Positions 1 to 64,000 of a stretch of DNA of 64,000 nt are shown here, piece after piece. The position numbers were made by a program, and so were the translations under genes. The stretch is from the NCBI RefSeq assembly GCF_001723055.1, contig NZ_MDCR01000076.1, positions 1 through 64,000 of the forward strand, read 5' to 3'. This DNA comes from Streptomyces niveus (GTDB lineage: Bacteria > Actinomycetota > Actinomycetes > Streptomycetales > Streptomycetaceae). The notes beneath the pieces are model-generated. The model ran no database searches, was not told where the DNA came from, and saw nothing but the letters and a program-made list of their open reading frames with translations. Numbering within the stretch: the stretch's first letter is position 1; the number at the start of each line of letters is the position of its first letter.

Positions 1-3000
1 CCGCGGCCCTGAGCCGGGCGCTGACCGCACTGACCGACCGGCACGAGACCCTGCGCACCCGCTACCCCGAGCGCGACGGCGTCCCCTACCAGGACATCAC
101 CCCGCCCGGCAGCCCCGTGCCCGTCCCCGTGACGGACCTGACCGGGGTGCCCGAGCCCGACGTACGGCGTTTCGTTCTCGGCCTCGCCCAGGAGCCCTTC
201 GACCTGGCGCGCGGCCCCGTGCTGCGCGCCAACCTGGTCCGCACCGGGGAGCGGGAGCACATCCTCGTCCTGGCGCTGCACCACATCGCCAGCGACGGCT
301 GGTCCATGCCGATCCTCGTGGGCGAACTGCTGCATCTCTACGAGGCCGAGACCACGGGCCGGCCGGCGGAGCTGCCGGCGCTGGAGGTCCAGTACGCGGA
401 CTACGCGGTGTGGCAGCGCGGCCGGATGACCGGGGCGCTGCTGGACGAGCACCTGGCGTACTGGAAGGAGCAGTTGGCGGCGCTGCCCACCCTGAACCTG
501 CCGGCCGACCGGCCGCGCCCCGCCGTCACCACCGGAGCGGGCGCGGAGACGGACCGGCTGCTCCCGCCCGCCGTACGCGACGGCCTCAACCAGCTGGCCC
601 GCGCCGAGCACGTCACGCTGCTCACCGTGACCCTGGCGGCGTTCGGCGCGCTGCTCGACCGCTGGACCGGGCAGGAGGACCTGGTCGTCGGATCGGTCTT
701 CTCCGGCCGTGAGCGCCGCGAGGTCGAGCCGCTCATCGGCTTCTTCGCCAACACTGTCGTGCTGCGCTGCGACACCTCCGGCGACCCCACCTTCCTCGAA
801 CTGCTCAAGCGGACCAGCGACCGCGTCATGGGCGCCCACCTCCACCAGAGCCTGCCCTTCGGGCGGTTGGTGGAGGAACTGGCCCCCGAGCGCGACCCCA
901 GCCGCAACCCCCTCTTCCAGACCTCCTTCACCCTCCAGCACTCCGGAGTGGAGTCCGCGACCATCGCCGGCGTCGACGTCGGCGCGTATCCCATGGAGGG
1001 CGACACCGCCCGGTTCGACCTCGCCGTACAGCTCACGGAGATCCCCGAAGGACTCCGGCTCTGGGCCGAGTACTCCACCGATCTGTTCGACGCCGACCGT
1101 GTCGAACGGCTCCTCGGGCACTACGCGGCCGTCCTGGAGGCCGTCGTCGCCGACCCCGGCCTGCGGGTGAGCGAACTGCCCCTGCTCACCGCGGCCGAGC
1201 AGCGGAAGCTGGTCGAGTCCAGCGGCAACCCCGGTCCCGTGCCGGAGGGCTGTCTGCACGAGATGTTCGAGGCAGTGGTGGACCGCGCGCCCGACGCGCC
1301 CGCCACCTCCTACCTGGGAGAGCACCTCAGCTACCGGCAGCTGGAGGAGCGGGCCAACCAGCTCGCCCGGGCGCTCCACGAAGCGGGGGTCGGCCCGGAG
1401 ACGGTGGTGGCTGTGCTGCTGCGGCGGGGCCCCCAACTGCCCACGGCGTTCCTCGGGATCCACAAGGCGGGCGGCGCGTATCTGCCGCTCGACCCCGACC
1501 ACCCGGCGGAGCGCTGGGCCACCGTGCTCACCGAGGCGCGCTGCACGGTCGTGGTGACCACCGAAGACCTCGCGGGGGAGCTGCCCGCCGGGGTCACCGC
1601 GCTCCGCGTCGACGACCCGACCCTCAAGGAACGGCCCGTCGAGCGCCCCCACTTCGGGGTCCGCCCGGAGAACCTCGCCTATCTGATCTTCACCTCGGGC
1701 TCCACCGGCAAGCCCAAGGGCGTCCAGGTCGAGCACCGCTCCGTCGTCAACTTCACCCGCGCCTCCATCGACATGTTCCGGCTGGGCGAGGGCGACCGCG
1801 TCCTGCAATTCGCCAATCCCGCCTACGACGTCTCCCTCTTCGACTTCTTCAGCTCGCTGTGCGCCGGTGCGCAACTGGTGCACGCCCCCACCGACGTGCT
1901 GTGGGACACCGAGAAGCTGACCCGCCTCATGCGGGAGGAGCGGGTCACCGTCACCGACCTGCCGCCCGCCGTGCTCGGCCAGCTCGACGAGCGGCTCTTC
2001 CCCGACCTGCGGGCCCTGTTCGTCGGCCTGGAGGCGTTCCCCGGCGAACTGGTCAACCGCTGGAACACCGAGGGCCGCGAGTTCCACAACGGGTACGGCC
2101 CCACCGAGGCCACCATCGCCTGCATCGACTACCGGTGCCCCGACGGCCCGTACGACACCATGCCGCCGATCGGCACGCCGATGGCCAACTACACGGCGCA
2201 CGTGCTGGACCGCTACGGCAACGCGGTGCCCGACGGGGTGCCCGGCGAACTGTTCGTCGGCGGCGTGGGCGTGGCCCGCGGCTACGCCCACCGTCCCGGG
2301 GCCACCGCCGAGCGCTTCCTGCCCGACCCCTTCGGCCCGCCGGGGGCGCGGCTCTACCGGACAGGTGACCTCGTCGTACGCGCCCCGGACGGGAACCTCA
2401 CCTTCCTCGGCCGCGCGGACAACCAGATCAAGATCCGGGGCCTGCGTATCGAGCCCGGCGAGATCGAGCACGCCGTCGAGTCCCACCCGGCCGTCACCGA
2501 ATCGGTCGTCGTCGCCCGCGGCGACGGCACCGCCGCACGGCTGGTGTGCTACTACGCCACGACCGACACGGCGGCGGACGGCGCGGCCCTGCGCGGCCAC
2601 CTCGTCGACAAGCTGCCGGCCCATCTCGTACCGGCCGAGTTCGTCGCCCTGCCCGAGCTGCCACGGGCCGCCAGCGGCAAGCTGGACCGGGCCAGGCTGC
2701 CGGAGCCGGGCGCCCCGCTGACGTACCGGGCGGCCCCGCCCTCCACGGAGACCGAGCACAAGCTCGCCGAGATCTGGCACGAACTGCTGGACCCGGAGCT
2801 GGAGATCGACATCCACGCGAGCTTCTTCGCGGTCGGCGGCAACTCGCTCAAGGTCACCCAACTCGCCTCCCGCATCCGCGCGGCCTTCGGCGTCGAGCTG
2901 GAACTGCGCCAGCTCTTCGTACGCTCCACCATCGCCCAACTGGCCGAGCTGATCGAGGCCGACGAACTCGCGGGCGTCTCCGACGACGAACTGGACTCCC

Positions 3001-3029
3001 TGCTCGACCAGTTGGAGGAGACGACGTGA
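1..3029 (+). CDS. NRPS module C-A-T (5' partial)
   Basis: A non-ribosomal peptide synthetase elongation module that adds one amino acid to a carrier-bound chain. The reading frame is open from base 3 at the left edge, and its first residues already contain the condensation-domain motif RHETLRTRY, so at least about 50 residues, and possibly whole modules, lie outside the window. Visible order: condensation domain with intact HHIASDGW (about 270-300), adenylation domain with FTSGSTGKPKG (about 1690-1725), GYGPTEAT and NGYGP signatures, and a carrier domain with FFAVGGNSLK near 2825-2850. There is no epimerase or thioesterase. My reading of the substrate pocket is D-V-F-D-F-G-G-I-A-K, which I do not recognise. 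The stop overlaps the next start (GTGA), so it is translationally coupled to the dehydrogenases. Domain calls are firm; the substrate is open. Confidence 0.95.
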   Translation, partial: AALSRALTALTDRHETLRTRYPERDGVPYQDITPPGSPVPVPVTDLTGVPEPDVRRFVLGLAQEPFDLARGPVLRANLVRTGEREHILVLALHHIASDGWSMPILVGELLHLYEAETTGRPAELPALEVQYADYAVWQRGRMTGALLDEHLAYWKEQLAALPTLNLPADRPRPAVTTGAGAETDRLLPPAVRDGLNQLARAEHVTLLTVTLAAFGALLDRWTGQEDLVVGSVFSGRERREVEPLIGFFANTVVLRCDTSGDPTFLELLKRTSDRVMGAHLHQSLPFGRLVEELAPERDPSRNPLFQTSFTLQHSGVESATIAGVDVGAYPMEGDTARFDLAVQLTEIPEGLRLWAEYSTDLFDADRVERLLGHYAAVLEAVVADPGLRVSELPLLTAAEQRKLVESSGNPGPVPEGCLHEMFEAVVDRAPDAPATSYLGEHLSYRQLEERANQLARALHEAGVGPETVVAVLLRRGPQLPTAFLGIHKAGGAYLPLDPDHPAERWATVLTEARCTVVVTTEDLAGELPAGVTALRVDDPTLKERPVERPHFGVRPENLAYLIFTSGSTGKPKGVQVEHRSVVNFTRASIDMFRLGEGDRVLQFANPAYDVSLFDFFSSLCAGAQLVHAPTDVLWDTEKLTRLMREERVTVTDLPPAVLGQLDERLFPDLRALFVGLEAFPGELVNRWNTEGREFHNGYGPTEATIACIDYRCPDGPYDTMPPIGTPMANYTAHVLDRYGNAVPDGVPGELFVGGVGVARGYAHRPGATAERFLPDPFGPPGARLYRTGDLVVRAPDGNLTFLGRADNQIKIRGLRIEPGEIEHAVESHPAVTESVVVARGDGTAARLVCYYATTDTAADGAALRGHLVDKLPAHLVPAEFVALPELPRAASGKLDRARLPEPGAPLTYRAAPPSTETEHKLAEIWHELLDPELEIDIHASFFAVGGNSLKVTQLASRIRAAFGVELELRQLFVRSTIAQLAELIEADELAGVSDDELDSLLDQLEETT

Positions 3030-4183
3030 CCCAGGCCCCGCCCGTCACCGGCATCGACACCTTCCGTGAAGAGGTGCACGCCTTCTTCGCCGGCGACACC
3101 GTCCGCCGCACCCTCGCCGAGGTGGCGGCCCACGCGCCCGGCGAGGAGGCCGCCGGACTGGAGGTCTACCGCGCCCTCGGGGAGCGCGGCTGGCTGGCCG
3201 CCGACTGGCCCCGGGAGTACGGCGGGCTCGGCCTGAGCCCCCGCGAAGCCGCCGTCGTCACCGAGGAGATGACGCTGGCCGGGGTCCCCGACGACGTACA
3301 CGTACTCAGCATCGACATCGTCGGCAAATTCCTCCTCCTCGCCGGTACGGAGCGCCAGAAGAAGCAGCACCTGCCCGCGCTCGCCCGAGGCGAGCGGGCC
3401 GCCAGCGTGCTCTTCACCGAACCGGACGCCGGCTCCGACCTCTCCGCGCTGCGCACCAGGGCGGAGGCGGACGGCGACGGCTGGCGCCTGTACGGGACCA
3501 AGGTCTTCAACATGAAGTCGCAGTTCGCGGATGTCGCGCTCTGCGCCGCCCGTACCAGCGACGGCGCGATCGGCATGTACGGCATCACCCTCTTCCTGCT
3601 GCCGCTGCGCTCACCGGGCGTCCATGTCGAGCCCGTCCCCAGCGTCCAGAACGACCGCTTCAACCTCGTCGTGATCGACGGCGTACGGCTCACGGAGGCG
3701 GACGTCGTCGGAGAGGTCGACGACGGCTGGCGAAGCCTGAACGACCTGCTGCAACTGGAACGCACCGGAATCGACTTCCACGGCAAGGCGCGCCGCCTGC
3801 TCGACCTGGTGATCAGACGGGCGGCCGAGACCGGACGGCTGGCCGACCCGGTCCACGGCGTCCGACTGGCGGAGCTGGACGCGCGCCTGCGCGCCAGCCA
3901 CGCGATGGCCTGGCAGATGGTCGACAATCTGGCCGCCGGTGCCCCCGACCCCGTGGCCTCGGCCATGTCCAAGTGGTACGCGGGCGAACAGTTCCGCCCC
4001 GTCCTCCAGGCCGGCCAGGAGATCGACGGCATGGGCTCCGTGCTCACCGCCTGGGACGGCGAGGCGACGGCGGACGGGGTGCTGGAGGCCAACGTGCGCC
4101 TCGGCCCGGCCCACCGGCTGGCCTCCGGAACCTCCGAGATCATGCTCTATCTGATCGCGACCAACGGACTGGGTCTGCTGTGA
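3026..4183 (+). CDS. Acyl-CoA dehydrogenase family protein, large partner
   Basis: An FAD enzyme of the acyl-CoA dehydrogenase family, 385 residues, which normally introduces an alpha,beta double bond into an acyl thioester. The GTG start at 3026 overlaps the NRPS stop. Visible features are FTEPDAGSD followed by the GTKVFN segment of the central beta domain, and a C-terminal helix ending ASGTSEIM. At the place where classical medium-chain enzymes carry a catalytic Glu (YEGT), this one has Ser (ASGT), as in many bacterial enzymes that work as two-gene heteromers. It overlaps the next dehydrogenase gene by 4 bp, so a heteromeric pair is likely. In lipopeptide clusters such as friulimicin, related enzymes unsaturate the lipid tail; that role here is inference. 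Oxidation of a carrier-bound aminoacyl group is the alternative. Confidence 0.9.
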   Translation: MTQAPPVTGIDTFREEVHAFFAGDTVRRTLAEVAAHAPGEEAAGLEVYRALGERGWLAADWPREYGGLGLSPREAAVVTEEMTLAGVPDDVHVLSIDIVGKFLLLAGTERQKKQHLPALARGERAASVLFTEPDAGSDLSALRTRAEADGDGWRLYGTKVFNMKSQFADVALCAARTSDGAIGMYGITLFLLPLRSPGVHVEPVPSVQNDRFNLVVIDGVRLTEADVVGEVDDGWRSLNDLLQLERTGIDFHGKARRLLDLVIRRAAETGRLADPVHGVRLAELDARLRASHAMAWQMVDNLAAGAPDPVASAMSKWYAGEQFRPVLQAGQEIDGMGSVLTAWDGEATADGVLEANVRLGPAHRLASGTSEIMLYLIATNGLGLL

Positions 4184-5262
4184 GCCTCACCGAACTCTTC
4201 GACGACGAGCTGATCCCCGTCCTGCGCCGCCTCGGTGACCGCCCCAAGGGCGCCGGGCAGGAAGCACCCAGCGAGGCGGACACCGCCGCCCGGGAGCTGG
4301 TCTGGGCCACCCTCGCGGACCTCGGCGAACTGCGCGCGCTGCTGCCCGTACGGCTCGGCGGACCCGTCGACGCACTGGCCCGCCTCGTGGCGACCGCCGA
4401 GGTGATGGGCCCGGCGCTGTTCCAGAGTCCCTTCCAGGACACCGTCCTCGCGGCCGAACTGCTCGCCGCCGACGGCCGCCACGACACCCTCCTGGAGCGG
4501 ATCGCGGAAGGGACGCGCACCGTCGCGGTCGCCGTCCGCGAACACGGCACCGACGAACCGTCCCGCCCGGCGCCCCTGACGACGCACGACGGCCGCGTCA
4601 GCGGCACCCGACGGTTCGTCGCCTTCGCGCCCGACGTCGACCTGCTGCTCGTCGCCGGTGACCACGAGCACGCGCTGGTGGCGGCCGGGGCCCCGGGCCT
4701 GACCCTGCGGCGGCACGACGACATCGGCCGCGGCGACCTCCACCGGGTCACGCTGGAGCGCGCGGAGCCCGTCCCGGACGGCCTGCTGCCCCACGGCCCT
4801 TCGTACGGGCGCGCCCTGGCCCGCGCCCGGATCGTCCAGGCGGGCTATCTCACCGGACTGGTGCACGGAGCACTGGAGTTGACCGTCGAACGGGTCAAGA
4901 GCCGCAGCGCCTTCGGCCGGCCGCTCGCCCAGCACCAGGCACTCGCCCACCGGCTTGCCGCCGCGGCGGCCGAGGCCACGGTCGTACGGAGCTTCGTACG
5001 GTCCGTCGCGCGGGACGGGGACGCCGGACAGGACATCGGATCCACCGCCGCCCAGGCCCTGTTCCTCGCCGCCGACCTGGCGCGGGACGTGACGGCCGAG
5101 GCCGTCCATCTGCACGGCGCCGCCGGACTGACGGAGGAACAGGACATCTCCGTGTTCCACCGCCGCGCCGCCGTCGACACGCTGACACTCGGCAGCCCGA
5201 CGGCGCTGCGGCGCGAGGTCGCCGCCCTGCTGGCCGCCCGCCACCACGTCCTGGGGGACTGA
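4180..5262 (+). CDS. Acyl-CoA dehydrogenase family protein, small partner
   Basis: The second acyl-CoA dehydrogenase-like protein, 360 residues. The GTG at 4180 overlaps the previous stop by 4 bp. The N-terminal half is divergent. The C-terminal half is recognisable by VKSRSAFGRPLAQHQALAH and by HLHGAAGLTEEQD, the counterpart of the QLHGGxGFTxE motif. Adjacent divergent pairs like this (FadE26/FadE27 style) are known to form alpha2beta2 complexes in which only one partner carries a full flavin site. The N-terminal FAD loop motif seen in the first protein (FTEPDAGSD) is absent here, which supports an accessory or half-site role. It probably acts with the preceding protein on the lipid chain or on a carrier-bound intermediate. 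Confidence 0.85.
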   Translation: MSLTELFDDELIPVLRRLGDRPKGAGQEAPSEADTAARELVWATLADLGELRALLPVRLGGPVDALARLVATAEVMGPALFQSPFQDTVLAAELLAADGRHDTLLERIAEGTRTVAVAVREHGTDEPSRPAPLTTHDGRVSGTRRFVAFAPDVDLLLVAGDHEHALVAAGAPGLTLRRHDDIGRGDLHRVTLERAEPVPDGLLPHGPSYGRALARARIVQAGYLTGLVHGALELTVERVKSRSAFGRPLAQHQALAHRLAAAAAEATVVRSFVRSVARDGDAGQDIGSTAAQALFLAADLARDVTAEAVHLHGAAGLTEEQDISVFHRRAAVDTLTLGSPTALRREVAALLAARHHVLGD

Positions 5263-5266
5263 CACG

Positions 5267-6607
5267 ATGGCCGAACGACTCACCACGGATCCGCTGCCCC
5301 TGCTACGGGACCTCATCCGGATCGACACCACCAATCCGCCGGGCAACGAGCGCGCCTGCGTCGAGTACCTCACGGCGCGGCTCGCCCACCGCGACGAGCT
5401 GAACGTCAAGGTCCTGGCCCGCACCCCGGACCGGGCCAACCTCATCGTCCGCTTCCCCGGACGGGGCGTCGCGCCACCGCTGCTGCTGCACGGCCACAGC
5501 GATGTCGTCCCCGTCACAGGGCAGCGGTGGCAGCACCCGCCGTTCGCCGCCGAACTGATCGACGGCGAGGTGTGGGGCCGCGGCGCCGTCGACATGAAGG
5601 GCGGCCTGTCGATGATGCTGACCGCCCTCACCCGGCTCCACGAGTCCGGTCAACGACCCGCCGGGGACGTCGTCCTGGCCGTGGTCGCCGACGAGGAACA
5701 CGGCAGCATCAACGGCGCCCGCTGGCTGACCGCCGAACACCCCGAGCTGTTCAGCGGTATCCGCTACGGCATCGGTGAGGAGGGCGGCGCCGGGCTCGAC
5801 CTGGCGGGCCTGCGCATCCACCCCGTCGTCGTCGCCGAGAAGCGCGCCTGCTGGTACCGGGCCACCGTGCGCGGCCCCGGCGGGCACGCCTCCCGCCTCT
5901 CCCCGCCCGGCATGGCCGCCGGACAGCTCGGCACGCTGCTCACCCGGCTCTCCGGCGCGCGGCTCCCGCGCCATCTCGGGCCCGCCGCCCGGCGGATGCT
6001 GACCGACGTCGCCCAGGCTCTCCCCGAGGAACTGGCCACCGCCGTACGCGCCCTGCGCGACGACCCCACCGACGCGCCTCCCACCGGGCTCCCGCAGGCG
6101 GCGGCACTCCAGCTCGACTCGGTCCTGCGGCACACCGTGAACCCCACCGTGATCCGCGCCGGCGACAAGATCAACGTCCTGCCGGGCGAGGCGAGCGCCG
6201 AGCTGGACGGCCGCATCCTGCCCGGTGACCACACCAGGGAGGAGTTCGAGGCGGAGATCCGTGCCCTGATCGGCCCCGACGCCGAACTGGACCTGCTGGT
6301 CCAAGGACTTGCGGTACGTCAGGACCGCATCGCCGAGCCGATGTTCGGCGGCTTCTACGACCTGCTGACGGAGCTGACCAGCAAGGCCGACCCCGGCGCC
6401 GTACCGCTGCCGATGGTGACACCGGCCGCCACGGACGCCGGATTCTTCGCCGGTCTCGGCATCCGCTGCTACGGCTGGCTGCCGATGAACCTGCCCGCCG
6501 GGGCCGAGCACCGCACCCTCCTGCACACGGCCGACGAGCGGATCCCCGTCGAGGCCCTGGAGTTCGGCACGTCGCTTCTGACCGAGTTGCTGCGCGACTA
6601 CCGCTGA
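5267..6607 (+). CDS. M20 family (ArgE/DapE-type) amidohydrolase
   Basis: A 446-residue zinc-dependent M20 metallopeptidase/deacylase. Metal-site motifs are visible in order: LLHGHSDVVPV near residue 75, WGRGAVDMKGG near 108, DEEHGS (the general-base Glu pair) near 145, and a C-terminal EHRTLLHTADE carrying the last histidine. The ATG lies 4 nt after the previous stop, so it belongs to the dehydrogenase transcription unit. Family members hydrolyse N-acyl amino acids or dipeptides. Within this cluster it could free an N-acylated building block, trim a precursor, or give self-protection by cleaving the product. The sequence does not choose among these. There is no signal peptide, so it is cytoplasmic. 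Confidence 0.88.
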   Translation: MAERLTTDPLPLLRDLIRIDTTNPPGNERACVEYLTARLAHRDELNVKVLARTPDRANLIVRFPGRGVAPPLLLHGHSDVVPVTGQRWQHPPFAAELIDGEVWGRGAVDMKGGLSMMLTALTRLHESGQRPAGDVVLAVVADEEHGSINGARWLTAEHPELFSGIRYGIGEEGGAGLDLAGLRIHPVVVAEKRACWYRATVRGPGGHASRLSPPGMAAGQLGTLLTRLSGARLPRHLGPAARRMLTDVAQALPEELATAVRALRDDPTDAPPTGLPQAAALQLDSVLRHTVNPTVIRAGDKINVLPGEASAELDGRILPGDHTREEFEAEIRALIGPDAELDLLVQGLAVRQDRIAEPMFGGFYDLLTELTSKADPGAVPLPMVTPAATDAGFFAGLGIRCYGWLPMNLPAGAEHRTLLHTADERIPVEALEFGTSLLTELLRDYR

Positions 6608-6618
6608 GCGAGGACACC

Positions 6619-8244
6619 ATGACCGAAGACCTGTACGTCCTGCCCGCCTCGTACGGCCAGCAGCGGCTCTGGCTGCTGGAGCAGATCGACCCCGACACCC
6701 CGCTGTACAACGAAGCGGTCGGGCTCCGGCTGCGCGGCGCCCTCGACACGGCGGCGCTGACCGCCGCGATGAGCGAGGTGGTGGCCCGGCACGAGGTGCT
6801 GCGCAGCGTCCTGGAACTGGAGGGCGCCGAGGTCGTACAGGTGGTGCGGGAGGCGGAGCCGCTGGCGCTGCCCGTGCACGAGGCGGACAGTCACGAACTG
6901 GCCCTGGCACAGGCGCGCGAACTGGCCGCCGTGCCCTTCGACCTGGGCCGGGGGCCCCTCGTACGGTGCCGGCTGACACGTACCGGGCCCGACGACCACC
7001 TCTTCACCGTCGTCGTGCACCACGCGGTCGCCGACGGATGGTCGCTGGGCGTGCTCCTGGCGGAGCTGACCGCGCTCTACACCGAGGCGGTGCGGGGTAC
7101 GGACCTGTCCACCGTCCTGCCCGAACTCGCCGTCCAGTACGCCGACTTCGCCGCCTGGCAGAAGGAACGCCTCGACACGGGAGAGCTGGACGGTCAGCTC
7201 GACCACTGGCGTGAGCGACTGGCCGGTGTCGCACAGCCGGCCCTGCCCACCGACCGCGTCCCGCCCGCCGCGCCCGAGCGCGGCACCGTACAGGCACCGC
7301 TGCGGCTGCCCGCCGCGATGGTGCGCCAACTGCGCGCGGTCGCCGGCGACACCGGCGACGTCACGCCGTTCATGGTGGCCCTGGCGGCGTACGCGGTGGT
7401 GCTCGCCCGCTGGACCAGGAGCCCCGACGTGGTGGTCGGCCTGCCGTTCGCGGGGCGCGGCCAGGAGGAACTGGAGTCCCTGGTCGGGTTCTTCGTCAAC
7501 ACCGTCCCCGTACGCGTGGACCTCTCGGCGGATCCGGAGTTCACCGCTGTGCTGGGGCAGGTGCGCGCCCGGTGCGTGGACGCGTACGGGAACGCCGACG
7601 TGCCCTTCGAGTTGCTGGTGGAGACGCTCAAACTGCCCCGGCGCAGCGGTCGTACGCCCCTGACCCAGACGATGCTCGCCGTCAACAACACCTGGCTGCC
7701 GGACCGGGCGGAGGCGGCGGGAGTCACCATCGAGCCGACCACACTCCTCCAGGAGCGCGCCCACTTCGAGATCACCGTCGACCTGGACGGCGACGGGGAC
7801 GAACTGACCGGCGCCGTCGTGCTCCAGGCCGACCTCTTCACGCAGGAGACTGCCGACCTGCTGGCCCGCTCGGTCACCGCGGTCCTGCGGGGGGCCGCCA
7901 TGGCACCCGGCATCAAGGTCTCCGCGCTGCCCTGCCCGTTGGCCGACGAGCGCGCAGCCGCGCGGGAGGAGGAGGCGGTGACGGAGACGGCACCGGTCAC
8001 CTCGACGCGGCCGGCCGGCCAGACGGGGACCCCTCGGTCGGCGACGGAGATCATGCTGGCCCGGCTGTGGACCGAGGTGCTGGAGCGGGACACGGTCGGG
8101 GTGCACGAGGAGTTCTACGCAGCCGGGGGGAACTCGCTGCGTGCCGTCCGTGTCGTCATGCGGGCCCGTGAGCAGGGTGTGGAACTCCCCATGGAACGCG
8201 TGCTGGGCGAGCACACCATCCGCGAACTGGCCGAACTGCTCTGA
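6619..8244 (+). CDS. NRPS condensation-carrier (C-T) protein lacking an A domain
   Basis: A 541-residue protein with a complete condensation domain (YGQQRLWLLEQI at the start, HHAVADGWS near residue 136, DFAAWQKERL) followed by a carrier domain (EEFYAAGGNSLRAV near residue 500). No adenylation domain lies between or after. The linker between the two is acidic and Thr/Pro-rich, and the protein ends soon after the carrier. It starts 11 nt after the M20 gene. The missing amino-acid loading step would have to be supplied in trans, most simply by the free-standing adenylation enzyme at 11287-12834. This is a split module. Confidence 0.93.
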   Translation: MTEDLYVLPASYGQQRLWLLEQIDPDTPLYNEAVGLRLRGALDTAALTAAMSEVVARHEVLRSVLELEGAEVVQVVREAEPLALPVHEADSHELALAQARELAAVPFDLGRGPLVRCRLTRTGPDDHLFTVVVHHAVADGWSLGVLLAELTALYTEAVRGTDLSTVLPELAVQYADFAAWQKERLDTGELDGQLDHWRERLAGVAQPALPTDRVPPAAPERGTVQAPLRLPAAMVRQLRAVAGDTGDVTPFMVALAAYAVVLARWTRSPDVVVGLPFAGRGQEELESLVGFFVNTVPVRVDLSADPEFTAVLGQVRARCVDAYGNADVPFELLVETLKLPRRSGRTPLTQTMLAVNNTWLPDRAEAAGVTIEPTTLLQERAHFEITVDLDGDGDELTGAVVLQADLFTQETADLLARSVTAVLRGAAMAPGIKVSALPCPLADERAAAREEEAVTETAPVTSTRPAGQTGTPRSATEIMLARLWTEVLERDTVGVHEEFYAAGGNSLRAVRVVMRAREQGVELPMERVLGEHTIRELAELL

Positions 8245-8284
8245 CCGTCCGGCGGTGTGAGATCGACCGTCCGGTGAGGTGAGC

Positions 8285-9541
8285 TCAGTTGAGCTTGAGC
8301 TTCCACATCGTGCGGGTGGCCACCGGCACCACGGACGCGAACAGCACGAACGGTGCCAGCCACAGCGTCTCGCGGGCGCCGATCCCGTCCACCAGGACGC
8401 CGCCGATCACCGCGCCGAACGGAATGGACCCGAAACTGATCAGCCGGTAGGTGGCGTTCATCCGCGCGTGCAGCTCGGGGGGCGTCACCTTCTGGCGCAC
8501 CGTCACCGCGATCACACTGCCCGCCGTGGACCCGCCGAAGCCGAAGAAGAAGCCGGCGGCCGACGCCAGATACACCGCCGAGTCGGGCCCGGCGAACGCC
8601 GGGAGAAGGAAGTAGGCCCAGGTGCCGAAGAACAGCGCCACCAGCAGCGCCTTCCCGTACCCGATCCGGTCGAAGAGGAACGGGATACCGAGCGCGCCAC
8701 AGATCGCGCCGACACCGCCGACCACGCCCACCATCCCGAACGCGAACTGGCTCATGCCCAGATCACGGACGAAGTAGACGACGAAGCCGACGTTCACCAG
8801 CGAGCCACCCATGTTGTAGATGGCCGCGTGGAGGGCGATGGCCCGCACCGGAGGATTACGGAAGACGGCAGAGAAGCCCTCGACCAGCTCACGGCGGAGA
8901 TTGCGCGACTCGGCCGGATCCTGCTCCTGCGCCTCTTCCCGGTGCCGCATCCGCAGCAGGGCGAGCGCGGAGACGAAATACCCCAAAGCGTTGAGGAAGA
9001 TCACGCCGGCCGCGCTGGATATCCCGGCCAGCCAGCCGCCAAGACCCGGACCCAGCGTCGCGCTCACCGCCTGATCGGTGGTGAGCTTGCTGTTGGCCGA
9101 GCCGAGCGACGCGTCGGGAACGAACCGCGGCAGATAGGACCGCGCGGCGATGTCGTAGACCACCGTCAGCGCGCCGACCAGGGTCGCGACCACGTATATC
9201 TGCACCAGCGACAGCCGGTCCAGGAGCGCGGCCACCGGGATCGTGAGCACCAGCGCCCCCCGGAGGAGGTCGGCCACGATCATCACCGGCCGCCGCGCCC
9301 TGCGCTCCTGCCACACCCCGACGAAGACCGGCAGGGCGAAGAACGGGATCGTGTAGAACGCCTCCAGCAACCCGATCTGGGTGCCGGAGGCGTTCAGGGT
9401 GCTCACCATCACCAGCGGGAGAGCGAACAGCATCATCTCCGCACCGAGCTGGGAGACGAGATCGCCACCCCAGAACAGCTGGAAGTCGCGATCGCGTACG
9501 AGGCTGCGTTCCTTGCCCGCGGGCTTGGCGGCGATGGTCAC
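8285..9541 (-). CDS. MFS transporter, EntS-like exporter family
   Basis: A 418-residue membrane protein with about 12 predicted hydrophobic helices and the RDFQLFWGGDLVSQLG start typical of the MFS_3/EntS-like group. That group includes siderophore, macrolide and peptide exporters. It overlaps the upstream VOC gene by 4 bp, so the two are coupled, and it probably shares a transcript with the hydroxylase gene before it. It converges on the C-T gene with only 40 bp between. The most likely job is export of the cluster product or self-resistance; the substrate is inferred from context only. Confidence 0.88.
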   Translation of the reverse strand: MTIAAKPAGKERSLVRDRDFQLFWGGDLVSQLGAEMMLFALPLVMVSTLNASGTQIGLLEAFYTIPFFALPVFVGVWQERRARRPVMIVADLLRGALVLTIPVAALLDRLSLVQIYVVATLVGALTVVYDIAARSYLPRFVPDASLGSANSKLTTDQAVSATLGPGLGGWLAGISSAAGVIFLNALGYFVSALALLRMRHREEAQEQDPAESRNLRRELVEGFSAVFRNPPVRAIALHAAIYNMGGSLVNVGFVVYFVRDLGMSQFAFGMVGVVGGVGAICGALGIPFLFDRIGYGKALLVALFFGTWAYFLLPAFAGPDSAVYLASAAGFFFGFGGSTAGSVIAVTVRQKVTPPELHARMNATYRLISFGSIPFGAVIGGVLVDGIGARETLWLAPFVLFASVVPVATRTMWKLKLN

Positions 9542-9981
9542 GACGGATCGGCGGCCTTCTGTTTCGACGCCTGCTCCGCCTCGTACGCCGCCTTGGCCGC
9601 CGCGTACTCCGCCGGGTTGCCCTCGATGCAGAACTCGTTGCCCGCCGGGTCGGTCATGACCACCCAGCCACGGCCGTTCGGCTTGCGGCGGTCGTCCTCG
9701 ATCTTCGCGCCGAGCGCCGTCAGCCGCTCCACCTCCTCGTCCCGCGGAAGCTCAGGGGCGAGGTCGAAGTGGATCCGGTTCTTGACCGTCTTGCCCTCCG
9801 GCACCCGCACGAACAGCAGGTCGGGATGGCCTTCCGGAGTGAGCACGCAGCTCTCGTCGTCGTCCGGCTCGTCCTCTTCGTCGATCGGCAGACCGAGAAC
9901 CTGACTCCAGAACGTCGCCACCTCCAGCGGCAGATACGGAGGGGCGCAGTCAATCGTGAGGTGCCGGATGAAGGTGGGCAC
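9538..9981 (-). CDS. VOC (glyoxalase/bleomycin-resistance-like) protein
   Basis: A 147-residue vicinal-oxygen-chelate fold protein. The second half carries NRIHFDLAP and WVVMTDPAGNEFCIE, the usual beta-strand motif with the metal-ligand Glu; the first half begins IRHLTIDC. It is of the Glyoxalase_6-like type often annotated as glyoxalase family. The C-terminal tail is Ala/Lys/Glu-rich. It sits between a hydroxylase and an exporter in one minus-strand unit. Antibiotic sequestration (self-resistance) or a small-molecule isomerase/dioxygenase role are both possible. Confidence 0.85.
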   Translation of the reverse strand: MPTFIRHLTIDCAPPYLPLEVATFWSQVLGLPIDEEDEPDDDESCVLTPEGHPDLLFVRVPEGKTVKNRIHFDLAPELPRDEEVERLTALGAKIEDDRRKPNGRGWVVMTDPAGNEFCIEGNPAEYAAAKAAYEAEQASKQKAADPS

Positions 9982-10025
9982 GTACGAACTCCTTGTCGGT
10001 GGGGGGCGGCACGGCCGTGACCGGC

Positions 10026-11117
10026 TCAGACCAGGGCACGTCCATGGGCGCCGAAACGCCGTCCGGACGAACTCCGCAGGTCCGCGCTCACGTTGATCCG
10101 TCGCAGCCAGCGGTCGGTCCCGTCGTAACGGGCCTGGAAGGGACGACGACCGTGCACCGCGCGCTTGTTGTCGATGATCAGCAGCTCACCGGTGGTCAGC
10201 GCGACGTCCTTCATGCACGCCGTGAACGCCTCGATGGTCGCCTCCAGGGCCTGCTCCGCGGCGGGGTCGTCCAGGCCATGTTGCATGAAGGCCGGGTCGA
10301 TACGCACGTAAGGCGAGTCAGGGTCGCCACTGAGGATCGAGATCCGCTCCGGAGTCTGGTTCATCCGCTGGATCCGCGCGAACGCGTCCGCCTGCCGGCT
10401 GTTCGCGTCGAAACCGGTGGTCTCCGAGTTGAACGCCGCGGTGTGCGACTCGTCGGGCAGGATCACGAAGCGCTCCTCGAAGAGCACCTCCCGCTGCTCA
10501 TCGGGCACCTTCAGATCCACCACCGGCGCGAACATCGTCGGCACCGCGTCAGGGTTGCGCAGACACAGCAGCATGACCCAGTCCGCCCGGTGCGGGTGGA
10601 ACGCGTCCTCGTTGTGCCACTCCAGCAGTGACGCGGAGCTGGAGCCGAGCTGCTGCTCCTCGTGCCCCGCGATGGGGAAGACGTCGAGCACCAACTTGCC
10701 GCGCTGCTGCGACAGATAGGAGAACGGGTCTCCCAGCAGTGAGCCGATCAGCAGCAGCACAGCCGTCGCGGTGGTCACCTCGGCACCGCCGGGCACCGCC
10801 GTGTAATCGCTCGGCGTGGCTCCCACAGCCGTCTCGTCCACCGGCAGATTCGTCAGCACCAGACCGCCGTGCGGTCGCCCGGTGAGCCGGAACTCGGTCA
10901 GCACAGCCCGGAGCCGCTCGGGCAGCCGGTGCGCGTACACCGCCAGCTCGCCCAGCAACTCCTCGAAGGTCTCCGGCCGCTCCACCGCGTGTTCCTTGAC
11001 GAAGGTCTCCGCCAAGGCGCGCAGCTCGATGTGCTCCGCCGTGCTCAGCCGCAGATAGGGCATGCCGTTCTGGTCGCTCAACGCTGCCTCGGCCATCCGA
11101 GCCTGGGTACCGCCCAC
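10026..11117 (-). CDS. Fe(II)/2-oxoglutarate amino-acid beta-hydroxylase, AsnO/VioC-like
   Basis: A 363-residue member of the clavaminate-synthase-like oxygenases. The iron triad is visible as WHNED (His about 168, Glu about 170) and RAVHGRRPF (His about 322), and the basic DRWLRR segment would bind 2-oxoglutarate. Characterised relatives hydroxylate the beta carbon of free amino acids: AsnO on asparagine, VioC on arginine, MppO on enduracididine. I chose the GTG at 11117 because GGGGAGG lies 5 nt upstream of it; a longer open frame reaches 11201 without a comparable site. The downstream NRPS at 16123 has an adenylation pocket reading as Asn, which makes a beta-hydroxyasparagine precursor the first hypothesis. 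An arginine-type substrate is the alternative. Confidence 0.88.
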   Translation of the reverse strand: MGGTQARMAEAALSDQNGMPYLRLSTAEHIELRALAETFVKEHAVERPETFEELLGELAVYAHRLPERLRAVLTEFRLTGRPHGGLVLTNLPVDETAVGATPSDYTAVPGGAEVTTATAVLLLIGSLLGDPFSYLSQQRGKLVLDVFPIAGHEEQQLGSSSASLLEWHNEDAFHPHRADWVMLLCLRNPDAVPTMFAPVVDLKVPDEQREVLFEERFVILPDESHTAAFNSETTGFDANSRQADAFARIQRMNQTPERISILSGDPDSPYVRIDPAFMQHGLDDPAAEQALEATIEAFTACMKDVALTTGELLIIDNKRAVHGRRPFQARYDGTDRWLRRINVSADLRSSSGRRFGAHGRALV

Positions 11118-11286
11118 GTCATCCTCCCCGCCCCGGTCCCGCAATCTCTTGGGTTGCCGGACAATGTTGATTCCGAGCATGTGCGAGGCGGTGGCGGACA
11201 CACAGTCAGGAGGATTCCCGATGGCTGCCGCGGGCCGCGCCCTGTCACCATCACCGCGTCAACCGGGTGTGTGCGAGGGGTGAGCT
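11118..11286. promoter_or_regulatory. Divergent promoter region, hydroxylase versus adenylation gene
   Basis: This 169-bp stretch separates the minus-strand hydroxylase unit from the plus-strand adenylation gene, so it must hold two divergent promoters. I see no confident -35/-10 pair. The less GC-rich part around 11150-11185 (CTCTTGGG, ACAATGTTGATT) is the likeliest core. The right part carries a strong ribosome binding site, CAGGAGGA, at about 11207-11215 that serves a possible small leader ORF rather than the adenylation gene. Confidence 0.4.
11221..11283 (+). CDS. Possible 20-residue upstream leader peptide
   Basis: An ATG at 11221 stands a good distance after an ideal CAGGAGGA ribosome binding site. 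It opens a 20-codon frame rich in Ala, Pro, Ser and Arg (it ends PGVCEG) that stops at 11283, only 3 nt before the GTG of the adenylation enzyme. The adenylation gene's own GAGGGG site lies inside the end of this ORF, so translation of the two would be coupled. No homology is claimed; it could be a chance ORF. Confidence 0.35.
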   Translation: MAAAGRALSPSPRQPGVCEG

Positions 11287-12834
11287 GTGTACGACCACGA
11301 GGGCGGCTGGAACGACACGGTCCGGGAGTACGGCGAGGTGGCCGACCTGTGTGTGCACCAGGTCTTCGAGCGCTGGGCCAAGGAACGCCCCATGCTCGCC
11401 GCCTCCCGCTTCGAGGGCCGGCAGCTGAGCTACGCCGAACTGAACGCGCGGGCCAACCAGTTGGCGCGCCATCTGAACCGGCTGGGCGTCGGGCGGGAGA
11501 GCGTGGTCGGCGTGCTGCTGGACCGCGGACTCGACCTGCCCGTGGCCCTGCTCGGCATCCTCAAGGCGGGCGCGGGCTATCTGCCGATGGACGTCCTGCA
11601 TCCGAGGAGCCGACTGGAGTATCTGGTACGCGACGCCGCCTGCGAGGTGGTGGTCACGGCGGGGGACGCGTACGACAGGCTTCCCGACGACGTGCTGCCC
11701 GTCCGGCTGGACGACGCCTCCGTAGCCGCCGCGCTGGTGGCGCAGCCGGAGGACGATCCGGGCTTTCCCGTCCACCCGGACAACCTGGCCTACCTGCTGT
11801 ACACCTCCGGCACGACGGGACTGCCCAAGGGCACGCTGGTGCAGCACCGTTCGGTGGTCAACCTCGCCGAGTACTGCCGCCGGGAGTACCGGCTTGAGCC
11901 CCCGGACCGCATCCTGCAGTTCGCCAACCCGAGCTTCGACGTGAGCGTCTTCGACTTCTTCGCCGCCTGGTGCAACGGGGTGACGCTCGTTCAGGGATCG
12001 CGGCTGACACTGCTCGACCCCCGGGCGCTCACCGCGCTGATCCGGGACGAGAAGGTCACCGTCATGGACATCCCGCCGGCCGTGGCCCGGCTGCTGGATC
12101 CGGCGGGGCTGCCGGACCTGCGGGCCGCGCACATCGGGGGAGAGGCCCTCGCGGGGGAGCTGGCCGACCGGTTCCAGGCGCCGCACCGGAAGGTCCGTAA
12201 CACCTACGGCCCCACCGAGGTCACCGTGACCTCCACCGAGTACCTGTGCCCGCCGGGGATGGGGGACGCGCTGCCGCCGATCGGCCGGCCGATCGAGAAC
12301 CTGACGGCCCATGTGGTGGACGAGCGGGGGAACCCGGTCCTGGTGGGCGAGCCCGGCGAGCTGCTGATGGGCGGGGTGGGCGTGGCCCGTGGCTACCACG
12401 GGCGGCCCGCGCTGACCGCGGAGAGGTTCGTCCCCGACCCCTACGGGCCGCCCGGCGCGCGGCTCTACCACACGGGTGATCTGGTACGGCGGCGCCCGGA
12501 CGGGCATCTGGAGTTCCTGGACCGGGTCGACACCCAGCTGAAGGTCAACGGCCACCGGGTCGAGCCGGGGGAGATCGAGGCCGTGCTCCGCCGCCACCCC
12601 GCCGTCCGCGAGGCCGTCGTCGATCTGGTCGGGAGCGGGGAGGACCCCACGCTGGTCGCTTTCCTGGTCGTGGACGGCGATTCCCCTACCACGGAGGAGG
12701 TAAGGGCCCATGCCCGCCCGCATCTGCCGACGTACATGATCCCGGCCCGTACCGTGGCGGTGGAGGAGCTTCCTCTCACCGCCAACGGCAAGGTGGACCG
12801 GCGCAAGCTGCGGGACCTCGTCAGCCCTGCGTGA
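11287..12834 (+). CDS. Free-standing NRPS adenylation enzyme
   Basis: A 515-residue adenylation protein that activates an amino acid as its AMP ester and loads it onto a partner carrier. It runs from SYAELNARANQLA through YTSGTTGLPKG, NTYGPTE, YHTGDLV and the VNGHRVEPGE hinge to the terminal lysine motif LTANGKVDRRKL, then ends without a carrier domain. The GTG start follows GAGGGG. Pocket reading is D-V-F-D-H-G-T-V-T-K, related to the D-V-F-D start of the first module but not one I can assign. The best partner in the window is the C-T protein at 6619-8244. Its last 14 bp overlap the convergent sulfotransferase-like gene. Confidence 0.93.
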   Translation: MYDHEGGWNDTVREYGEVADLCVHQVFERWAKERPMLAASRFEGRQLSYAELNARANQLARHLNRLGVGRESVVGVLLDRGLDLPVALLGILKAGAGYLPMDVLHPRSRLEYLVRDAACEVVVTAGDAYDRLPDDVLPVRLDDASVAAALVAQPEDDPGFPVHPDNLAYLLYTSGTTGLPKGTLVQHRSVVNLAEYCRREYRLEPPDRILQFANPSFDVSVFDFFAAWCNGVTLVQGSRLTLLDPRALTALIRDEKVTVMDIPPAVARLLDPAGLPDLRAAHIGGEALAGELADRFQAPHRKVRNTYGPTEVTVTSTEYLCPPGMGDALPPIGRPIENLTAHVVDERGNPVLVGEPGELLMGGVGVARGYHGRPALTAERFVPDPYGPPGARLYHTGDLVRRRPDGHLEFLDRVDTQLKVNGHRVEPGEIEAVLRRHPAVREAVVDLVGSGEDPTLVAFLVVDGDSPTTEEVRAHARPHLPTYMIPARTVAVEELPLTANGKVDRRKLRDLVSPA

Positions 12835-13579
12835 CGGTGAGCCGCTTGGCGTACAGGCTCTGGTAGTACGGCTCGTGGTGGGCCGCGAACTCCGCCAGCG
12901 TGGCGTTGTTCTCGACGGTGACCTCGTATGTGGCGGCGGCCTTGGTGAAGCCGCTGCTACGGCTGACGTCGGTGTGCCAGCGGTCCGAGCGGGCCCATTC
13001 CTCACGCTTGCCCGGCTGCCAGCTCAGTGCCTCCGTACGGTGCTCCAGACCCATCTCGGCCCAGTAGGCGGCCATGATCTCGGCCGGGTGGTTGACGAGG
13101 TCGTCGGAGTCCAGGACGACCGGTCGCTGCCCTGTCGCCACGGCCGTGTCGTACAGCTCGTGCATGTACTCCAGGCCGATGTGCTCGCGGGACATGTCCG
13201 GCTTCAGCGCGTAGAAGGAGGCGGCGACCTCCGCCGGGCGGCGGATCAGGAAGGTGTGCCGGACCTCGCGCAGGAAGTCCTTGTCCGCCTCGACCTCGGG
13301 GTAGCGGTAGTCCGTCGTCTCTTTAAGGAACACCCGCTGCCGGCCGGGGAGTTCGCGGATGGCGGCGATCAGTGCCTTCGTCGAGCGCACGGTCTCACCG
13401 CCCACCGTCGTCTCGCCGAAGTCCCTGAGATTGCAGAACGGCTCGTGGAGCCCCGTCAGATCCCCGCGCTCCACCGCCGACCGGAAGAACGCGGTCGACC
13501 GGGACCGGGGCGCGCTCCACAGGGCGATCACTCGGGGACCGGCACCGCCGTTGCTGCCGTCGCTGTCGACTTCGCTCAC
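12821..13579 (-). CDS. Sulfotransferase-like P-loop protein
   Basis: A 252-residue soluble protein opening with VIALWSAPRSRSTAF, the phosphosulfate-binding loop of PAPS-dependent sulfotransferases. It later carries FLIRRPAEVAASF, which fits the Arg-x7-Ser 3'-phosphate-binding element. The GTG start at 13579 follows AAGGAG. It lies downstream of the M28 peptidase gene on the same strand and overlaps the adenylation gene tail to tail. Sulfation of the peptide product or of an early intermediate is the obvious proposal. Many actinobacterial members of this family remain uncharacterised, so actual sulfotransfer is not certain. Confidence 0.8.
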   Translation of the reverse strand: MSEVDSDGSNGGAGPRVIALWSAPRSRSTAFFRSAVERGDLTGLHEPFCNLRDFGETTVGGETVRSTKALIAAIRELPGRQRVFLKETTDYRYPEVEADKDFLREVRHTFLIRRPAEVAASFYALKPDMSREHIGLEYMHELYDTAVATGQRPVVLDSDDLVNHPAEIMAAYWAEMGLEHRTEALSWQPGKREEWARSDRWHTDVSRSSGFTKAAATYEVTVENNATLAEFAAHHEPYYQSLYAKRLTVTQG

Positions 13580-13677
13580 GTCGCGTCTCCTTCGTACCTA
13601 GGCTCGTGGTTCGGTGATTCGGCGGTTCAGTTGTGCACCGGTTGGGTGGTTCAGCGTTCCGGTTGTTCGTCGTTGCG

Positions 13678-15984
13678 TCAGACCTCGACACCGCGCATAC
13701 CGGCGGCGTGCCCGAATCCCGAAGGCGTCCACACCAGGTCCTTCGGACGGGGGGCGACGAACGCGTCGGCGGGGGCGTCGGCGGCGTACGCGAACACCCG
13801 CAGCGGCAGCTTCTCCGTACCCCGGATCCGCAGCACCACCTCGAACGCGCCGTCCGAGGGCGCGACCAGATGGCAGCCCCACGTCCAGCGCGACTCGCCG
13901 GGGCGATTCGAACGGCCGGGCACCTTCTCGCCGTTGACCGTGACGTCGAGCAACTTCGCGGCGCCGGGGGCGGCGTACAGCGACATCCCGGTGGCCGCGG
14001 GGCCCTCGGAGCTCAGCCGCAGACGGACCTCGCGCACCCCACCGCTGTTCGCGCCGTCCTCGACGCCCACCACCGGTACGGGCGTCTTCCCGGCCCGCGC
14101 AGGACCCTTCCGGTAGCCGCCGGGCTGCGCGAGCGCGGGCACCTTGCCCGCCACCTCGGTCCGTTCACCGCGCACATGGCGCCCGACCCAGTCGTTGTCG
14201 GAGCCCGCCCCCGCGTACCAGCTGTTCTCGCCGGTGTCCGCGTCGTGCACGTACATCAGGTCCGCCTGCGCGGGGTGCCGCTCGTCCACACCGTCCACGG
14301 CCGCGCCGCCGCCCATCAGAAGGCAGCCGAGCAGCGCGCTCGTCACCAGCGCCACCGGCACCGAACGGCGCACCGGCAGGGGCAGCAGCCCCGGCAGCGC
14401 CGGCAGCAGCATCAGGGCGACGAACACCAGCACCGCACCGGAGAAGGCGAGTCCGGCCGTCGGGAACAGCACGGCCAGCAGCGGCGTGAACAGCACCACG
14501 CCCGGTACCGCCCCCGCGGCCAGCGCCCACGGCAGCCCGACGGAACCCTCCGCCAGCCGGACCGCGCAGGCCAGCCCCGCCGCCCCGAAGAGGGTGGGCC
14601 ACAGGAACAGATAGCCGGCGCCCGGCACGAAGACGGCCGTCAGCAAGGTCAGCGCCGCCGACCAGCACAGCACCGCGGCGGCGATCGTCATGGCGTCCCG
14701 GCCGCGCCGCATCCACACCAGCCAGGACACACAGACGACCGCGGTCAGCACCAGCAGCCCGGCGACGGCCGGGCCAGGCCGGTAGGGGTCCCCGAAGAGG
14801 AAGTCGGCGTAGTGCGGCCGGATCAGCACCAGCAGCTCCCAGCCGAGGAAGCCCACCACCCCGGAGGCCAGGAGCGGCAGGGGAAGTGTCGCGGCGGCCA
14901 GGGCCAGGCCGCGTATCGCGCCCCGCCGGCGGGCCCACCACACCGCCGCCGCGCTGCCGGCCGCGGCGACGACGGCGAGCGCCGTACCCAGCCACACCGG
15001 GTAACGCGCCAGCAGTCCGAAGAGGGTGAACCAGGTCAGGTCACCGCCGCCGGATACGTCCAGCTCCTGCCCGGCGAGTCGGCGCGTCGCGGCCAGGACC
15101 GTGGAGCCCATGTCCTGAAGGACCTCCGGCCGCTGGTGGGCCAGATCGTCGCGCTCCATGTCGTAGTTGGCGGAGCCGCCGACGACGGCGAAGTTCATGC
15201 CCGTGTAGCCGGAGTCCTCGAAGACCGTGAAGTCGGTGTCGTTGGGCAGCAGCGCGTAGATCTCGTCGGAGACGGAGGTGGCGAACGGCGGCCGGCCGGC
15301 GAGCGCCGGGACATAACCGGCGGTGTCCGCGCCGGACTCGAACATCACCACCCGTCCGTCCGTGCCGCGCGCCTCCAGATTCAGCACGACCGTGTGCCGC
15401 GGATCGGCGGCGTCCTCGGACTCCGTGTAACCCCGGGCGCCCAGCGAGCCGATCTCCTCGCCGTCGGTGAGGAGGAACTCCACGGTGTTGCGCGGCGCCG
15501 GGCCCTGCGTGAGCGCCCGCGCCACCTCCAGCACCGTTGCCACGCCCATCCCGTCGTCCGTCGCGCCCGGACCGGTGAAGACGGAGTCGTAGTGGGCGAC
15601 GACCAGGACCCGGTCCTCGCCGTCGGTGCCGGGGATCGTCGCCCGGATGTTCTCCGCGCTCCCCACCACCGCCGTCTGGTCCGGCTCGGCGGCCGACGCG
15701 GTCGCCGACCGCACCTGTGGTTCGAGCCCGAGGTCACGGAACTTCGCGACGAGATGGTCCCGGACGGCGTCACCGGCCGCCGAGCCGATCGGCCGCGGCT
15801 CGGTGGCGATCTTCTCGATCACCGGCCGGGCCCGCTCGGCGGAGAACTCGCGGGCGGACGCGTCAGCCGCGACCGGGGCCGGACCGCGCAGCGGCAGCAG
15901 CGCGAGCGCGCCCAGGACACCGAGCGCCACGACCAGCAGCAGAGAGCTGAGCCTGGTCGTCTTCGGGATGAGCTTGGTCAGCAA
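13678..15984 (-). CDS. Membrane-anchored M28 family metallopeptidase
   Basis: A 768-residue protein with an N-terminal membrane anchor (about residues 12-32) followed by an extracytoplasmic M28 zinc aminopeptidase domain. That domain shows VVAHYDSV near 127, GATDDGMG near 138 and TDGEEIG near 174. Next come eight or nine hydrophobic helices (about residues 320-610) and a C-terminal beta-rich region of about 150 residues. The architecture resembles Vps70/Pff1-type membrane peptidases. I chose the TTG at 15984 because GAGGAGGG sits just upstream and the signal anchor begins directly after it; the longer open frame upstream has no comparable site. It is divergent from the large NRPS gene (138-bp gap). 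Trimming of the exported product or resistance are possibilities. Confidence 0.85.
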
Positions 15985-16122
15985 GGTGCCCTCCTCGGTC
16001 CTGCTGCCATGCTCCTGGCGCGGCCTCCCGCACGGTTGTCGGTCATATCCCCGACTGCCCCCGGCGACCTGCCTTTTCGCACTCTGATACCGGTGAGCCA
16101 CCGAAATGCGGGGAGGGGCTGG

Positions 16123-19100
16123 ATGCGCGAGGATCTGCGACGCAGACTGGCGTCGCTGGAACCTGCCAGGCGCGAACAGCTCCTGCGGGAGCTGCGCGCC
16201 GGCCGGGCCCTGTCCGCCGCCCAGGACGCGATCCCGCCGGCCGGCCGGGACCGCCGGCTGCCGCTGACCTTCGCGCAGTCGCGTATGTGGGTCATGGACA
16301 GGCTGGCACCCGGACTGGCCCTCTACAACACCCCGCTCGCCATGCGGCTGCGCGGCCCGCTGGACCGCGCGGCCCTGTTGTCCGCCCTGGACACCGTCGT
16401 CGCCCGGCACGAGGTGCTGCGCACGCGGTATGTGGGGGAGGACGGCGACGGGGACCCCGAGCAGGTCGTCGACGCGGCGGGACCCGTCGCGCTGGAGACC
16501 CTGGAGCTGGGCGAAGTCCCCCTGGCCGACAGGGGCGAGCGCGCCCTGTCGCTGGCCGCCGAGGTGGCGACCCGGCCGTTCGACCTGGCCGCCGGACCGC
16601 TGCTACGGGTCACCCTCGCCCGGTTCACGGACGACGACCACGTCCTGGTGCTGTCCATGCACCACATCGTCCTCGACTCCTGGTCCGTGCCCGTCCTCAT
16701 GCGTGAACTGGCCGAGTGCTACCAGGCCGTACGCGCCGGACGGCGGCCCGACCTGCCGACGCTGCCGGTGCAGTGCGCCGACTACGCGGTGTGGCAGCGG
16801 GAGCGCTTCGCGGCCGGGGCGGCGCGGGCGGACCTCGCCCACTGGCGCGAGCGCCTGGCCGGGCTGCCGACGCTGGACTTCCCCACCGACCGGCCCCGCC
16901 CTGTCGAACGCGGCTGGCAGGGCGGTCAGGTGGAAGCCCACTGGCCCGAGGAACTACGCCGTGAGCTGGCCGCGCTGGCCGAGCGTGCCGGGACGCGGAT
17001 CCTGCCCGTGATGCTGGCCGGGTTCGCGGCGACGCTCAGCCGCTGGACGGACCAGCACGACATCCCCGTCGGGTCGATCTTCACCGGCCGCAGCAGGCCC
17101 GAGATCGAGTCCCTGATCGGCTACTTCGCCAACACCGTGGTGCTGCGCGCCGACACCTCCGGCGATCCGACCTTCCTGGAACTGCTGGCCCGGACGAACG
17201 AGACGGTGCTCGACGCCCACTCGCACCAGGACCTCCCGTTCGACCAGCTCGTCGAGGCACTGGGCGGGGAACGGGACGCCTCCCGCAACCCGCTGTTCCA
17301 GCACGCGCTCTACCAGGCCGACGCGGACCGCAGCGGATCGCGGCTGGGCGAGGTCCTCGTGGAGGAGCTGCCCGTCGATCTCGGCTCGTCCCGGTTCGAC
17401 CTCGGCGTCGGCTTCGCCGAACATCCGGGCGGCGGCATGCGGCTGACCGCCGAGTACTCCGCCGAGCTGTTCGACGCCCCGCGCATGGTCCGACTGCTCG
17501 ACCACTACCGGCAGTTCCTGACCTCCGCCGTCCGCCGGCCCGACAGCAGGCTGAGCGAGCTGGAGCTGCTGCCCCCGGCCGAGCGGGCGCAACTGGAGCT
17601 GTACAGCGGCGGCCCCCGCCACGACCACGGCGCGCGCACGCTGCTCGATGTCCTGGAGGAGACCGTCGGGGCGACACCGGACGCCCAGGCACTGGTCCAC
17701 CAGGACACCGACCTGACCTTCCGCGAACTGGACGCCCGCGCCAACCGGCTGGCCCACCTGCTGATCGCGCACGGCGCCGGGCCCGGACAGCGGGTCGCGC
17801 TGCTGGCCCACCGTCACGAGCACTTCATGGTCGGCGTCCTCGCGACCATGAAGTCCGGCGCCGCCTACGTACCACTGGACCCCGCGTATCCGGCCGACCG
17901 GATCGCCCGTCTGCTGGCCGACGCCGACCCCGCGCTGGTGCTGACCACCACGGCCGCGGCGCCCCTCGCCCCTCCGGAGGCCGCCGGCGGGCGGATCGTG
18001 CTGGACGCCGAAGAGACCCGCGCCGACCTCGCCACCCGGCCCGCCACCGCGCCGACGGACGCCGACCGCACGGCGCCGCTGCGCCCCGCCCACCCCGCGT
18101 ACGTGCTCTACACCTCCGGTTCGACCGGCACCCCCAAGGGTGTCCTGGTCGAACACCGCGGGCTGCTCAACCTGTTCGAGAACCAGCGGCGTACCGTCCA
18201 CCGCCCCGCCGAGGAGGCGCTCGGGCGCCCGCTGCGCACCTGCCACGTGCTGTCCCTCTCCTTCGACGGCTCCTGGGAAGGGCTGCTGTGGATGTTCGGC
18301 GGACACAGCGTGCACCTCGCGGACGACGAGACCCGGCGCGACCCCACCGCCACCGCGCGGCTGATGATCCGCCACCGCCTCGACGCGATCGTCGCCACGC
18401 CGTCCTTCGCGGAGCAACTCCTCGCCGCCGGACTCCTGGACGACCCGGAACACATCCCCTCGGTCCTCGCCTTCGGCGGCGAGCAGATCAGCCCCGCCAT
18501 GTGGCGGCGGCTGCGGGAGACGGAGGGGCTGAGCGCGTACAACCTGTACGGGCCGACCGAGGGCACCGTACTCGCCACGATGGCCGACTTCGCCCAGTCG
18601 CCGACTCCCACCATCGGTAGCCCCATCGGGAACGTCGCCGCTCATGTCCTGGACGCGGGGCTGCGACAGGTCCCCATCGGCGTGCCCGGTGAACTGTTCC
18701 TCGCCGGCCACTGTGTCGCCGGCGGCTACCTCAACGCCCCGGCCCTGACGGCGGACCGCTTCCTTCCCGACCCCTTCGGCCCGCCCGGCGCCCGCATGTA
18801 CCGCACCGGTGACCGCGCCCGCAGGCGCGAGGACGGGCAACTCGAATTCCTCGGCCGGGCCGACAGTCAGGTGAAGATCCGTGGATTCCGGGTCGAACCG
18901 GGCGAGATCGAGGCCGCGCTGACCGCCCACCCCGAGGTCGCCCTGGCCGCCGTCATCCCCCACACAGGGGAGAACGGCGAACAACTCGTCGCCTACGTCG
19001 TACCGGAGCCCGGCGCCGAGCCGCCGGGAGCCCCCGCCCTGCGCGCCCATCTGATGGGAACGCTGCCCTCCCACATGGTGCCCGCCGCCGTCGTACCGGT

Positions 19101-22100
19101 GGACACGCTGCCCCTGACGGCGAACGGCAAGCTCGACCACCAGGCGCTGCCCGCCCCCGACTTCGGTGCCGACGCCGGTTCCCGGCCGCCCGGCACCGAA
19201 CGGGAACGGCTGCTGTGCGAGGTGTACGAGAGCCTGCTCGGCCTGACACGGGTCGGGCTCGACGACGACTTCTTCGCCCTGGGCGGCCACTCCCTGCTCG
19301 CCACCCGACTGATCAGCAAGGTTCGGGCGGCCTTCGACGTGGAACTGCCGGTGGGCGCCCTGTTCGAGGCGCCCACCCCGGCCGGGCTGCTGACCCGCAT
19401 CGACGCCGCCGGAGGCGCCCGGCAGCGGCTGCGCCGCACCGAGGACACCGACCACGCCCCCCTGTCGTACGGCCAGCGCCGCCTGTGGGTGGTCAACCGG
19501 CTCGACCCGGACAGCTCCGCGTACAACCTGCCCCTCGCCCTGCGGCTGCGCGGGCCGCTCGACCGGGAGGCGCTGCGCGCCGCCCTGACCGACGTCGTCG
19601 AGCGGCATCATGTGCTGCACACCGTCCTGGCCGTCGTCGACGGCGAACCGCGCCAGCAGCGTGCCGAGTTCGACGGCGCGCTGCCGGTCCGGGCCGTCCC
19701 CGATGAGCAGTTGCCCGACGTCCTCGCGGACGCCGTCGCGGCCGGCTTCGACCTCAGTACGGACCTGCCGCTGCGCGCCCGTCTGTACGAGGTCGGGCCC
19801 ACCGAGCACGTCCTGCTCGTGGTCGTCCACCACGCCGCGGCCGACGCCTGGTCGACGGTCCCGCTCGCCCGCGACCTCTCCACGGCCTACGGCGCGCGCA
19901 CGGCGGGACAGGCCCCTGACTGGGCCCCGTTGCCCGTGCAGTACGCGGACTACGCCCGGTGGCAGCACTCCCACCTGGGCGCCGACGAGGACACGGACAG
20001 CGTCGCCGCGGCCGAACTCGCCTTCTGGACCGACACCCTGGCCGCGCTGCCGGAGGAAGTGCCCCTGCCCGCCGACCGGACGCGTCCGGCCGCCGCGACC
20101 CACCGGGGCCAGCCGATCGAACTGACCCTGGACGCGGAACTGCACACGAGCCTGCTGGAGTTGGCGCGCACCCACGAGGTGACCCTCTTCATGGTCCTCC
20201 AGGCCGCGTTCGCCGCACTCCTCACCAGGCTGGGGGCAGGGGACGACATTCCGATCGGCACCCCGGTCGCCGGCCGGACCGACGAGTCGCTGGACGACCT
20301 GGTGGGTTTCTTCGTCAACACCCTGGTGCTGCGGACCGACACCTCGGGCGACCCGGGCTTCGACGAGCTGCTGGCCCGGGTGCGCCGCGCCGACCTGGCG
20401 GCGTACGCGCACCAGGCCCTGCCGTTCGAACGGCTCGTGGAGGAGCTCAAGCCGGCCCGCTCGCTGGCCAGGCACCCGCTGTTCCAGGTGAGCCTGGCGC
20501 TCGACAACAACGAACAGCCCGACCTCACCTTCCCCGGGCTCGACGCCGTGGTGGAACCGGTCGGCTCCACCACCACCAAGTACGACCTGACCCTCTCCCT
20601 CTCCGAGAATCAGGACGCCCACGGCCGGCCCGCCGGGATCAGCGGGGTGCTCGACAGCGCCGCCGACCTCTTCGACCTGGCCACCGCCCAGGCACTGGGC
20701 CGTCGCTTCACACGGCTCCTGCGCGCCGTCGCCGACGACCCGACACGGCGGATCGGCGCGGCGCCCCTGCTGGAGGCGGGCGAGGAGGACTATCTGCGGG
20801 CAGCGGGACGCGGGCCCGTAGAGACGCGGACCGGGCCACCGCTGCGGCTGGCGGACCTCATCGAGGCGCAGTCCCGCCGTACACCCGACGCGCCCGCTGT
20901 CAGCGACGGCGACACCGCACTCGACCACCGCGCCCTGGACGCCGCGGCCAACCGGCTGGCCCACGCGCTGGTGCGCCGGGGCGCCGGACCGGGGCGGCTC
21001 GTCGCCGTACTGATGCCGCGCTCGGCCGAGTTGGTCACCGCCGTCTGCGCGGTACTGAAGACGGGCGCTGGCTTCGTCCCCCTGGAGCCCGACCACCCAA
21101 CGGCACGGATCCACGACGTACTTAAGGACGCCGACCCCGTCTGCGTCCTGACCACCGCCGACTGCGCGGTGCCGCTGCCCGAAGGTGTCGAACGGCTGCT
21201 GCCGCGGGACGCCGCAGAGGAGGCGGACACACCGGTCACGCCCCCGGTGGCGCCGAGCCCGGACGATCCCGCGTACGTCATCTACACCTCAGGCTCCACC
21301 GGCCGCCCCAAGGGCGTCGTCGTGGCCGACCGCTCCGTCACGGACTACCTCCACTGGGCCCGCGCGCACTACCCCGGACTGAGCGGTCGGGCACTGCTGC
21401 ACTCGCCGGTCTCCTTCGACCTCACGATCACCACACTGTTCGGCCCCCTCCTGGCCGGCGGCTGCGTCCGGGTCGCCTCCTTGGAAGAGGCCGCCGCCGA
21501 CCCCGGACAGGGCATCGACTTCCTGAAGGTGACGCCCAGTCATCTCGCGGTGCTGGAAACACTGCCCTCCTTCCTCAACCCCGGCGCGAGCCTGGTGGCC
21601 GGGGGCGAGCAGCTGACGGGCGCGGCGCTGCGTCACCGCCGAGCGGCCGACCCCCGGATCACCGTCTTCAACGAATACGGGCCCACCGAGACGACGGTCG
21701 GCTGCACGCTGCACACCGTGGCGCCCGGCGCCGAGCCCGCCGACGGGCCCGTCCCCATCGGCACCGCGGCCTGGAACACCTCCCTGTACGTCCTCGACGC
21801 GGCGCTGCGCCCGGCCCCGGCCGGAGTGCCCGGCAGGCTGTACGTGGCGGGCGCCGGGGTGGCGAGCGGCTATCTGAACCGGCCGGGGCTCACCGCCGAC
21901 CGCTTCCTGCCCGACCCGTACGGCCCACCGGGAACCCGCATGTACGACACGGGCGACATCGTCCGCTGGGGCCGGGACGGCGCGCTGCACTACCAGGGCC
22001 GCGCCGACGGCCAGCTCAAGCTGCGCGGATTCCGGATCGAGCCCGGCGAGGTCGAGGCCGCCCTGTGCGGCGATCCGGCCGTCGCCGAGGCGGCCGTCGT

Positions 22101-23283
22101 GGTGCGCCGCTCGCCCGAGGGCGACGGACAACTCGTCGGGTACGTCGTCCCCGCCCGGGGAGCGGAACCGGACCTGGAGGCGCTGCGCTCCGGAATCCGG
22201 GGCAGCCTGCCGGACCACATGGTGCCCGGGGTGCTGGTGACCGTGGAGCGGCTGCCCCTGACCCCGAACGGCAAGCTCGACCGCGCGGCGCTGCCCGCAC
22301 CCTCCTTCACCGTGGTGGGGCGCCCGCCCCGCAACGCCACGGAGCGCGCCCTGTGCGGGCTCGTCTCCGAGGTGCTCGGCATCCCGGAGGTCGGCGTCGA
22401 CGACGACTTCTTCACCCTGGGCGGCCATTCACTGCTCGCCGCCCGACTCGTCGCCCGCGCCCAGCGGGAGCTCGGCCTGGAGCTGAGCGTGCGCGCCGTC
22501 TTCGAGACGTCGACCGTCGCCGGGCTCGCCGCGAGTTCCCGCAGCCGGGAGCCGGACGGCTTCCCCGTACTGCTGAGGCTGCGGGAGGGCGGCGACCTGC
22601 CCCCGCTGTTCTGCGTGCATCCCGCCGCCGGCGTCAGCTGGGGGTATGTGGGGCTGCTGCGCCATCTGGAGCCGGAGCGACCGGTGTACGCGCTCCAGTC
22701 ACGCGCCCTGGGGGACCGGGACTACCGGCCGACGTCCGTCGCCGAGGTGGCCGAGGAGTACCGCAAGGAGATCCGCGAGGTGTGTCCCGAGGGTCCCTAC
22801 CACCTGCTGGGCTGGTCGTTCGGCGGAATGGTCGCGCATCTGATGGCCTGTCAACTCCAGGAGGAGGGGCAGGAGGTCGGCTCCCTCACCCTCCTGGACA
22901 GCTACCCGTTCGCCCCCGGCGACCGGGCGCCGTCCCTGGACGACCCGCGACTCCTCACGGAGGCCGCCGTCTCGCTCGGCTACGGCACCGCCGAGCGCAT
23001 GGCCGAGGACTTCGGACAGGACGGGGCGACGGCCATGGCCCGCGCGTTCGCCACGAACGCGGGGCTTCAACACACGTACGAGCCGAAGAAGCTGGACGGC
23101 GATGTGCTCTTCTTCGAGGCCATGGCGGACCGGTTCCCCGGTGCGCCGGAGCCCGAGTCCTGGCAGCCGTTCGTGACGGGCCGGCTTGAGGTGCGTCCGA
23201 TCGACGCGGCACACGGCGCGATGGTCCGTCCCGAACCGCTGGCCGAGATGGGACCGCTGCTCGCGGCGCGGCTCGCGCGATGA
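16123..23283 (+). CDS. Bimodular NRPS C-A-T-C-A-T-TE (termination protein)
   Basis: A 2386-residue synthetase. Approximate positions: C1 (HHIVLDSW at 180), A1 ([11 protein letters not shown] at 662), carrier 1 (GGHSLL at 1056), C2 (HHAAADAWS at 1235), A2 ([11 protein letters not shown] at 1720), carrier 2 (GGHSLL at 2103). The C-terminal thioesterase has Ser about 2232 in GWSFGG, Asp about 2259 in LLDSYPF and His about 2364 in DAAHGAM. The ATG follows GGGGAGGGG. The A2 pocket reads D-L-T-K-V-G-E-V-G-K, which fits known asparagine codes. The A1 pocket (D-G-?-A-A-G-L-V-L-K) is one I cannot assign. Both condensation domains lack the Gly of HHxxxDG but keep the second His and the Asp. The terminal thioesterase makes this the last protein of the line. 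Confidence 0.96.
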
Positions 23284-23322
23284 CGCGCGGACTGTCGCCA
23301 ACCACCCACCGATGGAGCGGGG

Positions 23323-26300
23323 TTGCACGTGTTCATTGATCTTCCCTCGGCGGTGCGCGAGAACGCCGCGGTGCGCGGTACGAAGCGCGCCCTGACGTTT
23401 CTGCCCGGTGCTCTGTCGACGACCCGGACGGACCTGACGTTCGCCGAGGTGGACGTGCGCGCCCGCGCGGTCTCCGGACTGCTGCGGCAGCGGGTGCGCC
23501 CCGGTGACCGGGCCCTGCTGATCATGCCGACGGCGGCGGAGTTCGTGCCCGCCTTCCTGGGCTGTCTCGCGGCGGGCGTCGTCGTCGTACCGCTTCCGAT
23601 GCCCGTGGACGAGTCCTCCGTCCGGCGCGTCCTCAACGTCGCCCGGGACTGCGAACCGGCCCTGGTGCTCTCACTGTCGCCGCTGACCCAGCACCTGGCG
23701 CAGGTGCCGGAACTGGCGGCGCTGCGGGACGGCATCCCCTGGATCGACGTCGACCTGATCGACGAGGCCGCGGGCGACGACGCCCCGGAGCATCCGCTGA
23801 GCCCGGACAGTCTGGCCTTCCTCCAGTACACGTCCGGTTCCACCAAGGCCCCGCGCGGCGTGATGGTCACGCACGGCGCTCTCATGGACAACGAGACGGC
23901 CATCCGCCGCAGCTTCCGTGTCACCCCCGACGACACGGTGGTCAGCTGGCTGCCGCTGCACCACGACATGGGGCTGATCGGCGCGCTGCTGCAACCTCTG
24001 TGCACGGGAGCCCGCTCCGTCATCCTGGACCCGCTGACCTTCCTGCGCCGCCCCGCCGTCTGGCTGGAGACGATCTCCGAGGAGCGCGCCGGAATCAGCG
24101 GCGGCCCGAACTTCGCCTACGAGCTGTGCCTGCGCAAGGTGACGGACGAGGAGCGCGCGCGACTCGACCTCAGTTGCTGGCAGCTGGCGTTCAACGGTGC
24201 CGCGCCCGTCGCGCCGCGCACCCTGCGGGCCTTCTCGGAGACGTTCGGGGAGGTGGGCTTCCGGCCCACCACGCACACACCCTGTTACGGGCTGGCCGAG
24301 GTCACGCTGCTGGTGGCGAGCACCGACGCCGTCGAGGAGTGCGCGAGCCGTACGTACGAGGTGTCCGCCCTGGAGCAGGGCCACGCCACGGTCGTGGAGG
24401 ACACCGGCGGGGACGGGGACGGCGGCCGGGAGTTGATCGCGTACGGGCTGCTCGACCACGCGGCCGTACGGATCGTGGATCCGGGCACTCGCGCACCGCT
24501 GCCCGACGGACGGATCGGTGAGATCTGGGTGGCCGGTGAGAGCGCCGGGGCGGGCTACTGGGGCGACGCGGAGGCGTCCGAGGCCACGTTCCGCGCCGAG
24601 CTGGTGGAGGCGGCCGACGGGGTCGGGGAGGCAGGGGAGGCGGAACAGGACCGGAGGACGTACGTCCGCACCGGCGACCTCGGCTTCCTGCACGAGGGCT
24701 CCCTCCAGGTGACGGGCCGGATGAAGGATCTGGTGATCTACCGGGGCCGCAATCTGCACCCGGAGGACCTGGAGATCGACGTCGCCGCCGCCGACCCCGC
24801 CTTCCGGCCGGGCTGCGGCGCGGTCTTCTCCCTGCCGGCCGACGCGGCGGGGGACGAGGCGGTCGTCGTGGTCCAGGAGGTCCGCGCGGGCACTCCCGAG
24901 GAGGACCATCCGGCACTGGCCGGCCGTATCCGCCAGGTGCTCTCGCGCGAGTACGGGGTCACGGCCCGCACGGTCGCGCTGCTGCCGCACGGGGCGATCG
25001 CCAAGACGTCCAGCGGCAAGGTGCAGCGGCACCTGGCACGGCAGCGGTTCCTCGCGAAGGAGCTGCCCATGCTCTGGTCGCGGACCGTCACGGCGACGGA
25101 CTCCCGCGCCGTACGCGACGGGCTGCCCGGTGGCCGGGCCGTCCTGGAGGCGCCCGAGGCGGAGCGGCCCGCGCTGCTCACCCGTGCGCTCTGCGAGCGG
25201 CTCGAACAGCTCACCGGCACCCCGGCGGAGCCCGGCACGGCCCCCACGTCCCTGGGGATGGACTCGCTCATGGCGACCCGGGTCCTCCAGGAGCTGGAGG
25301 ATCTGCTGGGCGTGCGGCTGCGGCAGACCCTCGTGCTGCGCGCCGAGTCGGTCGCCGACCTGGCCGAGGCCGCCCTCAGGGATGCCGCCCGCACCGCGGA
25401 CGCCCCGGACGCGGACGCCCCGGACGCGGACGCCCCGTTCGCGGACGCGGCATCGGTCGGCGGGAGCGGCGGCTACGAACTCACCCACGCCCAGCGGGCC
25501 CTGTGGTTCCTCCAGCGCAGTGACCCCTCCTCGTACGCGTACAACGTCACGCGCGCGTTCCTGCTCACCGGCGACCTCGACACGGACCGGCTGACCGCCG
25601 CGCTGCGGGCTGTGGTCCGCCGCAACCCGGCCCTGCGGCTCACGCTCCGCTCGGCCGGGGGCGTCCCCGAGGCGTCCGTCGCGCGGGGCCGGGCACTGCG
25701 CGTCGAGTCGGTCGATGCCAGAGGGCATGGCGATCAGTGGGTCCAGGACCGGGCCGACGAACTGGCCACCCGTCCCTTCGACCTGGAGCGCGACGAACTG
25801 GTCAGGGCGCTCGTGCTGCACCGCGGCGAGGACACCGTCCTGGTGCTCTCGCTGCACCACGTCGTCTGCGACCTCACCTCCCTGACCGTCGTTCTGGACC
25901 AGCTCAAGGAGGCGTACGACGACCGCGCCGACTGGCCCGAGGCCGAGCCGGCCCGGACCTCACCCGCCGCACTGGAAGAGGCCGCCCTCGCCTCGCGCGG
26001 AGATGAACTGCTCGCCTTCTGGAAGGAGCGGCTGGCTGGCGAGCTGCCCGTGCTGGAGCTGCCCGGCAGCACCCGCCGGCGCGGCCCGGAGGGCGCCACC
26101 GTCTCCTTCGAAGGCTCGCCCGAACTCCTCGCCGCGCTGCGCCGGTTGAGCCGCGACCGCGGCACCACGCTGCACAACCTGCTGCTCGCGTCGTTCCAGG
26201 TGCTCCTGCACCGGATCACCGGCCAGTCGGACCTGGTGGTGGGTGTGCCGGTGAACAGCCGGACCCGGACGGATCTGGTGGACCAGGTCGGCTATCTGGT

Positions 26301-28728
26301 GAACGTGCTGCCGGTCCGCTCCGCCTTCACCACCGGCACGCCCCTCGCGGAGTTCGCCACCGCGACACATCACGGGATGCTGGACGCCCTCGACCACCAG
26401 GACATGCCGTTCGCCCTGCTGACCAGGCATCTCAACCCGGACCGCGCCGGGGGCGCACCACCGGTCTTCCAGGCGATGTTCAGTCACTACACCACCACGC
26501 AGCCGGGCGACCGCGGCGCCGTCGGAGTCGTCCTCGGCGATCCCGACGCGGTGCTCGCCCTGGACGGTGCCACGGTGCGGGCCCATCCGGTGCCGGAGCG
26601 GACGACGCAGTCCGACGTCGGGCTCAACGTGGCCGAGTTCGCGGACTCCCTGCTCTTCGGGCTGTCCTACGACACCGCCCTGCTGCCCCGTGCGCAGGCC
26701 GTACGGCTGCTCAGCGCCTACCAGGCGCTGCTGACCGCCGCCGTGGCCGCCCCGGACGTGGACGTGGCGCTGCTGCCACTGGTCGACGAGGAGGGGGCCA
26801 AGGACCTTCTGGCGCTGTCGGCGGGACCGGTGATCCCGCGTGAGGAGCACTACGTCGCGACCATCGAGCGCCAGGTCGCCCGTACCCCCGACGCCGAGGC
26901 GGTGGACGACGGCACCGAGCGGCTCACCTACGCCGAGCTGGACGCCAGGGCCAACCGTGTCGCCGGGCGGCTGCGCGCGGCCGGCGCGGGCCCGGAGACC
27001 AACGTCGTGCTGTGCGCGGAGCGTTCGGCCTCCTTCCTTGCGGTGCTGCTCGGCATCCACAAGACCGGTGCCTGCTACGTACCGATCGGCACTCGTGAGG
27101 CGCCGCGCCGGATCGCGGACATGCTGCGGACGCTGCGCGCCGTCGCGGTCGTCACGGACGCCCGGGGCCAGGCCCTGATGGAGGGTGTACCGGAGGCCGG
27201 GGGAGGTACGGAGTCCCTGCCGGTGCTCGACCTCGATGTCATGTGCGCGGGGTCGGGCGAGCCGGATCCCTCGGCCCCGTCCGCCGCCGTGTCGCCGGTC
27301 TCCGCCGCGTACATCATCCACACCTCGGGCTCCACCGGTGTGCCGAAGGCCGCGACGGTCACGGCGGCGGGGCTGACGAACCATCTGTGGCAGATGATCG
27401 AGCACTTCTCCGTGACGGCGAGCGACGTGGTGGGCCAGACCGCGCCCGCGACGTTCGACATCTCGCTCTGGCAGTTCCTCGCGCCGCTGATGGTCGGGGG
27501 CCGGCTCCGGGTGCTGGACGACCGGCAGGCGCTCTCCCCGGCCCGGCTGCGGGAGGTTGTCGTCGAGAGCCGGACGACCCTCATGGAGGTCGTCCCCGCC
27601 GTGGTGGCCGCCCTGCTGGAGGCGGGCATCGGGGACAGTCCGCACGCGCTGCGCGCGATGATCTCCGGTGGTGAGGCGCTGAGTTGGGAGACCGCCGACC
27701 GGTGGCTCGCCGCCTGCCGGGACGTCGAGCTGTACAACGCCTACGGGCCCACCGAATGCGCCGACGACGTCAGCATCTACCGCGTCACCGCCGAGTCGGA
27801 CCGCAGCCGCCCGGTGCTGATCGGCGCGCCGCTGGCCAACATGACCGGCTACATCCTCGACGACGGAATGCAGTTGGTGCCGCAGGGCATGGCCGGCGCC
27901 CTGTGGGTCGGCGGGACGGGCGTCGGACGCGGCTACTTGGGCAATCCGTCCGGTACGGCCGAGTCCTTCGTGCCCGACCCCTACGGCCCGCCCGGCGCCC
28001 GGCTCTACCGTACGGGCGACCTGGCCCGGTACACGGCCGACGGGGATCTGGAGTATCTGGGCCGGGTGGACCGTCAGGTCAAGATGCGCGGACTGCGTAT
28101 CGAGCCCGGCGAGGTGGAGGCCGCGCTGCGCGGGGTGGACGGGGTGCGGGAGGCCGTGGTCAAGGTGCACGAGACGGCGCGGGGCATGTCTCTCGTCGGC
28201 CATCTGGTGCTCTCCGGCGCCGGGCGGTCCGGACCTCTCACCCCCGCCGAACACGACGCCTTCCGCCGGGAGTTGGCGGGCCGACTGCCTCGCCACATGA
28301 TCCCGACCGTTCTCCTGCGGATCGACGCCATACCCCGGTTCGGCAACGGCAAGATCAACTACGGGGCGCTGGAGTACCGCCCCGTGGAGAGCGCCGCCCG
28401 GCCCGGTGAAGCCGAACCCGCCGCGCCGGAGGCGTCGGACCGGATCACCGTCGCGGTGCGGGCGATCTGGACGGAACTGCTCGGGGGCGAGCAGCCGGCG
28501 CTCCAGGACAATTTCTTCCTCCTCGGCGGTCATTCCCTGCTTGCCCTGCGAATGATCGACAGAGTCGGTCAGGAAATGTCCGTGGAGCTGGAGATCGATT
28601 CCGTATTCGACCGTCCGACGCTCGGAGAATTTGTCGAAGCGGTACGTGGCGCGAAGGCGCGTACTCGATCGGTGACACCGCTGCGGAGGATATCCAGGGA
28701 GCCGGTGAGGAAACGCGGGCACGCCTGA
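23323..28728 (+). CDS. FAAL-ACP-C-A-T initiating lipopeptide synthetase
   Basis: An 1801-residue protein that begins lipopeptide synthesis. Residues 1-590 are a fatty-acyl-AMP ligase (QYTSGSTKAPRGV near 167, GGPNFAYELC, CYGLAEVTLL). A carrier domain (LGMDSLMATRV, Ser about 647) follows, then a 15-bp-repeat linker, a condensation domain (HHVVCDLTS near 845), an adenylation domain (HTSGSTGVPKA near 1333) and a carrier (LGGHSLL near 1737). The FAAL activates a fatty acid as an adenylate and passes it to the ACP without CoA. The A-domain pocket reads D-I-W-E-I-G-A-D-D-K; the Glu and two Asp suggest a basic side chain, by inference only. The condensation motif has Leu in place of Gly (HHxxxDL). 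The start is TTG at 23323, or possibly GTG at 23329, after GGAGCGGGG. It lies 39 nt after the thioesterase gene. Confidence 0.95.
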   Translation: MHVFIDLPSAVRENAAVRGTKRALTFLPGALSTTRTDLTFAEVDVRARAVSGLLRQRVRPGDRALLIMPTAAEFVPAFLGCLAAGVVVVPLPMPVDESSVRRVLNVARDCEPALVLSLSPLTQHLAQVPELAALRDGIPWIDVDLIDEAAGDDAPEHPLSPDSLAFLQYTSGSTKAPRGVMVTHGALMDNETAIRRSFRVTPDDTVVSWLPLHHDMGLIGALLQPLCTGARSVILDPLTFLRRPAVWLETISEERAGISGGPNFAYELCLRKVTDEERARLDLSCWQLAFNGAAPVAPRTLRAFSETFGEVGFRPTTHTPCYGLAEVTLLVASTDAVEECASRTYEVSALEQGHATVVEDTGGDGDGGRELIAYGLLDHAAVRIVDPGTRAPLPDGRIGEIWVAGESAGAGYWGDAEASEATFRAELVEAADGVGEAGEAEQDRRTYVRTGDLGFLHEGSLQVTGRMKDLVIYRGRNLHPEDLEIDVAAADPAFRPGCGAVFSLPADAAGDEAVVVVQEVRAGTPEEDHPALAGRIRQVLSREYGVTARTVALLPHGAIAKTSSGKVQRHLARQRFLAKELPMLWSRTVTATDSRAVRDGLPGGRAVLEAPEAERPALLTRALCERLEQLTGTPAEPGTAPTSLGMDSLMATRVLQELEDLLGVRLRQTLVLRAESVADLAEAALRDAARTADAPDADAPDADAPFADAASVGGSGGYELTHAQRALWFLQRSDPSSYAYNVTRAFLLTGDLDTDRLTAALRAVVRRNPALRLTLRSAGGVPEASVARGRALRVESVDARGHGDQWVQDRADELATRPFDLERDELVRALVLHRGEDTVLVLSLHHVVCDLTSLTVVLDQLKEAYDDRADWPEAEPARTSPAALEEAALASRGDELLAFWKERLAGELPVLELPGSTRRRGPEGATVSFEGSPELLAALRRLSRDRGTTLHNLLLASFQVLLHRITGQSDLVVGVPVNSRTRTDLVDQVGYLVNVLPVRSAFTTGTPLAEFATATHHGMLDALDHQDMPFALLTRHLNPDRAGGAPPVFQAMFSHYTTTQPGDRGAVGVVLGDPDAVLALDGATVRAHPVPERTTQSDVGLNVAEFADSLLFGLSYDTALLPRAQAVRLLSAYQALLTAAVAAPDVDVALLPLVDEEGAKDLLALSAGPVIPREEHYVATIERQVARTPDAEAVDDGTERLTYAELDARANRVAGRLRAAGAGPETNVVLCAERSASFLAVLLGIHKTGACYVPIGTREAPRRIADMLRTLRAVAVVTDARGQALMEGVPEAGGGTESLPVLDLDVMCAGSGEPDPSAPSAAVSPVSAAYIIHTSGSTGVPKAATVTAAGLTNHLWQMIEHFSVTASDVVGQTAPATFDISLWQFLAPLMVGGRLRVLDDRQALSPARLREVVVESRTTLMEVVPAVVAALLEAGIGDSPHALRAMISGGEALSWETADRWLAACRDVELYNAYGPTECADDVSIYRVTAESDRSRPVLIGAPLANMTGYILDDGMQLVPQGMAGALWVGGTGVGRGYLGNPSGTAESFVPDPYGPPGARLYRTGDLARYTADGDLEYLGRVDRQVKMRGLRIEPGEVEAALRGVDGVREAVVKVHETARGMSLVGHLVLSGAGRSGPLTPAEHDAFRRELAGRLPRHMIPTVLLRIDAIPRFGNGKINYGALEYRPVESAARPGEAEPAAPEASDRITVAVRAIWTELLGGEQPALQDNFFLLGGHSLLALRMIDRVGQEMSVELEIDSVFDRPTLGEFVEAVRGAKARTRSVTPLRRISREPVRKRGHA
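25396..25440 (+). repeat. Three 15-bp tandem units in the ACP-C linker
   Basis: Three consecutive units of GCGGACGCCCCGGAC (the third ends GTTC), plus a partial fourth, encode repeated Ala-Asp-Ala-Pro-Asp. They sit between the ACP and the condensation domain of the lipopeptide synthetase. This is a flexible acidic linker that probably varies by slippage. Confidence 0.85.
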
Positions 28729-28739
28729 GAACGGGCTCT

Positions 28740-28797
28740 GCCGAAATACGTGACCATCCTGGAGCGCACCGCTTCACCTGTGGTTACGTATTTCGGC
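28740..28797. terminator. 17-bp inverted repeat after the synthetase gene
   Basis: The arms GCCGAAATACGTGACCA (28740-28756) and TGGTTACGTATTTCGGC (28781-28797) are complementary with one mismatch and a 24-nt loop. It starts 11 nt after the synthetase stop, so a terminator is the simplest call. The arms are unusually AT-rich for this genome and sit just before the small-peptide gene, so a regulator-binding site is also possible. Confidence 0.65.
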
Positions 28798-28941
28798 TTG
28801 CTCGGAAAAGGGTCCTCGGGGAATTTATGTAAAGTCCCGGACTGATTTCTTCCGAGCGGTTGATACGGCTGGCGGGCTGTGATTCTCTGATGCCGCACAT
28901 TCCAATCGCGTGGCTCGCCGCGCATATCCAGGGGAGTGAAT
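28798..28941 (+). promoter_or_regulatory. AT-richer leader before the small-peptide gene
   Basis: A 144-bp non-coding stretch with clearly lower GC than its surroundings, including GAATTTATGTAAAG at 28821-28834, which could hold a -10 element (TATGTA). No matching -35 at normal spacing is evident. It ends in a good ribosome binding site, GGGGAG at 28931-28936. Its position after a probable terminator implies a promoter dedicated to the peptide gene. Confidence 0.4.
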
Positions 28942-29037
28942 ATGCAGAACATCCAGGAGCAGGACGCGTTCGAGGTTCTCGTCGACGACGAGTACGAGAC
29001 GGCGCAGTACTGCAAGCTGCCCGTCTGTTCCGTCTGA
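28942..29037 (+). CDS. 31-residue Cys-x4-Cys peptide, candidate RiPP precursor
   Basis: An ATG 5 nt after GGGGAG opens 31 codons to a TGA at 29035-29037. The first two thirds are strongly acidic (Glu6, Asp8, Glu11, Asp15, Asp16, Glu17, Glu19) with a hydrophobic FEVLVDDEY segment at 10-18, as in leader peptides. The last nine residues read YCKLPVCSV, with Cys24 and Cys29 the only cysteines. It sits alone between an inverted repeat and a strong palindrome and is followed by a SagB-type flavin dehydrogenase, a PLP enzyme and an exporter. That arrangement is what a ribosomally made, modified peptide locus would look like. I recognise no family. Being short, it needs expression or conservation evidence. 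Confidence 0.65.
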   Translation: MQNIQEQDAFEVLVDDEYETAQYCKLPVCSV

Positions 29038-29052
29038 GTTCGAGTCCCAGTC

Positions 29053-29089
29053 CGAGTCTGAGACCCGGTCCGAGATCGAGTCTGAGACC
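29053..29089 (+). repeat. 13-bp direct repeat pair between peptide gene and hairpin
   Basis: CGAGTCTGAGACC occurs at 29053-29065 and again at 29077-29089, inside a run of related GAGTCC/GAGTCT hexamers that begins right after the peptide stop codon. Function unknown; it may be a slipped-strand array or a spacer. Confidence 0.7.
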
Positions 29090-29100
29090 GACGAAGATCC

Positions 29101-29130
29101 GGGTCCGCCACCCCGCGGGGTGGCGGACCC
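29101..29130 (+). terminator. 30-nt perfect palindrome, probable terminator or attenuator
   Basis: GGGTCCGCCACCCCG (29101-29115) is followed directly by its exact reverse complement. The RNA would form a hairpin of about 13 bp with a tight loop. It lies between the peptide gene and the flavin dehydrogenase gene and ends 19 nt before the latter's ATG. A leaky terminator here would give much more peptide mRNA than enzyme mRNA, a common arrangement in RiPP loci. Confidence 0.75.
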
Positions 29131-29149
29131 TCTCTCCCGGGGGAGTCCG

Positions 29150-30262
29150 ATGCGGGTACGTGTCTCGCGCCTCGCCGTCTTCATGAGCCGGAACGGGCAG
29201 CTCGTCTGCGACGTCCCGGACCGTCACCGACAGGCCGGGCTGCGCCCCGCGGCCTGGGAGCTGCTCGCGCGCCACACGCGCTGGGCCGAGCCCCGCGACG
29301 AGGACGCCCCGCTGGTCAAGCAACTCCTGGGCGCCGGCGTGCTGATCGAGGAGGGCTCGCCCGAGCATCACCAGGAGGACGAACGGAGCCCCTGGCGCTC
29401 CTGGGGCACCGCCGCCACCTACTTCCACCTCGCCACCCGCACGCTCGACGGCGAGCGCTTCGTGACGGCCGCCGACGACACGGCGCGGCTGCGGCAGAAG
29501 GCCGAACAGGAGCCGGAGCCCGAGCCGTTCAAGCGCTACGACATCCCCGCCCTCGCGCTGCCCGCCCCCCTCGCGCTCGACTCCGCGATGGACCGGACAC
29601 TGCGTGAACGCCGCACCACCCGCCGGTTCGACGACGGCGCCCCGGTGACACTGGCGCAGTTGAGCACCGCGCTGCACTGGACCGGCGGTGTCCAGCACCG
29701 TTTCGACGTGCCCGGCTTCGGCGAGGCGGTGCTCAAGGCCAGCCCGTCCGGCGGCTCACGGCACCCCATCGAGATCTACCCCGTGGTGCGCGACGTCAAG
29801 GGACTGGCCCCCGGCCTCTACCACTACGCCGCCGACATCCACGCCCTGGAGCCGCTGCCCGGTGAGGCCCCCGACACCGAGACGCTGCTGCACTGGTTCG
29901 GCGACCAGACGTTCGTGCCCCGGGCCGGTGTGCTGTTCCTCTACACGGCGGTGCTGGAGCGGTCCGCCTGGAAGTACCCGACCGGGCGCACCTACCGCGC
30001 CGTCTACACCGAACTCGGTCATGTGAGCCAGACCGCGTATCTCACCGGGGCCGCGCTCGGGCTCGGTGTCTTCTACACGGCGGCGATGCGCGACGAGCCC
30101 GTCGAGGAGGTCTTCGGGCTCGACTGGCGACACGAGATCCCGCTGGGCATCAACGGCTTCGGTGTGCCCCATCCCCAGGAGGCCGCCCGGCAACGGGAGA
30201 TGGCGGCGGGCGGCGAACCGGGCTTCTCCTACGCGCGCGACGAGTGGGACGGCCTCGGATGA
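29150..30262 (+). CDS. SagB/McbC-type FMN-dependent dehydrogenase
   Basis: A 370-residue nitroreductase-superfamily protein of the SagB/ThcOx group. Residues about 1-80 form an N-terminal domain of the winged-helix type seen in this family (AWELLARHTRW, LLGAGVLIEEGSPEH). The flavin domain follows with RERRTTRRF, SPSGGSRHPIEIY, WKYPTGRTYR, TELGHVSQ and NGFGVP. The Lys-Tyr pair of the azoline-oxidase active site is present (WKYPTGRTYR). Known relatives oxidise thiazolines and oxazolines, made by a YcaO partner, to azoles; no YcaO or ThiF-like protein is in this window. The ATG at 29150 has GGGGGAG upstream. Oxidation of the small peptide's cysteine region, or of an NRPS-bound heterocycle, are the two main hypotheses. 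Confidence 0.88.
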   Translation: MRVRVSRLAVFMSRNGQLVCDVPDRHRQAGLRPAAWELLARHTRWAEPRDEDAPLVKQLLGAGVLIEEGSPEHHQEDERSPWRSWGTAATYFHLATRTLDGERFVTAADDTARLRQKAEQEPEPEPFKRYDIPALALPAPLALDSAMDRTLRERRTTRRFDDGAPVTLAQLSTALHWTGGVQHRFDVPGFGEAVLKASPSGGSRHPIEIYPVVRDVKGLAPGLYHYAADIHALEPLPGEAPDTETLLHWFGDQTFVPRAGVLFLYTAVLERSAWKYPTGRTYRAVYTELGHVSQTAYLTGAALGLGVFYTAAMRDEPVEEVFGLDWRHEIPLGINGFGVPHPQEAARQREMAAGGEPGFSYARDEWDGLG

Positions 30263-31158
30263 GCGGGACGCACGACAGCCGCGTCCATGTGGACACGACC
30301 CGGATCGCCGCGAACATCGCCGCCTTCCATGCCCGTGCCGCGATCCCGGTGCGCGCCCACATCAAGGGCCACCGCACGCTGGAGATCGCACGCCTCCAGC
30401 GGGAGGCCGGCGCCCGGGGCATCGCGGTGACCCGGCCCCAACTGGCCCGGCACTACGTCACCGGCGGCTTCACCGACCTCGTCGCCGCGTGGCCCTGGCG
30501 TGATCCGCAGATCCTGGACCGGTTCGCCGAACTCGCCGCCGACTGCGCCCTGTCCGTGCACCTGGACGACGTGGCGGCGGTCGAAAGCCTCGACGGCGCG
30601 GCCCGTCGGTACGGCACCCGGGCCGCCGTCCGCGTACAGGTCGACGGCGGCACCGACGTCACCGCCGTCGCGGAGGCCGTCGACCGGGCCCGTAACCTCA
30701 GCCTGGAGGGGATCGTCGGCTACCTCGACATCGAGACGCCCGAGCAGGCGACACGCCGTCAGGAGCTGGCCCGTATCCTCGCCGACTCGCTGGTCGAGAC
30801 GGCCGAACGGCTGCGCGCCGACGGGCACCCCTGCGACACCGTCGCCCTCGGCGGCACCCCCTGCGTCGACACCTTGGCGCCCGGCATCACCGAACTGGGC
30901 GCGGGCGCCTACCCGCTGGGTGACGCCGGGCTTGTCGCGCTGGGCGTCCTGACGGAGAAGGACATCGCCGTACGGGTCGACCCCGGCGGGACGGGTCTGC
31001 TGGCCGAGTGCGGACAGCCGTGGCACCCGGCCCCCTTCGTACGGCTGCCGGACGGCGCCCTCGCCCCCACCCACATCTGCCCGCTCCTGCTGAACGTGAC
31101 CGAACTCCACACCGACACAGGGGAGCGCTGGCCCGTCCTCGCCCCCGTCACCGCGTGA
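30259..31158 (+). CDS. Fold-type III PLP enzyme, D-serine dehydratase/D-threonine aldolase-like
   Basis: A 299-residue alanine-racemase-fold protein. AHIKGHRTLEIARLQ near residue 35 matches the PLP-lysine segment of D-threonine aldolases and DSD1-type dehydratases (RPHxKTHK). The C-terminal PTHICPLLL supplies the His-x-Cys zinc motif typical of DSD1. It is shorter than the usual 370-400 residues. Known members dehydrate D-Ser or D-threo-3-hydroxyaspartate, or split D-Thr. It overlaps the flavin gene by 4 bp (ATGA) and is followed 7 nt later by the exporter gene. Action on a beta-hydroxy amino acid would link it to the hydroxylase at 10026-11117; action on the ribosomal peptide is also conceivable. 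Confidence 0.85.
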   Translation: MSGTHDSRVHVDTTRIAANIAAFHARAAIPVRAHIKGHRTLEIARLQREAGARGIAVTRPQLARHYVTGGFTDLVAAWPWRDPQILDRFAELAADCALSVHLDDVAAVESLDGAARRYGTRAAVRVQVDGGTDVTAVAEAVDRARNLSLEGIVGYLDIETPEQATRRQELARILADSLVETAERLRADGHPCDTVALGGTPCVDTLAPGITELGAGAYPLGDAGLVALGVLTEKDIAVRVDPGGTGLLAECGQPWHPAPFVRLPDGALAPTHICPLLLNVTELHTDTGERWPVLAPVTA

Positions 31159-31165
31159 GAAGCGG

Positions 31166-32392
31166 ATGAACAAGCTCGACGTCCTGCGGGTACGGGACTT
31201 CCGCCTGTTCTTCCTCGGCAGCCTCGCCTCCGTGCTGGGCGACTTCATGGCGCCCGTCGCGCTGGCCTTCGCCGTGCTGGACATCGGCGACGCCGGGGAC
31301 CTGGGCCTCGTACTCGCCGCCCGCGTCCTGCCGTTGATGGCGTTCATGCTGCTCGGCGGGGTGGTGGCGGACCGGCTGCCGCGCCGCCTGGTGATGGTCT
31401 CGTCCGACCTCGTACGCGGCGCGGGGCAGGGGCTGCTCGCCGTCCTGCTGCTCACCGGCAGCGCGGGCATCTGGCACCTGGTCGTGCTCCAGGTCGTGCA
31501 CGGCACGGCCTCGGCGCTGTTCATGCCCGCCATCAGCGGTCTCGTCCAGCAGACGGCACCCGCCGACCGGTTGCAGGAGGCCAACTCGCTGTGCAGCCTG
31601 GCGCGCGCCGGTGGGAACGTCGCGGGCCCCGTGCTCGCCGGCGTACTCGTCGCCACCGCCGGCTCCGGCTGGGCCATCGCTGTCGACGCCGCGACCTTCC
31701 TCGTCAGCGCCTACTTCCTGCGGCTGCTGCCCAAGGGTGTGGTGCCGCCCAAGCTCACGGTCCACTCCATGCTGGCCGATCTGCGCGAGGGCTGGCGGGA
31801 GTTCACCGGGCGACGCTGGATCTGGGTCGTCGTCGTCGCGGCCTCCCTGGCCAACGGGCTCCAGGCCGCCTACTCGGTGCTGGGCCCCGTGGTGGCGGAG
31901 GAGCGGCTCGGCGGAGCCACCGCGTGGGGAGTCGTCGTCTCCTGCTACGGCGCGGGCGCCTGTGTGGGCGGGCTGGCCACGCTCTGGCTGAAGGCGCGCT
32001 TCCCGCTGCGCTCAGCTCTCTACGCCGACTGTCTGTGCTCCCTGCCGCTCCTGGCGCTGGCGCTGCAACTGGCCACACCGTCCCTGGCGGTGGCCGCCTT
32101 CCTCGGCGGCTGCGGACTGATGGTCTTCAACACGCTCTGGGAGACCACGCTGCAGAGCAACGTGCCCGGCGACCGCCTCTCCCGGGTCAGCGCCTACGAG
32201 TGGCTGGGCTCCATGGCCTGCCAGCCGCTGGGCATGGTGCTGGTGCCCGTCATCGCGCTGCGCACCGGTCCCGAGCCGGTGCTGTACGCGTGCGGACTGA
32301 TCATGCTGGCGATGTCGCTCGCGCAGCTGCTCCTGCCGGACGTCCGCCGCCTTCCTGTCGCGACGTCCGCCCCTGCGGAGAGCAAGGCGTGA
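31166..32392 (+). CDS. MFS exporter, EntS-like
   Basis: A 408-residue membrane protein with 10-12 hydrophobic helices. It opens LDVLRVRDFRLFFLGSLAS and carries ADRLPRRLVM between helices 2 and 3, typical of the MFS_3 group. It is the last gene of the small-peptide unit and converges with the ACT gene, 7 bp apart. It is the second exporter of this family within 24 kb. Having one exporter in each subregion is consistent with two distinct products or with export plus resistance. Confidence 0.9.
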   Translation: MNKLDVLRVRDFRLFFLGSLASVLGDFMAPVALAFAVLDIGDAGDLGLVLAARVLPLMAFMLLGGVVADRLPRRLVMVSSDLVRGAGQGLLAVLLLTGSAGIWHLVVLQVVHGTASALFMPAISGLVQQTAPADRLQEANSLCSLARAGGNVAGPVLAGVLVATAGSGWAIAVDAATFLVSAYFLRLLPKGVVPPKLTVHSMLADLREGWREFTGRRWIWVVVVAASLANGLQAAYSVLGPVVAEERLGGATAWGVVVSCYGAGACVGGLATLWLKARFPLRSALYADCLCSLPLLALALQLATPSLAVAAFLGGCGLMVFNTLWETTLQSNVPGDRLSRVSAYEWLGSMACQPLGMVLVPVIALRTGPEPVLYACGLIMLAMSLAQLLLPDVRRLPVATSAPAESKA

Positions 32393-32399
32393 CCGTGGG

Positions 32400-32792
32400 T
32401 CAGTGGCCGCCGACGACCTCGTGACCCGCCGCCTTCAGCGCCCGCTCCGCGTCCTCGAACCGGGCCACCGGCACCAGCACCACGTCGCTGTCGAAGGTCG
32501 AGGCCACGAACACCGGTACCCCGGCGCGCCCGAGCGGCTCCAGCAGCGCCACGAGCATCCCGGGCACGTCCAGCTCATGCGCGTTCTCCCCGTACAGCCC
32601 GGCCCACAACTCGACGGCGCCGGTCGCGTCCGGCGTGTCCGGTACCTCGTGGATGACCGTGAGCCCCTCGGGGCCACGTACCAGCGCCCACCACGCCCGT
32701 GTGAGGGCGGACGCGACGGCCTCCTCGGGCAGCAGTTCCACCGTCAGCCTGCTGGACAGCACGCGCAGGCGCTGTCGTTTCCCCGTACCCAA
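32400..32792 (-). CDS. ACT-domain protein
   Basis: A 130-residue protein of the kind annotated as ACT domain-containing in actinobacteria. Two ACT-like repeats can be seen: RLRVLSSRLTVELLPEEA near the start, and VPVFVASTFDSDVVLVPVARFEDAERAL toward the end. I place the start at the TTG 32792 behind GGAAGGGG, because the preceding open sequence is basic and lacks a site. ACT domains bind amino acids, but no catalytic domain is attached. It converges on the exporter gene and probably lies outside the biosynthetic cluster. Confidence 0.75.
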   Translation of the reverse strand: MGTGKRQRLRVLSSRLTVELLPEEAVASALTRAWWALVRGPEGLTVIHEVPDTPDATGAVELWAGLYGENAHELDVPGMLVALLEPLGRAGVPVFVASTFDSDVVLVPVARFEDAERALKAAGHEVVGGH

Positions 32793-32890
32793 CTCGGTCC
32801 CCTTCCCCCTGTTCCCCCTGCTCCGGCCATCCTGGCACGCGTTCTCACCCGTCGGAACCGAGCGAGCGCCGTCGCGCGTCCGTCGCCTGT

Positions 32891-33259
32891 GTGACCACGC
32901 GATCGGGGACGGCCCGAACACGAACGACACGCGGGACGAACGGCTGGGCCGGCTGCCTGGCCGTCGTCGCCGGGTTTGTCACGGGGCTCGCCGTATGGGG
33001 CGTCGGTGCGGCGCCCGGTCTGCGCGGTGCCTTCGAGGGGGAGCGGGACTGGAGCCTGCTCTACCTGGACGGCCCGGTGATGATCTTCGGCATTCCCGCG
33101 GTCGCACTGGGGGTCTGGGCCCTGGTGGGTGGGGTGTTGCGGGCCCGGGACGGGGTGGCGGCGGTGGCCGTGCTGCTCGCGCTGGCGGCCGTCGCCTGGG
33201 GGTGCGGTGAGTGGCTGGAGATGCGTACGGATCGGTTCACCCGTGGTGACTCCTGGTGA
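32891..33259 (+). CDS. Small conserved membrane protein, unknown function
   Basis: A 122-residue protein with a basic N-terminus (TTRSGTARTRTTRGT) and about three hydrophobic segments at residues 20-41, 60-83 and 87-104, ending in a charged tail. The GTG start has only a weak upstream site, so the true start may be a little further in. I recognise no catalytic motif and assign no function. Confidence 0.6.
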   Translation: MTTRSGTARTRTTRGTNGWAGCLAVVAGFVTGLAVWGVGAAPGLRGAFEGERDWSLLYLDGPVMIFGIPAVALGVWALVGGVLRARDGVAAVAVLLALAAVAWGCGEWLEMRTDRFTRGDSW

Positions 33260-33373
33260 ACGAGGGTGACGCCGGAGAGGTTCCCGGGGGCGAGATACGC
33301 GCGGCGGGCATGATGGCCATCGGCGAGGCCGGCCGGCCACGCGTCGTACGCCGCCACCGAGGGAGTGCAGCAC

Positions 33374-33856
33374 ATGTCGTATCCGGAACCCCGCCACCAC
33401 GGGGACAAGGGCGAGGTCAACGCGGTGTACCGGCCCGCGAGCACCCCCGCCGACGTACGGTCACCGTCGGGCGCCGAGACGCACTTCGTGGCGTCCAGCG
33501 TGTCGACGGGCGGCGAGTTCGGGCTCTACCGGATGGACATGGTGCCCAGGGGCGGCGGGCCGAGCACCCATTTCCACAAGACCATCTCGGAGTCCTTCTA
33601 CATCCTTGAGGGGACGGTCCGGCTGTACGACGGTGAGCGCTGGATCGACGGGGAGAAGGGCGACTTCCTGTACGTGCCGCCGGGCGGGCTGCACGGCTTT
33701 CGCAACGACTCGGACGCGCCCGCCTCCACGCTCATCCTGTTCGCGCCGGGAGCGCCGCGCGAGGAGTACTTCGAGAAGGTTTCCACGGTCGGGCGGATGA
33801 CGGACGAGGAGCGCACGGCGTTTTTCATCAAGCACGACACGTACTGGGTGGACTGA
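33374..33856 (+). CDS. Single-domain cupin protein
   Basis: A 160-residue cupin. Motif 1 is visible as GGPSTHFHKTISESFYILEG (metal ligands His-x-His and Glu) and motif 2 as GDFLYVPPGGLHGFRN. The ATG at 33374 lies after GAGGGA; an in-frame GTG at 33365 is too close to that site. Small cupins of this type include isomerases, dioxygenases and sensor-like proteins, and the sequence gives no substrate. It stands alone, with a GntR regulator 176 bp downstream. Confidence 0.85.
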   Translation: MSYPEPRHHGDKGEVNAVYRPASTPADVRSPSGAETHFVASSVSTGGEFGLYRMDMVPRGGGPSTHFHKTISESFYILEGTVRLYDGERWIDGEKGDFLYVPPGGLHGFRNDSDAPASTLILFAPGAPREEYFEKVSTVGRMTDEERTAFFIKHDTYWVD

Positions 33857-34032
33857 GCCGGCCTGTCAACGGGGCCCCTCGGTAAAGCCGTTGGCGGCGG
33901 AGCCTGATCTGCGGCAAAGTCCCTGCGTAAACGCCTTGTCGTCACATCGGGTCAACCCGTGGCCCATGCTTGCGGTCAACAACCAACGGTTGCCAGGGTG
34001 TTGCTGTCTGTCAACCTGTTGGGAGTGGCCCT

Positions 34033-34785
34033 GTGGCATTCGGTGAGCAGCCGGCCTATCTGCGCGTCGCCAGTGATCTTCGGCGGAAGATCGTCGACGG
34101 CGCTCTGCCGCCGCACACCCGGCTGCCGTCGCAGGCCCGTATCCGTGAGGAGTACGGCGTCTCGGACACGGTCGCTCTCGAAGCCCGCAAGGTGCTGATG
34201 GCGGAAGGGCTCGTCGAGGGCCGCTCCGGGTCCGGCACCTACGTCCGGGAGAAGCCCGTCCCGCGCCGCATCGCGCGCTCGGGCTACCGGCCGCCGTCCG
34301 GCGCCAATCCGTTCCGGCAGGAGCAGTCCGAGGACGGGGTGCGCGGCACCTGGGAGTCGAGCACCGAGCGGGACGAGGTGGCGCCGGAGATCGCGACACG
34401 GCTCGGGATACAACCGGGCGACCCGGCGATGCGCACGCGCTACATCTTCAGGGACGCCGGGGAGCCGATGATGCTCTCCACCTCCTGGGAGCCCTTGGAG
34501 GTCACGGGGCGTACGCCGGTGATGCTTCCCGAGGAGGGACCGCTCGGCGGATGCGGGGTCGTGGAGCGGATGGCGGCCATCGGCGTCGTGGTGGACAACG
34601 TGGTGGAGCAGGTCGGCGCGCGCCCGGGGCTGGCGGAGGAGCTCCTGTCGCTCGGCGGTGTGCCCGGCCATGTCGTGATGGTGCTTGAGCGGACGTACTA
34701 CGCGTCGGGCCGCGCGGTCGAAACGGCTGACGTGGTCGTTCCGGCGGACCGCTACCGCATCGCCTATCACCTTCCGGTCAGATGA
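34033..34785 (+). CDS. GntR family regulator, HutC/UTRA type
   Basis: A 250-residue repressor-type regulator. Residues about 8-70 form the winged helix (YLRVASDLRRKIVDGALPPHTRLPS, then GRSGSGTYV). The remainder is a UTRA effector domain (MLSTSWEPLEVTG, YYASGRAVETADVVVPADRYRIAY). The GTG at 34033 has GGGAG 7 nt upstream. The 176-bp intergenic region before it contains CAACCAACGGTTGCC and nearby CTGTCAACCTGTTG, possible autoregulatory sites. Its target genes are not evident. Confidence 0.88.
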   Translation: MAFGEQPAYLRVASDLRRKIVDGALPPHTRLPSQARIREEYGVSDTVALEARKVLMAEGLVEGRSGSGTYVREKPVPRRIARSGYRPPSGANPFRQEQSEDGVRGTWESSTERDEVAPEIATRLGIQPGDPAMRTRYIFRDAGEPMMLSTSWEPLEVTGRTPVMLPEEGPLGGCGVVERMAAIGVVVDNVVEQVGARPGLAEELLSLGGVPGHVVMVLERTYYASGRAVETADVVVPADRYRIAYHLPVR

Positions 34786-35053
34786 CGGCCCGGTGAGAAC
34801 CGGCTGACCGGAGGGCCGCCCTCGTCCGGCCAGGGCCGGCCACGCGCCACCCCAACAGGACGTCAGAAGCGGGGAGATGACGCGCGCTCACCCCCGCGCG
34901 CCCTCACGAGCCCGAATCTTCTTGGCCAGATGTGTACCTCTTTGTATAAACACGCATCCGCTGAGTGAAGGTCAGGCGTAGGCTCGGGCATATGCGCATT
35001 GGGGTTTCCAGGAGGTCGTCCGAGTGGTGCGGGCAGTTGGCGGGAGGGGCACG

Positions 35054-35233
35054 ATGACCGACAGCGGTGCTGTGCTGCCTTGGCTGGTCATACGTCAGGA
35101 CGACAACGGGAACCGGTACCGGGTGGGCAGGTATGCCACGAAGGACGAGGCGCAGAAGACGGTGGACAGCCTCGACGCCAAGGGTCCCAAGCAGCTCTAC
35201 TGGGTCGAGCGCCTGCAGCAGACCAGCCGCTGA
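35054..35233 (+). CDS. Small SPOR-like domain protein
   Basis: A 59-residue protein: LPWLVIRQDDNGNRYRVGRY followed by ATKDEAQKTVDSLDAKG and LYWVERL. It resembles the small SPOR/sporulation-repeat-like proteins of streptomycetes. Two starts are plausible: ATG 35054 behind GGGAGGGG, or in-frame GTG 35024 behind a perfect AGGAGG, which would add ten residues. I prefer the ATG because similarity to the family begins there. Function unknown. Confidence 0.75.
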   Translation: MTDSGAVLPWLVIRQDDNGNRYRVGRYATKDEAQKTVDSLDAKGPKQLYWVERLQQTSR

Positions 35234-35316
35234 CCTCACCGACCGGGGACCGTGCCCCCTCGTGGAGCTGACACCCTTGTGGAGCAGGCTCCCTCGGCCG
35301 GGCTACGCTCCGGCGC

Positions 35317-35736
35317 ATGAGTGACGGCGGAGCTGCAACGGTCTTGATCGACACAGTCGCGTGGGTCCGCGTGGAGCAGGGCAGGATCCTCTGCGCGCGT
35401 TCCCGCGGAAAGGATGTGTTCTACATCCCCGGCGGCAAGCGCGAAGGCGCGGAGAGCGATCTGGAGACCCTGCTGCGCGAGGTCGAGGAGGAACTGGCGG
35501 TGGCCCTCCTCCCGGCCACAGCGACCCATCTGGGCACGTACGAGGCCCAGGCCCACGGCCAGCCCGACGGCGTCCTGGTCCGGATGAGTTGTTACTCCGG
35601 CGACTACCTGGGTACGCCGGCTGCCAGCAACGAGATCGAGGAGATCCGCTGGCTCTCCTACGGCGACCGGGGCCGCGTGGCCCCCGTCGACCAGCTTCTC
35701 TTCGACGACCTCAGGGCCTCGGGCGAGCTGACATGA
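35317..35736 (+). CDS. Nudix hydrolase
   Basis: A 139-residue Nudix domain protein that would hydrolyse a nucleoside-diphosphate-linked compound. The Nudix box runs from GGKREGAESD to REVEEELAV and keeps the Gly, Glu and REVxEE core; the late Gly of the consensus (REUxEExGU) is Ala here. The ATG follows a weak site. It has no operon partners and its substrate is unknown. Confidence 0.88.
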   Translation: MSDGGAATVLIDTVAWVRVEQGRILCARSRGKDVFYIPGGKREGAESDLETLLREVEEELAVALLPATATHLGTYEAQAHGQPDGVLVRMSCYSGDYLGTPAASNEIEEIRWLSYGDRGRVAPVDQLLFDDLRASGELT

Positions 35737-35834
35737 GCCTCCGTCAAGATAGTTCTTCCTTGATTACGGGTATGTGCTGATTAACCCCCCTAAAAAGGGC
35801 ATGGACCTGCTGTCAGTCTGGGGAAGTGGTCGGC

Positions 35835-36251
35835 TTGATCGAGACGGAGAGCACCTACGCCGAGTGGGCCTTCCCCGCTGAGCCGGATGCCGTACGCCGC
35901 GCACGCCACGCGGTACGCGACGCCCTCGGCGTCTGGCGTCTCGACCACTCCGTTCGCGATACGGCCGTCCTGCTGGTCAGTGAACTCGTCACCAATTCCC
36001 TGCAGTACACGCCCGGGCCGATCGGTGTCAGGCTGGCTCTCGTTCCCATGGGCCCTGCGGACCTCACCCGTACCGCGTTGCTGGTGGAGGTGTCCGATCC
36101 GCTCCCCGATCCACCGATCGCACGGTCGCCCGGCCCTGATGACGAAGGGGGCCGTGGGCTCCAGCTCGTCGCTTGCTCCGCCCGGCGTTGGGGTACACGC
36201 CGGGGGAATACGGGTAAGACGGTGTGGTTCGAGCTGCCGCTCCCTGGTTAG
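35835..36251 (+). CDS. Anti-sigma-factor-type serine kinase/ATPase (RsbW-like HATPase)
   Basis: A 138-residue GHKL ATPase of the RsbW/SpoIIAB-like kind common in streptomycetes. The N box is LLVSELVTNSLQYT, followed by DEGGRGLQLVACSARRWG and GKTVWFELPL. I chose the TTG at 35835, which stands 8 nt after GGGGAAG; an in-frame GTG at 35826 overlaps that site and is unlikely. It lies 145 bp before a SpoIIE phosphatase that carries its own very similar HATPase domain. Such proteins bind or phosphorylate anti-anti-sigma factors. Confidence 0.85.
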   Translation: MIETESTYAEWAFPAEPDAVRRARHAVRDALGVWRLDHSVRDTAVLLVSELVTNSLQYTPGPIGVRLALVPMGPADLTRTALLVEVSDPLPDPPIARSPGPDDEGGRGLQLVACSARRWGTRRGNTGKTVWFELPLPG

Positions 36252-36396
36252 GAGTGTGGAGGGACAACGATCACCGGGTCTCGGCTCAAAACGAATGAGA
36301 CTGTGCTGTGATCGTGAACGCCGTACCGGTCAGGGCCGTAGTGCTGAATACTGCGGGGATGGCCGGTCCGGTGCGTGAGCTGGAGGGGACGGTCGC

Positions 36397-38955
36397 ATGA
36401 ACGAGATACCTGGAACGGCGGACGGTGTCGTGTGGCAGAGCAGTCCGCCCGGCTCGATCTATGACTACATAAGGGTCGCTTCCTTCTCGATCGGCCCCGA
36501 CGGGCTGGTCGACCAGTGGAGTCTGCGAGCCGCTGAGCTGTTCGGGATCGCTCCCGAGGAGGTCAGGGGCAAGGATCCGGTCGAGGTGTTCATGCCCGCC
36601 GATCTGCGCTCGCGAGGGCACAGCAAGGTCGCCGAGATCCTCGACGGCAAGGAGTGGACGGGGCTCGTCCCCTTCCAGGTGCCCGGTGAACTCGGAGCTC
36701 ACGGCCTCGCCGAGGTCTATGTGATGCCCAGCGAGACCACGAGCGGCGAACGGGCCGCGCTCTGCATCGTCGTGGACGTCCGCGCACTGCGCCAGATCGA
36801 GACCGAACTCGCCTCCTCGCAGGCCATTTTCGGCCAATCTCCCTTTGGCTTCGTGCTGTTCGGCACGGACCTCACCGTCCAACGGGCCAACCAGCGCTTC
36901 GCCGCGGTCTTCGGCGGCACGGCGGACGACCACCGTGGACGCACGGTCCACGACTATCTCTCCCGTCCCGAGGCCGAGCGGCTGAACACCTCGCTCAAGC
37001 GGGTCCTGGAAACCGGCGAGTCCGCCACCGACATCCAGATAGTCGGCGTCGCCCCCGGCGGCAAGGAACGCCGGCACTGGTCGATCAACCTGTACCGCGT
37101 GCTCAGCGGGGCCGGCCGCACGATCGGGGTCGCCGGGCTCGGCAGCGACGTCACACGCCGTCAGATCGCCGCACGTGAGGCCGCGAGCGCCCGCCGTAAC
37201 CTCGCGATCCTCAACGAGGCGAGCGCCCGAATAGGCAACTCCCTCGATCTGGAGACCACCGCCAAGGAACTCCTCGACGTCGCCGTCCCCGGCTTCTGCG
37301 ACCTCGCGTCCGTCGATCTCTATCAGGGACTGCTCACCGGTGACGAGGCCCCGCCCGGACGCGGCGGCTCCTCCGGCTCCGAGTCCGGCGGCGGCAGCGC
37401 CCCCCTGCGCCGCGTCGCCTTCGCCAGCGCCGTCGCCGACGCACCCTTCCTCGGAGCCGACCTGACAGGGGAAGGCGCTGTCGAGCCACCCGCGGCCGGC
37501 TCCGTCCACCGCTACCCCTTCAACTCGCCCTGCGCGAACGCCCTGCGCACCGCCCGGGTCCAGACGGTGCCCGGCGGCCCCGGCAGCCTCATCCAGTCGA
37601 CCTTCGCCGTGCCGATGGTCGCGCACGACACCGTCGTCGGACTCGCCCAGTTCTCCAGGACCAAGGGCAGCGAGCCCTTCGGGGAACGCGACCGCGCCCT
37701 CGCCGTGGAACTCGCGGCGCGCGCAGCCGTCTGTATCGACAACGCCCGCCTCTACCGCAGGGAGCACGAACGCGCGCTGATACTCCAGCGCAGCCTGCTC
37801 CCACCGGGCGACCCCGAGGCCGCCGGGCTGGACATCGCCTGCCGCTATCTGCCGGGCAACACCGCCACCGAGGTCGGCGGCGACTGGTTCGACGTCATCG
37901 AGCTGCCGGGTCACCGGACCGCGCTGGTCGTCGGCGACGTCATGGGCCGGGGGCTGCGCGCCGCCGTCGCCATGGGGGAACTGCGCACGGCCGTACGCAC
38001 CCTGGCACTGCTCGATCTGGAGCCCGCCGAAGTCCTGTCCGCGCTTGACGAGATCGCCCGTGGCCTCGGCACACCGAGCGGCGCCCAACAGGCCTCGCGA
38101 GTCGCCCACAAGTCGCGGGACGCCGACCTCTCCGAGGTGTATCTCGCGACCTGCGTCTACGCCGTCTACGACCCGGTCACCCGCCGCTGTACCTTCGCCA
38201 ACGCCGGACATCCCCCGCCGGTGCTCGTCGAACCGGGCGAGGAGGCGCTGCTCCTCGACGTACCGCCCGGGATGCCTCTCGGAGTCGGCGGCGAGCCGTT
38301 CGAGCAAGTCGAGGTCGACCTTCCCGAAGAAGCGCTCCTCGCGCTCTACACCGACGGGCTCGTCGAATCCCGCGACCACCCGATCGACGAGGGGCTGACG
38401 GCCTTCCGCCGGGCGCTCACCAATCCCGTACGGCCCCTGGAAGACGTCTGCGACCACGTACTCAACACGCTCGACACCCGGCACGGTGAGGACGACATCG
38501 CCCTGCTGATGGCCCGCATCCAGGGGCTGCCCGCCGACGCCGTCGGCGACTGGCAACTGCCCCGCGAGCCACGCTCCGTAGGCCGCGCCCGCGAGGTCGC
38601 CCGCGCCCAGCTCCACGCCTGGGGCCTTGAACCGCTGGTGGACACCGTCGAACTCCTCGTCAGCGAGCTGGTCACCAACGCCATGCGCTACGGCGAGGGC
38701 GAGATCAGGCTGCGGCTGCTCCGCGACCGTACGCTCGTCTGCGAGGTGTGGGACGCGGGCCTCGTACAGCCGCGCAGGCGACGGGCGCGCGACACCGACG
38801 AGGGCGGTCGCGGCCTCCAGCTGGTCGGCCTGCTCAGCGCGGCCTGGGGATCGCGCCGTACTCCGCGCGGCAAAACGGTCTGGTTCGAACTCGCCCTCCC
38901 CGACGGCGACTCGACCACGGAGCCCACGGTCGAACAGCTCCTCAGCATGTTCTGA
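36397..38955 (+). CDS. PAS-PAS-GAF-SpoIIE phosphatase-HATPase regulator
   Basis: An 852-residue cytoplasmic signalling protein. Approximate domains: PAS 20-130 (FSIGPDGLVDQWS), PAS 140-265 (FGQSPFGFVLFGTDLTVQRAN), and GAF 270-470. Next is a SpoIIE/RsbU PP2C phosphatase 480-705, with GGDWFDV near 491, VGDVMGRG, LYTDGLVE and EDDIALL. Last is an HATPase 715-850 with LLVSELVTNAMRYG near 753 and DEGGRGLQLVG. It would dephosphorylate an anti-anti-sigma factor in response to a PAS or GAF signal, in effect carrying both phosphatase and kinase halves of a partner switch. The ATG follows GGAGGGGAC. No sigma factor is adjacent. Confidence 0.92.
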   Translation: MNEIPGTADGVVWQSSPPGSIYDYIRVASFSIGPDGLVDQWSLRAAELFGIAPEEVRGKDPVEVFMPADLRSRGHSKVAEILDGKEWTGLVPFQVPGELGAHGLAEVYVMPSETTSGERAALCIVVDVRALRQIETELASSQAIFGQSPFGFVLFGTDLTVQRANQRFAAVFGGTADDHRGRTVHDYLSRPEAERLNTSLKRVLETGESATDIQIVGVAPGGKERRHWSINLYRVLSGAGRTIGVAGLGSDVTRRQIAAREAASARRNLAILNEASARIGNSLDLETTAKELLDVAVPGFCDLASVDLYQGLLTGDEAPPGRGGSSGSESGGGSAPLRRVAFASAVADAPFLGADLTGEGAVEPPAAGSVHRYPFNSPCANALRTARVQTVPGGPGSLIQSTFAVPMVAHDTVVGLAQFSRTKGSEPFGERDRALAVELAARAAVCIDNARLYRREHERALILQRSLLPPGDPEAAGLDIACRYLPGNTATEVGGDWFDVIELPGHRTALVVGDVMGRGLRAAVAMGELRTAVRTLALLDLEPAEVLSALDEIARGLGTPSGAQQASRVAHKSRDADLSEVYLATCVYAVYDPVTRRCTFANAGHPPPVLVEPGEEALLLDVPPGMPLGVGGEPFEQVEVDLPEEALLALYTDGLVESRDHPIDEGLTAFRRALTNPVRPLEDVCDHVLNTLDTRHGEDDIALLMARIQGLPADAVGDWQLPREPRSVGRAREVARAQLHAWGLEPLVDTVELLVSELVTNAMRYGEGEIRLRLLRDRTLVCEVWDAGLVQPRRRRARDTDEGGRGLQLVGLLSAAWGSRRTPRGKTVWFELALPDGDSTTEPTVEQLLSMF

Positions 38956-38970
38956 CCCCGGACCATCCCC

Positions 38971-39002
38971 TCCGGCCGGCCCACGCGAACGGGCCGGCCG
39001 GA
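38971..39002 (+). terminator. 12-bp GC-rich terminator hairpin
   Basis: TCCGGCCGGCCC (38971-38982) pairs perfectly with GGGCCGGCCGGA (38991-39002) over an 8-nt loop, 15 nt after the phosphatase stop codon. A factor-independent terminator without a T run, usual in this genus. Confidence 0.8.
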
Positions 39003-39062
39003 CCGGGGCCGCCACATCCGCGGCGACGGCCGGTGGCCGCGACCCCGCGCGTGGCGCAAGCG

Positions 39063-39335
39063 TCAGGCACTGTTCAGCGCGATCGGGCGTACCTCGATCT
39101 CCGCCCTGTCCCCGATGAGGCTCTCGGCCTTCCCGCCTCACACCCGAGCCGCGGGCACACTCTCCTGGTGGTCGAGCTCCAGCAGACCTCGATCGGCCGT
39201 CGAGGCGGCCACCGCCTTCGCGTAATCGCCGATGAGCCGGTCGATCATCTTCTGTGAATCCTCGGCCTGGCCCAGCCGCTCGTTGACGCCGGTCTTCGCC
39301 GTCCCCGTGCTGCTCCTTCTGCGCCCGATGGGCAA
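39063..39335 (-). pseudogene. Decayed PspA/IM30 family gene
   Basis: The minus-strand frame from 39335 preserves three pieces of a PspA-type membrane-stress protein. These are an N-terminal piece (LGQAEDSQKMIDRLIGDYAK, matching the usual LLDQAEDPQKMLDQLIRDY), a middle piece (LLELDHQESVPAAR) and a C-terminal piece (GDRAEIEVRPIAL, matching GDTAEIEARLAAL). A TGA at 39138-39140 falls exactly where the family has a conserved Trp (AAR-x-W-G-x-KA), and the frame then continues GGKAESL to the true end at 39063. About 91 codons remain of roughly 250, so two large in-frame deletions and one nonsense change are implied. It follows a TPM-type gene, the normal neighbour of pspA in streptomycetes. Confidence 0.72.
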
Positions 39336-39346
39336 CGGGAACCCCG

Positions 39347-41143
39347 TCAGGAAAGTCCGCCGCCACCCATCCGGCCGCGAGTGCCGGCACCGCCAAAACT
39401 GCCAGGACCAGCGCCACGGCCACTCCCATGACCTCCACCGAAACCCCCGTCAAGGCCCCCACCTCCATCACGTCCACCTCCGCCGCCGACCAGGCCGCCG
39501 AGGATGATTCCGCCGAGCACGGCACCGCCGAGCCCATCTCCTGCCTCTGATACACCGCCGGGGCCGGACCGGTTCCCGTACGACCGCACATCTCGCTCGG
39601 CGAGGCTCAGCGCCTGCCTGGCCACAGCGTCCGCGTGCTGTGCCTCGGCCAGCGCGCCCCGCGCGTCGCCCAGCTCCGTCAGCGTCCCGGCCTGGTCGAT
39701 CCGCCGCCGGGCCTCCATGAGCCGGGTACGGGCCTCGCTGCCCACCGCCCCGCGACGCGTCGAGATGTAATCGGCCGCGGCGCCGAGCGCCGAGCGGGCA
39801 CCGAGCATCGCCCGGTCGAGCAGCGCCCACGCCCGGCGTCCACCCACTTCGCGCTCGCGCGCGCCCGCGAGGGCCTCGTCCAGCGCCGCGTCCGCCTCCT
39901 CGACCCTGCGCAGGGCGTCGATCGGGTCGTACGGCCCTGCGGCCTGCTCCTGGCGCACGTCGGCCACCACCGCCTCGGCGCGTGCGATCCGGCCCCGGAG
40001 ATCGGCCGTGGAGGTGCCTTTCGGCGTACTTTCGAGCAGATCGCGCGCGTCCGCCAGGTCGGTCTCCGTCTCGGTCAGCGAGGCGAGGAGCTTGCCGGCG
40101 GCCTCGGCGAGTTCGAGCGCGCGCCGCTCCACGCCTTCGACCAGCGTCGCCGCCTGGGCCACGGCGCTCTCCGCCGCCCGTACACGCACCGCCGCCCGGC
40201 CGTTGTCGCCCGCCTCGACCGAGCGCCGCGCGTCGTCCAGCTTCGTCGTCGCGAACACCAACCGGTCGTCGGCCTGTTCGACAGCGCCCCCGACCGGGGC
40301 CGCGGCCGATTCCGCGTACCGCTGCCGCATCGCCGCGAGCGTGGCGGCAGCCGTGACGGTCCTGCCGGTCAGCTCCCGGAACGCGGCCTCGGCGGCGGCC
40401 AGCGCCTCCGGCGCGTTGCGCTCCATGGCGCGCAGCCGGTCGAAGCCCGCCGACTCGGCGTCCAGCCGGCTGTTCGCGTCCGTGCACCGGGCGAGGATCT
40501 CGTACAGCATGCGGCGCCGGGTGCCGTCGTCCTCCGGCATCGCGTCGTCGAGCTGCTGACGCAGCCGGAAGGCGGTAGTCAGCTCGCCTCGCGCGTACGT
40601 CATGGCGTCCTGGAACGGCCACGCCGCGTCCTCACCGAACTGCGACGTGGCGAAGCCGAGTTCTTCCTGACTGGTGCGCACGGCGTCGTCGGTCTCGACG
40701 AGGGCCAGTCCCGCCCGCCGTTCAAGGTCCGGCAGAGAGGTCCCCGGCCCCGGTTCCCCCCACCCTTCCTGGCTGCCTTTCGGCGTCGTACGGGTCGAGG
40801 CGCGGCGCCGGCGCTTCACGTGCGAGTACGCGCCGAGGATCAGCGCGGCGCCCACCAGGACGACGGGGAGGACGAGGGCGCTGCCCGCCCTGTTGGAGGA
40901 GACCTCGCCGTCGGGGTCCGCCGGGCTGGGAGTGGCGGCGGGTGCGGAGACGGGGGCGCCGTCCGCAGCCGCCCGGTAGCCGATCGCCGCGCCCGCCCGG
41001 ATGTCGGAGGCAAGAGTGACGGGGGTTTCCGCGCGGGCCTCCGGCGAGACGGCGGGCATCAGCAGCCAGCCGGCCGTCACCAGCAGGGCCAGGAAGCTGC
41101 GGGCGGCTGCGTGAGTCCGGTTACGGCATACGGTCCGCGTCAC
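39347..41143 (-). CDS. TPM-family coiled-coil membrane protein with the TPM domain deleted
   Basis: A 598-residue protein. It has an N-terminal signal peptide (FLALLVTAGWLLMPAVSPEARAE), a short Ala/Pro region and one transmembrane helix (ALVLPVVLVGAALILGAY, about 90-107). About 420 residues of Ala/Arg/Glu-rich helix with coiled-coil character follow, and then a Gly-rich tail (GGGGGRDGGGG). Streptomycete relatives carry a TPM domain of about 120 residues between the signal peptide and the helix. Here TPVTLASDI is joined directly to AGAAIGYRAAADGAPV, which looks like the end of that domain, so most of it is missing. The gene directly downstream is the decayed pspA. It may still be expressed, but the loss suggests the pair is being lost. 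Confidence 0.75.
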   Translation of the reverse strand: MTRTVCRNRTHAAARSFLALLVTAGWLLMPAVSPEARAETPVTLASDIRAGAAIGYRAAADGAPVSAPAATPSPADPDGEVSSNRAGSALVLPVVLVGAALILGAYSHVKRRRRASTRTTPKGSQEGWGEPGPGTSLPDLERRAGLALVETDDAVRTSQEELGFATSQFGEDAAWPFQDAMTYARGELTTAFRLRQQLDDAMPEDDGTRRRMLYEILARCTDANSRLDAESAGFDRLRAMERNAPEALAAAEAAFRELTGRTVTAAATLAAMRQRYAESAAAPVGGAVEQADDRLVFATTKLDDARRSVEAGDNGRAAVRVRAAESAVAQAATLVEGVERRALELAEAAGKLLASLTETETDLADARDLLESTPKGTSTADLRGRIARAEAVVADVRQEQAAGPYDPIDALRRVEEADAALDEALAGAREREVGGRRAWALLDRAMLGARSALGAAADYISTRRGAVGSEARTRLMEARRRIDQAGTLTELGDARGALAEAQHADAVARQALSLAERDVRSYGNRSGPGGVSEAGDGLGGAVLGGIILGGLVGGGGGRDGGGGLDGGFGGGHGSGRGAGPGSFGGAGTRGRMGGGGLS

Positions 41144-41233
41144 ACTTGGGAGGCTATGTCCCGCCTCGGTGGTCCGCGACCGGACAGTACGTGCCCGCCG
41201 GAAAGGCGTGAGGCGTCGGGCTCGGACCCCGTT

Positions 41234-41269
41234 CCGACCGGCGCCACATACGGGGGCGGCGCCGGTCGG
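41234..41269 (-). terminator. 12-bp terminator hairpin after the GH144-like gene
   Basis: CCGACCGGCGCC (41234-41245) and GGCGCCGGTCGG (41258-41269) pair perfectly over a 12-nt loop. It stands 21 nt beyond the stop of the minus-strand glycosidase gene at 41290 and ends the sugar operon. Confidence 0.75.
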
Positions 41270-41289
41270 ACCCGGGATCCGGGAGGGAA

Positions 41290-42783
41290 TCAGATGCTGA
41301 AGCGTTCCTTGGCCAGCATCGGACGGATACGGGAAGCGAAACCGCCGGTGCGGAAGGGGCGCTGGAGCAGACCGGGGCGGAGCTCCTGGGCGAGAGCTGC
41401 GGCGATCATGCCCTGATCCAGGGCGAGAGCCGAACTGCTGACGTGCCCGGTCCCCACATTGACCGAGTCCCGGAAGCCGTACCCGTCGTCGTACGCGCCG
41501 AAGTCGTCCGCGATCGCCTTGAGATTGGCGAGGGCCTCCGACCGCGCGTAGGGGAGGGCGAGGAACGAGGCGTGCGGAGTCACGACGCCGTTGGTGTAAG
41601 CGGACGCGGGCGGCAGCGGTTCACCGTGCGTGACATAGGTGCGGTCGGTGTTGGAGGCGTACCCGTCGATGTTCATGCCGATCGCGTCCACGCCGTACTC
41701 CTGGTAACCCCCTTCGGGCACCTCGGAGGGGGAGAAGCCCCAGTAGCCGTACTCCGCCTCCTCCAGGCCGTGCTCGATCTGGGACTGGACGAAGCGCCGG
41801 TGGGTGGTGCCCCACGAGCGGGGGGACCACTCGGGCTCGGGCACGAACAGCGGCACCATCAGGGCTTCGAACATCGAGCCGCCCCAGGTCGGGACGAGCT
41901 TGCGGCCCCGGTAGGTGTAGTGGCCCTGGAAGAGCCGGACGCCGTCGATGGTGTCGTACGCGCCGCCGGGCGCCTGCTCCTGGCCGTGCTCGGGAAGCAT
42001 CGTGCGGAACATGTGCCAGTAGTGGTCCGAGGGAAGGCTGCCGTCGGCGATCCCCAGGTAACTGGCCATCCGGGGCTCGGTGTTGAGCGCCCCGTAGTGG
42101 TGGCCCGTCGGCTCGCCGGTGTCCGTCCAGAAACCGCCTCGGAGCTGGCCGGGGCCGGCCACCGGGTCCGCGGCGTCGTACGGCGTGTAGAAGTACGACC
42201 AGTCGGCGGTGGCCAGCAGCTTGCCGACCCGGCGCCGCAGCCGGCTGTCCGCGTCGGCGGCGATGAGCAGGCCCGTCACGAGCCACGCGTTGTCGACCGA
42301 GGAGAGGAAGGGACGGACCGGGTCACCGGTGCCCGGCCAGCTGGTGAGCACCGAACCGTCGTGGGCGTCGTACCAGTTGAGCCAGAAACCGTGGTGCCGT
42401 TCGAGCTTCTCGACGGCCGTGACGGTCAGTTCGAGCCGGCGGCGCATGGTGTCCTGGTCGATGACGCCCAGTCCGGCGGCGGCGACGGTGGACCACAGCC
42501 CGCAGCCGATGTTGGTCGGCGAGGTGTTCTGCGACGGCACGGGTCCGCCGGGCGCGTCGAGGTTGATCTTGTCGGCGGCGAGACCGATGTCGGTCGTCAT
42601 TGCCTCGATCGAGTGATACGTGTCGCGGAACCAACGCCGCAGCAGCGGTGTATCAGAGGCATGAACAGCACGAGCACGCGACGCGGTTGTGGCCGGCGCG
42701 GACATGGCGGGTGTGGTGACGGCTCCGAGGGTCAGGGCTGTTGCCCCGGTTCCCGCGGCGGCGAGAAAAGTACGACGGTCCAT
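41290..42783 (-). CDS. Tat-exported glucoamylase-like/GH144-type glycoside hydrolase
   Basis: A 497-residue secreted protein. MDRRTFLAAAG with a following hydrophobic stretch and SAPA is a twin-arginine signal. The mature part is an (alpha/alpha)-barrel glucoamylase-like domain: SPTNIGCGLWSTVAAAGLG, FWLNWYDAHDG, SSVDNAWLVTGLL, TWGGSMFEALMVPLFVPE, YGYWGFSPSEVPEGGYQEYGVDAIGM and VVTPHASFLALPYA. This family (DUF2329/GH144-like) includes endo-beta-1,2-glucanases. The specificity is not certain from sequence. It is the last gene of the ABC-transporter operon, after a 17-bp hairpin, with AAGGGGAG before the start. Confidence 0.85.
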   Translation of the reverse strand: MDRRTFLAAAGTGATALTLGAVTTPAMSAPATTASRARAVHASDTPLLRRWFRDTYHSIEAMTTDIGLAADKINLDAPGGPVPSQNTSPTNIGCGLWSTVAAAGLGVIDQDTMRRRLELTVTAVEKLERHHGFWLNWYDAHDGSVLTSWPGTGDPVRPFLSSVDNAWLVTGLLIAADADSRLRRRVGKLLATADWSYFYTPYDAADPVAGPGQLRGGFWTDTGEPTGHHYGALNTEPRMASYLGIADGSLPSDHYWHMFRTMLPEHGQEQAPGGAYDTIDGVRLFQGHYTYRGRKLVPTWGGSMFEALMVPLFVPEPEWSPRSWGTTHRRFVQSQIEHGLEEAEYGYWGFSPSEVPEGGYQEYGVDAIGMNIDGYASNTDRTYVTHGEPLPPASAYTNGVVTPHASFLALPYARSEALANLKAIADDFGAYDDGYGFRDSVNVGTGHVSSSALALDQGMIAAALAQELRPGLLQRPFRTGGFASRIRPMLAKERFSI

Positions 42784-42850
42784 GAGAGTCCAGCTCCCCT
42801 TGGCAGATGTGGAGTTGTGGCCAGGGCCGGTGCCTGGGCCAGGTCTTTGG

Positions 42851-42898
42851 CCGCCGCCATGGCCGGAAGATTTCTCGGAGGTCCGGCCATGGCGGCGG
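42851..42898 (-). terminator. 17-bp perfect inverted repeat between two glycosidase genes
   Basis: CCGCCGCCATGGCCGGA (42851-42867) and its exact complement TCCGGCCATGGCGGCGG (42882-42898) flank a 14-nt loop. It sits in the 174-bp gap between the GH39-like and GH144-like genes of one operon. It may be a partial terminator or an RNA-processing/stability element that lowers expression of the last gene. Confidence 0.75.
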
Positions 42899-42957
42899 TG
42901 CTGGCGCGGGGGCCGACGGCGGTCAGGTGCCGCCGGCCCCCGGGACTGTGGGGGCGA

Positions 42958-44805
42958 TCAGACGCGGGTGAGTCGCAGGAAGCGGATGCCCGGGTTGGGC
43001 AGCGGGACGGTCAGCGTCGCCACGCCCGTGTCGTCGGCGATCACCGGCGCGAGGGGCTCCACCGGCAGCTGGTCGGCGGACCGCAGCTTCGCCCACTGGG
43101 GTTCGTCGGGCCAGTCGCCGCCGCCGAGGTCGTTCCAGACGGCCTGGATGTTGGAGTGCTCCTCGTCGACCCGGCGGGAGAGAGCGGTGTAGTCGGCTCC
43201 CGGCTCAAGTCCGCTGATTCGTACGGTCGCCGTGCGGTTCAGCGGCGTGGAGCCGTCGATCTTGGACTGGTCGAGTGTGCCGTTCCAGAGCAGGACGTCG
43301 AGGGTGGAGCCGTCCTCGGCGCGGGTGGCCAGGGCCTCCACGAGTGCCTCGGCACCGTCACCGCTCACGTCGGCGGGAATCCGCCCACCGGCCAGCTGGG
43401 AGAGGAGATACAGCGCCCAGAAGCGCGGCTTGCGCAGATTGCCGACCGTGAGCAGGCCGAATCCGCCGTGGAACAGCCGGGGCGGCCAGCCCAATTCCTC
43501 GAACTGGTCGGATGCGACCCAGTAGGCAAGGGCGTCGGTGGACGACAGGGCGCTCTTCATGCCGCGCAGGACGAACGGGGCGGCGAAGACGGAGTCGCTC
43601 ACCCGGTGGAAGTGGGTGGGGGTGACGCCCCACTCGGTCCACAGGATCTCCGGTTCGGGCCGGCCGGTCGCTTCCGCGAACGCGCGGGTCATCGGACGGA
43701 AGTCCAGCGGAGCGTTGCCGTAGGTGTGGGTGGAGACGAAGTCGACGGGGACGTCGCGCTCCTGGCAGTACTCGAGGAGGGCGCCGACCCAGCCGGCCGC
43801 GGCGGAGGACGGGCCGCCGACCCTGATCCGCTCGTCGACACCCTTCACGGCGCGGACGGCGACTTCGTAGAGCCGGTGGTAGTCGTCCTGGGTGCCGTTC
43901 CAGAAGACCTCCAGGTTGGCCTCGTTCCAGACCTCGAACTCCCAGGCCGCGACGGTGTCTTTGCCGTACCGGTCCTGGAGGTGGACGGTCAGCTCGCGGC
44001 AGAGGTCGCCCCAGTGCTCCCACACCGCGGGCTTGGACACCAGGGCCTGGTAGTCGAAGACCGTGTAGTTCGGATCGGCGGCGAGTTCCTTGGGCATGAA
44101 GGAGAGTTCGACGACGGGCTGGAGGCCGGTGGCCAGGAAGCGGTCGTAGACCTCGTCCAGGCCGGAGAAGTCGAACGAGCCGTCCGGCCGGACGCTCAGC
44201 GTCTCCGGGAGGAAGGTGCCGTGTGCCCGGACGGAGCGGACGCCGATCTCGTCGCGGACGATCTCCAGGGCCCGGGCGTACTCCTTCGCGACGTCCGAGC
44301 CGCCCGCACCCGGCTGTTCCCAGGCCAGCAGGGAGAAGTGCTCGGCGCCGATCATCCTGTTCCACACCCCGGGGAGGGGAGTGGCCTCAGCCGCCATGTC
44401 CACCGTGACGGTGACCGGGGCCGGGGTGGAGCCGGCCGCCTTGGCGCAGCCGGGGGCCGCTTCGGAGAGGGCGCCGGGTCCGCCGTCGGACCAGGTGGCG
44501 ACCTTGTAGAAGTAGCCGCGGCCCGGCTCGACGAGGGTGTCGGCGTACGGGGGATGGGGCACGGCGAGCACATCGCCGCCGAGGTGGTCGAGCGGCTCGA
44601 AGGGACCGTCGGCGGACTCGGCGCGGTGCACGAGATATCCGAGCGCGCCCGCCACCGGCTGCCAGTTCAGCAGCACATGGCCGGTGCCGTCCTCGGCGGA
44701 CAGGCCGCCGGGGGCGGGGAGTTCGCCGATACCGGTGAGCCGCTGATCGCTGGGCTTCCCGATACGGGTCTCCCAGTCGGCGCGAGCGGTGGACTTCTCG
44801 GTCAT
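42958..44805 (-). CDS. GH39-like beta-xylosidase family glycoside hydrolase
   Basis: A 615-residue cytoplasmic glycosidase with no signal peptide. Residues about 25-125 resemble an FN3-type domain (LNWQPVAGALGYLVHRAES, GRGYFYKVATWSDGG). The catalytic TIM barrel follows, with FEVWNEANLEVFW (acid/base Glu about 294) and ILWTEWGVT (nucleophile Glu about 391), as in GH39 beta-xylosidases. The C-terminal 130 residues form a beta-sandwich. It stands 99 bp after the ABC permease gene on the same strand. It probably hydrolyses the imported oligosaccharide inside the cell. A beta-xyloside is the first guess; other beta-glycosides are possible. Confidence 0.85.
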   Translation of the reverse strand: MTEKSTARADWETRIGKPSDQRLTGIGELPAPGGLSAEDGTGHVLLNWQPVAGALGYLVHRAESADGPFEPLDHLGGDVLAVPHPPYADTLVEPGRGYFYKVATWSDGGPGALSEAAPGCAKAAGSTPAPVTVTVDMAAEATPLPGVWNRMIGAEHFSLLAWEQPGAGGSDVAKEYARALEIVRDEIGVRSVRAHGTFLPETLSVRPDGSFDFSGLDEVYDRFLATGLQPVVELSFMPKELAADPNYTVFDYQALVSKPAVWEHWGDLCRELTVHLQDRYGKDTVAAWEFEVWNEANLEVFWNGTQDDYHRLYEVAVRAVKGVDERIRVGGPSSAAAGWVGALLEYCQERDVPVDFVSTHTYGNAPLDFRPMTRAFAEATGRPEPEILWTEWGVTPTHFHRVSDSVFAAPFVLRGMKSALSSTDALAYWVASDQFEELGWPPRLFHGGFGLLTVGNLRKPRFWALYLLSQLAGGRIPADVSGDGAEALVEALATRAEDGSTLDVLLWNGTLDQSKIDGSTPLNRTATVRISGLEPGADYTALSRRVDEEHSNIQAVWNDLGGGDWPDEPQWAKLRSADQLPVEPLAPVIADDTGVATLTVPLPNPGIRFLRLTRV

Positions 44806-44904
44806 GTCGGTACAAACCTCTTCTTCGATGAGTGCGCGGCGGTAGAGCGGCGGCTTAGGGGCCGCGGTACGCGTCGGGAAGGCCGGAAGCGGCGGCTGTC
44901 GCGG

Positions 44905-45846
44905 CTACTTCATGCCGGTGGTGGCGAGACCTTGGGTGAAGTGCCGTTGCAGGACGATGAAGACCAGCAGCACCGGCAGGATGATCAGGAGGGAGCCGAC
45001 CATCAGCATGCCGTTGGAGCCGGCCGACTGGTTGGGGTCGGTGGCGAAGGTGGCGAGCGCCACCGGGAGGGTGTATTTCTCCGGGTCGTTCGTCGCGATC
45101 AGCGGCCAGACGAAGTTGTTCCACGAGCCCAGGAAGATAAGGATCGAGAGCGTCGCCAGCGCCGGTTTCACCAGCGGCATGGCGATCCGCCAGAAGATGT
45201 ACCACTCGCGGGCACCGTCGATCCGGGCCGCTTCCAGCAGTTCGTCGGGGATCGACTGCATGAACTGCCGCATCAGGAAGACCCCGAACGCCTGCGCGGC
45301 GAACGGCAGCATCAGCCCCGCGTAGGAGTCGATCAGCTGGAGCTTGCTCATCAGGACGAAGAGCGGCAGCAGCATCAGGTTGCCGGGCACCATCAGGGCG
45401 CCGAGCACCAGCGCGAAGATCTTGTTCCGGCCACCGAACCGCAGCTTCGCCAGCGCGTAGCCCAGCATCGAGCAGAACACCAGATTGGAGGCGGTCACCA
45501 GGACGGCCACGGTGAGGGAGTTGAAGAAGTAGAGCGGGACGTCGAGGCGGTCGAGCAGTTCGTCGAAGTGCTCCAGCGTCCACTCGGAGGGGATCCACAC
45601 CGGTGGGCTGGCCGTCAGGTCGCGGTCCGTCTTGAAGGACGACAGGCCCATCCACAAGAAGGGCGCCGCCATGACCAGCAGGCCGATCGAGAGGAGCGCG
45701 TAGACGCCGGACTTCCTCAGACGTCCGCCGCCGGACTTCGGGGCTGTGCCGGACCCGGGGTCCGACCAGGACGGACCCTTGGGGTCCACCGGGCCGGCGG
45801 GTGCCGAGGGCGGAGGCGGGGGCGAGGTGGTGCGCGCGGCGCTCAT
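44905..45846 (-). CDS. Carbohydrate ABC transporter permease (second subunit)
   Basis: A 313-residue inner-membrane permease of the MalG type with six predicted helices. The EAA loop reads EAARIDGAREWYIFWRIAMP, the contact site for the ATPase. It has a Pro-rich N-terminal cytoplasmic extension. It overlaps the preceding permease gene by 4 bp. No ATPase gene is present in the operon; in streptomycetes a shared ATPase (MsiK) commonly energises such systems. Confidence 0.92.
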   Translation of the reverse strand: MSAARTTSPPPPPSAPAGPVDPKGPSWSDPGSGTAPKSGGGRLRKSGVYALLSIGLLVMAAPFLWMGLSSFKTDRDLTASPPVWIPSEWTLEHFDELLDRLDVPLYFFNSLTVAVLVTASNLVFCSMLGYALAKLRFGGRNKIFALVLGALMVPGNLMLLPLFVLMSKLQLIDSYAGLMLPFAAQAFGVFLMRQFMQSIPDELLEAARIDGAREWYIFWRIAMPLVKPALATLSILIFLGSWNNFVWPLIATNDPEKYTLPVALATFATDPNQSAGSNGMLMVGSLLIILPVLLVFIVLQRHFTQGLATTGMK

Positions 45847-46835
45847 TTCGTGTTGTCCTTCAGCAGACGGAGCTGGAGCACCGTGATCGCCATGATCACG
45901 ACGAAGAGCACATACGCCATGGCGCTCGCGTAGCCCATGTGGAAGAAGTTGAAGCCCTCGCGGTACATGGCCAGCGACACGGTGAGCGTGCTGTCCGAAG
46001 GCCCGCCCTGCGTCATCACGAACGGCTCCTCGAAGACGTTGAGATAGCCGATGGTGGTGATGACCGTGGTGTAGAGCATCGTGGGCCGCAGCAGCGGCAC
46101 GGTGATGCGGCGGAACTCCTGCCAGGTGCTCGCGCCGTCCAGCCGCGCCGCCTCACGTACATCGGGCGGGATGGCCTGGAGGCCCGCGATGAACAGCACC
46201 ATGACCGTGCCGAGGTTGCGCCACACGGCCATCACGATCAGTGAGGGCATGGCGAGCGCCTCGGAGCCGAGGAAGTCCGGTGACGTCAGGCCGACTTCGG
46301 AGGCGAGGCCCGCGATCAGTCCGTCGGACGGGTCGAGGACGAAGCGCCAGACGACGGCGATCGCGACGATGCTGGTGACGACCGGGGCGTAGAAACCGAC
46401 CCGGAAGAAGGTACGGGCCCGGTCGATGCCGTTGTTGAGCAGCACCGCGACGCCGAGCCCGAGTCCCACCGTCAGCGGTACGCCCACGACCACGAAGTAG
46501 GCCGTGTTGAACAGGGCCTTGAGGAACTTCTCGTCGCCGAACAGCTTCGTGTAGTTCTCCAGGCCGATGAACTCCGCCGAGAGGGGATCGGTGACATTGC
46601 GCAGACCGAAGTCCGTGAAGCTCATGACGAGCGTCGCGACGATCGGCAGGGCCATGAAGACGGCGAAGAGCACCAGGAAGGGGGTCGAGAACAGCCAGCC
46701 CGCCATGTGCTGGACGGCGACCGGCTGCCGCTTGCCTCGGTTCCGGCGGCCGGCCGGGGGGTGTGCCCCCGGCCCGGTCTTCGCGGGAGCCGCGTCCGGG
46801 GCCGCGCCTGCGGCCGATTCGGTCGTGGTGCTCAT
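45843..46835 (-). CDS. Carbohydrate ABC transporter permease (first subunit)
   Basis: A 330-residue MalF-type permease with six predicted helices, an N-terminal Ala/Pro-rich cytoplasmic tail and the EAA loop EAARLDGASTWQEFRRITVP. It lies 5 bp after the binding-protein gene and overlaps the second permease by ATGA. Together they form the membrane channel of the sugar importer. Confidence 0.92.
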   Translation of the reverse strand: MSTTTESAAGAAPDAAPAKTGPGAHPPAGRRNRGKRQPVAVQHMAGWLFSTPFLVLFAVFMALPIVATLVMSFTDFGLRNVTDPLSAEFIGLENYTKLFGDEKFLKALFNTAYFVVVGVPLTVGLGLGVAVLLNNGIDRARTFFRVGFYAPVVTSIVAIAVVWRFVLDPSDGLIAGLASEVGLTSPDFLGSEALAMPSLIVMAVWRNLGTVMVLFIAGLQAIPPDVREAARLDGASTWQEFRRITVPLLRPTMLYTTVITTIGYLNVFEEPFVMTQGGPSDSTLTVSLAMYREGFNFFHMGYASAMAYVLFVVIMAITVLQLRLLKDNTK

Positions 46836-46840
46836 GACGG

Positions 46841-48082
46841 CTACTTCACGAGTCCTTCGATCGCGGACTGGGCCTTCTTCGCGGCGTCCTCGGCGGAGGC
46901 CTTGCCCTGGGTCACCTGAGAGATGGCCTCATCGGCCTTCGAGGAGATCTCCGTCCACTGGGGCTCGACCGGCCAGGGCTGGGCGGTCTCCATCTGCTCG
47001 CGGAATATCTTGAAGTTGGCGTCGTCGGCGAGTTCGCCGGAGTCCCAGGCGCTGATGTTGGCCGGCAGGTCGCCGGACCGCTTGAACCAGTCCTTCTGCC
47101 CCTCGGTGTCGGTGAGGTAGCTGAGGAACTCCTTCGCGGCTTCCTTGTGCTCGCTGTCCTTGGAGACGACGAGGCTGGAGCCGCCGGCCATGGAGGCGGA
47201 GACCTGGTCGGCCGGGACCTTGGCGATGGCCCACTTGCCCTTGAGGTCGGGGTAGTTGTCGTTGATGCCGGCCATGGTCCAGGGCCCGGAGTAGAACATC
47301 GGGACGTCACCGGAGTTGAAGTCCGTCAGGACCTCGTAGCCGGGCTGGAAGCTCTTGTTGGACAGGCCCTTCTCGAAGTACGTGGCGTACTCCTTGAGCG
47401 CCTTGACGGCCTCCGGGCTGTCCATCGTGGCCTTGCCGTCCGCGACGATCGAGCCGCCCGCCGAGTACAGGAAGGGGGAGAAGCTCTGCACGGCGTCCAA
47501 GCCGCTGGACTGGAGGTGGAGACCCCACTGCGTGCCGGCCTTGTCCTGGTAGGCGGTGGCGGCCTGCTGGAGTTCGGCCCAGTTGGTCGGGGGCTTGCTG
47601 ATGCCGGCCTTCTTCGCCAGGTCGGTGCGGTAGTAGAGGACGCGGGTCTCGACGTACCAGGGGACGCCGTAGACCTCGCCGTCCGCCACGCCCTGTTCCC
47701 AGGCGGCGGGGAAGAAGGCGTCCTTCTTGAAGGTCTTGGTGTCGACCGGCTCCAGGACGCCGAGTTCGGCGAACTCGCCCATGTAGCTGCTGCCCATCTG
47801 CGTCATGTCCGGCAGGGTGCCGGCGGCAGCGGCGGAGACCAGCTTCTGGTGGGCGACGTCCCAGCCGACGGGGGTGACCTTCACGGTGATGTGCGGGTTC
47901 GCGTCCTCGTACACCTTGGCGACCTCGGCGAGCTTCTCGCCCTCGGCGCCCATGGCCCACACGGTGAGCGTCTGCTTCTTGTCGGCGGCGACTCCGGCGC
48001 CCCCCGAGCTGCCGCACCCGGTGAGTCCGGCGGCCATCGTGAGAGCGACTGCGACAGAGGCGGTTCTGGCGGTGGGATGCAT
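46841..48082 (-). CDS. Extracellular sugar-binding lipoprotein
   Basis: A 413-residue family-1 solute-binding protein. The signal peptide ends in GLTGC, giving a lipidated Cys23. The mature part shows LTVWAMGAEGEKLAEVAKVYEDANP, VGWDVAHQKLVSAAAAGTLPD and FNSGDVPMFYSGPWTMAGI, typical of oligosaccharide binders. The ATG at 48082 has GGAGGAGCC upstream; the longer frame crosses the operator and is not a real start. It is the first gene of the importer operon, controlled by the palindromic site just upstream. Confidence 0.93.
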   Translation of the reverse strand: MHPTARTASVAVALTMAAGLTGCGSSGGAGVAADKKQTLTVWAMGAEGEKLAEVAKVYEDANPHITVKVTPVGWDVAHQKLVSAAAAGTLPDMTQMGSSYMGEFAELGVLEPVDTKTFKKDAFFPAAWEQGVADGEVYGVPWYVETRVLYYRTDLAKKAGISKPPTNWAELQQAATAYQDKAGTQWGLHLQSSGLDAVQSFSPFLYSAGGSIVADGKATMDSPEAVKALKEYATYFEKGLSNKSFQPGYEVLTDFNSGDVPMFYSGPWTMAGINDNYPDLKGKWAIAKVPADQVSASMAGGSSLVVSKDSEHKEAAKEFLSYLTDTEGQKDWFKRSGDLPANISAWDSGELADDANFKIFREQMETAQPWPVEPQWTEISSKADEAISQVTQGKASAEDAAKKAQSAIEGLVK

Positions 48083-48106
48083 GGACGGCTCCTCCTTGAG
48101 CGCACC

Positions 48107-48137
48107 GATGTATGCGCTGCCTGTAAGCGCATACATC
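48107..48137. promoter_or_regulatory. LacI-type operator in the divergent sugar promoter
   Basis: Arms GATGTATGCGCT (48107-48118) and AGCGCATACATC (48126-48137) are perfect inverted repeats 7 nt apart. The inner 14-mer TGTAAGCGCATACA (48122-48135) is itself nearly palindromic with a central GC step, as expected for a LacI-family operator. It lies 25 bp upstream of the binding-protein start and 176 bp before the esterase start, so it may control both directions. Confidence 0.75.
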
Positions 48138-48312
48138 ACTCTGCTGCAGGCATTCCGAGAACCGCAAGAGGGGCTTTGGTCACACTCGTGCAACATGTGG
48201 GACATCCGGAAGCCCTGCCTCCGCAGGCTAGGTGGGCTATTTGCGTTGCGGAAGTGGCTGAGTCGATTCCGGTTGCGGTGATCGATGGCGGGCCGGGGCT
48301 AATGTCGCGCTC

Positions 48313-49308
48313 ATGTCTGAGTTCGAGCATGACTACCCGTTCGACCCGGCCTACGGCCGGAACCTCGACGAACTGCTCGACATCCCGGCGCCTGCCCCGC
48401 CTGACGGGTTCGACGCCTTCTGGCAGGACCGTTTCGGGGCCGCCACCGGCGTGACGACCGCGCCCGCCGTCGGCCCCCAGGAGGACGAGCGGGACGGCTG
48501 CCGGATCTTCGGGGTGTCCTACACCTCGGTCGGCGGGCTGCGCGTCGGCGGCTGGCTGGTGCTGCCGGCCGAGGGGCGCGCCGAGCACGGTTTCGTGATC
48601 GGGCACGGTTACGGCGGGCGTCAGGAGCCGGGGGCCGACGTGCCGCTTCCGCTGCCCCGTAGCGCCGCGATCCTGCCGTGCGTGCGGGGGATGGGCGCGC
48701 GCAGCCGGCGCCCCGGCATCCCCGGTGAGTCCGAGGAGCATGTGCTGTACGGCATCGGGTCACGCGCGACCTATGTGATCGGCGACTGTGTGGCCGACCT
48801 GTGGTGCGCCGCGTCCGCGCTGCTGGAGTTGGTGCCGGAGCTGATGAACGGGTCGCAGGACGGCGCGGGCGCACGGCTGGGATATGTGGGGGAGAGCTTC
48901 GGCGGCGGGCTCGGGGCGCTGGCGCTGCCCTGGGACGAGCGGTTCGCCCGCGGGCAGTTGACGGTACCGACGTTCGGGAATCATCCGCTGCGGGTGACGC
49001 TGCCGAGCATGGGAAGCGGGGAATCGGTCCGGGCGTACCGGGAGCGGCACCCCGAGGTCATGGACGTCCTCGCGTACTTCGACGCCGCCACCGCGGCGAC
49101 CCGGATCCGGGTGCCGATGATGGTCGCGCCCGCGCTGTTCGATCCGGCGGTGCCGCCACCGGGACAGTTCGCCGTGTACAACGCGCTGCCCGAGCGGCGT
49201 GAACTGCATGTGCTGCGGGCCGGGCACTTCGCGTACGAGGGTGAGAGCGCTGACCTCGCAGCCCTGGCCGAGGCCCGCCACGCCTTCTTCGCCGCACCGC
49301 CGGCCTGA
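48313..49308 (+). CDS. CE7-type acetyl xylan esterase / acyl esterase
   Basis: A 331-residue alpha/beta hydrolase of the AXE1/CE7 family, with no signal peptide. RGMGARS corresponds to the RGQG-type motif. The catalytic Ser is about 195 in GESFGGG, the Asp about 277 in LFDPAVPP, and the His about 305 in AGHFAYEG. Family enzymes remove acetyl groups from xylo-oligosaccharides and other small esters in the cytoplasm. It is divergent from the sugar importer and shares its operator, which suggests that imported oligosaccharides are acetylated. Confidence 0.88.
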   Translation: MSEFEHDYPFDPAYGRNLDELLDIPAPAPPDGFDAFWQDRFGAATGVTTAPAVGPQEDERDGCRIFGVSYTSVGGLRVGGWLVLPAEGRAEHGFVIGHGYGGRQEPGADVPLPLPRSAAILPCVRGMGARSRRPGIPGESEEHVLYGIGSRATYVIGDCVADLWCAASALLELVPELMNGSQDGAGARLGYVGESFGGGLGALALPWDERFARGQLTVPTFGNHPLRVTLPSMGSGESVRAYRERHPEVMDVLAYFDAATAATRIRVPMMVAPALFDPAVPPPGQFAVYNALPERRELHVLRAGHFAYEGESADLAALAEARHAFFAAPPA

Positions 49309-49389
49309 TCCCGCGCCCCGCCCGCAACCGGCAGAGACCAGCACCCGCCACCAGCACCACCGTCAGAGCGGCGCGGGCACCGTATCCGC

Positions 49390-50454
49390 TCAGCCGCAGC
49401 CGCAGCTCGCGCGGCGGGCCACCGAGACCGGGAGCATCAGGGAGACCGGGTCGCGCGCGGGGTCGGCCAGCCGCCGGACCAGGAGTTCCACCGCCTCCTC
49501 GCCCAGCCGCCGCATCGGCTGCCGCACCGTCGTCAGCGACGGGCGCACGATCCGGCTCAGCGGAATGCCGTCGAAGCCGGTGACAGCGATGTCGTCGGGC
49601 ACTCGCAGCCCACGGCGTTCCAGCGCGTGCAGCGCGCCGATCGCCATCTGGTCGTTGGCGAAGAGGATGGCCTCCGGCCGTTCCCGCCCGGCCGCCCGGT
49701 CCAGGAGCGCGTCCGTCGCCCGTACGCCCTCCGCCTGCGTCATCATCTCGGCGCGCAGATCGGGCTCGTCGGCGACCGGCAGCCCGGCCTCCCGGCATGC
49801 CTCCTGGTAGCCGCGGAACCGCGCCTGCGCGTCGGGCGACTCACGGTCGCCGCCCACGAAGGCGAGCGAACGCAGCCCGTGGTCCCGGATGAGATGGCGG
49901 GCCAGCTCCCGCTCCCCGTCGGAGTTCGCCACCTCGATGTGGTCGAGGTGGTCGATCTCGCGCGGCCCGGCCAGCATCACGACCGGCAGCCGCCGCGAGA
50001 TCACCTCAAGGTCCTCGGTGGGCACGGTCTTCGCCAGTACGGCGAATCCGTCCACCCGCCCCGCCACCTTGGCGACCAGGCTCTCCGGACCGCCGACCAG
50101 CGAGGCCGCGATCAGCAGCGCGTACCCGTGCCGCCGCGCCGCCCGCTCCATGCCCCGGATGATCTGGTCGGAGTACAGCATGACGGCGGAGTCGTCGGCC
50201 TCCGCCTCCGCCTCCGCGTCGGTCTCGGCGTCCGGATCCGCGTAGTCGGGGAAGCAGAGGCCGAGGACGCCGGTGGTGCGGCTGGCCAGGCCACGGGCGT
50301 TGCCGCTCGGCACGTAGCCGAGGGCGCGGGCCGCCTCCAGGACGCGGTCCCGGGTCTGGGCGCGTACGGAGTCCGGATTCCGGTAGACCCGTGAAACCGT
50401 CGCAATGGAGACGCCTGACCGTTCGGCGACGTCATACACCGTGGGGGCACTCAA
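49390..50454 (-). CDS. LacI family transcriptional repressor
   Basis: A regulator of about 354 residues. The helix-turn-helix TVYDVAERSGVSIATVSRVYRNP is at the extreme N-terminus and is followed by a sugar-binding periplasmic-fold domain (GRVDGFAVLAKTV, AFVGGDRESPDAQARFRGYQEA, AILFANDQMAIGALHALERRG, TTVRQPMRRLGEEAVELL). I prefer the TTG start at 50454, directly before the HTH. An ATG at 50556 would lie inside the operator and add 34 unlikely residues. The motif TGTAAGCGCATTCA just upstream matches the site in the sugar promoter, so this is the probable regulator of the importer, glycosidases and esterase, with autoregulation. Confidence 0.88.
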   Translation of the reverse strand: MSAPTVYDVAERSGVSIATVSRVYRNPDSVRAQTRDRVLEAARALGYVPSGNARGLASRTTGVLGLCFPDYADPDAETDAEAEAEADDSAVMLYSDQIIRGMERAARRHGYALLIAASLVGGPESLVAKVAGRVDGFAVLAKTVPTEDLEVISRRLPVVMLAGPREIDHLDHIEVANSDGERELARHLIRDHGLRSLAFVGGDRESPDAQARFRGYQEACREAGLPVADEPDLRAEMMTQAEGVRATDALLDRAAGRERPEAILFANDQMAIGALHALERRGLRVPDDIAVTGFDGIPLSRIVRPSLTTVRQPMRRLGEEAVELLVRRLADPARDPVSLMLPVSVARRASCGCG

Positions 50455-50545
50455 CCGATCCGACCGTCCGCTCTCGCCGTTCTGGTTTCTGACCGTTCGC
50501 TCGCCACCAGGCCGGTTCCACTGGTTCCACTGGTCGGACCTGTTG

Positions 50546-50559
50546 TGTAAGCGCATTCA
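50546..50559. promoter_or_regulatory. LacI-type operator upstream of the repressor gene
   Basis: TGTAAGCGCATTCA differs by one base from the TGTAAGCGCATACA core at 48122-48135. It lies about 90 bp before the preferred repressor start and touches the stop codon of the upstream exporter gene, so read-through from that gene must cross it. Confidence 0.7.
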
Positions 50560-52185
50560 CTCTAGGGCGCCGGTCTGTGCACGAGCAAGGTCACCCCCCT
50601 CGAAGCCGCCACGCCCCTCGGAGCCGTCACCGCCGGCCGTCCGCTCCCCCGTGCCCCTCAGCGCCACGAACGAGAAGACCGCAGCCCCCAGCATGACAAC
50701 CCCGGCGCCGATCGACGCCAGCCCCATCCCGTGCGTGAAGGCGTCCCGCGCCGTCGCCAGCACATCGGCGCCCGTCTCCGCCGGCAGCCGGGCCGCGGCT
50801 GACGCCGCCCCGCCCAAGGTCTCCCGTACGGCGTCGGCCGCCCCGTCCGGCAGTGCGGCGGCGACATCGGCCGGCAGGGCACCGGCCATGTCCCGGCTGT
50901 AGACCGCCGCCCCGACCGAGCCGAGCACGGCCATGCCGAGCGCCCCGCCCAGCTCCTGCCCGGATTCGAGTACGGCGGCGGCCGAGCCCGCGCGGTCCGG
51001 CGGGGCGGCGCCGAGGGCGAGTTCGTTGGCGAGGGTCATGGCGGCGACGAGACCGCCCACATAGATGCCGCCGGCCACCAGGCACAACCAGAGCGCCGAA
51101 TCCGTCCGTACCTGGGTCATCCAGAAGAAACCGGCCGCCGCGAAGACGAAGCCGCCCCCCATGACGTACGCGCGGTCGGTGCGCTGCGCGAGGATCGCCG
51201 CCGTCGGCGCCGCAACGAGCACGCCCGAAGCCGGTACGAGGCTCCACAGCGCGGCCTCGAACGGGCTCAGCCCCTGCACGGACTGGAGGTACTGGGTGAG
51301 GAAGACCGCCATGCCCACCGTGGCGAACATCGCGAGCACATTCGCGAACACCGGCCCTCCGAAGGACCGTCGCCCCAGCAGTCCGAGATCGATCACCGGA
51401 TGGGCGAGACGCTTCTGGCGCCGTACGAAGACGAGGCCCAGCAGCAGCCCCACCGCGACGGCCAGGGCGGGCACCGGCGCGAACCCGTGTCTGGCCCACT
51501 CCTTGACGCCGTAGATGAAGGTGAGCAGCGCGGCGAGCGACAGCACCGCGCTCGCCAGGTCGAACGGCTCACGCGCCCCGACAGCCCCCGCCGCCGACCT
51601 GGACTCCGGTACGAGGAACGGCACCAGCACCAGCAGGAGCAGCATCGCCGGCAGATTGATCAGGAAGACCGAACCCCACCAGAAGTGTTCGAGGAGCAGC
51701 CCGCTGACCACAGGACCGAGCGAGATTCCGGTCGTCATCACGCCCGTCCAGATCGTCACGGCCCTGCCGCGCTGCCTCGCGTCGTGGAAGAGATTGCGGA
51801 TCAGCGCGAGTGTCGACGGCATGAGCGCGGCGCCGCCGAGCCCGAGCAGCGCGCGCACACCGATGAGCGAGTCGGCCGAGTGCGCGTACGCGGCGGCGAC
51901 CGAGGCCGCCCCGAAGATCCCCGCGCCCACCAGCACCAGCTTGCGGCGGCCGATCCGGTCGCCGAGCGCCCCCATCGTGATGAGCAGCCCGGCGAGTACG
52001 AAGCCGTACATGTCCAGGATCCACAACTGCTGGGTGGCGCTGGGCTCCAGATCCTGGCTGACGTAGGGGATCGCGAAGTAGAGGATCGAGATGTCCATCG
52101 AGACGAGCAGCAGCGGCAGCATCAGGACGCCGAGGGCGATCCACTCCTTGCGGCCCGCGAGTTCGGATGCGTGTGATTTCTCCAT
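50557..52185 (-). CDS. DHA2 (14-TM) MFS multidrug exporter
   Basis: A 542-residue drug/H+ antiporter of the EmrB/QacA type with about 14 helices. Motifs seen: LVSMDISILYFAIPYVSQDL in helix 1, GDRIGRRKLVLVGAG (motif A), GLGGAALMPSTLALIRNLF and GPVVSGLLLEHFWWGSVFLINLP (motif C and the following loop). The ATG at 52185 has a poor ribosome binding site. It is divergent from a GntR-TetR fusion regulator, with an inverted operator-like pair between, so inducible expression by the exported compound is likely. Confidence 0.92.
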   Translation of the reverse strand: MEKSHASELAGRKEWIALGVLMLPLLLVSMDISILYFAIPYVSQDLEPSATQQLWILDMYGFVLAGLLITMGALGDRIGRRKLVLVGAGIFGAASVAAAYAHSADSLIGVRALLGLGGAALMPSTLALIRNLFHDARQRGRAVTIWTGVMTTGISLGPVVSGLLLEHFWWGSVFLINLPAMLLLLVLVPFLVPESRSAAGAVGAREPFDLASAVLSLAALLTFIYGVKEWARHGFAPVPALAVAVGLLLGLVFVRRQKRLAHPVIDLGLLGRRSFGGPVFANVLAMFATVGMAVFLTQYLQSVQGLSPFEAALWSLVPASGVLVAAPTAAILAQRTDRAYVMGGGFVFAAAGFFWMTQVRTDSALWLCLVAGGIYVGGLVAAMTLANELALGAAPPDRAGSAAAVLESGQELGGALGMAVLGSVGAAVYSRDMAGALPADVAAALPDGAADAVRETLGGAASAAARLPAETGADVLATARDAFTHGMGLASIGAGVVMLGAAVFSFVALRGTGERTAGGDGSEGRGGFEGGDLARAQTGALE

Positions 52186-52229
52186 GGCCGGTACGTAATC
52201 GGCTCCGCGCGTACGCGGCAAACCGCTCC

Positions 52230-52288
52230 CTAGTGCACCGGCGTCGATGCCCTGTCCATAGGGGGGATTGGCGTCTCAGGTGCACTAG
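52230..52288. promoter_or_regulatory. Inverted operator pair between exporter and its regulator
   Basis: CTAGTGCACC (52230-52239) and GGTGCACTAG (52279-52288) are exact reverse complements 39 bp apart, each built around the palindrome GTGCAC. They flank the divergent promoters of the DHA2 exporter and the fusion regulator; the right copy ends 13 bp before the regulator ATG. These are the expected binding sites of that regulator. Confidence 0.72.
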
Positions 52289-52301
52289 TACGGTAGGGGT
52301 C

Positions 52302-53225
52302 ATGACCCTCGATCCGCCCTACCTGCGCATCGCCGCCGAGCTGCGGCGCCGTATCGCCTCCGGGGACCTCGCGCCCGGCGACCGCGTGCCCTCCACCCGC
52401 CGTATCACCGAAGAGTGGGGCGTCGCGATGGCGACCGCTACCAAGGCGCTCGCCGCGCTCAACCAGGAAGGTCTGGTACGCGCCGTGCCCGGCGTCGGCA
52501 CCGTGGTCACGGAGCCCGACCGAGGCGGTGGCGGCCGGGGCGCGCCGCGCGGCGAGGGCCTCAGCCGTGAGCGCGTCGTGCGGGCCGCCATTGCGCTCGC
52601 CGACGCCGAGGGCCTGGGCGCGCTCACGATGCGGCGCGTGGCGACGGAGTTCGGTACGTCCACGATGGCGCTGTACCGCCATGTCCCCAGCAAGGGCGAA
52701 CTGGTGCGCCTGATGTCCGAGTCGGTGTTCAGCGGCGCCCCTTCGGGCCCCGAGCCGGCCGGCTGGCGGCCGAGACTGGCACGGGAGATCCGGTGGCTCT
52801 GGAGCCAGTACGAGCGCCACCCGTGGCTGGCCCGTGCCATGGCGGGGCTGACCCGGCCGATGGCGTCACCGCACGCGATGAGCTACACGGAGCGGACGCT
52901 GAGAACCCTGCGGGGCCTCGGGCTCAAGCCGTACGAGATGATCCACACCCACCTCGCCCTCATGGGCTACGCCCAAGGCGTCGCGATGGCCGTCGAGTTG
53001 GAGTCGCAGGCGCGGCAGGACACGGGGATGACGGCCGACGAATGGCTGGCCGCCAACGAGACGCACATGGACTCGGTGCAGCTCAGAGGGGAGTACCCGG
53101 TCCTGTCGACGCTCTTCGGGGACGAGGAGTTCGACCTCGAACTCGGCGCGCTCTTCGAGTTCGGGCTCGAACGGCTGCTGGACGGCGTCGAGTCACTGGT
53201 CGAGCGCTCGCACGATCCGCAGTGA
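52302..53225 (+). CDS. GntR-TetR fusion transcriptional regulator
   Basis: A 307-residue protein with two DNA-binding modules. Residues 1-75 are a GntR winged helix (YLRIAAELRRRIASGDLAPGDRVPS, VPGVGTVV). After a Gly/Arg linker (about 75-88) comes a TetR helix-turn-helix (RVVRAAIALADAEGLGALTMRRVA, TSTMALYRHVPSKGELVRLM) and a TetR C-terminal ligand domain. The ATG follows TAGGGG. It is divergent from the drug exporter and probably represses it. The stop codon lies inside the first unit of a 15-bp tandem repeat. Confidence 0.9.
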   Translation: MTLDPPYLRIAAELRRRIASGDLAPGDRVPSTRRITEEWGVAMATATKALAALNQEGLVRAVPGVGTVVTEPDRGGGGRGAPRGEGLSRERVVRAAIALADAEGLGALTMRRVATEFGTSTMALYRHVPSKGELVRLMSESVFSGAPSGPEPAGWRPRLAREIRWLWSQYERHPWLARAMAGLTRPMASPHAMSYTERTLRTLRGLGLKPYEMIHTHLALMGYAQGVAMAVELESQARQDTGMTADEWLAANETHMDSVQLRGEYPVLSTLFGDEEFDLELGALFEFGLERLLDGVESLVERSHDPQ

Positions 53226-53285
53226 CACGATCCGCAGTGACACGATCCGCAGTGACACGAGCCGCAGTGACACGAGCCCCAGCGA
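53211..53285 (+). repeat. Five 15-bp tandem repeats at the regulator 3' end
   Basis: Five units of CACGATCCGCAGTGA or close variants run from 53211 to 53285. In the regulator's frame each of the first four encodes His-Asp/Glu-Pro-Gln (Pro-Gln preserved) and then TGA, so the stop codon is tandemly duplicated. Loss or gain of units would not change the protein. Confidence 0.9.
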
Positions 53286-53322
53286 TACGACGACTCCCCC
53301 CGAAACCACCGGCGGCCCCCAA

Positions 53323-53350
53323 GCGCCGGGCGGAACCAACCGCCCGGCGC
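53323..53350. terminator. 11-bp bidirectional terminator hairpin
   Basis: GCGCCGGGCGG (53323-53333) pairs with CCGCCCGGCGC (53340-53350) over a 6-nt loop. It lies between the convergent fusion regulator and the iron-sulfur subunit gene and can serve both strands. Confidence 0.78.
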
Positions 53351-53357
53351 CCCGCGC

Positions 53358-54236
53358 TCAACCGGTCGTACGGCGCCGGATCTTGTTGCCCAGCCAGACC
53401 AGCGGGTCGTACTTCTTGTCCGCCACCCGCTCCTTCAGCGGGATCAGCGCGTTGTCGGTGATCTTGATGCCTTCCGGGCAGACCTCCGTGCAGCACTTGG
53501 TGATGTTGCAGTAGCCGAGCCCGTGCTCGTCCTGCGCGGTCGTCTGCCGGTCCAGGCCGGTCTCCTCGGCCGCGTCCAGCGGGTGCATGTCCAGCTCGGC
53601 GACCCGCATCAGGAAACGCGGCCCGGCGAACGAGGTCTTGTTCTCCTCGTGGTCACGCACCACATGGCAGGTGTCCTGGCACAGGAAGCACTCGATGCAC
53701 TTGCGGAACTCCTGCGAGCGCTCCACGTCCACCTGCTGCATCCGGTACTCGCCCGCCGCCACCCCGGGCGGCGGCACGAACGCCGGTACCTCACGCGCCT
53801 TCTGGTAGTTGAAGTTCACGTTCGTCACCAGGTCCCGGACGACCGGGAAGGCCCGCAGCGGGGTGACGGTGATCGTCTCCTCGCGGGTGAAGGTGGACAT
53901 CCGCGTCATGCAGAGCAGCCGCGGCCGGCCGTTGATCTCCGCACTGCACGAACCGCACTTGCCCGCCTTGCAGTTCCAGCGCACCGCCAGGTCGGACGCC
54001 TGCGTCGCCTGGAGGCGGTGGATGATGTCGAGGACGACCTCACCCTCGTTCACCTCGACGGCGAAGTCCTTCAGATCGCCGCCCTCCGCGTCGCCCCGCC
54101 AGACTCTGAACTTGGCTTCGTACGAGGTGGCCGGGGCGGCCGAGGCCGCCTGCGCGGGCACGGTGGACGCGACGTCCCCGGCGCCCGTGGGGGACGAGTC
54201 GGGTGTGCTCTGAGTCGGAGTCGTACTGGCACTCAC
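53358..54236 (-). CDS. sdhB: Succinate dehydrogenase/fumarate reductase iron-sulfur subunit
   Basis: A 292-residue electron-transfer subunit. The 2Fe-2S site is CKAGKCGSC with the fourth Cys in RPRLLC. The second domain carries CIECFLCQDTC and CNITKCCTEVCPEG for the [4Fe-4S] and [3Fe-4S] clusters. The N-terminus has a Ser/Thr/Ala-rich extension of about 35 residues. The GTG at 54236 overlaps the flavoprotein stop (GTGA). It passes electrons from the flavoprotein to menaquinone at the membrane subunit. Confidence 0.93.
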   Translation of the reverse strand: MSASTTPTQSTPDSSPTGAGDVASTVPAQAASAAPATSYEAKFRVWRGDAEGGDLKDFAVEVNEGEVVLDIIHRLQATQASDLAVRWNCKAGKCGSCSAEINGRPRLLCMTRMSTFTREETITVTPLRAFPVVRDLVTNVNFNYQKAREVPAFVPPPGVAAGEYRMQQVDVERSQEFRKCIECFLCQDTCHVVRDHEENKTSFAGPRFLMRVAELDMHPLDAAEETGLDRQTTAQDEHGLGYCNITKCCTEVCPEGIKITDNALIPLKERVADKKYDPLVWLGNKIRRRTTG

Positions 54237-56158
54237 TCGTGGAGCTCCTCTTCGGCGAGGTACTTGACCAGCTCTTCCTTGTCGAAGAGGTCGAGCAGGT
54301 CGGGACGGATGGGCTCGGTCGTCTTCCTGGAGAGGCTGATCCGGCTGAGCGCGGGGTCCGCCGACGGGTCGCGGGCCGAATCGTTCAGCGCGCAGTGCAG
54401 ATTGACCCGCCGCCAGTCGAGAGCCATGCCGGGCCAGTCCTCGCGGGTATGACCGCCACGGCTCTCGGTGCGCTCCAGCGCCGACAGGGCGATGCACTCG
54501 CTGACCAGCAGCATGTTCCGCAGGTCGATCGCGAGGTGCCAGCCGGGGTTGAACTGCCGGTGGCCCTCGACCCCGGCCCGCGAGGCCCGCTGCCGAAGCT
54601 CGCCCAGCTTCTCCAGCGCCTGCTCCATCTCGCCCTCGCGCCTGATGATGCCGACGAGGTCGTTCATCGTCTGCTGGAGCTCCTGATGGACGCTGTACGG
54701 GTTCTCCGGCGCACCGCCGCCCGCGGGCTCCTCGGCGCCGAACGGCCGCAGCGCCTCGGTCGCCGCCGCGTCGATCTGCCCCTCGTCGACGGCCGGCCGG
54801 GTGGTGAGCCCCGCCGCGTAGTCGGCCGCGTGCAGTCCGGCCCGCCGGCCGAAGACCAGCAGGTCGGAGAGCGAGTTGCCGCCGAGCCGGTTGGAGCCGT
54901 GCATACCGCCCGCGACCTCGCCGGCCGCGTACAGACCCTGGACCCCGGGAGTGGCCGCGGTCTCCGAGTCGACGGCGATACCGCCCATCACGTAGTGACA
55001 GGTGGGGCCGACCTCCATCGCCTCCGCCGTGATGTCGACGTCCGCCAGCTCCTTGAACTGGTGGTACATCGAGGGCAGTCGGCGCTGGATGACCTCGGCC
55101 GGCATCCGCGTCGACACGTCCAGATACACACCGCCGTGCGGCGTGCCCCGGCCGGCCTTGACCTCGGAGTTGATGGCACGGGCCACCTCGTCACGGGGCA
55201 GCAGTTCGGGCGGGCGCCGGTTGTTGTCCGGATCCTCGTACCAGCGGTCGCCCTCCTCCTCGGACTCCGCGTACTTCTCCTTGAAGACGTCCGGGATGTA
55301 GTCGAACATGAACCGCTTGCCGTCGGAGTTGCGCAGCACCCCGCCGTCGCCGCGCACCGACTCGGTGACGAGGATGCCCTTCACCGACGGCGGCCAGACC
55401 ATGCCCGTCGGGTGGAACTGCACGAACTCCATGTTCAGCAGCGGGGCACCGGCGAGCAGCGCCAGCGCGTGCCCGTCGCCCGTGTACTCCCACGAGTTGG
55501 ACGTCACCTTGAAGGACTTGCCGATGCCGCCGGTCGCGAGGACGACGGCGGGTGCCTCCAGGACGAAGAAGCGCCCGGACTCACGCTCGTAGCAGAAGGT
55601 GCCCGCGACTTGGTCGCCGTCCTTCAGTACGGAGGTGACGGTGCACTCCTGGAAGACCTTCAACCGGGCTTCGTAGTCACCGAATTCGCGGAAGTCCTCC
55701 TGCTGGAGGGCGACGATCTTCTGCTGCAGCGTACGGATCAGCTCCAGGCCGGTCCGGTCGCCGACGTGCGCGAGACGTGGATACTCGTGCCCGCCGAAGT
55801 TGCGCTGGGAGATCTTCCCGTCCGCCGTGCGGTCGAAGAGCGCGCCCCAGGTCTCCAGCTCCCAGACCCGGTCCGGCGCTTCCTGTGCGTGCAGCTCCGC
55901 CATCCGCCACTGGTTGAGGAACTTCCCGCCGCGCATGGTGTCGCGGAAGTGGACCTGCCAGTTGTCCCCGGAGTTGACATTGCCCATGGAGGCGGCGATA
56001 CCGCCCTCGGCCATCACCGTATGGGCCTTGCCGAAGAGTGACTTGCAGATGACAGCGGTACGGGCGCCACGCTCCCGCGCCTCGATGGCGGCTCGCAGAC
56101 CTGCTCCGCCCGCGCCCACCACCACGACGTCCCACTGCTCGCGTTCGAGTTGCGTCAT
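54233..56158 (-). CDS. sdhA: Succinate dehydrogenase/fumarate reductase flavoprotein subunit
   Basis: A 641-residue catalytic subunit. The FAD-binding glycine loop is VVVVGAGGAGLRAA, and His46 in KAHTVMAEGG is the expected covalent FAD attachment. The active-site region includes LNMEFVQFHPTGM and the GGIAVDSETAATPGVQGLYAAGEVAGGMHGSNRLGG-type segment. It oxidises succinate to fumarate (or the reverse) on the cytoplasmic face. The ATG at 56158 is followed upstream, after 21 bp, by the membrane subunit gene, giving the order membrane, flavoprotein, iron-sulfur. Confidence 0.95.
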   Translation of the reverse strand: MTQLEREQWDVVVVGAGGAGLRAAIEARERGARTAVICKSLFGKAHTVMAEGGIAASMGNVNSGDNWQVHFRDTMRGGKFLNQWRMAELHAQEAPDRVWELETWGALFDRTADGKISQRNFGGHEYPRLAHVGDRTGLELIRTLQQKIVALQQEDFREFGDYEARLKVFQECTVTSVLKDGDQVAGTFCYERESGRFFVLEAPAVVLATGGIGKSFKVTSNSWEYTGDGHALALLAGAPLLNMEFVQFHPTGMVWPPSVKGILVTESVRGDGGVLRNSDGKRFMFDYIPDVFKEKYAESEEEGDRWYEDPDNNRRPPELLPRDEVARAINSEVKAGRGTPHGGVYLDVSTRMPAEVIQRRLPSMYHQFKELADVDITAEAMEVGPTCHYVMGGIAVDSETAATPGVQGLYAAGEVAGGMHGSNRLGGNSLSDLLVFGRRAGLHAADYAAGLTTRPAVDEGQIDAAATEALRPFGAEEPAGGGAPENPYSVHQELQQTMNDLVGIIRREGEMEQALEKLGELRQRASRAGVEGHRQFNPGWHLAIDLRNMLLVSECIALSALERTESRGGHTREDWPGMALDWRRVNLHCALNDSARDPSADPALSRISLSRKTTEPIRPDLLDLFDKEELVKYLAEEELHE

Positions 56159-56179
56159 TGCTGAAGGCTCTCCCTAGGA

Positions 56180-57001
56180 CTAAAAGAGGCGCGGATCGTC
56201 GAAGACCCCGCTGGCGAGCAGATACACGTAGAAGTCGGCGAGGGCGACGCTGATCAAGGAGGCCCAGGCGAGCTGCATATGACGGTGATTCAGCTTCCCG
56301 ACCCAGCCCCACAGCCGGTAGCGAACCGGATGTTTGGAGAAGTGCTTCAGCTTGCCGCCCATGACGTGGCGGCAGGAGTGGCAGGAGATGGTGTACGCCC
56401 AGATCAGCGCGATGTTGATGACCATCAGGATCGTGCCGAGGCCCATGTGGCCCCACTCGTAGTCCGAGTTCCGGAAGGCGAGCACCGTGTCCCAGGTGAG
56501 GATCACCGCCACCAGCACGGCCGCGTAGAAGAAGTACCGGTGGATGTTCTGGAGGATCAGCGGGAAACGCGTCTCGCCGCTGTACTTCTTGTGGGGCTCG
56601 GCGACGGCGCAGGCGGGCGGCGAGGCCCAGAAGCTGCGGTAATAGGCCTTGCGGTAGTAGTAGCAGGTCATCCGGAAGCCCAGCGGGAAGACCAGGATGA
56701 TCAGCGCGGGCGAGATGCCCCACCAGCCCCCGAAGATCTCCAGGTTGGGGCCGCCCTTCATCGTCTCGCAGTTCTGCGCCAGACAGGGCGAGTAGAACGG
56801 TGAGACGTAGGGAGCCGCGTAGTAGTGGGCGTTGCCGAACGCGCGCCACGTCGAGTAGACGATGAAGGCGAGCAGCCCGGCCGCCGTGGCGGCGGGGGCC
56901 AGCCACCAGCGGTCGGTCCGCAGATGGCGGGCGGTGATGGCGGCACGCGAGGTGTCGTGCACGCCCGTATTCAGTTGGGGTCGTTCCGTGCCTGTTGCCA
57001 A
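56180..57001 (-). CDS. Succinate dehydrogenase membrane subunit
   Basis: A 273-residue integral membrane protein with about five helices, first gene of the sdh operon. His residues lie in helices and loops (NIHRYFFYAAV, SCHSCRHVMGGKLKH, KLNHRHMQLAW) and could ligate heme. Several Cys residues are present (CLAQNC, CYYY, CAVAE). It matches the single large membrane subunit of the actinobacterial Sdh1-like menaquinone-linked complex rather than the paired SdhC/SdhD. Confidence 0.82.
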   Translation of the reverse strand: MATGTERPQLNTGVHDTSRAAITARHLRTDRWWLAPAATAAGLLAFIVYSTWRAFGNAHYYAAPYVSPFYSPCLAQNCETMKGGPNLEIFGGWWGISPALIILVFPLGFRMTCYYYRKAYYRSFWASPPACAVAEPHKKYSGETRFPLILQNIHRYFFYAAVLVAVILTWDTVLAFRNSDYEWGHMGLGTILMVINIALIWAYTISCHSCRHVMGGKLKHFSKHPVRYRLWGWVGKLNHRHMQLAWASLISVALADFYVYLLASGVFDDPRLF

Positions 57002-57097
57002 CGAAGACTCCGTATGGAGATGGAGTGGGAATCGGGTGGGGGGTCGTACGCCCGGCGAGGGCGAGGGGCGAGGGGCGAGAGGCCCGGGCTCCAGGGC

Positions 57098-57337
57098 CTA
57101 GGGAGCGCGCCGGTTCCGCAGGCCGAGCCCCTCGTCGTCGGAGTCCGTCCACAGCGCCGCGTTGTACGGCGTGTCGGGGATGGTGACCACTTCCGGGCGG
57201 CCTTGGGGCTGAGGCCTGGACGGTGCGACCGGTACGGCTTCGTTCAGTCGGCCGACCGTCTGCTCCAGGTCCGCGACGCGTTGGACGAGCTCATCGATAC
57301 GACGGTGGACTGCTGTCAGATCTTCCGGCTGGGACAT
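57098..57337 (-). CDS. Small coiled-coil protein, unknown function
   Basis: A 79-residue protein. Residues 5-35 have a heptad pattern (LTAVHRRIDELVQRVADLEQ, then TVGRLN), followed by a Pro-rich part and an acidic DSDDEGLGLRN tail. It lies 96 bp upstream of the sdh membrane gene on the same strand. A short conserved protein of this shape is often found there, but I know no function. Confidence 0.65.
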   Translation of the reverse strand: MSQPEDLTAVHRRIDELVQRVADLEQTVGRLNEAVPVAPSRPQPQGRPEVVTIPDTPYNAALWTDSDDEGLGLRNRRAP

Positions 57338-57658
57338 GACGTGCCCTCACTTCCGCAGGGGAGCGATGCCATCGGTAACGCGCCTGCGAGTGTCGCTTGT
57401 CACATCCCCGCTTGTGAAGGGACGTGCAGGGATTCCCGGCGCATACGTGAGCCGTGCGCTCCGCGTCGTTGATGTCGCGCACCGTTATTTTCGCCCCTCG
57501 GACGGCCCTGTGTCCCGTTCCTCGCTGGGCCGTTCGGGTGGGCTTCGGGCCTCCGGCCGCCGTGTCGCCGCGATCGGCCGGAACCGGTCCACTTCAGTGG
57601 GCGGGCAATAGGTGTGATCATCTCTAAATTCCACAAACAGGACGAAGAGGTAGAAGCC
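57338..57658. other. Divergent intergenic region, no gene seen
   Basis: A 321-bp gap between the minus-strand coiled-coil gene and the plus-strand peptide-binding lipoprotein gene, so it should hold both promoters. An AT-rich patch ATCATCTCTAAATTCC near 57617-57632 and the site GAAGAGGTAG (57645-57654) belong to the plus-strand gene. I found no hairpin or coding signal in the remainder. Confidence 0.5.
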
Positions 57659-60256
57659 ATGTCCCAGGTCGGCGCCCCACGCGGGAGGACATGCTCCCGG
57701 ACCATCCGCTCCGTCGCACTACTCACCTCCGGCGTGCTCGCCCTGCCCGTGCTCGCCGCGTGCACCTCGGACGGTGACGAGCGGAGCAAGGCCCCGGCCG
57801 CCGCCCAGGACGTCGGGCCGGCGGCGCGGGACCGGATCGCCGACGGGGGGACGCTGCGCTGGGCGGTGGACACCGTGCCGACGACCCTCAACACCTTCCA
57901 GGCGGACGCCGACGCCGCGACGTCGCGTATCGCCGGGGCCGTACTGCCCTCCCTCTTCACGCTCGACAAGACCGGCCGTCCGCAGCGCAACCCGGACTAT
58001 CTGGAGTCCGCGAAGATCATCGAGCGCGAGCCCAAGCAGATCGTGCTCTACAAGCTCAACCAGCAGGCGGTGTGGAGCGACGGACGCGAGCTCGGCGCCG
58101 CCGACTTCGTGGCCCAGTGGCGCGCGCTGAGCGGCAAGGACTCCGCGTACTGGACCGCGCGCAACGCCGGGTACGAGCGCATCCAGAAGATCGAGCGCGG
58201 CGCGAACGACCTTGAGGTCAGGGTCACCTTCAACAAGCCGTACGCCGACTGGCGCGCCCTCTTCAGCCCGCTGTACCCGAAGGACGTGATGGGGGCGCCG
58301 AACTCGTTCAACGACGGCGCCCGCGCCAAGCTCAAGGCCACGGCCGGGCCGTTCCAGCTCAAGGAGATGGACCGCGCGGACCGCGAGATCACCCTCGTCC
58401 GCAACCCGCGCTGGTGGGGTGCGCGGCCGAAGCTCGACACGATCGTCCTCAGCGCCGTACCGCGCGACAAGCGCGCCGCCGCGCTCGCCGCGGGCACGCT
58501 CGACCTGGCCGAGATCGACAGCCCGGTGGCCGAGCGGATCACGCAGGCCCGTCACAACAAGGGCGGGGCGGGACCGCAGACGGGAGCCGGGCCGGCGTCC
58601 GGCGCGCGGGGTCCCGTCGCCGGGACCACCGCCGCGTCGGCGTCGCTCTCGTCGGCCGAGGAGGACGGCTCCGACGAGGAGAGGGCCGAGGCCGCGCGGG
58701 AGTCGCGCGAGAAGAAGACCAGGGCCCTCGCGAAGTACGCCAAGGAGCAGCGGGGCCTCGGGGGCTATGTCGTACGGAAGTCCCTGGAGCCCGCCTTCAC
58801 CCAGCTGGCGCTCAACGGGGAGACCGGGCCGCTCGCCGACGAGCGGGTACGGCGGGCGGTGGCCCGCGCGCTCGACCGGAAGAAGCTGGCCGAGGCCGTG
58901 CTCAAGCCGCTCGGTCTGCCGGCCAACCCGCCCGGCAGCCATCTGGCGCTCGCCGGGCAGCACGCGTACGCCGACAGCAGCGACGCGCTCGGGGACCAGA
59001 ACACGCGCGAGGCGCAGGCGCTCCTCGCCGACGCGGGCTGGACGCCCGGCGGCGCCGTGAAGAAGGACGACGGCACGAAGGCCGGCAGCGAGGCCGACGC
59101 CGACAAGAAGAAGGACAAGGACAAGGAGAAGGGCGAGAACGGGAGCGGGACGAGCGGGACGGACAAGAAGAAGGAAGAGAAGAAGGAGGACAAGGAGGCC
59201 GACCCGAAGGACTCGGGATCCGGTTCCGCTTCGGACTCCGACCGCGCCTCCGACGAGGGCGCGTACATCGTCGGTGACAACAAGCCCGGCCGCGGCGCCC
59301 CCCTCTCCGAGACCGGCAGCCGCGTCATCGCCCCGGCCGCCGTCGGCCAGGCCCGCTGGCTGGACGACGCGGACGTCAACGCCCAGGACCGGCAGCCGGG
59401 CGGCATGGCCGGCGCCTACGCCCCGGGCGGCACGGCGGCACCGTCCGCCGGCTCCGCCTCCCCCTCCACCACCTCGTCGGCCTCGGCATCGGCCTCCGCG
59501 TCCCCCTCCACATCCGCCTCGCCCCTGCCCGGCCCGCTCGGCAAGAACGGCAAGCCCCTCACCCTCCGCTTCGTCCTGCCCTCCGGGCCCGGCTCCGAGC
59601 AGCTGCGCACCGTCGGCCAGAAGATCGCGCGCATGCTCGACCGCATCGGCATCCGTACGGAGATCACCAAGGTCGCCGACGCCAACTACTTCAAGGACCA
59701 CGTCGCGTCGGGCGACTACGACCTGGCCCTGTACTCGTGGCCCGCGACCGCCTACCCGGCGACGGACGGCCGGCCGATCTACGCCAAGCCCGTCCCGGCC
59801 TCCGACGGTTCGCTGCTGGTGGAGCAGAACTACACCCGCGTCGGTACGGACCACATCAACCAGCTCTTCGACCAGGCGGCCTCCGAGCTGGACGAGAAGG
59901 CGGCCCGCGATCTGCTCCGCCGGGCCGACGCCCGTATCTGGGCGGCGGCCGGGTCCATCCCCCTCTACCAGCGCCCGCAGCTCGTGGCGGCCAAGCCGGC
60001 CGTGGCGAACGCCGGTGCCTTCGCCTTCGCCGCCCCGCGCTACGAGGACATCGGCTTCAAGGACCCCGCGAAGAGCGGCCCGGAGCAGCCGCAGAAGTCG
60101 GCGGGCGCCAAGGAGACCGCAGGAGCCACGCAAAGCCCCGAGGCGAGCCCGAAGGAAAGCCCGGAGGCAAGCCCGGAGGCAAGCCCGGAGGAAAGCGCGG
60201 ACGGCACCGGAAACGACAGCGGGAACGAAAGCGCCGGGGAAAGCGACGAGCAGTAG
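57659..60256 (+). CDS. Family-5 peptide-binding lipoprotein with long disordered inserts
   Basis: An 865-residue solute-binding lipoprotein. The signal peptide ends LPVLAAC, Cys35 being the lipid anchor. Family features are GGTLRWAVDTVPTTLNTFQ, a WSDGRELGAADFVAQWRAL motif, and a C-terminal lobe from LTLRFVLPSGPGSEQLRTVG to YQRPQLVAAKPAV. Typical members have 530-600 residues. The excess comes from a charged insert (about 300-363), a Lys/Glu/Asp-rich run (about 465-537), a Ser/Ala-rich run (about 593-625) and a Glu/Ser/Pro tail (about 811-865). The ATG at 57659 follows GAAGAGG. No permease genes are adjacent. Confidence 0.88.
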   Translation: MSQVGAPRGRTCSRTIRSVALLTSGVLALPVLAACTSDGDERSKAPAAAQDVGPAARDRIADGGTLRWAVDTVPTTLNTFQADADAATSRIAGAVLPSLFTLDKTGRPQRNPDYLESAKIIEREPKQIVLYKLNQQAVWSDGRELGAADFVAQWRALSGKDSAYWTARNAGYERIQKIERGANDLEVRVTFNKPYADWRALFSPLYPKDVMGAPNSFNDGARAKLKATAGPFQLKEMDRADREITLVRNPRWWGARPKLDTIVLSAVPRDKRAAALAAGTLDLAEIDSPVAERITQARHNKGGAGPQTGAGPASGARGPVAGTTAASASLSSAEEDGSDEERAEAARESREKKTRALAKYAKEQRGLGGYVVRKSLEPAFTQLALNGETGPLADERVRRAVARALDRKKLAEAVLKPLGLPANPPGSHLALAGQHAYADSSDALGDQNTREAQALLADAGWTPGGAVKKDDGTKAGSEADADKKKDKDKEKGENGSGTSGTDKKKEEKKEDKEADPKDSGSGSASDSDRASDEGAYIVGDNKPGRGAPLSETGSRVIAPAAVGQARWLDDADVNAQDRQPGGMAGAYAPGGTAAPSAGSASPSTTSSASASASASPSTSASPLPGPLGKNGKPLTLRFVLPSGPGSEQLRTVGQKIARMLDRIGIRTEITKVADANYFKDHVASGDYDLALYSWPATAYPATDGRPIYAKPVPASDGSLLVEQNYTRVGTDHINQLFDQAASELDEKAARDLLRRADARIWAAAGSIPLYQRPQLVAAKPAVANAGAFAFAAPRYEDIGFKDPAKSGPEQPQKSAGAKETAGATQSPEASPKESPEASPEASPEESADGTGNDSGNESAGESDEQ

Positions 60257-60327
60257 AAGCACAGCGGTAGCACAGAAGAAGAAACGGAGAGAAACACCAG
60301 GTCAGACCTTGAAAGCCGGACGATTCA

Positions 60328-60356
60328 CTTGCCCGCCGGGCCTACCGGCGGGCAAG
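60328..60356 (+). terminator. 12-bp terminator hairpin after the lipoprotein gene
   Basis: CTTGCCCGCCGG (60328-60339) and CCGGCGGGCAAG (60345-60356) pair perfectly over a 5-nt loop, 71 nt after the stop. Confidence 0.82.
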
Positions 60357-60588
60357 ATCGTGCTCATCCCCTGACCCAGGCGATTCCACACCCCGCAGCA
60401 CCACCCGCAGTGACACCCTCAGCACCCCTGAAGCACCCCACCGAAGCACCCCCGCCTCTTATCGGATCGGGCCCGGAAGCCCCCGCAGCGCCAGCCCCGT
60501 ACGATGGGGTAGGCCGTGGCGTGTCCGCCCGGCAGGCGTACGAGGAAAACAACGCCGCATCCCACGATCGAGAGAAGCGCCAGCCAGC
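60357..60588 (+). other. typA upstream region
   Basis: A 232-bp non-coding stretch after the terminator. It is rich in C/A runs (CACCCC, GAAGCACCCC) and ends in GAGAGAAG as the ribosome binding site of typA. The typA promoter should be here. TACGATGGGGTAGG around 60499-60512 could contain a -10, but I see no convincing pair. Confidence 0.4.
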
Positions 60589-62475
60589 ATGCCCACGCGC
60601 CACGACATCCGTAACGTCGCCATCGTCGCCCACGTCGACCATGGCAAGACCACTCTGGTCGACGCCATGCTGAAGCAGGCCGGCGCCTTCGCCGCGCACG
60701 CCGCCGAGCACCTCGACGACCGGATGATGGACTCGAACGACCTGGAGCGTGAGAAGGGCATCACGATCCTCGCCAAGAACACGGCGGTGAAGTACCACCC
60801 CAAGGAGGGTGGTACGGGTGACATCCCGAACCTGGTCACGATCAACATCATCGACACCCCCGGCCACGCCGACTTCGGCGGTGAGGTCGAGCGCGGCCTG
60901 TCGATGGTCGACGCGGTCGTCCTCCTCGTCGACGCCTCCGAGGGCCCGCTGCCGCAGACCCGTTTCGTGCTGCGCAAGGCGCTGTCGGCCAAGCTGCCGG
61001 TCATCCTGTGCATCAACAAGACGGACCGCCCCGACGCCCGTATCGCCGAGGTCGTGGACGAGACGTACGACCTCTTCCTCGACCTGGACGCGGACGAGGA
61101 CCAGATCGAGTTCCCGATCGTCTACGCCTGCGCCCGGGACGGCGTCGCCTCGCTGACCAAGCCGGAGGACGGCACGGTCCCGGCCGACAGCACCAACCTG
61201 GAGCCGTTCTTCTCCACGATCCTGGGCTCCGTCCCGGCTCCGGTGTACGACGAGGACGCGCCGCTGCAGGCGCATGTCACCAACCTGGACGCCGACAACT
61301 TCCTCGGCCGTATCGCGCTGTGCCGCGTCGAGCAGGGCGAGCTGAAGAAGGGCCAGACCGTCACGTGGATCAAGCGTGACGGCACGATGTCCAACGTCCG
61401 CATCACCGAGCTGCTGATGACGGAGGCCCTCACCCGCAAGCCCGCCGAGAAGGCGGGCCCGGGTGACATCTGCGCCATCGCCGGTATCCCGGACATCATG
61501 ATCGGCGAGACCCTGGCCGACCTGGAGAACCCGATCGCGCTGCCGCTGATCACGGTGGACGAGCCGGCCATCTCGATGACCATCGGTACGAACACCTCGC
61601 CGCTCGTCGGCAAGGGCGGCAAGGGCCACAAGGTCACCGCCCGCCAGGTGAAGGACCGCCTGGACCGCGAGCTGATCGGTAACGTCTCGCTGCGGGTCCT
61701 GGACACCGAGCGTCCCGACGCCTGGGAGGTGCAGGGCCGCGGCGAGCTGGCGCTGGCCATCCTGGTCGAGCAGATGCGACGTGAGGGCTTCGAGCTGACC
61801 GTCGGCAAGCCCGAGGTCGTCACCAAGGACGTCGACGGCAAGCTGCACGAGCCGATCGAGCGCATGACGATCGACTGCCCCGAGGAGCACCTGGGCGCGA
61901 TCACGCAACTGATGGCGACCCGCAAGGGCCGCATGGAGACGATGACCAACCACGGGTCCGGCTGGATCCGGATGGAGTGGATCGTGCCGTCCCGCGGCCT
62001 CATCGGCTTCCGTACGGAGTTCCTGACCCAGACCCGCGGCACCGGCATCGCGCACTCGATCTTCGAGGGGCACGAGCCGTGGTTCGGCGAGCTGCGGACC
62101 CGTAACAACGGCTCGCTGGTCGCGGACCGTTCGGGCTCGGTGACCCCGTTCGCGATGGTCAACCTCCAGGAGCGCGGTGTCATCTTCACCGAGCCGGGCA
62201 CCGAGGTGTACGAGGGCATGATCATCGGCGAGAACTCTCGCGCCGACGACATGGACGTCAACATCACCAAGGAGAAGAAGCTCACCAACATGCGCGCGGC
62301 CTCCGCCGACACCACGGAGAACGTGGTGCCGCCGCGCAGGCTGTCGCTGGAGCAGTCCCTGGAGTTCTGCCGCGACGACGAGTGCATCGAGGTGACCCCG
62401 GAGACGGTCCGTATCCGCAAGGTCGTCCTGGACCAGAAGGAGCGTGGCCGCGCGGCCTCCCGCGCCAAGCGCTGA
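60589..62475 (+). CDS. typA: Ribosome-associated GTPase TypA/BipA
   Basis: A 628-residue translational GTPase. G1 is AHVDHGKTTL, G2 region EKGITI, G3 DTPGHADF, and G4 NKTD. EF-G-like domains follow: GRIALCRVEQGELKKGQTV (domain II), a domain V-like region with YEPMERMTID-type motif at HEPIERMTIDCPEEHLG, and the TypA-specific C-terminal part with SRGLIGFRTEFLTQTRGTG. It binds the ribosome and assists assembly and stress adaptation. The C-terminal tail is basic. Monocistronic, with its own terminator. Confidence 0.97.
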   Translation: MPTRHDIRNVAIVAHVDHGKTTLVDAMLKQAGAFAAHAAEHLDDRMMDSNDLEREKGITILAKNTAVKYHPKEGGTGDIPNLVTINIIDTPGHADFGGEVERGLSMVDAVVLLVDASEGPLPQTRFVLRKALSAKLPVILCINKTDRPDARIAEVVDETYDLFLDLDADEDQIEFPIVYACARDGVASLTKPEDGTVPADSTNLEPFFSTILGSVPAPVYDEDAPLQAHVTNLDADNFLGRIALCRVEQGELKKGQTVTWIKRDGTMSNVRITELLMTEALTRKPAEKAGPGDICAIAGIPDIMIGETLADLENPIALPLITVDEPAISMTIGTNTSPLVGKGGKGHKVTARQVKDRLDRELIGNVSLRVLDTERPDAWEVQGRGELALAILVEQMRREGFELTVGKPEVVTKDVDGKLHEPIERMTIDCPEEHLGAITQLMATRKGRMETMTNHGSGWIRMEWIVPSRGLIGFRTEFLTQTRGTGIAHSIFEGHEPWFGELRTRNNGSLVADRSGSVTPFAMVNLQERGVIFTEPGTEVYEGMIIGENSRADDMDVNITKEKKLTNMRAASADTTENVVPPRRLSLEQSLEFCRDDECIEVTPETVRIRKVVLDQKERGRAASRAKR

Positions 62476-62498
62476 CACACCGCCAGGCGTACGTCTCC

Positions 62499-62528
62499 CC
62501 GGCCCGGCCCCGCGAGGTGCCGGGCCGG
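62499..62528 (+). terminator. 10-bp terminator hairpin after typA
   Basis: CCGGCCCGGC (62499-62508) pairs with GCCGGGCCGG (62519-62528) over a 10-nt loop, 24 nt past the typA stop. Confidence 0.78.
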
Positions 62529-62929
62529 AGGTCTGCCCCCGCGCCGACCGCCGGACAGTAAGGTGTTTTGCCCGAGCGCGGGGTATCTGTCAACTCGTTT
62601 TCCCTGCCGAAACGTCCGGATACCGGGTACCGCTCACCGGAAGCTGCGTTAACAGTCCGTTTCGCGGGTGTCTGTCTGTGCTTACTTTGTCCGGATTTCG
62701 GGCGTAGGTGCTGGGTCGATGTTGTCAAAACGAGACGCTGTAAGTGTGGTTTACGGGTCGGGCGTACTTAATAGTTGGCTCCATTGAGCTCGGGTCAATG
62801 GGTCATGCGCTGTGGGGAGCGCCGACTCACGAGCACACACTCGGTGCACTGATCGACCGCCGTCAGGGGTGTCGGCGTAACGGTCAGTGCCCATCTTGTT
62901 GTGACAAGTGGACTCATGAGGAGGAACCC
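62529..62929 (+). promoter_or_regulatory. Long AT-richer leader before the oligopeptide-binding gene
   Basis: About 400 bp without a supported gene. GC drops noticeably in 62690-62790, with TTGTCAAAACGAG and TACTTAATAG as promoter-like patches, though not at ideal mutual spacing. It ends in GAGGAGGAACC, the ribosome binding site of the next gene. Such a long leader fits a developmentally or nutritionally regulated transporter operon. Confidence 0.45.
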
Positions 62930-64000
62930 ATGCGCGGTGCCAAGAGCGCCAAGTGGGTCGCGGGCGCGATAGTTATCGCCCTGGCTGCGACCGCCTGTGG
63001 CGGCGGCGACAGCGACAGCGGCGACGACATGAAGGCGGGGAAGGCCGACCCGAATGGCATTCTGACCGCACAGCTCGGCGAGCCGCAGAACCCGCTGCAG
63101 CCGGCCAACGCCAAGGAGAGCCAGGGCAGCCGTGTCCTGAAGACCATCTTCTCCGGTCTCGTCGACTACGAGCCCGGCACCGGCGAGCTCAAGAACATCA
63201 ACGCCGAGTCGGTCACCCCGAACGACGACTCGTCCGTCTGGACCGTCAAGCTCAAGCCCGGCTGGAAGTTCCACGACGGCACCCCGGTCACCGCCGCGTC
63301 CTACGTGGACTCGTGGAACTGGTCGGCCAACGTCAAGAACAACCAGACGAACTCCAGCTGGTTCCAGGACATCAAGGGCTACGCGGACGTCCACCCCGAG
63401 AAGGGTGACCCGAAGGCCGACAAGATGTCCGGTCTGAAGGTGGTCGACGAGAACACCTTCACGATCTCGCTGACCAGCTCGGTCTCGTACTTCGCGTACA
63501 AGCTCGGTTACGACGTGTGGGCCCCGCTGCCCGAGTCGTTCTTCAAGGACCCGAAGGCCGCCGGCGAGAAGCCGATCGGCAACGGCCCCTACAAGTTCGT
63601 CTCCTGGGACCACAAGAAGCTGATCAAGGTCCGTAAGTTCGAGGACTACACCGGGCCGAACAAGGCCAAGAACGGTGGCATCGACTTCAAGAACTACACC
63701 ACCGCCGACGCCGCCTACTCGGACCTGCGGTCGGACAACCTCGACTGGATCGAGCAGGTCCCGACCACGGCTCTCACGAGCTACAAGGACGACCTGGGCG
63801 ACCGCGCGATCGACGCCGAGTACTCGGCCGTCCAGTCGATCGTCCCGGCGTTCTACACGGACCAGTTCAAGGACATCGACCCCAAGGTCATCCAGGGTCT
63901 GTCCATGGCGATCGACCGTGACACGATCACCAAGACCGTGCTGCACGGCACCCGGTCCCCCGCGGACTCGTACGTCGCCCGCGGCGTGCTCGGCTACAAG
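62930..64000 (+). CDS. Oligopeptide-binding lipoprotein, family 5 (3' partial, BldKB-like)
   Basis: The first 357 residues of a peptide ABC-transporter binding protein; the frame is open to the right edge. The signal peptide ends LAATAC, Cys23 being the lipidated residue, followed by a Gly/Asp/Ser linker. Family signatures are ILTAQLGEPQNPLQPANAKE, WTVKLKPGWKFHDGTPVTA, GNGPYKFVSWDHKK and LSMAIDRDTITKTV. The ATG at 62930 lies after GAGGAGG. The N-terminal sequence and position near typA remind me of BldKB, the Streptomyces oligopeptide importer needed for aerial growth, but I could not check this. Permease and ATPase genes would lie to the right. Confidence 0.92.
   Translation, partial: MRGAKSAKWVAGAIVIALAATACGGGDSDSGDDMKAGKADPNGILTAQLGEPQNPLQPANAKESQGSRVLKTIFSGLVDYEPGTGELKNINAESVTPNDDSSVWTVKLKPGWKFHDGTPVTAASYVDSWNWSANVKNNQTNSSWFQDIKGYADVHPEKGDPKADKMSGLKVVDENTFTISLTSSVSYFAYKLGYDVWAPLPESFFKDPKAAGEKPIGNGPYKFVSWDHKKLIKVRKFEDYTGPNKAKNGGIDFKNYTTADAAYSDLRSDNLDWIEQVPTTALTSYKDDLGDRAIDAEYSAVQSIVPAFYTDQFKDIDPKVIQGLSMAIDRDTITKTVLHGTRSPADSYVARGVLGYK

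Follow-up and report, generated by a model that had tools for sequence, protein, structure and literature searches.

A short conserved peptide encoded with a SagB-type flavin dehydrogenase and a fold-III PLP enzyme: a candidate YcaO-independent RiPP-type cassette in Streptomyces niveus and other actinobacteria

The window analyzed here, a 64,000-nucleotide stretch of the Streptomyces niveus contig NZ_MDCR01000076.1, contains a lipopeptide cluster ending in a nonribosomal peptide synthetase (NRPS) gene at 23323..28728, in which Pfam finds two AMP-binding, one Condensation and two PP-binding domains; by eye, we take the first AMP-binding domain to be fatty-acyl-AMP-ligase-like. Downstream, and likewise on the forward strand, lie a putative precursor peptide gene (28942..29037), a gene for a 370-residue SagB-type FMN dehydrogenase (29150..30262), a gene for a fold-III PLP enzyme resembling D-serine dehydratase and D-threonine aldolase (30259..31158, Pfam Ala_racemase_N), and a gene for a predicted MFS exporter (31166..32392, Pfam and NCBIfam). 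The peptide gene runs from an ATG at 28942 to a stop at 29037 and encodes 31 residues, MQNIQEQDAFEVLVDDEYETAQYCKLPVCSV; a ribosome-binding site, AGGGGAG, can be read at 28930..28936. Its GC content by codon position is 0.62/0.25/0.91, high in the third position and low in the second, a pattern that resembles the long genes of the window. The interval between the NRPS gene and the peptide gene holds an inverted repeat (28740-28756/28781-28797; 17-nt arms, 24-nt gap, 94%), and the interval before sagB holds a GAGTC-rich low-complexity stretch (29038..29090) and a palindrome of 2 x 15 nt (29101..29130, 100%, from a repeat search). Pairwise alignment with S. apocyni shows the low-complexity stretch to be mostly missing there and the palindrome to be nearly identical. 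The PLP gene, starting with an ATG at 30259, shares 4 bp with the end of sagB. All of this confirms the layout given in an earlier note on this DNA, which described a 31-codon gene with a strong ribosome site between an inverted repeat and a palindrome, followed by the flavin, PLP and MFS genes. No Rfam or tRNA match was found in the window, and a promoter and terminator scan of 28600-29300 was likewise empty. The cassette itself has no protease gene; an M20 peptidase gene is located at 5267-6607 of the window, and an S15 peptidase gene occurs in one related locus (L051).

The peptide belongs to a family found at seven actinobacterial loci in five genera. This number is a lower bound, since the genomes were sampled as draws (392 from the genus, 297 from the family, 296 relatives and 394 from the class, with further draws of 150 from the family of genome G700, 70 from the genus of G540, one from that of G799 and two from that of G783). 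In the family alignment F10, E11, D16, Y18 and C24 are invariant in all seven members and stand at fixed spacing, F-E-x4-D-x-Y-x5-C, ungapped from the Phe to the Cys; in the window this block occupies 28969..29013. The peptide is accompanied by a SagB-type flavin dehydrogenase and a D-serine-dehydratase-like PLP enzyme at every one of the seven loci, and an MFS gene adjoins sagB at six; among the genes called in G243 between 4576 and 4632 kb, none matched the MFS gene. Gene calls in the relatives' loci are crude, being made from GC by codon position. Beyond Cys24 the tails differ in both length and sequence. The earlier note had considered a Cys24/Cys29 pair or the C-terminus as the target of modification, and neither idea is supported by the comparison: Cys24 is present in 7/7 members but C-x4-C in only two, Cys29 is not conserved, and the tails offer no single C-terminal target. 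Of the 14 codons of the peptide gene that differ between the window and S. apocyni, 9 carry nonsynonymous changes, so that selection is visible in the motif and not in dN/dS.

With three peptides as its training set, an HMM recovered those three and two others when run over 32 loci, cut into 11,130 six-frame segments, with no further match at E<=10. The two additional peptides, which had previously been spotted by eye but were absent from the training set, score E 1.6e-5 and 0.0015 and each immediately precede a SagB orthologue, which argues that the family is not a product of chance. A five-sequence HMM that had seen neither G243 nor G540 picked up the peptide in each of them, with E 4.1e-7 and 3.4e-4 for one genome. 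In these genomes the peptide genes lie 36 and 47 kb from their own sagB, with NRPS genes intervening; locally the small ORF upstream of the flavin gene is missing, which the earlier note had named as grounds for refuting its idea, and the distant peptides reverse that outcome. The 17-kb loci L029 and L030 gave no peptide by motif or by the three- and five-sequence models, and only the whole-genome search found it. The G540 peptide is the weakest-supported member, as its frame is stop-free over 359 aa and its start at 1468862 was picked by its ribosome site. The other 21 genomes outside the training set yielded a single weak match to the five-sequence HMM (E 0.0755). Among 150 genomes from the family of G700, only the three with a SagB at >=55% have the peptide; since these three were in the model, the informative result is that it was not found in the remaining 147, including two whose SagB is at 41-42%. 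A protein search, which requires shared 5-residue words, returned three entries among 5.8 billion, one of them publicly named, as a hypothetical protein. The seven members matched no NCBIfam family, and Pfam gave a single chance-level MbtH match for one of them (E 0.2). No match was seen in plasmid records, and our literature search found no account of this peptide family. The seven loci, the fixed-spacing motif and the held-out HMM bear out the proposal that the small ORF is a conserved gene belonging to the same pathway as the flavin enzyme, and the search for the peptide and flavin enzyme as a pair in other actinomycetes succeeded. The peptide would qualify as a RiPP precursor, being encoded and conserved together with a candidate modifying enzyme.

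We place the start of sagB at ATG 29150 rather than GTG 29120, since the eight closest homologues among the matches listed are all 370 aa long. The protein scores 108.8 bits against TIGR03605 (cut-off 78.4), which places it in the SagB/ThcOx family, and the fold agrees. Its best NCBIfam match, TIGR04511 ('putative peptide maturation dehydrogenase'), reaches 190.5 bits, under the family cut-off of 240, and the enzyme is not assigned there. The window protein was aligned with 54 of the 120 homologues listed (241 found); in a tree of 28 proteins the seven PLP-partnered SagB enzymes form one clade (96/99), with L005, L047, L048 and L058 outside the tree as no ORF was called. Residues 1-342 of the 370-residue model superpose on residues 115-469 of the RiPP oxidase ThcOx, N-terminal domain included. 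That domain (residues 1-67, 29150..29350) is of winged-helix type, with strands, two helices and a strand modelled at high confidence, and on the strength of the model it is RRE-like and may serve as an RRE. Lys275-Tyr276 (29972..29977) align with the catalytic Lys-Tyr of McbC.

SagB-type enzymes are usually paired with a YcaO partner. The contig of the window has no YcaO match, in line with the earlier note's observation that none stands beside the flavin enzyme; the S. niveus genome has four, on three other contigs. The YcaO cyclodehydratase that would mark an azol(in)e RiPP (TOMM) locus was not found at this one. In only one of the 27 genomes having such SagB genes does a YcaO gene lie <=20 kb from sagB on the same contig, and in 10 of the 27, including the Planomonospora venezuelensis genome G700 with its full cassette, none is detectable, although some genomes consist of hundreds of contigs and a YcaO gene past a contig end could escape detection. 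Independence of the cassette from YcaO is thus well supported. Tiny peptide genes appear to be common beside SagB genes without YcaO, which suggests that such systems may not be rare; the short-ORF test behind this (ATG, SD >=6, 18-36 aa, 600 nt) had its criteria fixed after the ORF list was inspected, which makes its p-value optimistic. It excluded L004 and L005, neither of which has a qualifying ORF in the earlier list, and it was passed by only two of the seven main-clade loci, the window failing it.

The PLP enzyme has an invariant Lys41 and His277-x-Cys279 (numbering from GTG 30244), which we take to be the catalytic Lys and the metal pair. Two PDB titles, 'H351A mutant' and 'C353A mutant in the metal-free form', agree with that assignment, and with the fold these residues place the protein among the D-serine dehydratase/D-threonine aldolase-like enzymes. 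The structural matches listed for the cassette enzymes include ThcOx and dehydratase-like enzymes. Compared with D-serine dehydratase, D-threo-3-hydroxyaspartate dehydratase and D-threonine aldolase, whose matched solved chains have 376-428 aa, the cassette enzyme is shorter, at ~300 aa. Our literature search found no paper linking a fold-III PLP enzyme to a RiPP.

We moderately favor the reading of the cassette as a YcaO-independent RiPP-type pathway, and a new SagB/PLP peptide modification, already suggested in the earlier note, remains the best account of the locus. The peptide would be the SagB substrate: the RRE-like N-terminal domain of SagB would hold the FExxxxDxY part, the presumed recognition element, and the enzyme would oxidize the core either at the invariant Cys24 or next to it. 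The reaction may be a two-electron dehydrogenation, with a Calpha-Cbeta double bond as first choice by analogy with PflD. The PLP enzyme should need a free amino group and would act afterwards, on a released fragment or free amino acid. The MFS protein would export the product, and at NRPS-linked loci the oxidized piece could in addition enter the NRPS product.

The nearest precedent for this proposed chemistry is PflD, a Pseudomonas MNIO-nitroreductase; according to PMC12636437, its nitroreductase part makes Z-dehydrophenylalanine in a ribosomal peptide without YcaO. The related pos/Os17 cluster is described in PMC7726476 as having a SagB-type gene without sagA, sagC or sagD homologues. The PflD and Os17 systems combine an MNIO fusion with HEXXH and GNAT enzymes, and their precursor is longer, at 85 aa in Os17; the four-gene cassette shares none of this. 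Some ATP-grasp (graspetide) loci have a SagB-like nitroreductase beside predicted precursor genes (PMC8939145), whereas the cassette has no ATP-grasp gene. From the systems of SagB, McbC and ThcOx, the azol(in)e oxidases of TOMMs and cyanobactins, the cassette differs in having no adjacent YcaO to make the azoline, a very short peptide, a single invariant Cys and a PLP partner.

NRPS genes lie in or near five of the seven cassette loci, which bears on two other readings. In one, which we regard as unlikely, the peptide is a disposable ribosomal scaffold on which SagB and the PLP enzyme convert the Cys region to an unusual amino acid that is excised and then NRPS-loaded or exported. The fixed portion up to Cys24 with its variable tail fits this, as do the resemblance of the PLP enzyme to enzymes of free amino acids and the Cys/Met-metabolism PLP enzyme and OsmC-like gene that also adjoin sagB in G243 and G540. 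The cassette has, however, neither a protease nor a ligase, the peptidase genes noted above lying in the neighborhood and not in the cassette. Moreover, two loci stand without an NRPS beside them, which makes an obligate NRPS scaffold unlikely: the 67-kb contig of G783 shows no NRPS match, and in G700 the nearest NRPS signal is one partial adenylation-like match 19.6 kb away. The earlier note's alternative of a scaffold for NRPS-made material is therefore weakened by these two loci and kept alive by the other five. Its description of the genes as closing a lipopeptide cluster is right for the window and for S. apocyni but does not extend to the cassette in general, which occurs elsewhere too.

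In the other reading, SagB would oxidize an azoline or amino acid on the neighboring NRPS line and the peptide would simply accompany it. Nocobactin clusters offer a model: there NRPS-linked SagB enzymes for which no peptide is reported have been associated with oxazoline oxidation, SagB-like genes correlating with the oxazole of nocobactins (PMC7413640). The bacillamide NRPS oxidase BmdC is, in addition, a structural relative. Yet the five C domains of the window all carry HHxxxD in a motif scan of its four NRPS proteins, and the two DxxxxDxxS regex matches in those proteins both lie outside the C-domain active sites (we use these as the condensation and cyclisation motifs); the cyclisation domain expected for an NRPS azoline oxidase was thus not found in the four. 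Together with the loci of G783 and G700, and with a co-conserved peptide that it leaves unexplained, this makes oxidation on the NRPS line improbable.

We consider it very unlikely that the peptide, instead of being modified by SagB, acts as its small stable partner or activator. The fixed FExxxxDxYxxxxxC block might serve as a docking strand, and AlbAB, a nitroreductase-like oxidase in a two-protein complex, is a fold match, but the variable tail, the RRE-like domain and the exporter suit a precursor better. Finally, a leader peptide or attenuator controlling sagB in cis through the palindrome, for which the strong palindromes of the window and S. apocyni, a possible hairpin after the L057 ORF and the two Cys codons of the window ORF could be cited, is rejected as scarcely credible, because two peptide genes lie 36-47 kb from sagB, the 26-nt gap in L056 is too short for the palindrome, and the conserved residues (F, E, D, Y and one Cys) form no single-codon run.

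Under the favored reading of a RiPP-type pathway, the flavin enzyme is predicted to perform peptide chemistry not yet characterized, on a family of peptides that are mostly unannotated. The seven precursor/enzyme pairs form a compact set, two of them without adjacent NRPS genes, so that two genes in a laboratory host are enough to test both the substrate and the reaction. Should the peptide instead be a throw-away scaffold, with SagB and the dehydratase-like PLP enzyme turning its invariant-Cys region into an unusual amino acid that is exported in the stand-alone loci and NRPS-fed elsewhere, a version that we hold to be rather doubtful, the cassette would let the ribosome supply building material to non-ribosomal peptides. 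It would then belong to a broader set of systems in which SagB enzymes without YcaO act on peptides of 18-35 residues.

The gene order that the earlier note had described after the lipopeptide NRPS cluster, which ends at 28728, was confirmed in the window: the 31-codon peptide gene (28942–29037) is followed by the SagB-type flavin dehydrogenase gene (29150–30262), a PLP enzyme gene whose ATG at 30259 gives a 4-bp overlap with the sagB stop, and an MFS transporter gene (31166–32392). The inverted repeat and the palindrome reported around the peptide gene are both present. The NRPS cluster (117–28728) also contains acyl-CoA dehydrogenase-like, M20 peptidase, and stand-alone C-PCP genes, along with TauD-like, stand-alone AMP-binding, and sulfotransferase genes.

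The small open reading frame upstream of the flavin enzyme had been proposed to be a gene, and the conservation of its product indicates that it is real, with related peptides in other actinobacterial loci that share a gapless motif. Streptomyces apocyni shows this gene order too, with a peptide 71% identical to the window's, and in three genomes of another family (Planomonospora venezuelensis, G700; Streptosporangiaceae bacterium NEAU-GS5, G799; and G783) a peptide gene lies directly upstream of SagB. When a model of the window, S. apocyni, and G700 peptides was run on 11,130 translated segments, its only other hits were the G799 and G783 peptides; these two had been spotted by eye beforehand, yet were absent from the model. 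With a five-sequence model searched against 27 whole genomes, two additional peptides, MANEFENVESAFEVIVDDEYAKSQTCLIPPSA and MQSPAEEMIAFEELEQDEYATVQACQIPPC, were found in G243 and G540 (E 4.1e-7 and 3.4e-4), 36 and 47 kb from sagB; the other 21 genomes, none of which had contributed to the model, gave a single weak match (E 0.0755). The G540 peptide is the weaker of the two distant ones, and its reading frame is open for 359 aa. All seven peptides share F-E-x4-D-x-Y-x5-C, ungapped, and their tails past the invariant Cys24 vary.

The earlier observation that the window has no YcaO held, as a PF02624 search gave no match anywhere on the window's contig. When PF02624 was searched against all 27 genomes, some of them fragmented such that a YcaO past a contig end could escape, a YcaO within 20 kb of the SagB gene was seen only in G353, at 13.7 kb, and 10 genomes, G700 and G243 included, gave no match at all. 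In contrast, a Nonomuraea locus (L002) carries YcaO and TfuA directly 3' of its SagB gene. By this genomic evidence, the cassette appears to be YcaO-independent. Elsewhere in the window's own genome (contig C308, 9720–12391), another SagB-like frame, distant at 28% and interrupted by one stop, lies roughly 1 kb away from a YcaO match; this is probably an ordinary YcaO-type locus.

Five of the seven peptide loci are linked to NRPS genes. The cassette directly adjoins them in the window and S. apocyni, they lie between the peptide and sagB parts in G243 and G540, and in G799 the peptide is preceded by a PP-binding/thioesterase/MFS gene, which ends 6.7 kb upstream, and by C-A domains 9–15 kb upstream. 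The other two are counted as unlinked because G783 has no NRPS match on its 67-kb contig and in G700 the one match, 19.6 kb off, is partial and adenylation-like.

Short genes also accompany more distant SagB loci: 10 of 23 have, in the 600 nt before SagB, an ATG gene of 18–36 codons preceded by a strong ribosome-binding site, versus 4/231 for other genes (30 loci scanned), with cut-offs set after a first look at the data and two loci, L004 and L005, left out. Such genes are often seen just ahead of SagB in Streptomyces (L031–L049), mostly without YcaO nearby. Related SagB genes accompany related peptides; MKKVELAAKPVQARSIKIHYQR and MKKMDIAAKPVEGRSIKIHFQR come from sister SagB branches, and MDIVIIEDREVVAHHPSL from a sister SagB pair, one locus having three near-identical copies. 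Tandem near-identical 18-aa genes lie upstream of SagB in L036 (7103–7159, 7203–7259, and 7303–7359). None of nine distant-locus peptides matched NCBIfam at cut-off.

A second acidic peptide family, EVVEx-EGE-like, adjoins SagB-MFS pairs in L032 (7719–7802), L044 (reverse-complemented, 7093–7176), and L003 (9403–9504); in L003, genes for a radical SAM enzyme and for a methyltransferase accompany it. L033 (reverse-complemented, 6915–10587) encodes consecutively an MFS protein, a 23-aa peptide (MAKLKVQVRAKKTRGKLLSNHAA), SagB, and a periplasmic binding protein (PF01497), as if metallophore-related, and on a Priestia plasmid (L005) SagB-MFS adjoins nickel ABC genes. At the G243 and G540 loci, SagB is adjoined by a Cys/Met-metabolism PLP enzyme (79% identity between loci) and an OsmC-like protein (common start MRNGLNITGVSE), which may point to sulfur chemistry.

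In the mechanism we propose, SagB would hold the peptide by its FExxxxDxY part and oxidise the core near Cys24. Without YcaO, the cassette holds no known azoline maker, and therefore the reaction should differ from textbook SagB chemistry. Fold-III PLP enzymes require a free amino group, so the substrate of this one would be a released fragment, a newly exposed N-terminus, or a free amino acid, and the MFS transporter would export the product. One possible role of the palindrome, which the window shares with S. apocyni, is to set the peptide:enzyme ratio; the SagB locus L056 has no room for one of this type.

The sole characterised YcaO-free case that we found makes a dehydroamino acid (PMC12636437). 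The cassette is a real, conserved system. Its enzyme families are all known and there is one YcaO-free precedent, so we take it to be a new variant among RiPP systems, not a separate class.
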